This document shows, in pieces, positions 1 to 64,000 of a stretch of 64,000 bases of DNA. The first letter of the stretch is position 1; every line of letters starts with the position of its first letter. Made by a program: the position numbers and the translations under genes. Origin of the DNA: Panicum virgatum (taxonomy: Eukaryota; Streptophyta; Magnoliopsida; Poales; Poaceae); NCBI RefSeq assembly GCF_016808335.1, contig NC_053139.1:16052782-16116781 (forward strand). The letters are read 5' to 3'. Under the pieces are notes generated by a model. The model saw only the letters and a program-made list of their open reading frames with translations, was not told the DNA's origin and searched no databases.

Positions 1-169
1 TAGCGGGGAAGGCGGCAGCTAGGCGCGGTCGACGGGGCGGTAAGGCTGCAGTGGCGTGGGTCTGCGGCGAGACATTGCGTGCGAGCTACAATGTCTATGC
101 TTTGCAAGCACAGAGATGCTCTGCATGCATAGAGATGCATCGAGTAGTCCATTCGATAATCAAATCTAG

Positions 170-322
170 CCTTTTCAGTGTGCGGTCATCTAACCTCTTC
201 AGTGTGTTGTCATCTAGCATTTTCAGTGTGCGGTCTTCTAGCCTCTTCAATGTGTTGTCATCTATCTTTTTCAGTGTGCGGTCATGTAGCCTTTTCAGTG
301 TGTTGTCATCTAGCTTTTTCAG
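170..322. repeat. 24-bp tandem repeat, about 6.3 copies
   Basis: Six full units and a partial one follow each other with a 24-bp period (unit like CCTTTTCAGTGTGCGGTCAT plus CTAG). Units alternate between GTGCGGTCATCTAG and GTGTTGTCATCTAG forms, giving a 48-bp higher-order period. Because 24 is a multiple of 3, the array stays open in several frames on both strands: minus-strand reading gives an eight-residue repeat (LDDNTLKR-like), plus-strand gives SLFSVRSS-like. I see no start context or homology that makes any of these frames a gene. It sits about 130 bp upstream of the GRF gene fragment. Confidence 0.9.
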
Positions 323-450
323 GTGCATTTACACATCCACACACCGGGTATCAGACCTTCGTCCACCTATAAATACTCAAAATTGGTGCACTACGAGCAA
401 GAAGTAACACTGAAGTTCATTCTAGACCCAATGTCTGGATGAGCGTCTAG

Positions 451-1099
451 CGGGAAGGGTTACAGCAGGGGAAAAGAAAAGTGGGAAGAAAGGAAGATCC
501 CATAATTTGGGACGGGCCTCATGGACTTGATTCCTTTTCGGAACCGGTGTTTGAGTTTCCACCACAGAACAAGAGTGAATTCATCAAGGAGACTCCTCTT
601 AGAGGATACGATGGCCGTAGAGAACCGTGGCCAAAATGCGCGCATGGTGACGACTGCTTAGTGCAGATGTGCACCGATGGGATGGATGGCAGTCGTCGTT
701 TCTTCAAATGCCCACGTGCATGGGTAATACTCGGTTGTTGAATATCTTTATCTTGATTTGTACACCTTAGATGAAAATTCTTTTGCAGTCTTCCGATGCA
801 CCAGAAAACTGTGGTTTTACTAGGTGGGTCGATCTTGCTCCAATTGATCCGCATCAGGAGTACATCGATATCTAGAAACGAAAGTGAACCATTATGAGAA
901 AGTGAGCGAGGGTAACAAAGACGAGGAAGATGATGATACCAGTAATGCTGCCGCTTCACAAGATGAACCATGCACTATTCCTTACTGCAACTGCCATTGC
1001 CACAAGAACAAGGGGCATACGCCTCCGCCGCCTCCGCCTGCAATGGGCGGATACTATGGAGAAGGCTCAACGCAGTTTGATATGTGGAGTCACTACTAG
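451..1099 (+). pseudogene. GRF-type zinc-finger gene fragment, frameshifted
   Basis: A GRF-type zinc finger can be read across one short intron. Exon a (from about 466 after a TTACAG acceptor-like site to 723) carries a KCAHGDDC segment and RRFFKCPRAW. The intron is 724-788 (65 bp, GT-AG). Exon b (from 789) continues with ENCGFTRWVD, completing the finger. At about 869-872 a single base is missing: the frame ends at TAG, and the expected continuation (YLETKVNHYEKV, then an acidic stretch, HCHKNKGH and a polyproline run) resumes in the next frame to a stop at 1097-1099. No ATG is in frame after the TAG at 448-450, so the start exon is missing or upstream. GRF fingers are known to bind nucleic acid. 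The role here is unknown. It is convergent with the other GRF gene at 1571-2352. Confidence 0.7.
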
Positions 1100-1570
1100 G
1101 ACTACCCTAGTGCTAGTGACATGCTACATCGTTGTGTTTGTTGTTTCTTTAAATTACCTAAGGCATGTTAGGTTAGATCAAGATCTGTTTACCGTAGTTT
1201 GCAACGGGTTCTGACATGCCACTGCATGTGTGATGCGTGTTTTGTTAGCATTAGTTCACGATGTAATTCCGGTATTCTACATTATGTAATGCAGTTCGTA
1301 ATTATTAATGTGTGGTTTTCATTATGCTATGCAGTCATATAGTGACCTCAAATGCTCCGAAAATAGTAAAGACTAGTTCTAAGGTTTCATAGCGTCCCGG
1401 CTAGCACTGCAAACTAATAATACAAGTTACAAGACACAGAGTTAAGCTCCAAACAGAAAACATAAACAACTAACTGCAGTGGCATGTGCACGCGATAAGG
1501 TAACTTCTTGTTGCATCTAAACCTACCATGCCTTATGGAATGTAAAATGCCGGGATTACATGGTTCTACT
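1100..1570. other. Intergenic gap between convergent GRF genes
   Basis: AT-rich sequence without an open frame of note. It must hold the 3' ends of both convergent genes. I see no clear element terminus, palindrome or tandem repeat here. Confidence 0.5.
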
Positions 1571-2352
1571 CTACTGAGTGCACCGAGGATATTTGCCCTT
1601 CCTAATTGCTTCGGACCCGGCTTCCTTCGCACGGCGTGTCCTCTCTCGCTTTCTCTCCCTATCAGCTTCACATTCCGCCGCCGCCTTACGATCCACCTCC
1701 TCTATCCTCTTGCGGATCTCTTCTTGATCTTTCTTATGCTTCTCCTCTTGTTCTTCCTCTTGCAACAGTCGCTGCCAACATTCCGCAGCCCACTTTGCTT
1801 GTTGTTCCATATAGTCCTTAGCCTGCTGCGACTGCTCGGTCTCGAACCACTGCACAAAATCACAAAGAGGCGGAGGAGTCTTTGTCCAAGAAAAGTTAGA
1901 ATCATAACAAAATCTAAGGGTGCATAAGACAAACAGAGTATGTTGTGGTGGTACCTTAGCTCGATCTCTGCCGTATCGCTTAGGTGGATCAAATTCGTAG
2001 TTCTCACACATAAAGAATCTCATGCCATAGTCATCGCCTAAAACCTCTGACTTCATAAACTTGCACAACGAACCGCAGAAGCACATTGGGACATCGATTC
2101 CCTCTGGTATGGTGGCTTTCCGCTTGTTCCATGAAATGTAGGTTGATCCCGAGGAAGACATTGGCGCTTTGGTGTGGTGAGCCTAATGACGAACAATAAT
2201 TTCAATAATGCATCTATTGCACACGAAATCCATGCGTGAAAATTTAGGAGGTTATAGAGGATACCTTGCTCTTGCAGATCTATGGTTTCAATCGGAGTTT
2301 CCAAGGTGAAATTTGTCGATTCAAATGGTTGGGCGAGTGGGGGTTCTGACAT
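1571..2352 (-). CDS. GRF zinc-finger protein with coiled-coil tail
   Basis: The main frame starts at ATG 2159-2161 and stops at 1571. Exon 1955-2161 encodes MSSSGSTYISW and the first half of a GRF finger (CFCGSLCKF, then RFFMCENYEF). A 75-bp GT-AG intron (1880-1954) is followed by exon 1571-1879, which gives TPPPLCDFVQWFE, the last finger cysteine and the usual aromatic end. Spliced length is 171 aa. The intron is in frame and stop-free, so a 196-aa retained-intron product is also possible. The C-terminal ~90 residues are strongly charged (EEEQEEKHKKDQEEIRKR, then RKRERTRRAKEAG) and should form a coiled coil. A possible upstream exon at 2265-2352 (ATG, MSEPPLAQPFES, donor AAG/GTATCC) is out of phase with the ATG exon by one base, so the 2161 start is preferred. 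Palindromes at 2405-2637 lie just upstream. Such genes often travel with transposons. The function is unknown. Confidence 0.65.
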
Positions 2353-2404
2353 AAACCGAGAACGGGGTGGAACAAATGATGGAAGCGGATTTATAAGCCA
2401 GGAC

Positions 2405-2640
2405 AACTGCCTATCGCCGTTTGAAATGGCGTAATACCTATCGCCAGTTGAAATGACGGTAGCCAACTGTAGCGGTCTACAGCGCGGCTATAGCCGGGTG
2501 GTAGCACCTTCCGCCGTTTCATCCGGCGGAATGTAGCTACTACCGGGTGATCTGGCGGTAGCTTAGATGGGCCGCGGGCCAGCATACTTACCGTCGGTTC
2601 ATCCGGCGGTAACTGCCTTCCGCCAGATGAAATGGCGGCA
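2405..2640. repeat. Cluster of six imperfect CCGCC/GGCGG palindromes
   Basis: Six units of about 25 bp share the form TA/TT-CCGCC-N-TGAAAT-GGCGG-TA or its complement, near 2411, 2440, 2505, 2537, 2590 and 2612. Examples are TTCCGCCGTTTCATCCGGCGG and TTCCGCCAGATGAAATGGCGG. Each unit is self-complementary over 5-8 bp per arm. The cluster is noncoding and ends where an A/T-rich stretch begins (about 2641). Confidence 0.75.
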
Positions 2641-4027
2641 AGATGATATATTTGTAAAAAAAAAATTGAAGCATATATTTTTGAAAAATCGAAAAAATAA
2701 TATAAAAATTAAAAAAATTCTAGTAGCTCCATGAATGCGATTGACACCAGTGTTTGGGCCATCAACAAGACCGTAAGACCACGGGCCCTTATTGGCCCAC
2801 GGGATGAAAGGTTGTAACGGGCCGAATAACTCTACAGCCCTGGATCGTACGACGGTGGCAGCACGCTCGGGGCACGTGTATCTTGGGCAGGCCTGTCCCT
2901 TACCCCTTTTAATCAACAATTTCAGGGAGCAAATCGAAGGCACGCCGCCTTCCGTGTTCCGACGGTTTTGTCTGCACCGCGAGGGCCGCGCGCAGAATCT
3001 GCTGCTTGTCCCAGCGGCAGCGGCGGCAGGAATGCACTGCTCCTCTCCCCGTGCGGTTGTTGCGCTGTGCGCCCTGCCCCCTCCCCCTGACCCGGCCTCG
3101 ACTCGTCCGCATCTGTGGGGTCCCCTCAACATGAAAACCTGTGCTATCGGCTCTCGCTACCCGTAGCGGCAGCTGATTCTCTCTCCTACATGGAAGCCTT
3201 AGGGAATGAGCAATATATTTTTATAAACCAGTAAGTAAGGTGGGCTCTACTAGAACTGGGTAATTGTTGTTTATCAACTCCACAATGTGCACAGACAAAA
3301 GCAGGTAGTAAGGTGGACCCGTAGTAGTAAAAAACGTGGAAGGAGAAGGGAGATAAAGAGCATAGCAGAGAGAATCAATGTTTTTTTATTTCTTCCTGTT
3401 GGGTAGTAAGCTTATTGCCTGTTATTTGTTACTTACCGGTTCTACAATGGTTAGTACCGGGCAAAAAGACAACATTTATTGCTTAATACCTGCTTTTCTA
3501 CTCCATTGTGGGTGCCCTCATAGAGATTAGAGAGCATAACGACCCCGTTACGGGTGCCCTTACTTGGACAGCTAGCTACTGGCATCGACCGAAACTCTGG
3601 ACAGACGCCCAAGGTATAAACATTAATAACTGGACAAGGACCTCTGGCGACGACCATTGACCAAGCATTTCCAGTTTATTTAATTTACAGATCTTTGATA
3701 ATGCATCGGCAACCGAGTAGTGTTATTAGTAATAGCATATTTACACGGCCAGGTGGTCGCATGCCGTCTCGGAGAGGCAATTTTGTAAAAAACCCCTCGG
3801 CTCCGCTCGGAGACGGCCGCATCGTCGCCTCGCGAGGCGACGGCACCGGCTCGTGGTGCGAGGCTATACCGCCGGCTCCTCGTGCGCTGTGAGAGGCGGC
3901 CTCGACTGGGCGACGGCGGCGGGGATCCAGTTCTCCATCTTGCATTTCCCAGTCGCTGAGCGCGCGAAATCGAGTTGCAGCGGCCAAATCCCACAGAGCT
4001 GCAGCGGCGGCAGAGAAGGGGAAGGAA

Positions 4028-4242
4028 TGGGGACGGAGCAGCAGTCGGCGGCAGTGGCGCGAAAGGTCCTTGCTGCTGCGGCGGCGCGCGAGCGGAAGAA
4101 TGCGGCTTCACTGGTCACCCTAGCTTCACCGCCGACCCAAGGTGCACCGGCGGCATGTCCAACAGCGGCATGTCCAACGACTCCAACCAGGCAACCTGAC
4201 TCAGACCGGCATCTCCTTCAAGCACGGGCATCCCTGAGGTAA
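4028..4242 (+). CDS. Possible first exon of an unrecognised gene
   Basis: A GC-rich frame begins with ATG in a GAAGGAATGG context and encodes MGTEQQSAAVARKVLAA followed by an Ala/Pro/Thr-rich tail. It runs to a CTGAG/GTAATA splice-donor-like site at about 4240 next to the in-frame stop. The upstream 300 bp are also GC-rich, like a grass 5' UTR. I do not recognise the product. It could equally be a captured fragment. Confidence 0.2.
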
Positions 4243-5426
4243 TACCTCTCCCCTCCTCTCAATTTGCCTGCTCATCTCCCCTCCTCTCAATTCCCCTCCT
4301 TAAAGCAGGGGCATCTTTTCGGTTCTTCAGGTTGTTGACTTGTTGCGACAATATAATTTCTGTGGGGTAATAATCTGCAGCGGACATGAGCATGATGACG
4401 GACATGCAGTCCATCGAGTCTTCCTTATCTTCCATGTTGTTTTTTGTCAGCATCCTGGCGTTGGTCCCTTGATCTACAAGGTCATGCCCTTCCTCCCTTC
4501 CTTTGATTGATTTATTCAATAAGGAAAGTAATATGCCCACTACGTATTTGATGGAATGCGTCTCAGATATTTGAAATTTATTTTACACTTGTATTTTCCA
4601 TATCATATATTGGAGATGTCAAGTGTCATCTTATTTGGGAATCTATGAAAATATGTAGCCAGGAAGAACTTGCTAATATCATTCGTTTGTCTGAATTTAG
4701 TGAAAGGATTAGGTTTCAAACGTGGAAGTTTTTCAATCAGAATGTATTTATGTGCAATTTTTGGATGCAATTCAATTGCGAAACACTTAGAGACAGTAAC
4801 TTATTAGTTTATACAAATGAACATGGAATTTGTGGATGAAATTGATATGGTACGTAGGCAGGTAAGCAGGCAGCGAGGTAGCACAATTCAATCGTTGTGC
4901 ACATATTAACTGATATTGTTGTGCCATAGTGATGACAAAATGCAGTTAACTGATATCTATGTACGTCTACTGAGTTCACGGTTCTATGTTACAGTTATAT
5001 GATTACAATATTGTTTTTTTAATCTAAGCACAACCTGGGCATTTTTGTCCTTCATTTCTTCTTGCTACTCCGCTAGCCACTCCACTCAGGAATGATTGAG
5101 GAGCTGATTGATGAAGGCGTGGGCGAGTGACTTGTTGTCATGTGATGCAAAACCTACTAAATTATTCTGCTAGCAAACTGAGATGAAATTATAGTCTGAC
5201 AATAATTTGTGGACAGCTGCAACCTTACTACAAGTTAATGATCAATTATATTTGTGGAATGGTTCCTATACAATGTTACTGTTTTTTATTTCTCTACTCA
5301 TGATGAAATCTGGTTATCTGGACATTGGTGAGCTTGTGCACATATTATCTGATCAAGGTAGGCAGAACATTGTTACTGCTATGGATGTAGCAATGCCTGC
5401 CCCTTCTTTGGCAGGTACACAGTTGT

Positions 5427-5708
5427 TTGATCAAATCTGAATTAAAAAAATATAAAGTGATCTTTGTTGCTGATTGCACACACCTGAATTCCAGAAGGAA
5501 AAGATCTAAAGAACATACAGAAAAGCTTGCGTGCTCTGACCCTGAAATTAGTGATGAAGATCAAGAGCCGTATGCTGTTGAATCGTGGATGGTTCATGGA
5601 GCTCTGAACATGGCAGAGCATCTGGCCAAAGATGCTGCGCCCGTTCTACCCTCATATGCATCTAACATCAGATTCTTATTACATGCACCATCTCTGCTGG
5701 TGTATTAG
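5427..5708 (+). CDS. Open frame of unknown identity
   Basis: A 93-codon frame reads ELKKYKVIFVADCTHLNSRR, an acidic patch (SDPEISDEDQEPYAVESW), then a hydrophobic end and a stop at 5708. An AG at the end of CTGAATTCCAG (about 5494) could be a splice acceptor, making only the last 70 codons an exon. Codon usage looks plausible, but I know no family that matches and there is no supporting neighbour. It lies only 87 bp from the truncated B LTR. Confidence 0.2.
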   Translation: MIKSELKKYKVIFVADCTHLNSRRKRSKEHTEKLACSDPEISDEDQEPYAVESWMVHGALNMAEHLAKDAAPVLPSYASNIRFLLHAPSLLVY

Positions 5709-5794
5709 AGGATTAACTATATTTTGGTATGTGGAAACTGTGCAGCTGCCTGAGATGTCTTCTTGCGATGAAAAAATTCATATCTCCAAAGCAT

Positions 5795-7420
5795 GATACA
5801 TAAGTGAGTGCAGCTAAAACTTCCTACTTACAAAAGGAACCATACTCAAAATGAACTATCTAGCGGACTGTCCGCTATACATCAGCAGACTGTCCGCAAT
5901 TCAACCTTGACATCCCACCAGAACCACCTACATTTCTAGATAAATTTTAAACTTGCTGTAGACTGTCCACGCCCCAGTAGCAAACTGTCCGCAGTTCATC
6001 TACGCGGATTCGTCAGAAACAACAACATTTCTGGAGAAAACCCTAGATTGGCTTGTGGACTGTCCGGCTCCATTGACGGACCATCCATAGTGGAAATTGT
6101 TCAGACACCCGAACCCTTAGGTGGCGGACCGTCCGCGCCCCCTTGTCGGACTGTCTGCGATTCACCTTTTGACACAGCGCAAGCTGACGGCTTGCAAACG
6201 AGCTAGGTCAGCGCCACAGCGCGGCACGTCGTTCCCGCCAGCAGTGGGCTGACTGATGGTGAGGCTAGCACTACACGATCTACGTGATGGGGTGCACAAT
6301 GGCATGGGTGACGCACGCAAAGAAATCGAGCCGAGCATAGTCGGCGGCGTGCGACCCGCGACGGTCATGACGACATCATCGAGTACGTGCATGGAGACAT
6401 CGGGAACGTGGAGGAACGAGGGGAGCACGAGCATTGGCGGCTCACTTACAGTCGATTTGAGCCCTTGGACAAAGGAAACGGTGGCCGGACGATGGAGTTC
6501 CATGGTGAGGTCGAGTTTGGGCGAAACTCAGACTGACGGCCGGGGAATCCGTGTTTCCCGGCAAGGCGAAGGTTAGGGCTGCGGTTGGAGGGGTTATGGT
6601 GGGAGCTAGGGAGGGGGTCGAGCTTTGGGTGCAGTGGATTTGAGATCCATGGAGGGGAGCTCGCGGATTCGGCCGAAGAAGATGAGCTACTCAGGCTGTT
6701 TCAGTAGTGGTTGGAGGAGGAAGACGAACTGAGCGAGCGAGAGAGAGACAGAGAGTGGGCTCAAGGGCGAGTTCGAGGGGGGATGGATGGCTTCAATGCG
6801 GCGTACGAGGATGGCCTGGAAAAGCTTGACGGCCAACACGTGGCGACGACCGATGAACCTCTGTCTCGGAGTAGGTGAAACAGGAACGTGACTGGCAGAC
6901 CGTACAGCGGACTGTCCAGAGAACAGTCCGCAGTTCAAAAATGTTCGGACATCAGAACCACTAACTGGCGGACCGTCCGCGTTCAAATGCATACTGTCCG
7001 GTGTTCAAAATGTTCGGACATCCGATCACCGATACTTGCGGACCGTCCGCATTCAAGTGCGGACTGTCCGCTTTGCACCGTTGGTCGGCAATTCCGACAC
7101 ATGGTCACTGGAAGTTCTGATGCCCAACTCGGAATTTCCAGTGGTTCCAATTTAACTCGGAATTGACTCGATTTTTGACTTGCAAAAACTCTAGATTTCG
7201 GACTGGAACTTGAAATTTGACCAAAACGAAAGTTGTAGAGGAAGAAAAGACCTACAACTTTGATGCTGGGCAAAAGTTGATTCGGGGCTTGAGCTCAGCG
7301 GAAAAACACGATTAAACTCAACTACTCTCGCAACCCACTGTGCATACTTAATTGAAGCTAATAATAAGCTTAGGCCCATTACTAGCTAATTAAGCACAAG
7401 TTTAACACTGGAGTGTTACA
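5795..7420 (-). mobile_element. Element B 3' LTR, truncated at its 3' end
   Basis: This is the left LTR of gypsy element B. In element orientation it starts TGTAACACTCC at 7420 next to a purine run (AGTGGGAAGGGT, 7421-7432) that serves as polypurine tract. It is collinear with 33210-34765 of the right LTR through many GCGGACNGTCCGC motifs and the AAAGTTGTAG hairpin at 7229-7261. It breaks off at 5795, where the right copy continues for another ~1.95 kb. The missing part includes both exon-like blocks found in the right LTR. No TSD can be found because of the truncation. Confidence 0.8.
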
Positions 7421-7966
7421 ACCCTTCCCACTAAAAGAAATCTTGTCCCGAGATTTTGGTGGAGGTGCCAAAATTGAAAAGAGAGCGACATGGTTAGGTA
7501 CCTCGATGAGCTTATAGCAACTCAGGATATTTGGATTGAATAAATTCCTCCATCTCCCAAGTAGCTTCTCGCTCGGAGTGATTACTCCACTGAACCTTAT
7601 AGAAACTGCTGATTTGATTCCGGGTAACTGGGTCTTGTGGTCAACAATTTTAGCTGGATGCTCTGGATAAACAAGATCGGGCTCCAACTGTAAATTTTCC
7701 ATATCAATAATCTCAGTTGGAGCACGGAGGCACTTCTTGAGCTGGGAGACATGAAAAATATTATGAACTGCCGATAGATGTGAAGGAAGTTCCACTCGAT
7801 ATGCTACCGGCCCACATTGCTCAATAATAGGGAAAGGTCCAATATACCGAGGTGCCAATTTCCCTCTCACCCCAAATTGTTGAACACCCCTCATTGGGGA
7901 TACCCACAGATAAACATGATCACCAACTTGAACACCCCTCATTGGGGATACCCACAGATAAACAAG
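7421..7966 (-). pseudogene. Element B pol, C-terminal integrase end
   Basis: Minus-strand reading gives the end of a Ty3/gypsy integrase: GDHVYLWVSPMRGV, KLAPRYIGPFPI, VFHVSQLKKCLR-like and PAKIVD, leading into the chromodomain-like tail. The tail (EATWEMEEFIQS) is in a different frame from the preceding part, so there is a frameshift near 7560-7600. A 48-bp period duplication (7882-7966) repeats the VSPMRGVQ segment. The reading frame is cut at 7966 by element A, and the rest of this integrase resumes at 21458. Confidence 0.8.
7882..7966. repeat. 48-bp tandem duplication in B integrase
   Basis: A GAACACCCCTCATTGGGGAT unit with its following ACCCACAGATAAACA occurs at 7882 and again at 7930. 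The second copy runs straight into the truncated LTR of element A, so the duplication lies exactly at the junction and may have formed during the rearrangement. Confidence 0.8.
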
Positions 7967-8008
7967 CCCATTGGGCTAAAGGAAACAAACAGAACTCGGA
8001 AGCGGTAG

Positions 8009-8133
8009 CTAGACTTCTGGGGTATCCTCCATCTTGACGTCTTCTTTAATCGACAGGCAAACTTGAGCGAAGCACGAGTCGTCCTTAGTCCTTCCTTCGA
8101 AGTCATCGTCGATCTTCGAGTCGGATCCTGCAT
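8009..8133 (-). other. Terminal exon-like acidic block in A 3' LTR
   Basis: After a TAG acceptor at 8134-8135, the minus strand reads 40 acidic codons (AGSDSKIDDDFEGRTKDD, then KEDVKMEDTPEV) and a TAG stop at 8009-8011. The right LTR copy (17407-17531) has the same length and stop, with substitutions only. The entry phase (two leftover bases) equals that of the terminal exons in LTR families B, D and E. The upstream acidic block of A does not supply a matching phase, so splicing in A is uncertain. Confidence 0.4.
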
Positions 8134-9333
8134 CTACTAAACTATCCCCAAGGACGGGATAGGTTCACGTCACCATCCGTATGCAAGCTTTAAGAGGATG
8201 CATTATGGTATAAAAAATAGACAACGGATAAGGCTAGAGTTTCCTATGCGTAGCATCAACAAAGTATAGCATCTGCCAAGTCACCTGACGCGGGCCATTT
8301 CGGCATCCCGGACTCCCGGTCAACTTACACCTCCGAGACTCACCCAAGTCCCTGATAACCAAGTCGGTGCAAGAACTCCCTCTCCTCGCACCTCAGCTGC
8401 TATCCAAGCAGGAAGGTAGGCTAGAGGGAAGAAGAAAAGTATCAAGGCACACTAACTAATGGAAGTAACAGAAGAGTAGGAATGTACATGACCGAGTACA
8501 TGGCTATACATATAGTTTTCACCCTGCAGGGGTTGTACACCTGTACCCACTCGAATCACTTCCAGCCGGAGGCCAGCCGACTGACATCGAGACACCGGTC
8601 TACTGAGAACAAGAACTAGCTGCCATGGCACCATCCTGCTTTCCCAGGTTTGGGCACGTTCTCTCGCAAGAGGTCGCCCCGGGACTGTGAGGCCATCTAG
8701 AATAGGATTCCCATCAATCCCGCGAATCGGGGAACGCCAGGTCCACACCTGCTCCACCTACACCGATACTACATCCGCCAACAGGCTTGGCACCACGCTT
8801 ACTAGCCTCGGACCGGTTCCACCCGCATAGTGGATAAGTGGTGTGCACGCTCACAAAGTCCCACTAATCATAGTTACACCAACCGGTTCCTTATATACCA
8901 GGGCAAGCATCTCCGTCCTCATGCGTATCCGCCACAGCGGTCCGCGACTGGCACCCATTACAGGTAAGGCCCAGAAAACACCTCAAAAGTCCAACCGTGT
9001 CCAACGACACAAACATGCACCCGCAACAGGTGCTCGTAGGGTGTGCCCAACACACACCCCCAGCAAAGTCAACTTGCTCGCCCCCTGCTAAAAGCCCTAG
9101 TCACCAACACCTGATATGGTGGATCTCCACACACACCAAGACTATCATATCACGAGGAAATCCCACACATACACATGCAAGCATATCAACCATTCAAACA
9201 TGGTTTATGTTAGGAGTTCAAGGAATAAGGGCACACAATTGGCTATGCAGGTTCATCTCATAACAGTAATAAAGCGATAGCAGTTCTAGCAAGCAATGCC
9301 TAATAGGTATTCAAATCATAGATGGGCGTCAAC

Positions 9334-9444
9334 CTGAGACTTCTCATAGTCGTCCTAGGTCTTCAGAGTCTTCTCGTTGTCCGGGACTTCCTCCTGGGTC
9401 CTCTGGGCATCCGGGGCGTTGATCAGCTCCTCCTCGCTAAGGGC
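9334..9444 (-). other. Acidic exon-like block in A 3' LTR
   Basis: Between an AATAG acceptor-like site and a CAG/GTTGAC donor-like site the frame encodes EEELINAPDAQRTQEEVPDN and DDYEKSQ. One TAG codon (LKT-stop-DDY) is shared with the other LTR copy at 18752-18862, so it predates this insertion. Composition and position resemble the internal exons of LTR families B, D and E, but the phase is 0 rather than 1. Confidence 0.35.
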
Positions 9445-9714
9445 CTATTCGTAATTACGAATTACTAAGGGGGCCAAAGTGCAAAAGTACACAAAAGTAT
9501 CCAAATAAGATCCAAATCACACCAAAACCTATTCTAACGGGTAGATCATGATTTTAGAAAAATTATGAAACGGGTTTCATAATTTTCGGAGCTCCGGTTA
9601 ATTTATTATCGATTTTCGAAGCCTAAATCTATTTCTGAAATTAACAAGTGATTTTCGAAAAAAAGAAAAACACACAGGGCCGACACGTGGCAGGACGGGA
9701 GAGTGCCACGTGTC

Positions 9715-9860
9715 CTGTTGACGTCACCATGACGTCAGCACAGGGTCGGTTGCTGCTGATGTCAGCGGGGTCAAAGCTGACGTCAGCGTTGACTGGTCAA
9801 CGTTGACCGGTCAACGTTGACCATTGACCGGTCAACGTTGACTAGTCAACAGTCAACATC
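9715..9860. repeat. GTTGACC/GGTCAAC and TGACGTCA repeat block in A 3' LTR
   Basis: Alternating GTTGAC and GTCAAC cores (GTTGACCGGTCAAC palindromes) follow three ACGT-core motifs (GACGTCACCATGACGTCAGC). The right LTR (about 19135-19235) keeps the ACGT motifs but only a short part of the GTTGAC array, so the array has expanded or contracted since insertion. TTGAC is the core of the WRKY-binding W-box and TGACGTCA is a bZIP site. Function here is inference. Confidence 0.7.
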
Positions 9861-11230
9861 CAGGTCAGCGGGGTCCACGTGTCGGTGGCCCCACCTGTCA
9901 GCCACTCACTAGAGGATGACATGTGGGACCCGCGGGTTAAAAAGGTTACCAGAAAAGAAAAAGAAAAAGGGAACCATGGTTATTGGGCTAAAAAACCACG
10001 GGTTGGCTCGGCTTGGCCCATGAGGGGTTCGGCTTGGCTCAAAGGACTGGCTCCATCTGCGGCTCACGGGCCGGCTTGGCTACTGGGCTCGGCTCGGCTT
10101 GGCGGGCCAAAGCAAGGCCACGGCCCAACGGCTCCTTCTCCCTCCCTCCCTCTCTTACAGGCTGGGCCCGCGGGGCAGTTCTCTCTCTCCCACCACTGAC
10201 AAGCGGGACTCGCCCATCAGCGGGAGCAGGATCGGGTGTGGCGCGGCGGCGATCTGGTGCGGGTCTCGTGCGTGTGGCCATTTGCGAGGCAGGGTGTGTG
10301 CAGGAAAGGTCAAGGCGTCGTCCAGGTGTTCGACGGTATGCTGCGGTGGATCGGCAATGGCACGCGCGTGGCGTTGCTGCGTCGGCCGCGGTGGTCGTGC
10401 ACAGCGAGGCCAGGGTGCAACGGCGGCTGTGGGGAGGCAAGGCGGAACTGGGCCAGGCACGGGCGTGCGCGCGGCGGTGTGTGCGCGCCGAATGCGACAC
10501 ACCATCGCAGTGGTGTGTGCCGGCCAAGAGGGAGTGGCTCAAGCCTGGGCGGTGTGCGCGTGTGCGTCGGGCATAGCCACAGTGTGGCGATGGTGTAGCG
10601 CAGGCATGCCCAAGAGGCGGCGTGCAGGGTCAGATGCGCGGCCGGGTCGCACGTATGCGTATGCCCAGCACGGCCACAGTGAGACCGTGGCGCGGCGAGG
10701 TAGTGGCGACAGCGTTACCGAGAAGGCTATGTGCTACGGCGACGCTCGATGTCGGCTCCTGAAGAGACGGAGGACGGGGACCCTAGGGCACGCTAAGGGA
10801 TGGCTCATTGGCGGCAAAGGCGGCCGGACAGCACACAGGGAAGGGCGAGGTCTGAGCGGTGGCGGCCTACCGAACTGGGTCGAGGAAGACAATGGCGAAG
10901 CAGGGTCGAGTCACGGCCGTGGAGCGTTGGTGAGGTGCCGTGCAGCTCACGAGCGTCGAGGTTGTCGTACAGGGCGCTGAACCACGTGGTGGAGGTCTGC
11001 GGCGGCGGTGCGGCATTGTCCTCTAGCGACCGCGACGGCGACGGCGACGGCGTCGTCCTCCTAGGCCTCCTTCTTGGCGTGCTCAGGTCCGGCTCCTCCT
11101 CTCCATCTCCCTCTTCCCTTCTCCCCCACTCTCTCTTCCCTTGCTCCCTCCTCTGTTTCTTGGTGGCTGTGGTGGCGGAAAGGGAAAAGTACCCCGCGGT
11201 GGCTCCAGGGTTTGGCTGCGGCTGTCCGGG

Positions 11231-11239
11231 GTTTTATAG
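11231..11239 (-). promoter_or_regulatory. Probable TATA box of A 3' LTR
   Basis: Minus-strand CTATAAAAC, about 840 bp into the LTR, is followed by a CT-rich and GC-rich leader typical of a grass transcription start. The other LTR has the same box at 20650-20658. Confidence 0.55.
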
Positions 11240-12144
11240 AGGGCTCTAGGTTGCGCGGGCCTGGGCGAGGGTGGACGGCCGGCGATTTTCGGCGTCCGCG
11301 CCGGGACGCGTGGCTAGGATCATGCGGCTCGTGGTGCTGGGGCTTGCGGGGCAGCCAAGGCAGCACGACGCTGGTGGTCAAGGCGGGGAAAAAGGGAGCG
11401 CGGGGCGGTTTCGCTCCCTTGTCGCGGAGCGGGGGCGGCGCGCACGCGAGGTCAGGTGGAGGCGCGGGCGCGGCAGCTTTGGCGCGGGCGGCGGTGAAAA
11501 GCAGAGAGAGGGCGAGGAGACGGGGATGAGAAAGGCGCACAGTGCGCGGCTGACGTGCGGGCCCGGACTGGCAGCGGCTCGCGGCGGAGGGAAGGGGCAA
11601 CGGTGTGTGCTGGGCCGGACTGGGCTGGAGGCGCGGGCGAACAGGCCATTCAGGCCGGCGGGTGAAGGAGAAGTGGTTGGGTCAGACTGGGCCGCGCGGC
11701 TTGCAAGTTTGGGCCGGTGTTAGCAGGCCAAGGCTGGGCTGGTTAGATGGTTTTGGCCCAAGGCAAGTTAGAAGGCTTGTTAGCATTTGAACTTAATTTG
11801 ATTGGTTCAAATCAAATTAAGTTCCACACAATTCAAACAAAAATAAATCAAACCAAATTTGAACAGGGGAGATTCAAATAAAACCCAACTCCAAATATAG
11901 CACACTAGCATTTATATCCTTATATTTGTTTTGCTTTTAATTTACTAGGAATTCGAGATGGAAGAAGAGATCAACCTTACATTATTTTTACCTAGTTACA
12001 CATGCACACAAAAAGTTTTTGAAATTTCATCTTTTTGCACTATATAACATTCCGTAATAATACGGGATGTTACAGTCTACCCCCCTCACAAGAATCTCAT
12101 CCCTGAGATTAAAGGTTTACCTGGGTTTCGAAGAGGTGAGGGTA

Positions 12145-15100
12145 CTACTCCTTCAGATCAGCTTCCTTCTCCCAAGTGGCTTCTCGTTCTGTGTGATTAC
12201 TCCATAATACCTTGCAATACGGAATGGTGGTCCTTCTAGTTTCTTTCACTGCTCGGTCCAGTATCTTCACAGGATATTCCACATATTCAAGAGTTTCTTG
12301 CAAATCTATTGCCTCAGTCGGAACTGTCTTTGCTGGTACTCGCAAACACTTGCGTAACTGAGATACGTGGAAAACGGGGTGCACTCCAGCAAGTTCTTCA
12401 GGTAACTTCAGCTTGTATGCCAATTTCCCGATTCTCTGAATGACTGGATACGGTCCAATGTACCTAGGGGCAAGCTTCCCCTTCACATGAAACCTCTTGG
12501 TACCTCGGAGTGGTGATACCTTCAAATACACATGATCTCCAACTCTAAACGAGAGTTCTCTTCTTCCTTTGTCGGCGTAGCTCTTCTGCCTGCTCTGGGC
12601 GATTTTCAAGTTCTCTCTGATCTTGGCCACATTCTCTTCGGCTTCAACAATGGCATCTGGTCCGAAATACGACCTTTCTCTAGTTTCTGACCACATCAGC
12701 GGTGTTCTGCACTTTCTACCATAAAGAGCTTCAAACGGTGACATCTTCAAGCTGGCCTGAAAGCTGTTGTTGTACGTGAACTCGGCATATGATAGACTTT
12801 TCTCCCAATCAAATCCATAGGTCAGTACACATGCTCTCAACAAATCTTCTAATATCTGGTTCACTCTTTCAGTCTGACCATCTGTCTGAGGGTGATAAGC
12901 GGAGCTGTACTCGAGATTAGTCCCAATGGACTTGTGCAAACTCTGCCAGAACATAGCGGTGAACTGTGGTCCTCGATCTGAAACAATGCTTCGCGGGGCA
13001 CCGTGAAGCTTCAGGATATTATCTATATAAAGCTCTGCTAGCTTACTCACAGCGAATGTCGTCTTGACTGGTATGAAATGAGCGACCTTGGTCAAACGAT
13101 CAACGATCACCCAAATAGCATCATGTCCTTTCTGAGTTCGGGGTAATCCCATGATGAAATCCATGCTAATGTCATCCCATTTCCAAACGGGTATATCCAA
13201 CAGCTTCAACAATCCCGCAGGGCGCTGATGTTCAGCCTTGATTCTCCTGCAAATGTCGCATTTAGCCACATACTCGGCTATGTCCCTTCTCATGTCTCTC
13301 CACCAGAAGCAATCCTTTAGATCCTGGTACATCTTCGTACATCTAGGGTGTATCGAGTACTTAGAGTTATGGGCCTCATTCAAGATATCCATTCGGATCT
13401 TCTGATCTCGGGGTACACATATACGGTTCTTCAGCCAGGTGGTACCTTGGTCGTCGACTCGGTAGTCAGGGGCCTTTCCGTTCCTCATTAACCTTCTCAA
13501 TTTCCGAAGTTCTGGGCACTACTTCTGAGCTTGTCTGATTCAATCTTCAAGATTGTACTTGATCATCAGTTCATTCAGCTATCCTTGCTCAACAATCTCA
13601 AGCTTCAGCTTCTCCATTTCGTCACACAACTCAGGTTGTTCTTCGCGAACCATCAAATTGCTGCAATAGCTTCTCCTGCTCAAGGCATCTGCCACTACGC
13701 TGGCCTTGCCGGGGTGATACTGGATGTTCAGGTCATAATCCTTGATCAGCTCTAGCCATCTTCTTTGTCTCATGTTCAACTCTGCCTGAGTGAAGAAGTA
13801 CTTGAGACTCTTGTGGTCGGTGTATATATCGCATTTGTTGCCAATCAATTAGTGCCTCCAAATCTTCAAGGCATGCACAACTGCTGCTAGCTCGAGGTCA
13901 TGAGTAGGATTGTTCTCTTCGTGCTTCCTCAACTGTCGCGAAGCATATGCAACAACTTTGCCTTCCTGCATCAGTACACATCCAAGTCCTTGACGAGAAG
14001 CGTCACAATATACCATGAAATCTTTTCGGATGTCTGGAAGTGTGAGAATCGGGGTGGTGGTGAGTTTGGACTTGAGCTCTTGGAAGCTGGCTTCACACTT
14101 TGCTGACCAAACAAACGGTACTCCATTCTTGAGCAGTTCAGTCATTGGCTTAGCAATCTTGGAGAAATTCTCGATGAAACGCCTGTAATATCCTGCCAAT
14201 CCCTAGAAACTTCTGATGTCAATGACATTCTTCGGCTGCTGCCATTCTGATACGACTTCGATCTTTGCTGGATCCACTGCAACTCCATCAGCTGTCAACA
14301 TGTGTCCTAGAAAGGCAGCCTTCTCTAGCCAGAACTCAAACTTGATGAACTTTGCATACAATTGGTTCTGCCTCAGCTTCTCAAGAACAATCCTCAAATG
14401 CTCGGCATGTTCTTCAGCAGTCTCGGAGTAGATCAAGATATCATCGATGAAAACTACGACAAACTTGTCTAACTCTTCCTTGAATACCTTGTTCATCATA
14501 TTCATGAAGTATGCAGATGCGTTCATTAGTCCAAAAGACACAACTGTGAACTCATACTACCCATATCTTTTCACAAAAGCTGTCTTCGGGATGTCACTCG
14601 GTCGAATCTTCATCTGATGATAGCCGGATCTCAAGTCAATCTTACTGAAAAATTTGGCCTTCTTCAATTGGTCCAACAGATCATCGATCCTGGGCAAAGG
14701 GTACTTGTTCTTGACGGTTACTGCATTCAAGGAATGGTAATCGATGCACATCCTCATGGTTCCATCTTTCTTCTTCACGAACAACACTGGCGATCCCCAT
14801 GGCGAAGCACTAGGTCTGATGTACTCCTTGTCCAACAAATCCTTCAGTTGCTTCTTCAATTCCGCAAGTTCTTCTACTGACATCCTGTATGGTCGCTTTG
14901 TGATAGGAGCTGTGCCTGGCACAAGGTTAATCACGAACTCGATATCTCTATCAGGTGGCATTCCCGGTAGCTCTTCCGGGAATACATCGGGGTACTCACA
15001 GACAACTGGCACGTCAAAGAGTGTCATCTCCTTCAGGTTGCTCAAATTGCACACCTGAGGTACATCATGGGACTTCAAAGGCTCTACTTCTATCTTCTTC

Positions 15101-15861
15101 CCACTGGGGTGTTCTTGAGTCACAAGTCTGGGTGAACACGAAATCACTCCTTTGTGTGTAGTCAACCAGTCCATACCCAAAATGACATCTATCCCATTTG
15201 ATTTCAGCACTGTCAAATCGGCTAGGAATGGTAACCCATGTATCATGATCTTCACTCTTTTGCAAGCATGAGTGCATCGGAGATCTCCCAACGGAGAACT
15301 AGTGACAATGGGACGACTCCTGAGAGTCATCGGGAGTGCATTCTGTGTGACAAACTTTGTAGAAACATAGGAGCTAGTAGCTCCTGAGTCAAACAAAACC
15401 AAGGCGTTAGAGCCATTGATAAGATACTTACCTGTCACAACATCAGGTGCGTCACAAGCTTCTCCTTCAGTGATGTGTGCGAGACGAGCATGATCAGTGG
15501 TGCACGGTGTCTTGCTTGTAGAGTTGGAAGCTTGAACTTTGGTCTGAGTCTTCTTCTCGGGGCATCTGTAGGATTTGTGCCTGGGTTGGTTGCAGGTGAA
15601 ACAGATGACTATCGGAGTCTTAGCATTAGTTTCTTGCATCAGCGGTTGGTTGTGGTCTTCACCATCTTGGGTTTGTTCTTCCTGATCTCTGTCGTCGGTG
15701 ACCTGGTTGCCTCCTTCACTGATGTTCCTGCTCGGCTGATGGGGCCAAAGTAGAAACTGTTCCTTGGTGGGAGTGGTGGTACACTTCTGGGCTTCTGAAG
15801 AATCCGGTTGCGAGACTGGTGATTGGCCTTTCTCTTCTTCTCGCACTTGCGATCCTCCCAT
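12145..15861 (-). pseudogene. Element A pol: protease, RT, RNase H, integrase
   Basis: In order from 15861 the frame shows a CCHC knuckle ([14 protein letters not shown]), aspartic protease ([12 protein letters not shown]), RT (with FIDDILIYS), RNase H (DASRQGLGC and TDHKSL), and integrase. The integrase (13500 to 12145) has CDICRR of the zinc finger, VDRLTK, SDRGPQF and TERVNQ giving the D-D-E triad, GDHVYLKVSPLRG, and a chromodomain-like end. It is broken by in-frame stops: TAG after RYG near 14557, at about 14200, at about 13849, and three more between 13500 and 13578. Several are explained by CAG or CGA to TAG or TGA; two are transversion-type. All catalytic motifs are still recognisable, so decay is moderate. 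Confidence 0.88.
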
Positions 15862-16724
15862 GCTAACCTTTCAGTCTCCATGGCGATAGCGCAGTTGACT
15901 AGATGGTGATACGACTGATGGATGCTTCTTGCCAAAATCTGACGAATCTCGTGGTGTAGACTGCAGTGAAACCAAAACTTCTTGTTCTCATCGGTGTTCA
16001 CATCCTCGAGGGTGTATCTCATCATCTTGGTGAAGTTGCGTTCATACTCCTGAACCTTCATTGTTCCTTGGGTCATGGTGCGAAACTCTTGAGCCTTCTG
16101 AATGAGAAGTTGTCGAGGTACGTGATGGTCACGAAACGCCCTGGCAAACTCCTCCCAAGTGATGCTCGCTAGGTTGGCATGAGAATTACAGTAACTGTCC
16201 CACCAAGATCTGGCGGTTCCTTCGAGTTGGTGTACTACGAGTGCAACACACTCCTTGTCGGTGCAGTCGGTCAATTCCAGCTTGGACTCAATCACTCTTA
16301 GCCAATCATCGGCATCCATAGGATCCTGAGAGTAACTGAAGGTCGGTGGCTTCAGACGAATAAACGTCTCGATCTTGCGAGGTAGACTCTCTGCTTGTAG
16401 GTCTGGGTGATGATCCACATTGATCTGCTGCTCGGTCGCCTCGGTCAGGCGCCGAAGTAACTGAGTCTGTGCAACTATGCTCTCAGTGATGTCCGGTGGC
16501 GGTGGTGGATCTGCGTTGATCTCCATGTTGACTCCTTCCTCGTCTTCTTTTTCGTCCACCTGTCCATTAGGACTGTTAGGAGCTCCAGCAGACAGGTCTG
16601 CGCCCCTGCTTTGCTCCGGGGGTGGAATAGGTACCTGAATACATCTGGGTGCTGCGGCGGTAGCTTCCTCTTGAGCGGTTTCCTCGAAACGTGCCATCAA
16701 GCGGCTGATTCGTTGATCTGACAT
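15639..16724 (-). CDS. Element A gag (capsid region)
   Basis: 361 codons from ATG 16724 ([15 protein letters not shown]). It carries an acidic, Pro-rich N-terminal part and a Retrotrans_gag core ([42 protein letters not shown]). The frame loses gag homology after about WEDRK near 15840. The pol frame, which overlaps it by about 220 bp, continues gag naturally into the CCHC knuckle. So either a one-base indel or a frameshift joins gag to pol near 15835. Most grass chromoviruses use a single gag-pol frame, which favours an indel. Confidence 0.8.
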
Positions 16725-17160
16725 CTTCTGCGAAGGATTGACAAAAGGATGTACTATTTAACATACATCACTCACCAGAAAGAGCACACATTCTAAAACC
16801 TACACTCAGTAGTAAGAACCATAGAAACAGACAAAACCCAATCAAGAATCAGGCACTCAAGCAATCAAACATCCTATGAAGACTATTTCACACAGCTATT
16901 AGTGCACGGACTTCTTTGAAAGGGTAGTCTCTACTTTAAGGAACTCAAGGTCACTTGTCTGTCGATGAGTTCGTCTTGATCTCATCCTAAGGGCTTTGTG
17001 AGAAGTTCGATAAGCGCAGGTAAGATAACGAGTCGGAAGTGAGGAAAAGAATCAAAAAGATAGAATTTATAGTTCCAAGGGGGGTATATAAAGTAGATGG
17101 AAGTGTTTAGAGAGTCCTAAATCCAACAACCATTGCTATGGCTCGTGCTACGGTCAAGTA
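16725..17160 (-). other. Element A 5' leader
   Basis: Noncoding stretch of 436 bp between the primer-binding site and the gag ATG. No open frame or repeat stands out. Confidence 0.6.
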
Positions 17161-17174
17161 TGGCTCTGATACCA
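17161..17174 (-). other. Element A primer-binding site (initiator tRNA-Met)
   Basis: In element orientation TGGTATCAGAGCCA follows the LTR end TTTCA after two bases. This matches the 3' end complement of plant initiator tRNA-Met and fixes the LTR boundary at 17177. Confidence 0.9.
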
Positions 17175-17176
17175 AC

Positions 17177-20100
17177 TGAAATGAACCGGGTTGTCAAACA
17201 GACAACCCGACTCCCTGTATCGTCGTGATAGTCCCTGGATCAGTAGCTATCACACACATAATTCATTTCAATTGCATGTCTCAGTCATACTTCGCGTTAA
17301 AACACATCAAAAGTTTAATTAATACATAATCCAGTGGATTGTTATACGAAATTCTGATACAAGCCCATTGGGCTAAAAGGAAACAAACAGAACACGGAAG
17401 CGGTAGCTAGACTTCTGGGGTATCCTCCATCTTGACGTCTTCTTTCATCCACAGGCAAACTTGAGTGAAGCATGAGTCATCCTTAGTCCTTCCTTCGATG
17501 TCATCTTCGATCTTCGAGTCGGATCCTGCATCTACCAAACTATCCCCAATGACGGGATAGGTTCACGTCACCATCCGTATGCAAGCTTTAAGTGGATGCA
17601 TTATGGTATAAGAAAAAGACAACGGATAAGGCTAGGGTTTCCTATGCGTAGCATCAACAAAGTATAGCATCTGCCAAGTCACCTGACGCGGGCCATTCCA
17701 GCATCCCGGACTCCATTCCGCCATCCCGGACTCCCGGTCAACTCACACCTCCGAGACTCACCCAAGTCCCTGATAACCAAGTCGGTGCGAGAACTCCCTC
17801 TCCTCGCACCTCAGCTGCTATCCAAGCAGGAAGGTAGGCTAGAGGGAAGTAGAAAAGTATTAAGGCACACTAACTAATGGAAGTAACAGAAGAGTAGGAA
17901 TGTACATGACTGAGTACGCGGCTATACATATAGTTTTCACTCTGCAGGGGTTGTACACCTGTACCCACTCGAATCGCTGCCAGCCGGAGGCCAGCCGACT
18001 GACATCGAGACACCGGTCTACTGAGAACAAGAACTAGCAGCCATGGCACCATCCTGCTTTCCCAGGTTTGGGCGCGTTCTCTCACAAGAGGTCGCCCCGG
18101 GACTGTGAAGCCATCTAGAATAGGATTCTCATGAATCCCGCGAATCGGGGAACGTCAGGTCCACACCTGCTCCCCCTGCACTGATACTACATCCGCCTAC
18201 AGGCTTGGCACCACTCTTACTAGCCTCGAACCAGATCCACCCGCATAGTGGATAAGTGGTGTGCACTCTCACAAAGTCCCACTAATCATAATTACACCAA
18301 CCGGTTCCTTATATACTGGGGCGAGCATCTCCGTCCTCATGCGTATCCGCCACAGCGGTCCGCGACTGGCACCCATTACAGGTAAGGCCCACAAAACACC
18401 TCAAAAGTCCAACCGTGTCCAACGACCCAAACATGCACCTGCAGCAGGTGCTCGCAGGGTGTGCCCAACACACACCCCCAGCAAAGTCAACTTGCTCGAC
18501 CCCTGCTAAAAGCCCTAGTCACCAACTCCTGATATGGTGGATCTCCACACACGCCAAGACTATCATATCACGAGGAAATCCCACACATACACATGCAAGC
18601 ATATCAACCATTCAAACATGGTTTATGTTAGGAGTTTAAGGAATAAGGGCACACAATTGGCTATGCAGGTTCATCTCATAACAGTAATAAAGCGATAGCA
18701 GTTCTAGCAAGCAATGCCTAATAGGTATTCAAATCATAGATGGGTATGAACCTGAGACTTCTCGTAGTCGTCCTAGGTCTTTAGAGTCTTCTCGTTGTCC
18801 GGGACGTCCTCCTGGGTCCTCTGGGCGTCCGGGGCGTCGATCAGCTCCTCCTCGCTAAGGGCCTATTCGTAATTACGAATTACTAAGGGGGCCAAAGTGC
18901 AAAAGTGCACAAAAGTATCCAAATAAGATCCAAATCACACCAAAACCTATTCTAACGGGTAGATCATGATTTTAGAAAAATTATGAAACTGGTTTCATAA
19001 TTTTCGGAGCTCCGGTTAATTTATTATCGATTTTCGAAGCCTAAATCTATTTCTGAAATTAACAAGTGATTTTCGAAAAAAGAAAAACACACAGGGCCGA
19101 CACGTGGTAGGACGGGAGAGTGCCATGTGTCCTGTTGACGTCACCATGACGTAAGCACAGGGTCGGTTCTTGCTGACGTCAGCGGGGTCAAAGCTGACGT
19201 CAACGTTGACCAGTCAACGTCGAGGTCAGCGGGGTCCACGTGTCGGTGGCCCCACCTGTCAGCCACTCACTAGAGGATGACATGTGGGACCCATGGGTTA
19301 AAAAGGTTATCAGAAAAGAAAAAGAAAAAGGGAACCATGGTTATTGGGCTCAAAAACCACGGGTTGGCTCGGCTTGTCCCACGAGGGGTTCGGCTTGTCT
19401 TAGAGGACCAGCTCCATCTGCGGCTCGCCGGCCGGCTTGGCTACTGGGCTCGGCTCGGCTTGGCGGGCCGAAAGCAAGGCCACGGCCCAACGGCTCCTTC
19501 TCACTCCCTCTCTCTCTTACAGGCTGGGCCCGCGGGGCGGTTCTCTCTCTCCCACCACTGACAAGCGGGACCCGCCCGTCAGTGAGAGCAGGATCGGGTG
19601 TGGCATGGCGGCGATCCGGTGTGGGTCTCGTGCGTATGGCCATTTGCGAGGCAGGGTGTGTGCAGGGAAGGTCAAGGCGTCGTCCAGGTGTTCGACGGTA
19701 TCCTACGGTGGACCGGCAACAACATGCGCATGGCGTTGCTGCGTCGGCCGCGGTGGTCGTGCACGGCGAGGCCAGGGTGCAACAGCGGTTGCGGGGAGGC
19801 AAGGCGGAACTGGGACAGGCACGGGCGTGCGCGCAGCGGTGTGTGCGCGCTGAACGCGACACGCCATCACAGCAGTGTGTGCGGGCCAAGAGGGCGTGGC
19901 TCAAGCCTGGGCGGTGTGCGCGCGTGCGCCGGGCATAGCTACGATGTGGCGATGGCGCAGCGCAGGCATACCCAAGAGGCGGCATGCAGGGTCAGACGTG
20001 CGGCCAGGTCGCGCGTGTGCGTATGCCCAGCACGGCCATGGCGAGACCGTGGCGCGGCGAGGTGGTGACGACAGCGTTACCGAGGAGGCTACGGGCTACG

Positions 20101-21457
20101 GCGATGCTCGATGTCGGCTCCTGTAGAAATGGAGGACGAGGACCCTAGGGCACGCTAAGGGATGGCTCATCGGCGGCAAAGGTGGCCGGACAGCACACAG
20201 GGAAGGGTGAGGTCTGAGCGGTGGCTGCCTACCGGATTGGGTCGAGGAAGACAAGGGCGAAGCAGGGTCGAGTCGCGGCCGTGGAGCGTTGGTGCGGTGC
20301 CGTGCAGCTCACGAGCGTCGAGGTCGTCGTACAGGGCGCTGAACCACAGCGGTGTTCTTGTCCTTGGCTTGGCGAAGGTCCGCGGTGGCGACGTGTTCCG
20401 GGCGGTTGCGTGGTGGAGGTCTGCGGCGGCGGAGCGGCGTCGTCCTCTAGCGACCACGACGGCGTCCTCCTCCTTGGCCTCCTTCTTGGCGTGCTCAGGT
20501 CCGGCTCCTCCTCTCCATCTCCATCTCCCTCTTCCCTTCTCCCCCACTCTCTCTTCCCTTGCTCCCTCCTTTGTTTCTTGGTGGCTGTGGCGGCGGAAAG
20601 GGAAAAGTACCCCGCAGTGGCTCTAGGGTTTGGCTGCGGCTGTCCGGGGTTTTATAGAGGGCTCTAGGGTTGCGCGGGCCCGGGCAAGGGCGGACGGCCG
20701 GCGATTTTCGGCTTGTGGCGCTGGGGTTTGCGGGGCGTCCAAGGCAGCGCGGCGCTGGTGGTCAAGGCAGGGAAAAACGGAGAGCGGGGCAGTTTCGCTC
20801 CCTTGTCACGGAGTGGGGCGACGCGCATGTGAGGGCAGGTGGAGGCGCGGGCGCGGCAGCTTTGGTGCGGGCGGTGGAGAAAAGCAGAGAAAGGGTGAGG
20901 AGACGGGGAGGAGAAAGGCGCACAGTGCGCGGCTGACGCGCGGGCCCCGACTGGCTGCAGCTCGCGGCGGAGGGAAGGGGCAACGGTGTGTGCTGGGCCG
21001 GACTGGGCTGGAGGCGCGGGCGAACAGGCCGTTCAGGCCGGCGGGTGAGGGAGAGGTGGTTGGGTCAGACTGGGCCGCGCGGCGTGCAGGTTTGGGCCGG
21101 TGTTAGCAGGCCAAGGCTGGGCTGGTTAGATGGTTTTGGCCCAAGGCAAGTTAGAAGGCTTGTTAGCATTTGAACTTAATTTGATTGGTTCAAATCAAAT
21201 TAAGTTCCACAAAATTCAAACAAAAATAAATCAAACCAAATTTGAACAGGGGAGATTCAAATAAAACCAAACTCCAAATATAGCACACTAGCATTTATAT
21301 CCTTATATTTGTTTTGCTTTTAATTTACTAGGAATTCAAGATGGAAGAAGAGATCAACCTTACATTATTTCTACCTAGTTACACATGCACACAAAAAGTT
21401 TTTGAAATTTCACCTTTTTGCACTATATAACATTACGTAATAATACGGGATGTTACA
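17177..21457 (-). mobile_element. Element A 5' LTR (complete, 4281 bp)
   Basis: It runs from TGTAACATCCCG (21457) to TTCATTTCA (17177). The TATA-like box is at 20650-20658. The acidic exon-like blocks are at 18752-18862 and 17407-17531, homologous to those in the 3' LTR, with amino-acid changes such as IDDDF to IEDDI. It abuts B integrase sequence at 21458. Confidence 0.88.
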
Positions 21458-21885
21458 TGCCTGTATGAAATGAACCTGCTCAGCCTCACAAACCATATCA
21501 GGGCCAAAGATATTTCTTTCACCGGCTTCTAACCAATTCAGTGGGGTTCTACACCTCCGACCATATAATGCTTCAAAAGGAGCCATTTTGATGCTTTCCT
21601 GATAGCTGTTATTGTCAGAGAATTCGGCCAACGGTAGACATTCATCCCATTTCTTGCCGGAGGAGAGCACACATGCTCTAAGCATATCTTAAAGAATTTG
21701 ATTTATTCTTTCTTTCTGGCCATCGATCTGAGGATGATAAGCCGAATTGCCAATGAGCTGAGTACCAAGGGCTACATGGAAGTGTTCCCAAAAGCGTGCA
21801 ACGAATTGGGCACCACAGTCAGAAATGATAGTCCTAGGTACCCCATGCAAACTCAGAATACGACTGATATATAGCTCGACATAAT
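21458..21885 (-). pseudogene. Element B integrase core fragment
   Basis: Minus-strand reading shows the integrase core from LHGVPRTIISDCGAQF (second Asp region) through SAYHPQIDGQ and the glutamate region to MAPFEALYGRRCRTPLNW and VCEAEQVHFIQA. It includes an in-frame stop near 21690 (QIL-stop-DML). It is interrupted at 21886 by element C (TSD ATAAT) and at 21457 by element A. Confidence 0.85.
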
Positions 21886-22348
21886 TGTTGACGGTGCTTA
21901 AGTGCCATTTTCACCCGTCAGCTATTCTCAATAATAAAGGAAAACTGCATGCCTTACTCGCATATTTGTATCACTAACCTTGCTCCACAGTTGTTTTCGA
22001 GTTTTGTACATTTCAGATGTGCAGGAGCGGAATAAGACGAAAACACATAGCAGACGCCATACAACTATGCAGAATATCGCGTCCGGCGTCACCCACTTAC
22101 AAGGAGGGCCCATCTGGCAGAGCAAATGGGCGCGTCACGCACAATGCATACAAGGAAAGATATAAGGGCCCACATGTCAGCCTGCCAGAGAAGGATAAGG
22201 ACGAGAGGCGGCCAGGTGGGGCCGGCCGACCCCCTGGGTCGGCCGAACCTGGCCGGCCTCCCGTCCAGGTGCATTTCGAGGAGGAGTCGGCCCCAAGTCT
22301 CCTGATTAGATTCCATACGTGCATTTGGCGGAAACCGACCTCCACTAG

Positions 22349-22356
22349 TATAAATA
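22349..22356 (+). promoter_or_regulatory. TATA box in element C LTR
   Basis: TATAAATA lies 18 bp before the (CA)n tract and upstream of a CT-rich leader, a good LTR promoter arrangement. Confidence 0.65.
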
Positions 22357-22370
22357 GGGCCCCCCTCACC

Positions 22371-22373
<3 letters not shown>

Positions 22374-22440
<67 letters not shown>
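22374..22440. repeat. (CA)n microsatellite
   Basis: 67 bp of uninterrupted CA dinucleotides directly downstream of the TATA box of element C, at the position expected for the transcription start region. Confidence 0.97.
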
Positions 22441-22442
<2 letters not shown>

Positions 22443-23554
22443 CATTCCATTCTCTCCAAGAAGGCTCTCCTCTCTCTTGCTCTCTTAGCTAGGTAGTGGA
22501 GCTAGGCTAGTTCTCTTTAGCGAGCAAGTCATCCTCGTGGTCGTTGAGCAATCCTCAGCTCCTGGTATGGCTTTGTATCTGACTTGTCAGACTTCTATTC
22601 ATAATATAGAGTTTTGCCATGGTTGCTTTACTATCTTGATAGTTTATCAATCCATGCTTAGATCATTCATAAGTTATGCTACGGTCTTGGTTAGGTCAGA
22701 TGATCCGGGTACGTATAGAGGTTCGTTGTGCTTTCGGGCTTGCTCTAGTGTTTTACTCGTCCATCCGAAGGGTGGGAGACCTGGGGGCACTAGAGTAGTG
22801 ACTTCATACACGAGCGTGGTGCTCGGGTATGCGGGATCCTACGGATATGATCGTGCTCCATGGTGTGACTGGGGTAGACGGCAGGTGGTGACAGCCCTGT
22901 CCGTCCGGCGTAACAGCGGTGTTGCATTTAGCGTACTCCCCGACGTTCGGGTTCGGTGTAGGAGTTCATGCAAAGAGGTAATGGGACTGAATGTACTCTG
23001 GTGCGGGACCATCTCCCCGCTATCCCATTTTCCTGGCACCTGCAGTCCTAACCATGATCTGACATGACCCAACACTAGGACACCTAACCTAGCCTAAGTT
23101 CCAGCTGACTTGACGTAGGATATAGTAGTTCTTTGTTTTATAGTTTCTCTCCTTTATTCCTTCCTCTTGGAGTGTGGATGTGTACTGTGTCGCATTACCC
23201 TTGCTTATTCTTTACTTGGACTTACCCCTGTTAGAGCATTGCCTATTGCTTGAGGCACAATGCCATGGTTAATGTTGAGTACAATACCTTTGCCGCTGCC
23301 GTGCTTTGGGATACAAATAAATGACGATACCCTTACTCTCCGGGTGAAATGCTACAACGGTATATCTGTGCGCTTGCGGATCCATCTGTAATCGTATTGA
23401 TTATACCACGAGAGTGGCACCCCTTGGTTGCAGTTGCTAGGATGGGTTCGGCGCCCTCATTTCTAGTGATTGCACTAAGGACTGCTAACAGACATTTCTG
23501 GCGCTGTTGCTAAGGATTAACCATTCCTAGTGATTGCACTAAGAAATGTCAACA

Positions 23555-24331
23555 ATAATGTTGTGCCCTATAGATGGTCTTCATAGGGAGAAAATGGGCT
23601 GACTTGGTAAGACGGTCCACAATAACCCAAATTGAGTCATACCCTTTTGAAGTCTTGGGTAGGCCCGCAATAAAATCCATACTAATATCTTCCCACTTCC
23701 ATGCCGGAATAACCAATGGCTGAAGTGTACCGGCGGGTCTGAGATGGCTTGCTTGAACCCTTCTACAGATATCACACTCAGATACAAATTTAGCAATTTC
23801 CCGCTTCATCCTTTTCCACCAGAACCGTTGTTTCAAATCTTGGTACATTTTATTACTGCTTGGATGAATAGAATTCCTAGAGAGATGGGCTTCATCAAGG
23901 ATTTGCTTACAGAGCTCCAAATCTTTCGATACCACCAGGTGACTACTAAACCATAAAACACCCTCACTATCCTGGTGAAACATGCAGCCTTAGGATCATT
24001 TTCACTGAGCCTTTGTCTAATCTTGCTCATGCCCACATCATTTTTCTGAGCAGCGATAATTTAATCTCGAAGTGTTGGAGTGAGGATAAGATTGGTAACT
24101 GCGCCATCAGCTACAATGGCCAGATTCAACTCCTCCATCTCTTGGCACAAGGTTTCATGCATAGTGGTGGCTGAGATGCAGTTGCAATTTTTTTTCTACT
24201 CAAGGCATCTGCAACAACATTAGCTTTACCCGGATGATAATGAATATCCAGATCATAATCTTTAATTAACTCTAACCACCGCCTCTGGTGCAAATTCAGC
24301 TCACTCTAGGTGAAAGTATACTTGAGACTCT
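23555..24331 (-). pseudogene. Element B RNase H end and integrase N-terminus
   Basis: From 24331 leftwards the minus strand gives the RNase H end ([24 protein letters not shown]), a linker, then integrase: FHQDSEGVLWF, the HHCC finger (HLSRNSIHPSSNKMYQDL, CDICRR), WEDISMDFIAGLP and WVIVDRLTKSAHF. Stops and a frameshift occur around 23985-24200. Solo LTR D1 cuts the gene on the right and element C on the left. Confidence 0.85.
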
Positions 24332-24991
24332 TGTAACACCCTAATTTAAATTTCAGCAATTTATTAATAAATTTAATTGGCTTTACTTAAATTTCTAAGG
24401 TTTATTGTGTTAGACTTGCATTTAATCTAAATTTTGTTGCTTAAGTAATTAAAATTTTACCATAGGTTTAAATTTTGGTGTTGCATTCATGCTGGTGCAT
24501 AGTTTTAATTATTTGAGTGTGGTTCGAATTCAAATTCTGATTTGAATTCAAACTTTGTTTGAAGTAGAATTAGAAAAGAGGGGTATAAAGGAAATAGGGC
24601 CCAAACCCAAAACAGCCCAAAATCGCGAGATCCAGCCCAACCCGGCCGGCCCAGCTCGCTACCCCGCTCCTTTCCCCGCGGGCCCACTTCGGCCCAGCTC
24701 GCGCCGCGGCCCGAACTCCACCTCAGCCTGGCCCGCGTCCCGCTCCGGCCCAGCTCAGCAGCCAGCGCAGCCCACGCGCGCGCCCTCCTCCCTCCGTTCA
24801 GCCCGCTCGGCCTGCCAGCGCGCGCCCGCTCTCCCCAGTCAGCCCGCGCCTCGCCCTCCTCACTGACGGGCCGACCCCACGCGTCGGGGTCATCTTCTTC
24901 CACCCCGCCGCGCAACTGAACGCCGAGATCCCCGCCTGGGATCTCGCCGGCCTTCCAAACCGGGCACGCACGCCTAAGATGGCCGCCGCCC

Positions 24992-25000
24992 TATAAGTAG
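24992..25000 (+). promoter_or_regulatory. Probable TATA box of solo LTR D1
   Basis: TATAAGTAG follows a GC-rich stretch, about 660 bp from the LTR start, and precedes a C-rich leader. This is the best promoter candidate in the D LTR. D2 and D3 have weaker A/T boxes at the matching place. Confidence 0.5.
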
Positions 25001-26330
25001 CGCCCCCGCGGACCCCCTACTCCCCACCTCGCCTCGCAATCGCCGCCAGAACCCAACGTTACCCCACCTCGCCGAGCTCCGCCGCGCAGGGCTCTGCACC
25101 GCCGTGAAATCCACCGCCAAACTGCATCCCAGCTCCTGCGGATCCCCGCAGAAGATCCACCGTGACGCCAAGGAGCTTCCTAAGCCGGCCACGCCCCAAT
25201 TCTCGGACTGCAGCACCGGAATCGCGCAGAGCTTCCCAACCCCGGTAAACTCCGATCTCTGGCCATTTGCGCATCCCCGGCGATCCCCGGACCCCCCTGA
25301 CCGTTGTACATCTCCGCAGGAACCCCACGCATTGATTCGTGAAGCCTGGGACGCCCGAGGACCCTCTGCTTCGCCTCCTTCACGAGCCCGTAACGACCTC
25401 GCCGCCGGTCCTCGTCGCCGGCCACCCTACGCCGCTCCCTCGCCCGATCCAGGCCCACGGTGAGCGCCCCCAAGGCCCGCCGTACTTTTTGCGCTAGCCG
25501 CTTTAGTCTATAGCGCACCCAGAGGCGCGTGAGCGTGCGTGCCGTGGAGCACCACCGCGCAAACCCGCCGCCGTCCATGCTGGCGCCGCCCCGAGCCTCC
25601 CCGAGCGCCGTTTAGAGCCCAGGTGAATCACGCATAGCGTATTGGCCATCCCAGACCCTAAGCCGCGTCGAATTAGGCCCTGGAACGCCGGTTTCGCCTA
25701 CTCCGGTGACCCCTCCGCCGCGGGAACCCTGTTTCCGGCGAGCCGCGCCGCCGCTCCGCGCTCCCTTAACCCTGGGCCGCCCGATCTGGAGGCGATGGCC
25801 CAGATTAGATCGCATCCCCGCTAGATCTGAACCGTCAGATCGCGATCCAACGGACCTGAATCAAAGATACCGTTTCGGCTGACAATCTTTCTAAAGAGCC
25901 CCTCCTTTTGTTAGAAATCAACCCGCAGTCCTGTGCCTTTCAAAAATAATTACAGATTAGGCCTGTTTTATTCACTTAGGTCCCTGAGCTTCCTGGATTT
26001 TGAACCCGCCGTCCAACACTTGACTTTTTGCGAGTTAGACCCTGGAGTTAATGTTTATTTACGTTTTAGCCCTCGGTTTTAGCAGAAAAGTCCCTGGAAC
26101 TTCAGTTTTCTTGCAAATAAGCCCCTGAACATTGTTTTAGGCCTAGTTTATGCGTTTTAGCTCCGATTTTAGCGTTCTTTTTGTCCACGCGATCGTTGTA
26201 ACGCGTAGAATAGTTTTAGACTAGTTTAATGTGCTGTTTTTATGTATTGATGTACTGTTTCTTAGTTTTTGCTAGTGTTTGCTTGTATGCTTATTATTGT
26301 GCATTGTTTTGGCCATGTGTTCGTGAGTAG

Positions 26331-26420
26331 ACGTTGATCCATCTGAGGAGCCCCAGTACCAGTACCAAGAGCAGCCGTCTTCCGAGCACTTTGAGCAGCA
26401 GCCAGAGCAGTACGAGGAAG
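26331..26420 (+). other. Conserved internal exon-like block, LTR D1
   Basis: Bounded by GTGAGTAG (acceptor) and AAG/GCAAGT (strong GC-type donor). The open phase gives VDPSEEPQYQYQEQPSS, then EHFEQQPEQYEE, without stops. Two bases enter and one base leaves, so both junctions are phase 1. The same 90-bp block occurs at 38139-38228 (D2) and 51909-51998 (D3) with CAG to TAG changes. It is analogous to blocks in LTR E (45987-46115) and LTR B (33059-33190). Confidence 0.55.
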
Positions 26421-27472
26421 GCAAGTGTAACATGAACAACCTATCACTTTTAAATACATTTTCATACTGCATTTTAATACTGTATGCCTATAAGGACATT
26501 CCTAGCCACTTTATATCCTTTATATATACCTTTGGGTTGCATTTTGGTTAGTTGTGCTAGGTTGCCGCGCTATAACACACTTTGGTCCTTTTTAATTAAT
26601 TTGATTAATGGTTTATGCAACTTAATTCTGGGAGTGGCCCTCTGTGCTTCGTGCTTGGGTGGCTCACGTCCCGTTAAAATATGTTTGATAGAAACAGGTT
26701 TAGGGAGCCAGCACGGTGCTTACTGCCTGGTTGGCTACTCTCCATAAGGACCGGTTCATAGAGCGACAACCTGGGACAACAGTGCTACCACAAGGCTAGA
26801 ATGGGATAGACTTGGCGTAATAATTAGGTCTTTTTGGTTTGGAGTAACTTACCTGCGGGGCAGGGGCGGTAAGCTTCTATGGCCCTCGTGCTGAGTGGCC
26901 TCGTCTGTGCTTGGTCTGCGTACCTGTGTCTTGACGCCCACTAGACCTGCTCCATGGTCGCCGATCCACCCTCGCGGTTACTCCTTACCAACAAGATTCT
27001 TTGTAAAGGCCTCGTAGTGAGTCGCTAGCCATCTCACCTAAGGAAGTGTGATGAACAACTGGCGTAGCTCACGACTTGTGGGTAAAGATGTGCAACCTCT
27101 GCAGAGTGTAAAACTGGTATACCAGCCGTGCTCACGGTTATGAGCGGCCCAGATCCTCCTTTTGATTAGTGGGGTTGTCTCCTTCCGACGAGGGAGGTGC
27201 CTCTCGGGGTTACCTTGGTGGCTTGGTTTCGGTTTGGTTCTCAGTAGTAACATGTTTAATCTTGATTAATTACTATGTAACTGGGTTAAGGGTAATTCAT
27301 CAACTTGTAGTAAATAGCTTTAATAAAATTTTGCCAAGACTTAAAAGCTAATGCAGTCAGTTAGCCAACCTTAGAGCCTCATAGTTTGTGTTATACTTGT
27401 TGAGTACAAGTTGTGTACTCACTCTTGCCTCTTCTCTACTTTTTCCTCTTGGGATACGCTACTGCTGCTCAG

Positions 27473-27528
27473 TTCCTGCCGACACGAGGGAGTTCGTCTA
27501 GCGCTACCAGGACTACGAGGACTTCTAG
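27473..27528 (+). other. Terminal exon-like block, LTR D1
   Basis: After a CTGCTGCTCAG acceptor, two entry bases and then PADTREFV-stop-RYQDYEDF followed by TAG. The internal TAG replaces the CAG seen in D2 and D3. Joined to the 26331 block through a 1052-bp GC-AG intron, the frame stays in phase. AATAAA lies 111 bp downstream. Confidence 0.5.
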
Positions 27529-27787
27529 GTGTTCGTCTCCCAGTCGACGTCCCTGTGGCGCCCTGCTTCAGTTTCGGAGAGCTTTTTATCGTATTTTGTA
27601 CTTCGCTTCCGCTGTATCAGACATTTTGTCATTATTGTAATAAATAACATTCGTATTTCGATTTATTAATGTCTTATTCGTGATATGTGCTATGATATAC
27701 TATTCATTCTGTTGTATATACGTGTGACTTGATCCTGGCACGTATATGATTGCTCGGTTTATGTCCTTTTATAAACCGGGTGTTACA

Positions 27788-29545
27788 ACTCTTGTGGTCT
27801 GAATATATATGAATAGGATTACCCAAGAGATAATGGCGCCAGATTTTTAACGCATGGGCCACTTCTGGTAGTTTCAGATCATGAGTAGCATAATTCTCCT
27901 CATGTCACCTGAGGGCTCGGGAAGCATAAGCAATCACCCGCCGATTTTGCATGAGAACGCAGCCGAGACCCGTACCCGATGCATCATAGTAAACATCAAA
28001 TGGCTGAGTAATAAATGGCTGAGCCAAGACAGGGGCTGACGTCGAAAGCTTTCTCAAAGTTTGAAAATCCTGTTCACATTTGTCGTCCCAATCAAACTTC
28101 ACCCACTTCTTGAGTAACTCAGTCATGGGTCTAGCAATTTTAGAGAAGTCCGGAACACACTGCCGGTAATACCCTGCTAGCCCAAGGAAACTCCGAATCT
28201 CTAAAATGACTCTAGGGCCTTCCAATTTAAAACATCTTGAATTTTGTTGGGGTCCATAGAAATACCGTCCTCAGAGATGATATGTCCCAAAAATTAAACC
28301 TTCTTGAGCCAAAAATTCACATTTGCTGAATTTGGCATACAACTTGTGCTCACCGAGATGCTGGAGAACAATGCGAAGATGCTCGGCATGTTCTTCTTCA
28401 TTCTTGGAATATATAAGAATGTCATCAATAAAAACCACGACAAACTAATTCAATTCGGGCATAAATTCCGAGTTCATGAGATACATGAAATTGGCCGGGG
28501 CATTGGTTAGCCCAAAAGACATGACCAGATACTCATACAGCCCATATCTAGTAGAGAAAGCCATCTTGGGAATATCCTCAGCTCAAATTTTTATTTGATG
28601 ATACCCCGAACGGAGATCAATCTTGGAGAACATCTTGGCTCTGACTAATTGATCAAATAATATGTCAATCCGGGGAAGGGGATATTTGTTCTTGATTGTG
28701 ACAGCATTTAAGGGCCTATAGTCCACACACATCCTGAGGTTTTGATCTTTCTTTTTAACAAAAAGTGCCGCACAGACCCAATTTGAAGTGCTGGGACGAA
28801 TGAACCCTTTATCAAGCAATTCCTGCAACTGCTTCTTCAGCTCTGCTAATTCATTGGAGGGCATGTGGTAGGGTCTTCGAGAAATGGGTGCTGTTCCCGG
28901 TTGCAATTCAATAGCAAACTCAACATTCTGATCTAGTGGCATACCTGGTAAATCCTCCGGGAAAACATCCGGATATTCACACAGCACTGGTATGTCAACT
29001 AGACTTTTGCCCTCGGCATGGTTCACCGTATGGGTCAATGATTCATGGTCCATAAGATGCAGAGTCATAGAACCATGAAGAGAAGATTTGATGTGCACAA
29101 ATTGTGAAATAGTGTCCAAAAGAACTCCCTGATCTTCCATCCAGTTCATGCCCAACATAATATCCACCCTTTGAGTTGGAAGAATTATAAGGGACGTGTT
29201 GAAAATCTCTCCTTGCAACTTTAGAGGGACTCGTCTAGCAATTTGATTAGTAACTAATTGTTCCCCTGGTGAATTAATATGGCACGACCTCGGCATGCAT
29301 TCTATTTTCAGTCCATGTTTCATGGCACATTCCTTGCTAATGAAGGTGTGAGATGCGCCAGAATCAAATAATATGGTAACGAGTTGATCGTTTATTGAAA
29401 ACGTACCCGCCATCACTGGAGCTCCTTCAGGAATACCCTCAAGGGTAGTGCAGTACACTTGCCCTGGCTTGAAATGGGCCACCTTCAGCTTCTGATTCTG
29501 CGGATTAGACCCCTGAGCTTGCCTAGGTGGCATCTAACAATCACG
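27788..29545 (-). pseudogene. Element B protease, RT and RNase H part
   Basis: From 29545 leftwards: aspartic protease ([13 protein letters not shown]), VDIMLGMNW, linker [17 protein letters not shown] ([41 protein letters not shown]; then [19 protein letters not shown] near 28420), [19 protein letters not shown], and the start of RNase H ([13 protein letters not shown]). Stops and small indels occur around 28580, 28450 and 28230. The reading is interrupted by solo LTR D1 at 27787. Confidence 0.87.
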
Positions 29546-30402
29546 GGCAAAGTGACTAACTTTCCCACAATTGTAGCATGGATACAAATTTGGGCGCATC
29601 CCCTATTGTGGCACTCAGACCTTCTGCACATTTGGTGGAGGAACAGGAGATCTGACTGTCCCCTGTGGATGGGTGTACTGAGGTGTCCTGTATTCACACT
29701 GCTACAGTGGTGGCCTATACACAGACTAGTGCTGAAAGGGAGCTCGCTGTGTTCCAAACTACACAAGGTGGAACCTCTGTGGGGTGCTGCTAGAAGATCC
29801 TGCTGTTGGTGCTTTTCTTTTCTTTTATGCCTTGTGAGCCAAGTGGGTGTCCTCCTGAGTGATAACCCCATTGACTAGCTCACTGAAAGTGTTAAACTTG
29901 AACATGGCCAGGCGATCTTGGAGCTTGCTACTAAGCCCCTGCCTAAAACAAGCTTGCTTCTTCTCATCAGTATCCACATGATAGCCCGCATACTGAGACA
30001 TAGTATTGAAGGCCTGGGCATACTGCAGCACATTGTTGCTGCCCTATTTCAAAGTCAGGAACTCTGCAAGCTTCCTTCTAATTACCCTTGCTGGGATATG
30101 ATGTGCTCATAAGGCTTCTTTAAACTCGGCCCAAGAAAACCGAGTGCCAGCAGGAAACATGGCAGTATGATTGTCCCACCATGTGCATGCATGGCCCTTG
30201 AGTAGCTGAGCTGCAAATGCTGCCTTGTCATTATCATTGTATGGGTGCAAGGTGCACTTGGACTCAATGGTCCTGAGCCAGCTGTCAGCCTCCAGTGGAA
30301 AATCCGCCTTATGAAAAAGCGGTGGCTGGGTACCCAAGAATTCCCGATATCCAGGAATAGGTGGCTAGTGGTGGTTGTGGTTTCATTGCCGCTGCACAGC
30401 AC
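29546..30402 (-). pseudogene. Element B gag, N-terminus missing
   Basis: Fragments show the Retrotrans_gag core (FLGTQPPLFHKADFPLEAD, WWDNHTAMFPAG, YAQAFNTMSQYAGYHVDTDE) and a CCHC knuckle (CYNCGKVSHFARDC) before the protease. At least five stops interrupt it. About 90 N-terminal residues present in the related gag of element E are absent; the homology stops at about 30400, where leader-type sequence with GGCGGAC motifs begins. Confidence 0.8.
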
Positions 30403-31229
30403 CCTAATGTTTCATTGCCAAAGGTTAGGAGACAGTCCACCAAAGGTTAGCACAAGGATCCTCCGATGGACCTGCGGACTGTCTGCTAAGCTTTGGCGGA
30501 CTGTCCGCTTTACATTGTCTCTGCCCCGTTCAACTCCTAATGTTTCTATCTATTTTCCTCAACGGCTGGCGGACCGTCCGCGTCTCATGACCGGACTGCC
30601 CGCAGAGCTTGTTCAAACTACCAGACATAATCTATCCAGTTTGGCCGGCAACGAATTCATAATGCTTTACACCACGCCTGTAAAATCTTACGACTCGAAC
30701 TTCATCTACAATGGTCCTTAAGGCTTTAAACTCACACCCCAATTTAACTCCTACAGAAAAACCCAAAACATGACAAACACATGATGCATGCTCACCCTAT
30801 GTCCTTTCCAACAAAATTTTTCCAACTAATATAGGGCCATATACGTGGACATTCGGTGGCACACGTACGTACTCTCCCTAATGTATATCTAGTCTTTTTT
30901 GGTAGTCGTCGGAACTTACGCCATCGCTTGCTAGGATACCTGCAGAAAAATCACAGACTACATATATTTTGAACCTTTCATGCCAGCACTCATGAAAAGT
31001 TCACAGCAACTGCAATTATGGATTGTTCAAGAAAGTAAGTTTTAAGGGAAAATTAATGTGCCGGAAGTCAGTGAATATATATACATATTGCCACCACTAT
31101 AATTTAACCAAGTACTACATAGGGCTCATTATAAACAACTATTTCGCGCGGCAAAAATGGTCCTTCTTTTAGAAATTCATTTTTAATTTTAAAATCATCA
31201 AAATTAGTCATGTTCATACCACCCCCAGT
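30403..31229 (-). other. Element B leader region with GCGGACNGTCCGC motifs
   Basis: Between the truncated gag and the PBS. 30425-30620 holds several palindromic GCGGACTGTCC and GGCGGACCGTCCGC motifs like those in the B LTR. The rest is A/T-rich without open frames. Confidence 0.6.
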
Positions 31230-31249
31230 GCGTTTCGGCTTTGATACCA
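31230..31249 (-). other. Element B primer-binding site
   Basis: Element orientation reads TGGTATCAAAGCCGAAACGC, a one-base variant of the initiator tRNA-Met complement, four bases from the LTR end TTCTGTCA. It fixes the right LTR inner edge at 31254. Confidence 0.8.
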
Positions 31250-31442
31250 GTTGTGACAGAACTGTCAAATTAAAACGCTAAATTAAGCGTAATGCCCATC
31301 ATTTGAACACATCAGGCGCATTAGCTTAATGGTTTAGTTTGACAGTTCTTTCTCAATTCACGGCCCGATCAAAACAACACCGGTAGTCTCATGCGAAGGT
31401 GAGCGCAGATGGCACGAACACGATGAAGTACTTGAAAATACG

Positions 31443-31445
<3 letters not shown>

Positions 31446-31524
<79 letters not shown>
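31446..31524. repeat. (TA)n microsatellite
   Basis: 79 bp of uninterrupted AT dinucleotides in the U5 part of the B 5' LTR. Confidence 0.97.
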
Positions 31525-31527
<3 letters not shown>

Positions 31528-31726
31528 CTACACTAAGTTTTACAACCCAAGTTCAAATATATTTATATAATAATTTACAAGTCCAAAATACATGCAACGT
31601 TTACAAGTCTACAACGGTTTTGAGACAAAGTTTAGTTAGAAAACAAAACCTACAGCTACTAAACAACCGATCAAAAGTAAGAGGCTGAACACTCTGCCCA
31701 CAAGTGCACATCCGTGATCTCCAGGG

Positions 31727-31815
31727 CTAAGCCTCCGGCTCAACCACCTCCCAACCTTCCGCGTCGCGGCGGATGAACTTGACGTAACAAGGACAGAAGT
31801 CTATGTCTGTATGTC
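31727..31815 (-). other. Terminal exon-like block, LTR B
   Basis: After an ATTATTTCAG acceptor, two entry bases complete a Gly codon, then HTDIDFCPCYVKFIRRD, AEGWEVVEPEA and TAG. The length is 89 bp. The phase matches the donor at 33058/33059. Confidence 0.5.
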
Positions 31816-32053
31816 CTGAAATAATTGTGGCAACAAAACCTGAGCAACTAATACTCAGCAAGACTTACCCGACTATGGGTATATTTAGCCCATTACCTAG
31901 ACATACAAAGCTTTCTGGCTGGTAGGTTTATTTTGCAGAAGAGCAACTAAAAGTGAATCCTTATCTTCAATATTTTAGCTCAATATTCTATATAGATAAC
32001 TCATCAACTAAGATTTGCGTAACTAGAGCAAACATGATAAACATGGAATATTA

Positions 32054-32311
32054 CTCCCTCCGTTCGGAAATGATCTACATATTTTGACTAGAGAAAGTCA
32101 TTCGAAGTAAAGTTTGACTTATTAATCACTCTTAGAATATAATGTCAATTACGAATAACTCAATGTCATCTCAAAACCTCTTTGAATACATATGTATTGA
32201 CATAAATTTTATAAACTAATTATACATATAATTTAACTAATTATTAGTCAAAGTTTATAAAGTTTGACTTTCTCTAGTCAAAATATGTAGATCATTTCCG
32301 AACGGAGGGAG
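32054..32311. mobile_element. Stowaway-type MITE
   Basis: 258 bp with perfect terminal inverted repeats (CTCCCTCCGTTCGGAAATGA at the left, complement at the right) and TA duplications at 32052-32053 and 32312-32313. Inner arms are also inverted (AGTCAAAATATGTAGATCAT type), so the whole unit can fold. Tc1/mariner-derived Stowaway MITEs with this end are common in grasses. It lies between the two exon-like blocks of LTR B. Removing it makes that intron-like gap about 983 bp, close to the gaps in D and E. Confidence 0.96.
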
Positions 32312-33058
32312 TAATTCAGAATAATCATTTCCAATTATCATTCATGTTCCATTTCAATACTACGATGCGGTGCTGCGACCAAGGTGCTCATGTCCGAAAG
32401 CGACTGACGGTGAATCAATCCGATTTAACCTTGCAAGGTGGACCTAACCAACACGACACATATTTGCTCCATCGGACTATACGAGCCAACCATTCCCCTC
32501 CCCGCCTCGAACTACAAAACTGCCCCACCAGCGTATAGTCAGCCGAGCCCTACGAGAGACCACCAAAAGTAAATACATGCATCCCCAATTCTCCGCGGCC
32601 ACTCGACTGTCCTAAAGGGTGGGAAGGAGTTCTGTACTTTCGAAGCAAGGCAGTACTAGGCTTACCGGTTTCGACTACCTCCTACTTTCGGCATGCGGTT
32701 ACTACAGTTCAAACTCGATCAACAGGGCCAGACAACGAACGGTCCTTAACCGACACAGATGGGGTTAAACATTCCCCGCCCGGTCTCCAATTCCTTTCTT
32801 TTCCTCCATATTCCATTATTCCATAGCTTCGAATTTATAGAGGCATCCTATTTCTCGCGAGTAACAGGGAATTACTCGACTTCTACCGAGTCCTATTTAG
32901 CATGGTAAGGCTATCGACCTACACATACTAGCATAAGACTCAGGGAACCTAGAGATTATGCATCTAAGGTTTCATTCAACTCCTATAAACCTAATGCACA
33001 ACTACTTAATTATATACATTGCATACATTCAAATTAGGGGTTATGCACCGGGGCTTAC

Positions 33059-33190
33059 CTTCGGGTTACTACTCTGTGTTAGGGTCAGATGGGCCTTGGG
33101 CTGGGTTCTCAAGCCTCTGCTCCTGGGGTTGCTCCGGCTGCTCCTGTGGTGCCGCGATCACCTCGTGCATGACCTCCTCGGTTGGGGTTT
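33059..33190 (-). other. Internal exon-like block, LTR B
   Basis: Bounded by GCATGTAG (acceptor) and GAAG/GTAAGC (consensus GT donor). Phase 1 in, phase 1 out. It encodes TPTEEVMHEVIAAPQEQPEQ, PQEQRLENPAQGPSDPNTE, then TAG TAA three codons before the donor; both stops are explained by C to T of CAG CAA. Confidence 0.5.
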
Positions 33191-34765
33191 CTACATGCAT
33201 GCATATGATACATAAGTGAGTGCAGCTAAAACTTCCTACTTACAAAAGGAACCATACTCAAAATGAACTATCTAGCGGACTGTCCGCTATACATCAGTAG
33301 ACTGTCCGCAATTCAACCTTGACGTCCCACCATAACCATCTATGTTTCTGGATAAATTTTGAACATGCTGGTGGACTGTCCGCGCCCCAGTAGTGGACTG
33401 TCCACAATTCATCTACGCGGATCCATCAGAAACAACAATGTTTCTAGAGAAAACCATAGATTGGCTTGCGGACTGTCCGGCCCCCTTGGCGCACCATCTG
33501 CAGTGCAAAATGTTTGGACACCTGAACCCTTAGGTGGCGGACCGTCTGCGCCCCCTTGGCGGACCGTCCGCGATTCACCTTTTGAAACAGCGCAGGCCGA
33601 CAGCTTGCAAACGAGCTAGGCTAGCACCGCGGCACGGCGAGTCGTTCCTGCCGGCGGTGGGCTGACCGATGGCAAGGCTAGCACTACACGATCTACGTGA
33701 TGGGGTGCACAAGGGCATGGGTGACGCACGCGAAGAAATTGAGCCGAGCATAGTCGGTAGTGTGCGAACCGCGATGGTCACGATGACATCATCGAGTACG
33801 TGCGTGGAAACATCATGAACGTGGAGGAACAAGGGGAGCACGAGCATTGGTGGCTCACTTACAGTCGATTTGAGCCCTTGGACGAAGGAAACGGTGGTCG
33901 GACGATGGAGTTCCATGGTGAGGTCGATTTTGGGCGAAACTCAGACTGACGGGCGGGGAATCCGTGTTTCCTGGCAAGGCGAAGTTTAGAGCTGTGGTTG
34001 GAGGGGTTGAGGAGGGAGCTAGGGAGGGGTTCGAGCTTCGGGTGTAGTGGATTTGAGATCCATGGAGGTTCGAGCTTCGGGTGCAGTGGATTTGAGATCC
34101 ATGGAGGGGAGCTCATGGATTCGGCCAAAGACGATGAGCTACCCAGGCTGTTTTAGTGGTGGTTGGAGGAGGAATACGAACTGTGTGTGTGTGTTTGTGT
34201 GTGAGAGAGAGAGAGTAGGCACAGGGGCAAGTTCGAGGGGGGATGGATGGCTTCAATGCGGCGTACGAGGATAGCCGGGAAAACCTCGACGGCCAACACG
34301 TGGCGACGACTGACAAACCTCGGTCTCGGAGTAGGTGAAACAGGAACGTGACTGGCGGACCGTACAGCGGACCGTCCGGAGAACAGTCTGCAGTTCAAAA
34401 ATGTTCGAACATCCGAACTACTGACTGGCGGACCGTCCGCGTTCAAATGTGGACCGTCCGGTGTTCAAAATCTTCGGACATCCGATCACCGATACTTGCG
34501 GACCATCCGTGTTCAAGTGCGGACTGTCCGCTTTGCACCGTTGGTTGGCAATTCCGACACATGGTCACTGGAAGTTCTGACGCCCAACTCGGAACTTCCG
34601 GTGGTTCCAATTTAACTCGGAGCTTACTCGATTTTTGACTGGCAAAAACTCTAGATTTCGCACTGGAACTTGAAATTTGACCAAAATGAAAGTTGTAGAG
34701 GAAGAAAAGACCTACAACTTTGATGTTGGTCAAAAGTTGATTCGGTGCTTGAGCTCAGTGGAAAG

Positions 34766-35198
34766 CTGCTTCTTTGTTGACTCCCTCGGTCGCCGTTCGA
34801 CTCCCACGGAGCTCATTTTGTGCCCGATTATTTGCGCACCTTCCCATTGTCTTGGGCCAACGGGCTGCTTTCCCTTGAGGCCCGAAACACTTTCGGCCCA
34901 CCTTGCGCCGTCCATTGCAATTTCATGCATGGGAACCATTTAGTCCCACATCGGCAACCTAAGGCAAGCACACCCAACTTATAAGAGTGGGCACCAGGTC
35001 TTATACGAACTTCCTATAACATTGGCCTTCTCTATGCTCTGTTTAACATTCTTGGTGTGGCCGTTGTGGGCCGGTGAAGTCCACTTTGGATGGTTCCTGG
35101 GCCTAAAAACAGAATGATGCGGGGCCCAGAGTGACACATGGATGGTGGGGCCCACCTCATCATTGCGGGCCCATATGTACACGTGGTTGCTAACATGT
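34766..35198. other. Locus sequence between B and H
   Basis: No gene. 35095-35198 has GCGGGGCCCA, GGGCCCA and ACACGTGG-type motifs and resembles the sequence right of element H (59293-59420). This shows H inserted into a repetitive G-box-rich tract. The last five bases, CATGT, are the H target duplication. Confidence 0.6.
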
Positions 35199-38138
35199 TG
35201 TTGGCACCTACCAACGTCACCACTGAGCGAGCAGCGATGACGCCCGCAGACGCCAAGGGAGTGGCTGGTATTTCATGAACCACGAATAAATCTGCAAGCG
35301 CACGGAATACCGCTGTAGCATTTTACTCGGGAGTATACTGGGGTGTCATTTATATTTCCACAGGGAAGGTGGCGAATGGAAGTACATAAGCTAGTTAATG
35401 AACTGATCTAGATTGGATATTTAGTTGCATAAATTTGGGTAAGATAGATAACATGGTAGGAGGTACTGTGACACACACACAAACTGCCCTCAGAGATAAA
35501 TATATAAAAGATGCTATAGGCAGGGAGAAAGGCAGAAGTTAGAGCTCGAGTCAGTTGTGCTAGGTTAGCTATATCTATGCTATCGTATGGTTAGATTGTT
35601 AAAGATTTTACTAGAACAACAGGGAGACCGCTCCTCTAGCTAACGGGAGACGCCCGTTCACCTAGGCAGCTTTATGTACCTCCTACCCCCAATCCAATTA
35701 TGGAGGATTACTAGGGCTCGGACAGGGCTGTCACCACCTGCCGGCTACCTCACAATCCGTGGAAAAGGGTGGCAATACTTATCTAGTCTAGACACCATGT
35801 CTACATTAGTAAGCGGTACTCTATGTAACACCCTAATTTAATTTTCCTAGTTAATAATAAATTTAATTAGCTTTATTTAATTTTCTAGGATTTAATTTGC
35901 TTAGCCCTGCATTTATAATTTATTTTTGCTTCGTAAAGTAATTAAAATTTATTTTAGGGCTAACATGTTTGTGCATTCATGCTGGAGCATTGTTTTATTT
36001 GTTTGAGTGGTTAAGGTTTTGAATTCAAATTTGATTTGAATTCAAATAGATTTGAGTTTGAAAACCAGAAAAGAAATAGAAAAGGATTAGGAAAATCCAG
36101 GAAGAGATGAAACCCATAGCAAAACCCAGAACACCACCCAGTCGGCCCGTTCTTTTTCTTCCCCCGCACCGGCCCACTCACCCACCCCACGCGGCCCACA
36201 CTCCCGCGCTCAACCCAACGCCCACTCCCTCCAGTTCCTTTTCCGCAGGCCCAGCTAAGCCGGCCCAGCCCGTTCCTCTCCACGCGCTGCGTTTCCTCCG
36301 GTTCCCAGCACTGCAACGCCCTTCCCAGCCCACGTACGCGCGCGCTCCCGCTGCCAACATGGCCCCACACGTCAGTCATGCCTTACCCGCTCAGCCGCGC
36401 AGCGCCGCGTCCCGCACTCGCTCGTTTCCCTCGCTGACAGCCTCTGCCCGCACGTTGCACGGCCGAGCGTGCAGCACACCCGACCGGCTTGGGCCCGCAC
36501 AACAGTCTCCTCCCGCAGACGTGCACCCCGCACCCCGCTCCCTGGGCCCGCCTGCCTGTGGCACGGTTTTGCCCGCGCATTCCCTTCTCCGGGCCGCAGG
36601 CCCACAAGTCAGCCTCACGCCCTGCTCACCCCGCAAGCCAGCCGCTCCACCCGCACGCCACACGCGCGTCGCCCGCGGACTTCCCCCGTCCCGCTGCCAC
36701 ACCGGGCCCGCATGTCAGCTCCCCCGTCCTCCTCGCACCTGCGCTCAACAGCCTCCCGAATCATGGCCGTGATCCTCGCCGTGATTTCCCCTGCCCATCC
36801 CGCACGCCGAGATCTCGGCCAGCTTCTTTTAACCCAGCCCCGGGCCTCCCCTACGCTGCACACGCCCTCCTCTCGCAGCCCCAAACCGAGCCGCAGCCAC
36901 CCCGCAACCTCGGCGCCCGGAGCAGAGCCCCGCGCCGCCGCGGCCACGCCGCTCCGCCGCACCGGAGCCCCGGACAAACCGCGCAGGAGCATCGCCGTGG
37001 GACCAGCGACTTCCCCGAGCCCGCTGCCCTCCGCTCCGACCTCGGCATCGACCTCGTCACCAAGCTCCGCCGTGCGCCGCCACAGGATCTCGTCGCTGGC
37101 GCCGCCACATCACCTCCCAGTCCGATTCCATGCCCAGTGAGCACCGCCCAGACCTCCTCTTCCTTTTTCGCACGCACCTGTAGACAGTAGGCCCCTCAGT
37201 TGGCCGGGCAATGCACGCCGGCGTTCCGCCGCCGCCGCTCCGCCGTGGTCACACCTCTGCAGCGCAGCACAACCCCGCCCGAGCCCCGTTTCGCCTTGAC
37301 TGTGCACCGTGCATGCGCACCCAACCGTTTGCCACCGTTCCTATGTCCAGAGCAGCGCGAACGCGTGATCGCCGTCGAGTTCGACGCCACATATCTGCCA
37401 CCGCTTGTACCCGCGCCGCCCTGAACCCCGCCGGTCCCTGCTGTAGCCCCAGGTGAGTTACGCACACCATGTAGATCATCCCTGACCCAAAATCCCGGCC
37501 AATTTGACCCCGGAGCATCGAATTCGATGAAGTCTGGTGAAGTTCGGCACCCCGCCGCCGCGGAGGATGAGCTCCGGCGACCAGCGCCGCCGCCCCCGCG
37601 TCCCCTTAGACCCGATCCGTCCGATCTTAGATCAACGGCCCAGATCTGATCGGCCCGAAGTCAACTAACCCAAATAACGGTCAGCGCCTGGAATCTTGCA
37701 AAAGAACCCCTTTGTTTTCCTAGAATTAACCCGCAGTCCATCAGTGTTCAAAACTAATTCCAGTTAGGTCCTGTTTTTATCGTTTTGGCCCCTGAGTTTT
37801 CCCAAATTAGTACCCGCCGTCCAGCCTTGATGTTTTTACGTGTTAGACCCTAGATCTAATTGATAATTACATTTAGGCCCTCGGTTTTTGCAGAAAACCC
37901 CCAGAAACTTAGTTTTTCTTGCAGAAAAGGCCCTAGAACTTGTTTTTAGCCTAGATTATGCGTTTTAGCTCCGTTTTGGGCGTTCTTTATGCCCACGCGA
38001 TCGTTGTAACACTTAGAATAGTTTTAGACAAGTTTAATGGGCTGTTTTTATGTATTGATGTACTGTTTCTTAGTTTTTATTAGTGTTTGCTTGTATGTTT
38101 ATTATTGTGCATTGTTTTGGCCATGTGATCGTGAGTAG

Positions 38139-38228
38139 ACGTTGATCCATCCAAGGAGACCCAGTATCAGTACCCGGAGCAGCCGTCTTCTGACCACTTT
38201 GAGCAGTAGCAGGAGCAGTACGAGGAAG
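38139..38228 (+). other. Internal exon-like block, LTR D2
   Basis: Same 90-bp length, acceptor GTGAGTAG and donor AAG/GCAAGT as D1. Reads VDPSKETQYQYPEQPSS, then DHFEQ-stop-QEQYEE. The stop is TAG in place of CAG. Confidence 0.5.
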
Positions 38229-39248
38229 GCAAGTATAACATGAACAACCTATCACTTTTAAATACACTTTCATACTACATTTTAATACTGTATGCCTATA
38301 AGGACTTTCCTAGCCACTTTATATCCTTTATATATATTCCCTTGGGTTGCATTTTGGTTAGTTGTGCTAGGTGCCGCGCTATAACACACTTGGTCCTTGT
38401 AAATTAATTCGATTAATGGTATATGCAACTTAATTCTGAGAGTGGCACGTTGGAGGGGCTCAAGTCTCATTTAAAATTGGTTTTGTTAGAAACATGGTTT
38501 AGGGGACCAGCACGGTGCTTACTGCCTGGTTGGCCACTCTCCATAAGGACCGGTTCATAGAGCGACAACCTGGGACAACAGCGCTACCACAAGACTGGAA
38601 TGGGACGGTCTTGGCTTACTAATTAGTCCATTTTGGTTCGGGAGTAACTTACCGACGGGGCAAGAGGGGAGTCGAACCTCAATGGTGCCCAGGCTACGAG
38701 GCTTGGTGTGCGTACCCCTCGAGGTGGGTACCATCGATGCATTGACTGAATCCTTAGCGGTTACACCTTACCAACGTGTCCTTTGTAACGGCCTTGTAGT
38801 GAGTCGCTAGTCATCTCACCTAAGGAAGTGTGATCAACAACTAGCGTAGCTCACGACTTGTGGGTAAAGATGTGCAACCTCTGCAGAGTGTAAAACTGGT
38901 ATACTAGCCGTGCTCACGGTTATGAGCGGCCCAGATCCTCCTTTTGATTAGTGGGGTTAGCTCCTTCCGACGAGGGAGTGCCTCTCGGGGTTACCTTGGT
39001 GGCTTTGGTATGGTTCTCAGTAGTAACATGGTTAATCTTGATTAATTACTATGTAACTGGGTTAATGGTAATTCATCAACTTGTAGTAAATAGCTTTAAT
39101 AAAATCTTGCCAACACTTAAAAGCTAATGCAGTTGAGTCAGCCAACCTTAGAGCCTCATAGTTTGTGTTATACTTGTTGAGTACAAGTTGTGTACTCACT
39201 CTTGCCTCTTCTCTACTTTTTCCTTTTGGATACTCTACTGCTGCTCAG

Positions 39249-39304
39249 TTCCTGCCGACGCGAGGGAGTTCGCTCAGCGCTACCAGGACTACGAGGACTT
39301 CTAG
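39249..39304 (+). other. Terminal exon-like block, LTR D2
   Basis: Two entry bases, then PADAREFAQRYQDYEDF and TAG, intact. The acceptor is TGCTGCTCAG as in D1 and D3. Confidence 0.5.
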
Positions 39305-39952
39305 GTGTTCGTCTCCCAGTCGACGTCCCTGTGGCGCCCTGCTCAGCTTCGGAGAGCTTTTATCGTATTTTGTACTTCGCTTCCGCTGTATCAGCCATTT
39401 TGTCATTAATGTAATAAATAACATTCGTATTTCGATTTATTAAGTCTTATTCGTGATATGTGCTGTGATATACTGTTCATTCTGTTGTATATACGTGTGA
39501 CTTGATCCTGGCACGTATATGATTGCTCGGTTTATGTCCTTTTATAAACCAGGTGTTATACTCTAGCATCCCACACGGAGCCCCCACCCTCCAGATGGAC
39601 AGACATCATACTAGAGCAAACATACAAATACTGGAACAGTTGACAGAGTTCTAAGGCCAATATGTTAACCATCGCAAGCATAGGGCGATCATGCAATGCA
39701 AGCATTGAATGATAACACAACCAGATCACGATGCATAAATCTGATAACTTAGAACATACTTCAAGCAAATATCGGTAACTATAGTCTAATTCTATTACAA
39801 ACAACCGAATATTATAAGAGAGGACTAGAGATGAACCCATACCAGAACTCCCGAGCAACTCCGGGGACTCGATGACTCCTAGACTTCTCCTAAACTCCAC
39901 TAGGCCTATAGACTAAGCAAGAAGGCACTTAAGGTAAGTGAGGTGAGGTGTG

Positions 39953-39972
39953 GTGTGTGTGTGTGTGTGTGT
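39953..39972. repeat. (GT)10 microsatellite
   Basis: 20 bp of GT dinucleotides in the H 3' LTR. The right LTR has only a short GTGTGT at the same place (58850s), so it grew or shrank after insertion. Confidence 0.9.
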
Positions 39973-40476
39973 TCTAATCTCTACCCCTCCCTTATATTTA
40001 TACGAGGGAGCCACGGCCGTGCAGCAGCTCTTCCTTGCAGAACCGACATGGGGAGCCAGTGAGACGCCTCCATGTGGCCGAGTTAAGGCAGTAGGGCCCA
40101 CTAGGCCGTTGGCCGAGTAGGTGGTCGGCCGGCCACCCAGTGGCACCAACCGACCCCAACTCTCTTCTAGTGGGCTTGTCTGGCCCCCCTTGTCCTATCA
40201 CCGAGGAATGGTCTATCCTAAGCCGATTTGGCTTGGTTCTTGGGCTACACTTGGTCCATTTGAGCTTGAATCTGTGCTCTGATATTTTCTGTGATTTTCT
40301 GTCGGGCCAAAGTGTGCTTGCAACCTGCATATTAGCTCAAAAACATGTCTTACATATTTCTAAGGTAAAGTGTGGTTTAGGGATTTATTTAAATAAAGAT
40401 GCGTGTAAGAAATGCAAACTCTCATAATTTTCTGATCAAGTTGACACCTAGAAATGGTCGTTAGTAAGTGTCAACA

Positions 40477-42036
40477 GGATCTCCCAAGCTGTTCTTTGCT
40501 TGTCCCGAGCAAAGCAGGACAAATTAGATTGTTGATCAGAAAATCACTTTGACTCTTACTTACCTGTCATGTCATAGTCTATAGCAAAGATATTCATCTG
40601 TAAGCTTAAATGAGTTGGCTCTTATACCTTTGCTCTAGTACCTTACTCATCCATGGGGCTTTTTAGCTGTCTCCATGTCTTGGGCTGTTGAGAGTTAGAA
40701 CGGCTCATAAAGCAACACTTGTTCGTAAATCTGCAATCCATCTGGAGATATTTTTAAAGATTTTCGAAAACGTGGCTAAGTTCCCGAGAATGATTCTCTC
40801 GAAGCACTCAACTTTTATTGCCCTCACCAGGGCAGTCATTGCCTTCGATCTTCCATACTATGGGTAAAGCTTTTGTGGAGCTCAAGGTAGGATAAGAACA
40901 GGGCATACTTGCATTCTATATATTGTAAAGTCAAAGAGAGGATCCATGGAGAAACAAGTCATGCAATCTCGATCAAAAGGTGCAAGTGTGTGGATGGATG
41001 GATAAATGAATGGTGGTATGGTATACTCCTTAAAGCGTTGGTTCTCTCTCTTTTATCATCCCTTGATATAAATAGTTTTTTTTCCAGACATGGTTACTCC
41101 TTTCTTTCTCTCTTTTTTTTGGGGCCATGCTTCTCTGGCATGCCATCTTTTCTCTTTTTGGGGCAACCATAATCTAACACTATATCTATTTCAGGGATGT
41201 TTCAAGAGAGAGTTTGCCAAAACATGGAGTATTTATTGGTGGATGATGGTAAAGCTAATTCCCAGTGTAGGAATGTTGCAAGTGGATGTGGATGTGTACG
41301 TGCTTATGATCGAGAAAACATGAAGAGATTCTCACTAGGGTCATAAAATTTGACAAAACTCAACAGATTGACAAGCAGCATATGTATAAGGTTTCTCATG
41401 GTATATGACATATGGCTCTGGTAGGACTTTGCTTATCACTGAAGAACTTGCCTTTTTGAACTTTTTCGAAAACAAAAACTCCAGATTTCAAGCATGTCTA
41501 GAGCAAGATTGCATAACTTTATTTACCATATCTATACTCGCAACAATTTAGACTAGAGTAAAGCATATGCAACCCACAGAACTTCAGGTTCATGGCAAAG
41601 CATTTACCATAGCCAACAAATTTAAACTTAAGAGAACTCTTTTAGCCAAAAACTAGACATATCTGGCAAGGCAGAACCAAGCAAAACTCATCATTTCAAC
41701 TTTCAAGAGAAGTTATAACATTCTTACTGTGCATGATAAAAGAGAAATAAAGCAGTAAATATTTATTTTGTTTTGAAAGTTTTTATCATATTTATTCGAA
41801 AAGCAAATAAAGGGATACAATTGTCTTAGGGGAGGGAACCTCCCCCAAGCTAGCTCTTGGTTTAAGGTCCGAAAAGCAGGACCTTTCTCCATACCTGATC
41901 AGGTTGAGGTCGTTTCGTCCGTACCTGGAGAAGTAGTAGCGGGCGATGACATCTTCTTCTTCTTGCACCACACCTTTTTGGTCTTCTTTGGTGGCGTAGA
42001 TGGCGCAAGAGTAGGATACTCGGTCTTCGCGACCTT
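40477..42036 (-). other. Element H 3' noncoding region
   Basis: About 1.5 kb between the protease stop and the polypurine tract where RT-integrase would sit in an autonomous element. I see no RT, RNase H or integrase motif on either strand. A short basic frame at 41862-42080 is the frayed end of gag-pro. A/T-rich with poly-T runs (41075-41120). Confidence 0.7.
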
Positions 42037-42918
42037 TTAATTACCCTTCTTCTTAGACCTTTTCGATCTTGTCTGATCAACCTTTATGAACATCTTCATG
42101 AAGGTGATAAGGCTATCTTTATGAGAAGGTGTAACTTTGACTTCTTTGATCTTTTGAGGATTTGGCCCAAATTTGACCCGGATCATTAAGCACCGCTCCT
42201 TCTTAGGCCGGAAGTCAAATTTCTCCTCTTTACCATTGATATGGAGTCGGATTTCTCCGGCTCCAACATCGATGTGTGCATCTGCTGTATTAAGGAATGG
42301 CCTTCCCAGAATGAGGGTGGTGTACTTCTGATTATCCATATCAAGTACCACAAAGTCAACAGGGACGAAACAGTCCCGCACCATCACTGGAACATCCTCA
42401 GCAATTCCCTCCGGGTGTCGTACCAAGGAGTTGGCCAACTGCAACTGCATCGGTGTTGGAGTCAACGCTGAGTAATTGAGCTGATTAAAGACTGCCTTAG
42501 GCATCACACTGACACTGGCACCCGGGTCACATAGGGCTTTGTCGAAGCTCTGTGCCCCTATCGAGCATCTGATAGTTGGGCACCCTGGATCCTTTTTCTT
42601 CTCGGGCAATTGATGAAGTATAGCTGCACTGCATGCCTCAGTGAGCTTTATTACTTCAGTAGTTGGCAGTGGTCGCTTGTTGTTGATTATGTCCTTGAGA
42701 TAGCGAGCGTAGGTTGGGACCTTCATTGCATTCATCAAGGGCACATTGATGTTCACTTGTTGAATCATGTCAACAAAGCAGTTGAACTGCTCATCTGTAG
42801 TTGGTTTCTTTGCCCTTATAGGGAACGACAATACTTGGGTATCATAGAATTCGTGTGGAGCCATTTTCCCTTCATGAACCTTCTTGGGTTCAACCTCCCG
42901 AGATGGTTCTTCTGCCAC
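42037..42918 (-). CDS. Element H protease domain (gag-pro C-terminus)
   Basis: A 293-codon frame with KPTTDEQFNCFVDMIQQVNI, a gag-pro linker typical of Athila-like elements, the protease site CDPGASVSVMP (D-P-G rather than D-S-G), and TTLILGRPFLNTADAHIDV, followed by a basic Lys-rich end. It continues the gag frame: the break upstream is one TGA at about 42975 (RxR context, CGA to TGA). Likely function is Gag processing. Activity is doubtful. Confidence 0.8.
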   Translation of the reverse strand: MAEEPSREVEPKKVHEGKMAPHEFYDTQVLSFPIRAKKPTTDEQFNCFVDMIQQVNINVPLMNAMKVPTYARYLKDIINNKRPLPTTEVIKLTEACSAAILHQLPEKKKDPGCPTIRCSIGAQSFDKALCDPGASVSVMPKAVFNQLNYSALTPTPMQLQLANSLVRHPEGIAEDVPVMVRDCFVPVDFVVLDMDNQKYTTLILGRPFLNTADAHIDVGAGEIRLHINGKEEKFDFRPKKERCLMIRVKFGPNPQKIKEVKVTPSHKDSLITFMKMFIKVDQTRSKRSKKKGN

Positions 42919-44305
42919 CGGGCTTGCCTTCTTCCTGTTGTCATGGTTAGGATAAGGTGGATCTTGAGTAGTTTTACCTCATCTTGTTGTTATGGCCTTA
43001 ACATTCTCCAAAGCAGGGGGCATGGTGGCAGCCACTTGAGCGAGTTGGGTTTCAATCATCTTGTTGAAACTCAGCTGGTTCTTGATGGCAGCGGGGAAGC
43101 CATCCATCTTAGCATGGATGGTCTCCATGGATTTGTCATTAGCAGCCAACTTCTTTTGAAGGGACTCAGTGATCTTCGCTTGGCCGTAGACAAGATCCCT
43201 CAAGGTAGGTTGGTTAGGATTGAAAGAATTTGAATTCTCGTTACCTCCTTGATAATATAGGCATGGTTGATTCCACCCCCTGACCTCCTTGTGGACGAAA
43301 CCCGTTGTTGTTGCCATTGAGATACATGGCTTCCTCTTGGGTTTCTGGGCAGTTATCACTCGAATGCCCAACTTTCCCGCAGACCTCACACGTCATGCGA
43401 GCTTCCAAGACTTGAAGTGTCTGCATCTAAGCTTCCAAGACTCGAATTTCTTGAGGAGGAGATCAATTTTCATAGCGAGCATGTCAGTCTCCTTGACGGA
43501 GTGCATGCCTCGCTAGACGTGGTTGGAGACGATCATCGCTCCAACCTTGGTTGGACACCATCTTCTCGATTAATGCTGTACCTCGTTCAATGGTCAACAA
43601 GAAGAAGGCTCCACCCGCAGTAGCATCCACATGATCATGGGGGGATTGAGTCAACCCATTGTAGAAATTCTGAAGAATGAGCCAACTATTCATCCCATGG
43701 TGCGGACACGCAAGGATGTACTCCTAAAGTCTCTCCCAAGCTTCAGGAATCGACTCATTTGATGCCTGCTGGAAGTTCGAAATTCTTCCACGAAGAGCAT
43801 TAGTCTTGCCCGTCGGGAAAAACTTCGCGAGGAACGCCTTGGCACATTTGTCCCAGGTATCTATAGCCATCTTGTTAGTATGAAGCCACTGCTTCGCTCT
43901 CCCTAGAAGAGAGAACGGAAACAAACGGAGCCGGATCGCATCCTGAGATACTCCCTTGATAACAAAAGTACTACAGAGCTCCAAGAACTACTGGAGATGA
44001 GCATTGGCATCCTCATTAGCCTTGCCACAGAAAGGGCTGGCCTGTACCATCATGATAAGACCCGTCTTGATCTCGAAATTCTCTCCACCCGTGTTAACCT
44101 CAGGTCCGGTGGGAATCTGGTTAGCAGACGGAGTAGAGTAATCACGGAGTGTCTCCTAGGCCATAGCTTGAGAAGCTGACGGTGCTTGGATGACTGTTTC
44201 GGCTGCCGAGAGTGAGATTTCAGGAAGCACAACATGAGGACGAACTCTTCTCAAAAGTGACTCTGGATTAGGCGTGAAATTTTGCGGCAAGTCGAAACCG
44301 GTCAT
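42919..44305 (-). pseudogene. Element H gag
   Basis: The start ATG is at 44303-44305 (MTGFDLPQNFTPNPESLL). The capsid core reads FLELCSTFVIKGVSQDAIRL, RLFPFSLLGRAKQWL, FLAKFFPTGKTNALR and FQQASNESIPEAWERL; a CCHC knuckle (CEVCGKVGHSSDNC) is near 43380. Stops at about 44158, 43985, 43722 and 43480-43430 all fit CAG to TAG type changes. The leader ends 12 bp before the insertion site of element E. Confidence 0.85.
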
Positions 44306-45986
44306 ACACTACCCTGTTGTAACACCCCTGTGTTAATCAAGGTGTTAATCTCATGTTTAATCGCTAACAATGGCTTAAGCATGTCATTAGTGCTAATCGA
44401 GTCACATAGTAAACATCGAATTGGCCGTGTTCGACCGCATTTTTCTTCCTAATCTTAGCTCCAAATCAACTTTCGCCCAAAACAAAAGTTGTAGGTCTTC
44501 TCTTCCTCTACAACTTCTATTTTGGCCAAATTTCATGTTCCTATATCAAATTTTGAGTTCCAATCGGTCAAATGCGAGTCAAAAATTAGTCAAACCATTC
44601 ACTGTTCTCCCCAGTGGTGTTATTGTGCTCGCCCGACGCCCATACCGGTGCTTGAACGCCGGCGAGCTCCTCCACGCATCGAGCATCCCGGCGAACCTCG
44701 TCCTCCGCGCGTGCCGCCCTTATCCTCGCGCAAGCCCTGGAAGCTTCTCCTCTCTTCCCTTCCCTTCCCTTCATCCCCTTCCTCGAGCTCGCGCAAGCAA
44801 CGCATGAGCAGAGCGCCGTTGCTCACTCCTCCGGCCGTTCCTCGCCACCCCGCTCGAATCCTTCGCACCCCGAGCTCCCTAGCTTCGCCCCGAACCCTCT
44901 CCACCTCTTCCCGAGCTCGATTGAGCCCTACGCTAGCCGAATCAGCCCCGCCATCGCCGGCAGCCATTGACACTCTCGACGGAGCTCCGCCCTCTCTATC
45001 GATCTCCTATCTCCGGCCTCCGTCCGCCCAAATCGAGCCCGCGGTGAGCTTCCCTAAGAGCTCCTCATCCTCCCCATCTCTTTCCCCCTCCGGTTCCGGC
45101 GCCGCCGCCGCCGGTTCGCCGCCGCACCGCCATGGGCACTCTGCGCTTCCGCGCGCACCGCCGCGGGGCCGCGGGCCGCCACCGCGCGCCCTGGGGCTGG
45201 CCGGCCGCCCTGGCCGCGGGCCAGCAGCGCCGCACCGCCGGCTGGCCCCCGCCGGCGGGGAACACCCCGCGCCGCCGCCGTGACAGCCATGGCTGGCCGC
45301 GCGCGTGCGAGTAGGGGAGCTGGGCTAGGCTCCCTCCCACTGACAGGTGGGGCCCAGTCGTCAGCCCCCTATTTAGGGTTGTTTTTTTATTTCAAAATTA
45401 TTTATTTTTGGTTGAAATTTCATAAATGCAGAACAAATCACATAAAAATGCTAAAAATGCAATCTAAATTTTGTTGAGTTGCTTAGATCAAGATCTTTAA
45501 ATAAAAAATACTCATTCATGTGAAATGTCACTTTTGCCCCTGCTAAAATTTTGGTTTGTACTTAAGCTAGTTTATTTTATACCAATTGTTCTGTTGCTCT
45601 AAAAATTATGAATTTTTTGTAGTAGCTTACTCTTCACTTGTGTAGTTCACTGAAAATTTTTCATATGTAAAAGCTTTGTGTAGTTTGCAAATCTTTGTTG
45701 TGCGTAGTTTATGTGGCTAGGGGCAAAATAAATACTTTCTTTTTGCGTTAAAGGCTAATAAAATTGTTCTTGCATGTGATACCAATGTATTTCCATGCTA
45801 GTAAATTTTGTTGCTTTATTCATGCCTGCAAGTTGAGTTCTTGCACGTGTTTCGCTTCTAGCCGCAGTTTTCCTTTTTGTGCTGCCAAATAATCTTTCTT
45901 TCGGTAATATCATTGCATCATGAACATTTATATCATTTCATTGCACCATTTTAATTATTGCACTGCATCCTTTTTTGTACGTGTAG

Positions 45987-46115
45987 ATGTCACGAACAAA
46001 GCCGTCTATGAGCTGGTTGCCGAGCCGATCCAGGAGCAGCAAACAGGAGAACCGCAAGCCGAAGCAGCTGCCGAGCCAGTTCCAGAAGAAGACGCTAACC
46101 CCGCTGACTTGCAAG
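45987..46115 (+). other. Internal exon-like block, LTR E (intact)
   Basis: Bounded by GTACGTGTAG (acceptor) and CAAG/GCAAGC (GC donor). It has 129 bp with phase 1 at both ends. It encodes VTNKAVYELVAEPIQEQQTG, then EPQAEAAAEPVPEEDANPAD without stops. Glu/Gln/Ala-rich. Confidence 0.55.
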
Positions 46116-47126
46116 GCAAGCCCCGGAGCATAACCCTAATTTAAGTATTCAATGTTTATTTAAGTAATTGTGCATTTACGTTCTAGGAGTTGTATGAAAC
46201 CCTAGTATGCATGTTTTCCCTAGGTACCTGTAAGTCTATACAAGTGTACAGGTATCATTAGCAATGCTTTGCTAAGTAGGATCTCAGTAAAAGTCGAGTG
46301 ATTACTGTCACTCGTGAGATTTTGGATCTTGATTCCTTAGCAAATAGCTTGGAAATGAGTTGATGAGTAAAGAGAAATTGAGACCGGGCGGAGATGAGTT
46401 GGTTCTGGATATGAAAGGGATGGAAAGTAGCCTCCGCCTGTGTCGATTGAGGACCGTACCGTTGTTGGCTGTGCTGACCAAGTTTGAACAGTACTAACCA
46501 CATGCCGGAAGTAGGAGGTAGTCGAAACCGGTAAGCTAATTACCTGAATTGCTACGATACTTTGAATCGCGACCTGCTATTCTGGGAGTGGTATGATGGA
46601 GGGTGTTGGATTGTGTATCGCCTCCGGGATCTCTAGGAGTTCGCTATGAGGGGCCCTTCACCAAGGGTTTGGCAGGCGTGATTCAGACGTCAGGGTGATG
46701 AGGGGAACGATTGATGTGTGTGACCCGACGAGGTTTACGCGTGTTGTGTGAGTTAGGTCCACCTTGCAAGGTTAAATCGGATCGATTCGCCGTCTCTCTC
46801 GGTTAAAAGAACTTTGGTCACTTCATTAGATCGTAGTAAAGGATGGAATGAGAATGGAATGAAGATGTTTGATTTGTGTTTTACTAGAGGTTTAATGTAA
46901 TCAACCAGGTGCGCTCTAGATGATCAGGCTAATCTAGTTGTTACTTGTCAAACTAAATGGAGCAAAAATATTGAAAGTAAGGATCCAGTATTAGTAGCTT
47001 TTCAGCAAAACAAACCCAGAACCAAAAGCCTACATGTCTAGGAGTCGGCTAAGTATATACCATAGTCGGGTAAGCCTTGCTGAGTATTAGTATACTCAGG
47101 GTTGTCGTTGTAACCCTTCTGAGCAG

Positions 47127-47242
47127 GTTGTGTCCCCGCTGACTTCGAGGAGGTCTGTGCATCCTGGATTGGACAACCACTTCCTCCTGGTTGGACCGTC
47201 GAGTGGGTTCCGTCTTCTCCGTGTGAGTTAGGTGGCATCTAA
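47127..47242 (+). other. Terminal exon-like block, LTR E (intact)
   Basis: After a CCCTTCTGAGCAG acceptor, two entry bases, then CVPADFEEVCASWIGQPLPP, GWTVEWVPSSPCELGGI and TAA. The VPAD motif is shared with the terminal block of D. Joined to 45987-46115 through a 1011-bp intron, the frame is continuous for 80 residues. Confidence 0.55.
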
Positions 47243-47700
47243 GTATCTATTTTATTCCAGCACTTCCAGCTTTTACTTTTTGTTAAACCTTATTTCTTGC
47301 ACAATGGGTATCTATATTCTGTAACGACGCACCTACGCTAAGATAAGCAAGGTAAGCATTCTTGGTAGTCCTTTAGAATAGCCAACGTGTTTCATACGTG
47401 CGCGGGTCCCGTATGATGAGCATACGAGGAGGTGATAAGGCTCAATTCAAACAAGCCTGTCGCTATCTGTGCCTGATATGGAGTGCGGATTTCCTACCGT
47501 GTGATTGTGATCATGGCCATCTCGTAAGTCAATGTTACGAGGTGTAGACCTGTCATGCGGTTGGTCATGACCGTGACCCTTGGGACACATATACCCTAGG
47601 ATGTCCCGTAAGGCAAGTGTACGGGAAGTGAATACGTCGTTATGACGTATGCAGCGCTGCCCATTCAGCGTCAAACGTCTGGGTGCCATCTCTATAGTGG

Positions 47701-48370
47701 ATGATAATGTATGTGTGAATATGTGGGAAACTGCATATGCGTTACCCGTGTGGCATAGGACACATGGGGGTCGTTCGTGAGTGCTGGCACGAAGGGTCCA
47801 GAAGTGGTTATATATACTCTGTGTTCTTCTGCAGGTAAATTAACCACGTTAAGAGCATTATGAAATCCTTGATCGTAGGGACGACTAGTCTATATATACG
47901 GAGAGTATGTATTTATGTCACCGGTCGTCCTCGTATACCATATTTTGGTACTTGTTTGGTGGGAAATGATAGAACGTGCATGCATCTTGCATATTTGAGT
48001 TTGGTTTGATCGTCTTGTTGGTTATTGTTGCGCTTCAGTAAAATTTATTTATGTTTTTGTACAAAAATTTATTCTGCTGGTACTTAAAAATTTTGGAACT
48101 CCAGTGATGAGCTGTGCATTGGAGGTCTGCAAATTTGTAATTTTGTTTGAGAAATGTTCTGTACCACCTACGCTAGAGCTACTATGGACAGAACTTGTGC
48201 AACTTCGAGTTACCAAGCTACGACTCAAGTTGCGTAGATGCGGTTGCAACCGAAGCAAGTCATTTTATTTTTTCCCTTGGTGAACCATATCGTGAGGGAA
48301 ATGATTCATGCCGTGTGTTCATATTAGATATGCACATTCTTTATTTGCATGAATTAGTCCTGATAGCGGA
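47701..48370 (+). other. Element E region between LTR and gag
   Basis: A/T-rich leader-like DNA directly before the gag ATG at 48371. No TGGTATC primer-binding site was found, suggesting a deletion spanning the LTR end and PBS. Confidence 0.45.
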
Positions 48371-49349
48371 ATGGCTAACCAAAGGGTGGTTATTTTGCAA
48401 ATGGGTGATAACCATGCAGCCAACCATGACAATGAGAATCACGGAGCACTGCCCCAACCACCTCCCTCTTTGGCTCAGGCTATTGCGGCTCTTATCGCCG
48501 ACCGCAATGAGCATACTGAATTGATGAGGCAACTGGTGCAAGCCAATGCCGGCAGAGGTCGACACGCTTCCCCGCCACCACCAGCCGAAACTGACTATGT
48601 CGGTTTTCTGGCCACCCAACCACCTCTGTTCCATAAGGCCGATGATCCGCTTGAGGCAGATGCTTGAATTCGCACCATCGAGGACAAGTTTGGCATCCTC
48701 AATTGCACAAAAATGGACAAAGCTGCCTTTGCAGCGCAACAATTGAGAGGCCCAGCAAAGATATGGTGGGTCAATCACAAGGCTCTACTCCCCGCCAATA
48801 TGCATCTTACTTGAAATGAATTTGTGGCGGCTTTCAGAGCCCACCACATCCCTACTAGCTTGATATGGAGAAAGATGGCAGAATTCCTAGCCCTGAAGCA
48901 AGGGAGCAACACCGTTCTCCAGTATGCTCAAACCTTCAATCAGCTGTCCCAGTATGGTGGGTTCCACGTGGATACTGATGAGAAGAAATAGGATTGCTTC
49001 AGGAGGGGACTCAACACAAAGCTTCAGGACAAGCGAGCTCTTACTACTTGCGACAACTTCACTGAGCTAGTTAATAAGGTCATCACCCAGGAAGATGCCA
49101 CGCTAGCGCGCAAAGCTAACAAGAAAAGGAAGGCACCGGTGGGATCCTCCAGCAATGCACTGTAGAGGTATAAATTGGTTCAGACGGAAACTCAGCAGGC
49201 TTCAAACCGTCCTCCGCAGCAGGGTCGTTGGGTCGTTAGACCACCACAGCAACAATAGCAGTGGGCACACGTCTCCCGACATAGCAGCAGAGACCTCTTA
49301 CCTCTAGTGCTACAAGTTCCATGCTCCAACAACTACCCCTGTTACAATT
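48371..49349 (+). pseudogene. Element E gag
   Basis: ATG 48371 (MANQRVVILQMGDNHAANHD), an acidic/His N-terminus, then FLATQPPLFHKADDPLEADA, capsid core (FAAQQLRGPAKIWW, FRAHHIPTSLI, YAQTFNQLSQYGGFHVDTDE) and a CYNCGN knuckle near 49340 that has lost spacing. In-frame stops at 48665 and 48812 are TGG to TGA; those at about 48990, 49165 and 49258 fit CAG to TAG. It resembles the gag of element B. Confidence 0.85.
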
Positions 49350-49856
49350 GTGGTAATCTGGGGGCACTTAGCCCGTGACTGCCACATGCCACCTCGGCAG
49401 AATAACTACAAGACTCCTGCGCCGGGTCAAGGTTCCAGCCAGAAGGATCAGAAGAAGAAGATTGTACCTGCCGAAACTAGTCGCGTGAACTACACCACCC
49501 TGGAAGATATTCCAGAGGGCACTCAAGTAATGGCGGGTATGTTCTCCATTAACCACTGCCCAGCTATTGTGCTATTTGATTTTGGAGCATCTCACACATT
49601 TATCAGTCAAGCATGCATAGCACGACTCAACTTGCAAGTAACTCACCTGAAAAGCCCCTATATTATACGTGCACCAGGCGCACAGTTATACGCCAATCAA
49701 CTAATTCAGAGTGTGTCTCTTGATCTGGGTGGAAAAATCTTTCAGACCCAACTCCTTGTCCTTCCCAGCCAAGGGATAGATGTTATTCTTGGGATGAATT
49801 GGATGAAGGAACATTGTGTTATCCTCGATACCTCTTCTCGGGTCATCCGGCTTAAC
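49350..49856 (+). pseudogene. Element E protease
   Basis: Retropepsin region: VNYTTLEDIPEGTQVMAG, active-site loop [13 protein letters not shown], where the usual D-S-G has become D-F-G (probably inactivating), and [14 protein letters not shown]. Cut by solo LTR D3 at 49857. Confidence 0.85.
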
Positions 49857-51908
49857 TGTAACACCCTAATTTAAATTTCGGCAGTTAATAATAAATTTAT
49901 TTGGCTTTATTTAAATTTCTAAGGTTTATTGTGTTTAGTATGGCATTTAATTCAATTTTGTTCCATTAAGTATTTAAAATTTTGTCTAAGGTTAAAACTT
50001 TGTTGTTGCATTCATGCTGGTGCATGTTTTTATTTGAGTGTGGTTTGAATTCAAATTTTGATTTGAATTCAAACTTTGTTTGAAGTAGAAATAGAAAAGA
50101 GAAAGGAAAATAGAAAAGGAAAGGAACCCAAAACCCAACCCAACAACCCAAACCCAGCCCAAACCACCTTCCCAAGCCCAGCCCAGCACTCAGCCTGGCC
50201 CGCTCCCTTTCCCGCTTAGCAGGCCCGCTCGCCCTCTCCTCCGCTGGCCTAGGCCGTCTCGGCTCCGCTCGGTCCAGCCCAGAGCGCAACACCTCCACCA
50301 GCCCAGCGCCCGCGTACTTCGGCCCAGTCCTGCGCCGCGCGGCCCGCTCACCCTGCTCGGCCTGCAGCCGTGCTCGCTCCGCCCCGCGCGCTGCACCCAC
50401 TGCCAGCCGGGCCCGCAAGCCAGCGCGCCCGCTCTCACCCGCCTGCCACCGGGCCCCGCTTGCCAGGTCCTCCTTCCTCCTCCCGCATCCCCCGCGCGCT
50501 CAACGAAAACCGCCGCAGATCTCGCCGAGATCACGCCCTGGGCACGCACGCCCAAATCCCCGGGCTCGTGCCTTCTTAAACACCCTATCCACCCCCAGGT
50601 ACCCCAATCCGCATCCCGCCGCCTCCCCACAAACCCTAGCCGCCGCCTCCCTTTGCTCCGCTGCACAGAGGCTCTGCTCCGCCGCACTCACACCACCCCG
50701 CTGCCTCTCCACCCCGAAAGATCCTCGCAGGAGCACCGCCGTGCACCCAGGGGGCTTCCCAAGCTCTCTGCCCCGGAGCCCAGGCCCCACCTCGCCGGAA
50801 TCACGCCCTAAACGATCAACGGTGAGTTGCGCCGCCCGCCCAATTCTCTCACCGCCGTCGACTCTAGTGCCTAATTGACCCCTGGAACACTTCCACAGGA
50901 CCTTCGCGGGCCGGATCATGAGTTCTAGGAGCCGGAGACACCCTGCAGCGGCCCTCCTTCGAGCTCCGTCCGTGCGCCTCCGCCTGAGCTCGCCGCCGGC
51001 TCGTCTGCGTCGCGCCCCGTCCGATTCCACGCCCGGTGAGCCTCGCCCGCACCCCCTCTTCCTATTGCACGAGTTGTCGTAGCCCGTAGGCCACCCTCGC
51101 GGCATGAACACGCTCGCCGGCGCTGTTCCACCGCCGCCGAGCCACCCCTGTCGGTGAGACTCCCTCTCCCAGCCCCGCAACGCCCCGCTTTACACCTTAG
51201 TGGTTTGCGCTACCGCGTGCATGCTTCCCGGCCCATCCCTAGCTCAAACCCACCCCCGGAGCGCCGGATGGGCGAACTCCGGCGGCTCCGCGGCCGCGCG
51301 CCGCCGCGCTCCGTGAGCAGCGCCGCCGCCCCGCGCGCCCAAACCCCCCCAGCCACCCGATCCGAAAGCGACGGCCTAGATTAGATCTAGGACCAAGCCA
51401 CCCTGAGCCGTCGGATCAAGATCCAAGCGCCCTGAATCAAAGATAACGGTTCGGCCTGTGTATTTTCCTTAAGAGCCCCTAAGGTTTTCCACAATCAACC
51501 CGCGGTCCAGCCTTAGTCAAAAATAATTACGTATAGGTCCTGTTTTTAATGTTTAGGCCCCTGCTCTTTCCGGAAATAGTGCCCGCCGTCCCTGTCCTCG
51601 TGTTTTTGCAAGTTAGACCCTAAAGCTTTAGTTTAATTATGTTTTAGCCCTCGGTTTTTGCAGAAAACCCCCTGGAACTTCAGTTTTCTTACAAATAAGC
51701 CCCTAGAACTTGTTTTTAGCCTAGAAAACGCGTTTTAGCTCCGTTTTTAGCGTTCTTTATATCCACGCGATCGTTGTAACGAGTAGAATAGTTTTAGCTT
51801 AGTTTTTCTTGCTGTTTTTATGTATTGGTGTATTGTTTCTTAGTTTTTGTTAGTGTTTGCTTGTATGCTTATTATCGTGCATTGTTTTGGCCATGTGTTC
51901 GTGAGTAG

Positions 51909-51998
51909 ACGTTGATCCATCTGAGGAGCCTCAGTACCAGTACCAGGAGCAGCCGTCTTCCGAGCACTTTGAGTAGCAGTAGGAGCAGTACGAGGAAG
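51909..51998 (+). other. Internal exon-like block, LTR D3
   Basis: 90 bp, same borders as D1. Reads VDPSEEPQYQYQEQPSS, then EHFE-stop-Q-stop-EQYEE. Both stops are TAG where D1 or D2 has CAG. Confidence 0.5.
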
Positions 51999-53044
51999 GC
52001 AAGTATAACATGAACAACCTATCATCTTTAAATACAAATTCATACTGCATTTTAATACTGTATGTCTATAAGGATTTCCTAGCCACTTTATATCCTTTAT
52101 ATATATCCTTGGGTTGCATTTTGGGTTAGTTGTGCTAGATTGCTACGCTATAACACACTCTGGTCCTTTTTAATTAATTTGACTAATGGTTTACTTGAAC
52201 TTAATTCTGAGAGTGGCCCTCTGTGTGGATGAGTGGCTCACGTCTCGTTAAAAGATGGTTTTTATAGAAACATGGTTTAGGGGGCCAGCACGGTGCTTAG
52301 TGCTTGGTTGGCCACTCTCCATAAGGACCGGTTCATAGAGCGACAACCTGGGACAACAGCGCTACCACAAGGCTAGAATGGGATAGACTTGGCGTAATAA
52401 TTAGATCTTTTTGATTTGAAGTAACTTACCTGCGGGGCAAGAGTAGTAAGCTTCAATGGTCCCTGTTCCTCCGGCTGGTCTGTGCTTGGATTGCGCTCCT
52501 GTGCTTGTACCCCCGTGAGGTGGGCCCCATCGTCGCTGACCTATCTCTCGCGGTTACGCCTTACCAACGAGATTCTTTGTAACGGCCTCGTAGTGAGTCG
52601 CTAGTCATCTCACCTAAGGAAGTGTGATGAACCCCTGGCGTAGCTCACGACTTGTGGGTAAAGATGTGCAACCTCTGCAGAGTGTAAAACTGGTATACTA
52701 GCCGTGCTCACGGTTATGAGCGGCCCAGATCCTCCTTTTGATTAGTGGAGTTATCTCCTTCCGACGAGGGAGGTGCTTCTCGGGGTTACCTTGGTTTGGT
52801 TTGGTTTGGTTCTCAGTAGTATCATGATTAAATTTGACTAATTACTATGTAACCGGGTTAATGGTAATTCATCAACTTGTAGTAAATAGTTTTAATAAAA
52901 ATTTTGCCAAGATTAAAAGCTAATGCAGTTGAGTCAGCCAACCTTAGAGCCTCATAGTTTGTGTTATACTTGTTGAGTACAAGTTGCGTACTCACTCTTG
53001 CCTCTTCTCTACTTTTTCCTCTTGGCTACGCTACTGCTGCTCAG

Positions 53045-53100
53045 TTCCTGCCGACTCGAGGGAGTTCGTCCAGCGCTACCAGGACTACGAGGACTTCTAG
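53045..53100 (+). other. Terminal exon-like block, LTR D3
   Basis: Two entry bases, then PADSREFVQRYQDYEDF and TAG, intact. Confidence 0.5.
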
Positions 53101-53360
53101 GTGCTTCGTCTCCCAGTCGACGTCCCTGTGGCGCCCTGCTTCAGCTTCGGAGAGCTTTATCGTATTTTTGTACTTCGCTTCCGCTGTATCAGACATTTTT
53201 TGTCATTATTGTAATAAATAACATTCGTATTCGCTTTATTATGTCTTTTTACGTGATATGTGCTTTGATATACTGTTCATTCTGTTGTATATACGTGTGA
53301 CTTGATCCTGGCACGTATATGATTGCTCGGTTTATGTTCTTTTATAAACCGGGTGTTACA

Positions 53361-55136
53361 TTAACTCTCCCACATATGGTCCTATGGATATTCATCTTTC
53401 CCAGCACGAGATTCCAACAAGAGCAGTATATCATCTCAAGGCAAAAACCTTAGAAGAAATTCCGGTGGTTTGTGAATACCCCGATGTGTTTCCGGAGGAC
53501 TTGCCAAGCATGCCTCCCGATCGGGATATTGAATTCATCATTGAGTTACAACCTGGCACAGCACCCATATCTAGAAGACCATATAGAATGACTTCGAGTG
53601 AGCTAGCTGAATTAAAAATCCAGTTGCAAGAGTTGCAAGATAAAGGTTTCATTCGACTGAGCACCTCACCTTGGGGATGCCCAGCTCTGTTCGTAAAGAA
53701 GAAAGATCACGGGCTAAGGTTATGTGTGGATTATCGACCTCTGAATGTAGTCACTATCAAAAACAAATACCCCCTTCCCCGTATTGATCTTCTTTTTGAT
53801 CAATTAGCTGGAGCTAAAGTATTCTCAAAGATAGATCTTTGATTTGGCTATCATCAAATCAAAATCAAACCAGCAGATATACCAAAAACTGCTTTCTCGA
53901 CTCGTTATGGTCTTTACGAGTATTTGGTAATGTCCTTCGGTTTAACCAATGCTCCCGCTTATTTCATGTATCTCATGAATTCGGTATTCATGCCGGAGTT
54001 AGATAAGTTCGTCATGATGTTTATTGATGATATCTTAATCTACTCCAAGAATGAAGAAGAACATGCTCATCATCTTTACGTAGTTCTTCAACGTCTCAGA
54101 GAGCACTAAATTTATGCCAAATTCAGCAAGTGTGACTTCTGGCTGAAGGAAGTTCCATTTCTAGGTCATGTCATATCTGCTGAGGGTATTTCCGTTGATC
54201 CCAGCAAGGTATAGGATGTACTAGATTGGGAAGCCCCAACTTCTGTCCCTAAAATCCGTAGTTTCCTGGGTCTAGCTGGGTATTATCGTCGGCTCATCCC
54301 AGAATTCTCCAAAATTTCTAAACTAATGACTGAACTCCTTAAGAAGGGTGTCAAGTTCTATTGGAGTAATCAATGTGAGCAAGCGTTCCAAAAATTGAAA
54401 ATGCTCCTTACTTCGGCACCGATATTGGCCCAGCCTGACACTACAAAACCTTTCGATGTCTATTGTGATGCCTCAGGCACAGGACTTGGCTGTGTTCTGA
54501 TGCAGGAGAACCGAGTGATTGCTTATGCTTCTCGATCACTCAAGCGGCATGAAGAGAACTACCCAACCCATGATCTTGAATTAGCAGCTGTGGTTCATGC
54601 TCTGAAGATCTGGCGACACTATCTTCTGGGTGCATTATGTAAAATCTATACCGATCATAAGAGTCTCAAATATCTTTTCACTCAAGCTGATTTGAACATG
54701 AGTCAAAGGAGATGGCTTGAGTTGATTAAAGATTATGAGCTTGAAGTGCATTATCATCCGGGCAAGGCAAATGTGGTTGCAGATGCGCTAAGTCTCAAAG
54801 CTCACTTTCATTGCCTCTCAGCTATACCATTAAGTGAGTCTCTTTGCTTTGAAATGGAAAAGCTGAACTTAAGTATTGTACTACATGGCAAATTGGCCCA
54901 TCTAGAACTCACTCCTACTCTTCGTGATCTCGTCGTCACGGCACAAAGGAAAGATAAAGGGGTGAAGGAAATTCAAAGAAGACTATCAGAGGGAGATCCC
55001 AAAGTAAGTTGTTTTCACCAAGATAGTGAGAATGTGTTATGGTTCAAAAACCGATTAGTGGTGCCTAAGAATTTTGAGCTTAGAAAATAAATTCTTGATG
55101 AGGCTCATACTTCTCGACTATCGATCCATCCAGGTA
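53361..55136 (+). pseudogene. Element E RT, RNase H and integrase N-terminus
   Basis: [19 protein letters not shown] ([36 protein letters not shown]), [19 protein letters not shown], RNase H ([36 protein letters not shown]), and integrase start (HTSRLSIHPG). Stops: after SKIDL (CGA to TGA), after LREH (CAA to TAA), in KV-stop-DVLDW (CAG to TAG), and after FELRK (TAA). Truncated by element F. Confidence 0.88.
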
Positions 55137-55302
55137 GCCTGGTAATGTACCCTAAGTTTACGTACTTCACTATCCTGTTACAAGTACTCTAGTATCCGAG
55201 ACTGCTGTCTTTAGAGGTCCCGGGCTCCCTTATAGTATAAGGCTTGGTTTCTTGCACCTTACTTTGAGGTCCGGTGACATAATTCATCGGTTCGTCAGCA
55301 AC

Positions 55303-55770
55303 GACTCAAGTCCACTCCGGTGGCCCGCTCCGGCGGAGACCGCTCGCCACGGTCGACTCAAGTCCACTCCGGTGGCCCGCGCCGGCGGAGACCGCTCGCC
55401 ACGGTCGACTCAAGTCCACTCCGGTGGCCCGCTCCGGCGGAGACAGCTCGCCACAGTCGACTCAAGTCCACTCCAGTGGCCCGCTACGGCGGAGACCGCT
55501 CGCCACGGTCGACTCAAGTCCACTCCAGTGGCCCACTCCGGCGGAGACCGCTCGCCACGGTCGACTCAAGTCCACTCCGGTGGCCCGCTCCGGTGGAGAC
55601 CGCTCGCCACAGTCGACTCAAGTCCACTCCGGTGGCCCGTTCCAGCGGAGACCGCTCTCCACGGTCGACTCAAGTCCACTCCGGTGGCCCGCTCCGGCGT
55701 AGACCGCTCACCACGGTCGACTCAAGTCCACTCCGGTGGCCCGCTCCGGCGGAGACCACTCGCCACGGTC
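55303..55770. repeat. 52-bp tandem repeat, exactly nine copies
   Basis: Nine units beginning GACTCAAGTCCACTCCGGTG and ending GCTCGCCACGGTC; 9 x 52 = 468 bp. Units differ at one to three positions. Because 52 is not a multiple of 3, each plus-strand frame cycles through all three unit readings with a 52-residue super-period; all three frames happen to lack stops. This is noncoding 3' sequence of element F, not a protein repeat. Confidence 0.95.
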
Positions 55771-56048
55771 GCCAAAAGCTGGGTCCGGGAAGTGATGCTT
55801 GCTCCCTGAGCGATCCGAGGTCTGTGTAGCCGCTTAGCTTGGTTCCGTACCCTAAGCCTACACCTTCGTCGTCCTATGGAGGAGCGCTCTAGTACCAGAA
55901 CCTAGCAACAGGTGAACTGGCCTCAGGGGTCCGGAGCGCCCGTTCTTTGCATGAGCACACCAACGCAATCAAGCTTGCGTGGAAACACATCACGGTAGTG
56001 GCCCCACCCGCGGGTTCGTACCTCTCCCGAGGTAGGCCCAGGGGCCAC

Positions 56049-57162
56049 TGTCGGTACCCCAGGACTGGGGTACCCCCTCTTGCTGTGTCTAGGCAAGAGC
56101 CTTGTGGTTATCCTTGACTATGTCCAAACAGCCGGACCCCTGCGGTCTGGAGCCCTGTTCACCCGACAACGGTCCCGGACCCGTCCCCCGGCTGGGGAAG
56201 GTCCGGGAGCACCACGTGTTCCGGGAGAAGCAGGCGCTCAGCCTGAACAGCCAAAGCCTCCGGACCTCCCATGGGAGGTTCGGACCCCCGCAGAGTCCCG
56301 GACCCCCCATGGGGTCCCGAACCCCCTGAATAGTAAACCGGACCCCTCACTAAGGGAAGGAATTGACACCCCGCCCCGGGGTGGTCCGGAGCCGCCACAT
56401 GTCTACAAGCACAGACGCGAATACAAGGCCACTAGGTCTCCATACTAAACCTCACCTACTACTGCATTCATTACGGTATGTGGACGTCCGCAATAATGTA
56501 GCAGAAGCCGAGGTGATTCTTTGACCAGGGGACACTATTGATCGCGTATTACCAAGATGTATAGTGGAGTTGCTGGCGCCGCCCACGCCGCGCCTGTCAG
56601 TCTGCCATGACAGTTGGATACGACGACTCGGCTTCTGCTATTATGACGCCTACATAATAGCCTCAACAGGCCACGCTGCAAGCTACGTTTTCCCAACGGG
56701 CACCTTGCTGATGGGACAAGAGAAGACCTCCCTTAGTCAGAGGGTCAGCAGGGCATGGAAGCATATTGGAGAAAAGATTCACAACTACTGTAGCCATTTA
56801 AGTACTCTGCGCAGTATGCTGCACAGTCATGTTGGGCCCACTTGTCGGGGCCTCAACGTCCTATGTATCCGCACCCCTTGGTCTATAAAAGGGGGGCGCC
56901 CGCTAGAAGAAAAACTCAGGCTGGGTGAAGGCCAAGGCCCGGCAGAGGATAGGTTCATACACAACCAAGAACAATACTTCTCCCAGTAGATGTAGGGTAT
57001 TACGCTCCGGCGGCCCGAACCACTCTAGATCGTGTGTTCTTGTGTGCTTGTCTCAGTGTAAGATTAGCCCAACCGCCTAGTACTTCCCCTAGTACTCCCT
57101 CACTGGGAATAGGCGGGTGCGTTCCGCCACCCGGCTGTGGGTACCCTAAAATCCCCGCGACA
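56049..57162 (+). mobile_element. Element F LTR
   Basis: Starts TGTCGGTACCCC and ends GGTACCCTAAAATCCCCGCGACA-type sequence, with GGTACCC inverted at both ends. It contains several CCGGACCCC and GGTCCCGA repeats (56150-56400). TATAAAAG at about 56883-56890 is a good promoter candidate. Confidence 0.8.
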
Positions 57163-57350
57163 GTTGGCCTGCCTCGAACTCAAAAGGGTTACGATTCTAT
57201 CTGGGTTATAGTAGATCGCCTTACCAAATCGGCTCATTTCCTTCCAGTAAAGACAAGGTACTTGGCCAAGCAGTATGCCGAGTTGTACATGGGTTACATA
57301 CTATATTTACATGGTGTGCCAAAGACCATCATATCAGATACAGGGCAAGA
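57163..57350 (+). pseudogene. Element E integrase core fragment
   Basis: GLPRTQKGYDSIWVIVDRLT, KSAHFLPVKTRY, then LYLHGVPKTIISDTGQD, where homology stops in the second Asp region. The remaining integrase and the start of the 3' LTR were deleted. Confidence 0.85.
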
Positions 57351-57685
57351 TGTGAGGCCCACTTTTATCGTCGCTCGTAGTACCTTATTGTATTTCGAAC
57401 TCGGTTTTAACTCCTGCTATGTTTGAACTCTGTTGTTTGTATTCAAAACTTTTATGTAAAATCCTTGTTGTAAATTAATTTGAGAATCTTTGTATGCTTG
57501 TATCACCTGTGCTCGTCTTCGTGCGAGTCTTCTAGTGCAATTGTGATCCTGGAGTATAGTAGTTTAATCGGAAATTACCCGACGGACTGCCGGATTACAC
57601 CGTTTTAAGTGCGTGGAAATTTGATTATTCATTAAGATGATAGTTAGCGCACTTAGGCCGGTTTAATTTGGGCGGTTCTGCTACA
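57351..57685 (+). mobile_element. Element E 3' LTR remnant
   Basis: A/T-rich 335 bp ending GGTTTAATTTGGGCGGTTCTGC-TACA, similar to the B LTR end (TTTTAATTTGACAGTTCTGTCA in element orientation). It directly precedes the second CCTGT duplication of E. Confidence 0.65.
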
Positions 57686-57800
57686 CCTGTTTTCATATCA
57701 ACAAGAGACAAAAAAACAAAACCAACTTAGCCTGTTTAGCAAGCGTATACCAATTTTGATTTTGTTCACAACTTTTGCCTATGTGGCTTCAATCTATGCC

Positions 57801-57820
57801 TTCCCCGGCAACAGCGCCAA
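57801..57820 (-). other. Element H primer-binding site (tRNA-Asp type)
   Basis: Element orientation reads TTGGCGCTGTTGCCGGGGAA, like the PBS of Athila and RIRE2-like elements, three bases from the LTR end. Confidence 0.85.
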
Positions 57821-57823
57821 AAA

Positions 57824-59292
57824 TGCTGGTTGGTGCCTACCAACATCACCACTGAGCGAGCAGCGATGACGCCCGCAGATGCCAAGGGAATGGCAGGTAT
57901 TTCACGAACCATGAATAAATCCGCAAGCGCACAGAATACCGCTGTAGCATTTTACCCGAGAGTATACCGGGATGTCATTTATATTTCTGCGGGGAAGGCG
58001 GCGAATGGAAGTACATTGGCTAGTTAATGAACTGATCTAGATTGGATTTTCAATTGCATAAACAGGGGTAAGATAGATAACATGGTAGGAGGTAGTGTGA
58101 CACACACACAAACTACCCTCTTAGATAAATATATAAAAGATGCTAAAGGAAGGGAGAAAGACAGAAGTTAGAGCTCGAGTTAGATGTGCTAAGCTAGCTA
58201 TATCTATGCTATCTTATGGTTAGATTGTCAAAGATTAAACTAGAACAACAGAGAGACCGCTCCTCTAGCTGACGGGAGATGTGTGTTCACCTAGGCAGCT
58301 TTATGTACCTCCTACCCCCCAATCTGAACGTGGAGGATTAATAGGGCTCGGACAGGGCTGTCACCACCTACTGGCTACCTCACAATCTGTGGAAAAGGGT
58401 GACATCTAGCAACACTTATCTAGTCTAGACCCCACGTCTACATTAGTAAGCGATACTCTAGCATCCCACGCGGAGCCCCCACCCTTTGGATGGACAGACA
58501 TCACACTAGAGCAAACATACGAATACTGGAACAGTTGACAGAGTTTTAAGGCCAATATGTTAACCATCGCAAGCACAGGGCGATCATGTAATGCAAGCAT
58601 CGAATGATAATGCAACCAGATCACGAAGCATATATCCAATAACTTAGAACATACTTCAAGGAGATATCGGTAACCATAGTCTAATTCTATTACAAATGAC
58701 CGAATATTACAAGAGATGACTAGAGATGAACCCATACCAGAACTCCCGAGCAACTCCAGGGACTCGATGACTCCTAGACTTCTCCTAAACTCCACTATGC
58801 CTATAGACTAAGCAAGAAGGCACTTGAGGTAAGTGAGGTGAGGTCTGGTGTGTGTTCTAATCTCTACCCCCTCCCTTATATTTATAGGAGGGAGCCACGG
58901 CCGTGTAGCAGCTCTTCCTTGCAGAACGGACATGGGGTGCCAGTGAGACGCCTCCACATGGCCGAGTTAAGGCGGTGTGGCCCACTGGGCCGGTGGCCGA
59001 CCAGGTGGTCGGTCGGCCGCCCAGTGGCGCCAACCGCCTCCAACTCTCTTCTAGTGGGCTTGTCTAGGCCTCCATTTTAGTCTGAATCTGTGCTCTGATA
59101 TTTTCTGTTATTTTCTATCGGGCCAAAATGTGCTTGCAACCTGCATATTAGCTCAAAAACATGTCTTGCATATTTCTAAGGTAAAGTGTGGTTTAGGGAT
59201 TTATTTGAATAAAGATGCGTGTAGGAAATACAAACTCTCGTGATTTTCTGATCAAGTTGACACCTAGAAATGGTCGTTGGTAAGCGTCAACA
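57824..59292 (-). mobile_element. Element H 5' LTR (1469 bp)
   Basis: Complete LTR next to the PBS, matching 35199-40476 (minus D2) apart from scattered substitutions and indels. TSD CATGT follows at 59293. Confidence 0.9.
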
Positions 59293-59683
59293 CATGTGCG
59301 GGGCCCATAGTGACACGTGGACGATGGGCCCACTATGACACGTGCTAGGAACATGCGCCAATATGGCGGGCCCGTCAAGACACGTGGAAATTACGGCCCG
59401 TATGTACATGTGGCTGCTAACATGTGGGACCCACGGTACACGCATAGCACTACGGGACCCGCTGTATAGAGCCGTCACAGACATGTGGAATCCACAGCCA
59501 CACGTGGCCAGTTCGGAGGCACACGTGGCAATATGGCGGGCCCACCATGACACGTGGCAGTTGTGGGGCCGTAGATACACGTGGCTGCCAATATCCCACA
59601 GTACACGCATGGCATTGTCGGACCTGTTGTACAGTTCCATCACTGGCACGTGGGACCCACACGGCCACAGGTGGCCAGTGGTG

Positions 59684-59835
59684 TTGGCGCGACAGATCCC
59701 CTCTGCCGCGCCATTGTGTGTCCAAGCCCAGTAAGGACTACATTTTTCATTTGGTGGCGTGGCAGGTCCTTTTGGTCGTGCCACTCCCAATGGCGCGACA
59801 GAGTGGTTTGTAGCGCCACACGGAATGGTGCGACA
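59684..59835. repeat. Inverted GGCGCGACA / TGCCGCGCC cluster
   Basis: GTTGGCGCGACAG, CTGCCGCGCCA, GGTGGCGTGGCAGG, GTCGTGCCAC, ATGGCGCGACAGA, GTAGCGCCAC and ATGGTGCGACA alternate in orientation over 150 bp, so neighbouring units can pair. The design is similar to, but the sequence differs from, the palindromes at 2405-2637. Confidence 0.65.
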
Positions 59836-60074
59836 AGCATAGAATTCGGCCAGCTAACTACCTTGCTGCTCCCTCTCGCTGCTGCTTGCTTCTGCTGCTG
59901 GTGCATGCTATTTGAAGCTGACCAAAGTGACTCAGAATTTGAACCATTACTGACCAAATAATATAAATTCAAACCAACCAATAAAGAAATAGAGAGCTGT
60001 CAGCACACAAGCACAAAGTCCATTAGAAGCTACAGTAGTCCATTACAAGGATCTTGTCCATCACAACCTAAAGT

Positions 60075-60134
60075 GGTCCATGACAAACACAAAGAGTTCA
60101 TGACAAGCACAAATAGTTCATGACAAGCACAAAT
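60075..60134. repeat. 20-bp tandem repeat, three copies
   Basis: GGTCCATGACAAACACAAAG followed by two identical AGTTCATGACAAGCACAAAT units, in the predicted 3' UTR of the PMD gene. Confidence 0.9.
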
Positions 60135-60163
60135 AGGTTCTAGGTAGCATTTTTACAATACAT

Positions 60164-62894
60164 CTAGGAACAAAGTGTCGGTGCTCCTTCATCTACGGTG
60201 CCGTCCACGCTCGGCAGGGCTGAAAGGGTCGGTGGGGCGCCGTTGCCTTCCAGGAGCTGTTGGAGCACGTTCCTGCTACCAACATCGGTGTGGTCATGAG
60301 AACGCCTTTGTCGGCGACGCGGAGGGGAAGCGGCCCCGGAGTCTGGAGGAGCATCCTGAGGTGCCTGCACAAAAAATATATAATATGGAGGCATGTTGAA
60401 GATCAAAAATGTGTACAAAATCACATTTTCTTTATAATGATGCAGTATCACCTCTAAGTTAAAATATTTCAATTACACATGCTTACCTGGCTCGATTCGC
60501 CCTGAGTCTGCGTTCCTGGGGGAGCATCAAATAACTGAGACATCCTGAGTACCTGAAAGGTTGGGTCTTCATCTTCTGAGTTGTCCTGGCGGTCGGACTC
60601 TTCACTGGTTTCTGGTGACTGGATAGCTTTCCCCCTAGACACGGCACGTGATGCCTTCCTCGAAGTGGACCGTGAACGACTTCTGGAACCGGAGGGCAAA
60701 GGAGTTGTAGCGGTCACATCACCATAGTGAATCGGTGTACGGTTGCTTGAGGTGGGGCCACGTGCACTAGAAGCTCCCGCACCAGGGGCCAGTGGACCAA
60801 AGTCCTCGTCAGGGCGAGCCATGCAATTAAGCTTCGCGGCCATCCGCCTGCAACTCCTGTGTACCCTCTGTGTGCAGCCATAAAATGTTATGCAAATACC
60901 GTAAGAAAGCATTACAAAGATGGTGACAGTATAACTAAACATAAATATGGTTACCTCAACAAATGCCCTAAAGTGCCCCCCTCCATTATCTCCTTTGCTT
61001 GCATGGGCCATTGCCATGCCTGCCTCGTTAGCGAGACGGCCGAGTTGTCGTGCCTGATAAGATTGAGTTAGTCCTAACATAATTCAAATTGTGAGTTTAT
61101 TTCTAAGGACACAACATTCAAAAAGCATTGATTACCATGTAATTCTGTAAAGGGCCCCTCTCGGGCTGCACTCCTCCGCGTGTGATGTCATCGTACTCGT
61201 CGACGATGTCATCATCATCATCTGTGTCCGGATGGTCTTCTATAGGCTCAGTTGACCGTGGCGGCTTGATTGAAACTCTAGTGACTGAATGGAAAGACGA
61301 AGGTATTCCTTGTAATGGTTGTGCCTATGTGGTGGTCCAAGTTCCGGATCCATCCTTTGCCTCTGGTCCCACTGTGCTAGAGGCACTGCGTGTTTGACAC
61401 GCCAATCATTCTCAGTGTAGCGTTTCTTCCTGTCAATTCTGACATATGAGCATTATGTTAGTGACATTATATTCGCTAGGACTAATAAAATTCAAATTCA
61501 ATACAACGTACTGATGCAATGCCTGGGAAGTAGAAATGGCCTCCGGAGGGAAGTCTTGCAGTCTTGAGAACTGTCTCTTAACACGGTGCGGTAAGTGGAG
61601 CTCGACTACGAAGTAGAAAATCAAAGGAACACACGTCCTCCACAATTCTGCATCTCTTCTACAAATGTGACTAAGTCCCAACTCCTCCAGCTCGTCTCGA
61701 CTATACGGTGTCCAGAAAATCTATGTAACGCGCAAGCATTAGTTATTGTGAGGACAGAAACATTTATTTAAAAACCCCGGATGCATATAGTACCTGATTT
61801 TGTGTGAGGCAGTCTAGGTCGTCCATGTAACGCATGTACCGGCGCAAAGGATCCCCTCTGACAGCTCCAATGTTCTTCCAGCAGTAAGCAACGGTGGGCC
61901 TCGACTCAGGATCATGGTGCGGCCACGCCTGCAAAGGGAGGCATATTAGGGTTAAGAACAACAAATAATGTGCACTAAACTCAAAATTTAATTGTAAACC
62001 AAGAATTACCTCTAGTTCACCACGGTATGGCCGGCCGACTGGAAACCGCTCCCAAATCCTGATTTGCAAGAGGTATGCACAACCTCCTATGTTCGAGTCA
62101 TTGCCAGCACGCCTACATGTGTCACAAAGCTGTCGGTAAAGCCAACCTAGTGCTGCCGACCCCCAGCTATACTGAGCGATGTTCTCCCACTGCTGTCCAA
62201 GAATTTGAAGGACCATCCATGAGATGGTGTTTCCAGAACCATCGGGAAACATGAAGCCCGCTAACAGGTGCCACAACCACACGCGAGCATACCGCTCTAC
62301 AGCCTCCTGAGGTGCTCCCTGAGGATAATGGTTGAAATTCTGCTTCAACCAAGCCGAGCTAACTCCTGAGGTCTTCCTGTCCTTGACTCCCTCAGGTGGT
62401 TCTGGAGGTCGAATCCCAATGTGTGCCTCCACCATATCCCTCCATCCATCAGTCTGAATCATGCCGATCACTGCATTGCCCTCTAAAGGTAGCTCGAGAA
62501 TCATCGCCACATCTTGCATACTGATGCTGACCTCCCTGCAAGGTAAATGGAATGAATGTGTTTCCGGCCTCCATCGGTCCACAAAAGCAGTCAAAAGAGG
62601 TGCATCCATAACTGCGAGCCCCGCACAGACAACATGCGCCAGAGGAAGCATCCCAGCCCGGCGAAGGTATGACATGTACCGCTCATCCCACCGAAGTGGG
62701 GAGTGGGTACGTGGGCCGAGGGGCTAAAGCGCCTGATATCATGCCAAACGAGTCGTTAGAGGGCTGGAAAATTTTTTATAAATTGAGGTGTGCTCGGTAA
62801 AACAAATACAAACCTCGCCGCGGTCAACTAGGATGTGTGCTTGGTGGTTGGAGTCGTAGAACGTCTCTAGTAGGGGGAACCTGGGGTGCGCCAT
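60164..62894 (-). CDS. Plant mobile domain (PMD, MAIN/MAIL-like) protein
   Basis: Eight exons can be laid out with GT-AG introns: 62894-62814, 62723-62010, 61928-61794, 61720-61512, 61438-61136, 61053-60955, 60867-60487, 60364-60164 (TAG), giving roughly 700 residues. Exon 1 reads MAHPRFPLLETFYDSNHQAH. Exons 2-4 hold the PMD (aminotransferase-like, PF10536) domain: SYLRRAGMLPLAHVV, FVDRWRPETHSFHLPCREVS, DVAMILELPLEG, WERFPVGRPY, MRYMDDLDCLTQNQ, FWTPYSRDELEELGL. The tail has an acidic run (DTDDDDDIVDEYDD), an Arg/Ser-rich segment (SGSRSRSRSTSRKASR) and a basic patch (PPRRRQRRSHDH). One single-base deletion near 61310 breaks exon 5; otherwise it is intact. PMD proteins MAIN and MAIL1 act in silencing and genome stability in Arabidopsis, and the domain is also carried by transposons. 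The MULE transposase 173 bp upstream on the same strand favours the transposon-borne form. Confidence 0.85.
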
Positions 62895-63067
62895 CCTACA
62901 GTGACAAATCAAAACATGATCAGTTAGAACCTACAGAAAAATGAACCAAAAAAGTATTTAGAATGATCATGGTAATTAAAACAATAAATATAGACGATCA
63001 ATAAATAATATTGCAACAACGATTGCTGAGTAATAATGAACTCTATTTAAACTTGTATTGCTAATTA

Positions 63068-64000
63068 TTATTCATACAAAGCACAAACCTGTGTGCTATG
63101 CCTTTTTCTCTTTCTCAGGTCAGGTTGGGCCATTCTTTTTTGTTTAGATTTCTTTTTCTTCTTACATTTGCACTGAGAACAAAATCTATGGCACTTGGAG
63201 CAACGGTTTTGGCTCTTGTCCACATCAAAGTCACCGGTTCCGTAGTCTGCACTAGCCCGACCTTGCACCTCATCCATATCACCTTTGAGCCTTTTCTTTC
63301 GCCTCCTTCCTTAGGTTTCAACAATGACGCATCCGGCACGTACTCTACTCCCTCGTACTCCGGCCATTGAGATGGATCTAGGTAAGGTTCAAAACTAGCC
63401 TCCCATATTTTGATTGTGTTCGACCGAGCGTAGTACGGACTCAAGTAAGTGGGGCTTTTGAAACAAAAACTGCGGGCCCTACATGCCGTTATTAGGTGCG
63501 AGCATGGAAGGTGTAACAATTATGGAGTCATGGAAGTACAATCTCCAGCTCTGAGGTCCACTTTGTAATGGCGTCCTCCATGACTCTCACCTCTTATATT
63601 TGTACCACCTGCTCCTCTAACACCATAAATCATTCTTTCAGGCCCATAAGGCGCTGCAAGTTGATTCACCGATCTATTCTCAGCATCCCAAGGTGTTCAT
63701 GCGCTATTAGTCCCCACTGTTGACCCTTGTCCAACAAACTCCGAGCTTTCCCCCATCTATCGACGAAGTACTCGTTCAACTTTTCGAAAGAGAACTCTAC
63801 AATGCCAGCAACAGGTCTTGATCGAATACCTTCGAATATATTGTTCACTGACTCAGCATTGTTTGTGGTCATGATACCGTACCGCCACCCCCCGTCATCA
63901 TAAGCAAGAGCCCATTTGTTCTTGTCCACCATTGTACCTTTCAACCACTCCTTGGCCCTCTCATTCATGTCCTTTTCTAAATCAGCAAGTTTTTCTTCAA
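63068..64000 (-). pseudogene. MULE (MuDR-like) transposase, C-terminal part
   Basis: The window holds only the C-terminal third; the DDE part would lie beyond 64000. Visible: NERAKEWLKGTMVDKNKWAL, MTTNNAESVNNIFEGIRSRP, FEKLNEYFVDRWGKARSLL, then a SWIM finger (YKVDLRAGDCTSMTP-stop, LLHLPCSHLITACRAR), a WPEYEGVEYVPDASL segment, a KKRLKGDMDEVQGRA stretch and a Cys-rich end (CSKCHRFCSQCKCKKKKK). Damage: frameshift at about 63668, the second SWIM cysteine changed (CTS instead of CTC), a TAA in the finger (CAA to TAA), and a frameshift at about 63305. The element is likely inactive. It ends 173 bp before the PMD gene start. Confidence 0.85.

Follow-up and report, generated by a model that had tools for sequence, protein, structure and literature searches.

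What can a solo LTR make on its own? Within the 64,000-nt stretch of Panicum virgatum DNA analysed here (the window), three solo LTRs, D1, D2 and D3, each carry a 90-nt block followed at a distance by a 56-nt block, and the original prediction read each pair as two exons of a small acidic protein, spliced and polyadenylated within the LTR. Most of the anatomy behind that reading was borne out. All three block pairs lie inside solo LTRs flanked by 5-bp target duplications and at the predicted positions (Table 1), and in each of them block 1 is bordered by the acceptor GTGAGTAG and the donor AAG/GCAAGT, while block 2 follows a second acceptor, TGCTGCTCAG, and ends in TAG. The predicted AATAAA is present inside the LTR about 110 bp downstream. 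The predicted TATA-like box needs more care: there is indeed a TATA box inside the LTR, the clear one lying much further upstream. The window also contains a tandem array with a 52-bp period at 55198-55882. The question is then whether these blocks encode a protein, belong to an RNA of another kind, or are not spliced at all.

The three LTRs belong to a family with TG...CA termini, a 5-bp TSD and a PBS adjoining the 5' LTR, as befits an LTR retrotransposon; the PBS is one that we take to match a tRNA. The family is very abundant: a search of 1.13 Gb of genome sequence in 627 contigs found 3284 matches to its LTR/PBS junction at no more than one mismatch, and none to the reversed-pattern control. 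Internal pieces of two copies, L009 and L012, contain matches to gag, aspartyl protease, RT (RVT_1) and RNase H, followed by integrase (Integrase_H2C2, rve), and integrase downstream of RT-RNase H is the Ty3/gypsy order; the match to Chromo was weak, 19.6 bits against a cut-off of 25.1. Domain matches, LTR ends and PBS together suggest a Tekay/Del-type element, the clade name Tekay being our assumption from the features of the LTR ends and the PBS. Gag-Pol ends about 40 bases upstream of the 3' LTR (five copies), and none of the five copies examined has, between pol and the 3' LTR, an additional ORF that could be joined to block 1 by splicing. An AG/GTATGC donor site is present within gag-pol in 9 of 11 copies. 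Three further copies, L014, L021 and L025, share the LTR and 5' leader of the family and differ in internal sequence from shortly before the gag position, and are possibly non-autonomous derivatives. In L009, oriented positions 1-1490 and 8511-10000 are internal stretches 99.9% identical that flank one LTR, suggesting a tandem LTR-internal-LTR arrangement.

The occurrence of the blocks was assessed in 60 copies sampled through the LTR/PBS junction, a choice blind to the blocks themselves; all of these copies are from contig C1, come from the first 100 listed of the 3284 junctions and match the junction pattern exactly. Block 1 was present in 54 of the 60 (36/40 in one sample and 18/20 in another, where one of the two misses, L079, is a short stretch beginning immediately after block 1), and 38 of the 40 copies searched for block 2 had it. 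Among the 54 copies with block 1, the acceptor GTGAGTAG is kept in 52 and the donor GCAAGT in 50, the acceptor having no strong pyrimidine tract. Since these near-invariant borders enclose a block whose body is variable, they favour exons with selected borders rather than selected codons.

The region upstream of block 1 was scanned for donor and acceptor motifs, without pre-selecting sites, in 20 full LTRs, namely D1-D3 and 17 loci retrieved through their resemblance to block 1 of D1 (from the 40 best block-1 matches listed, twenty 10-kb loci were taken; L016, where no LTR start was found, and L020 and L021, with broken or rearranged LTRs, were left out). The motif [AG]GT[AG]AG peaks at two distances upstream of block 1, about 845-905 nt (13/20 LTRs) and 1055-1100 nt (8/20), with a peak of branch-point/acceptor motifs between them (9/20). 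Away from the peaks and their flanks the donor motif occurs in at most 4 of the 20 LTRs per window, and in none in windows from 20 to about 590 nt, and no window of the reversed-motif control exceeds 5/20; stacks of LTRs anchored on a motif are, of course, circular for that motif. These peaks would define two additional exons, A and B, ahead of block 1, which becomes exon C, and block 2, which begins exon D (Table 1), so that the LTR anatomy is real in the sequences compared and wider than first reported. Donor b could be assigned in 18 LTRs, and acceptor a was identified by visual inspection in 12. In these 12 copies the length of exon B ranges from 137 to 149 nt, with all three classes modulo three represented, and exon B therefore does not qualify as a coding exon sharing the phase of block 1. 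A TATA-like box at D1's spacing to acceptor a is present in 4 of 13 copies examined. LTR identity, comparing D1, L028 and L009 with others, is 84-95% over the last 1-2 kb and 76-92% over the first 160-320 bp. Between these conserved LTR ends, at window 24570-26050 and in the corresponding region of other copies, lies a hypervariable, GC-rich promoter/leader segment that for the most part defies alignment.

Table 1. Features of the LTR unit and of the family; positions are those of the window unless stated otherwise.
Feature	Position	Strand	Remarks
Solo LTR D1	24332..27787	+	TSD ACTCT on both sides; termini TGTAACACCC...GGGTGTTACA; boundaries common to genomic copies; blocks 26331-26420, 27473-27528
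Solo LTR D2	35824..39560	+	TSD CTCTA; donor b 37137; blocks 38139-38228, 39249-39304
Solo LTR D3	49857..53360	+	TSD TTAAC; exon B 50899-51035; blocks 51909-51998, 53045-53100
TATA box (CCCTATAAGTAG)	24992..24997	+	putative TSS near 25022
Exon A	25022..25244	+	putative start; GC-rich, hypervariable, ATG-depleted across copies
Intron a	25245..25319	+	75 nt, read by eye; GTAAAC donor (D1), CTGAC resembling a branch point, CCGCAG acceptor
Exon B	25320..25459	+	140 nt in D1
Intron b	25460..26330	+	about 870 nt; donor CG/GTGAGC, acceptor GTGAGTAG
Exon C (block 1)	26331..26420	+	ATG-poor, CAG/GAG-rich
Intron c, GC-AG type	26421..27472	+	about 1050 nt; GCAAGT...CTGCTCAG
Exon D (block 2, continuing to the poly(A) region)	27473..27660	+	AATAAA 27639-27644; putative end
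gag intron in L009	~7435-7541 of the oriented copy		L009 on the reverse strand

Let us consider whether the frame that joins the two blocks is a coding one. It is interrupted in each of D1-D3. D1 carries a single in-frame TAG, in block 2, D2 likewise a single one, but in block 1, and D3 two, both of them in block 1; every one of these can be read as a CAG altered by a C-to-T change. Among 36 junction-sampled copies with both blocks, 22 are free of stops before the last codon, 11 contain stops and 3 are frameshifted, an 85-nt variant of block 1 being common to 3 of the 36; the terminal TAG is kept in every one of these copies whose frame is unshifted. These open copies and their final TAG are what one would expect if the two blocks coded for a small acidic protein, conceivably as a C-terminal tail joined by splicing to another start. 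On the other hand, in the 10 copies where block 1 is not 90 nt long, five lengths are multiples of three and five are not, and the 3-nt changes could come from slippage in the CAG repeats. Furthermore, the offset 0 frame of block 1 is even freer of stops, with none in the 18 sequences tested, and an open frame by itself is thus weak evidence.

Two measures of substitution lean toward coding for block 1. The pairwise dN/dS over 18 sequences (L039 and L045 were left out) is 0.365 for the block pair, 0.26 for block 1 and 0.91 for block 2, compared with a median of 0.86 and a 5th percentile of 0.48 for 60 overlapping windows of the intron. On the internal branches of a tree of 39 sequences, parsimony assigns 26 nonsynonymous and 20 synonymous changes to block 1, where 21.6 and 6.8 are expected; the terminal branches have 82 and 42 (42.1 and 19.2 expected). 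Block 2 on the same tree has no comparable shift. Pairwise ratios and tree counts thus hint at codon constraint in block 1, but both are measures that tally linked changes many times over. When variants shared among the 36 copies are counted once each, block 1 has 15 nonsynonymous, 10 synonymous and 2 stop variants (9.5, 4.3 and 1.9 expected), that is, 25 nonsynonymous and synonymous variants together against 13.8 expected, and the synonymous excess is significant neither in block 1 (P=0.23) nor in its offset 0 frame (P=0.47) nor in block 2 (P=0.92); with more copies of block 1 the corresponding values are 0.24, 0.23 and 0.92. The lower dN/dS foreseen for the blocks is therefore found in block 1 by pairwise comparison with the intron, but the shared variants give no significant synonymous excess in its support.

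The original prediction would also have the blocks change more slowly than neighbouring LTR sequence, and for block 1 the opposite was found, so that by this yardstick block 1 does not come out as coding. In the alignment of 36 copies (the 4 of 40 junction-sampled copies without block 1 being left out), block 1 has a pi of 0.117; the value for intron c is 0.084, and that for the 61 nt preceding block 1 is 0.087; block 2, at 0.067, stands between intron c and the sequence behind block 2 (0.059). In a smaller set of copies, from which L029, L035 and L047 were left out, block 1 likewise exceeds intron c in variability, and the 90 nt before block 1 are more variable still (pi 0.132, against 0.113 in block 1). 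Copies picked by their similarity to D1's block 1 have a pi of 0.027 in block 1 and 0.069 in the intron, the low value for the block being a consequence of that way of picking. One stretch of intron c, window 27080-27170, surpasses both exons in conservation, with a pi of about 0.01-0.03. Short folds of the conserved parts of intron c were unremarkable, and an RNA family search of the LTR returned one match, far below its gathering score.

Nor did a beginning for the protein come to light. No ATG leading into the joined frame was found upstream of block 1, and an upstream coding exon was considered and set aside: candidate ORFs exist before donor b, but exon B is not frame-kept. A database search with the joined frame gave 187 matches, and among the 120 listed none joins block 1 to block 2. 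All of these 120 are ORFs called on short contigs from ENA/JGI, their frames running past block 1 into intron c, and they do not make a protein family of the joined frame. We read them as ORFs favoured by TGA-to-TGG variants just upstream in combination with an open-frame filter. Taking these observations together, the protein reading of the blocks, a tail spliced from another start included, seems to us unlikely; most probably no peptide is made from the VDPSEEP...EDF frame. What survives of the predicted spliced coding unit is the unit, a probably spliced, multi-exon one with promoter-like and poly(A) signals, but not the protein, and for purposes of annotation the exon pair should not be labelled as a protein gene.

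Start codons are scarce in exons A-C. Over stretches at fixed distances in 18 LTRs, ATG occurs 4 times in exon A (17.7 expected) and 3 times in exon B (8.6 expected), and over 39 sequences, whose shared ancestry makes the count not an independent one, 3 times in exon C (17.7 expected). The reverse word CAT is nearer to expectation, with 29 against 38.4, 20 against 18.4 and 42 against 32.4 in exons A, B and C, respectively. No depletion of ATG is seen upstream of the putative transcription start (9 against 9.6), at the beginning of intron b (250 nt; 28 against 20.6) or in intron c (563 against 585). The depletion extends beyond the exons as well, since ATG is also low in intron a (3 against 9.2) and from the LTR start to position 600 (32 against 66.3), and from +250 to +500 of intron b both ATG (19 against 42.2) and CAT (34 against 56.5) are low. 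ATGs are scarce in exon D as far as about 27634; at 27635 there is one in 18 of 39 sequences. Beyond it, the U5 ATGs at 27685, 27746 and 27761 are invariant (39/39), several more lie in the internal 5' region before the gag ATG, and a CAG directly precedes the gag ATG. With these U5 and internal ATGs ahead of gag, a scanned leader would presumably need to be spliced on to gag.

That RNA of this family is spliced is indicated by gag. A 107-nt GT-AG intron, which splits the Retrotrans_gag (capsid) domain at profile position 58, is present in L009, L027 and L023 and missing to the base in L028 and L022. Allowing two mismatches, the genome contains 1610 intron-bearing acceptor junctions and 108 intronless ones (108 of the 1718 counted), and reversed-pattern controls gave 0. 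Copies without the intron most plausibly arose when spliced RNA was reverse transcribed, gain of the intron in the other copies being less likely, and splicing of the family RNA at the gag intron is the best explanation of the pattern. A corresponding retrocopy of the C-D junction was sought in the genome, and none was found above the control (one match, with three mismatches, and one for the control). Either RNA spliced within the LTR does not enter replication, or exons C and D are seldom, if ever, spliced together; RNA spliced from exon C or D to gag would have lost the PBS and is not expected to leave a retrocopy. The missing C-D retrocopy is what would be seen if the splice-like motifs were relics or chance, with no splicing of the LTR. 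Such an explanation, however, has to account for splice motifs kept at fixed distances within sequence that can hardly be aligned and for near-invariant borders on a variable exon, and we regard it as the least probable of those considered here.

We propose instead, with a confidence modestly above even, that the LTR carries a spliced, ATG-poor, untranslated 5' leader, in the order promoter, exon A, mini-intron, exon B, intron b, exon C, intron c, exon D and poly(A) signal. The exon borders, their fixed spacing, the depletion of ATG and the apparently retrocopied splicing of the gag intron support it in sequence; the transcription start, the use of the LTR junctions, the junction from exon C or D to gag and the role in translation are what we infer from these features. 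The leader might have been kept poor in ATG to let scanning ribosomes pass on to the start of gag. Reaching gag would require removal of the ATGs in U5 and in the internal 5' region, and the simplest route would be a predicted junction linking exon C or D with the CAG immediately ahead of the gag ATG. Such splicing would at the same time delete the primer-binding site, generating an mRNA for translation only, apart from the unspliced RNA used for replication. From a solo LTR, only a short non-coding spliced RNA could arise from such a unit. A related possibility, to which we give a smaller yet appreciable probability, is that the LTR unit makes this short non-coding spliced, polyadenylated RNA (A-B-C-D-poly(A)) and is not a leader for gag. 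The poly(A) signal directly behind exon D would fit such an RNA, as would the scarcity of ATGs in exon D up to about 27634 and the lack of a C-D retrocopy above control in replicated elements; the junction from exon C or D to gag is a predicted one. However, a leader scanned by ribosomes should show the depletion of ATG seen in exons A-C, which would be needless in a non-coding RNA.

The untranslated leader, if true, bears on the standing question of how one retrotransposon RNA serves both translation and reverse transcription: with U5 and the PBS deleted by splicing, only unspliced RNA could be copied. We put forward tentatively the broader scenario that LTR splicing splits translation from replication by joining a hypervariable promoter/leader cassette, its splice sites fixed, to gag, with solo LTRs acting as portable first-exon modules for neighbouring host genes. 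With thousands of LTR/PBS junctions, and splice signals in most of the sampled copies, the split would be testable in one plant, and solo LTRs equipped with promoter, exons and poly(A) signal would be ready-made alternative first exons for host genes.

Lastly, we compare this anatomy with systems described before. Among the papers listed in searches on LTR introns, gag introns and spliced LTR leaders in plants, no title or opening of an abstract presents such an anatomy, which is weak evidence for the novelty of the LTR-leader arrangement. The family resembles the Tekay/Del chromoviruses (names as in PMC6317226) in its order of Gag, PR, RT, RNase H and IN, and gave a weak chromodomain match; the available part of PMC6317226, which names Tekay and mentions the Ogre intron, does not describe LTR introns or a gag intron for this clade. 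According to the accessible portion of the review PMC12786077, plant LTR retrotransposons are generally without introns, Ogre and EVADE being exceptions; it also cites BARE1 for a spliced Gag RNA. The present family would be like Ogre (legume Ty3/gypsy) and EVADE (Arabidopsis copia) in having functional introns, but in those elements, as far as the parts of PMC12786077 and PMC6317226 at hand describe them, the introns lie within or between coding domains and not in the LTR. The closest parallel is perhaps BARE, with distinct RNA pools for translation and replication (PMC3735527, in part): the barley Ty1/copia element BARE1 produces a capped, spliced translation RNA apart from the replicated RNA, only part of its transcripts being spliced, and the scheme proposed here would be similar in that respect. 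Unlike the present family, BARE1 is a copia element whose intron, according to the same part of that source, is located where gag ends and gives rise to an mRNA for Gag only, whereas the family described here has three predicted introns inside the LTR and one inside gag.
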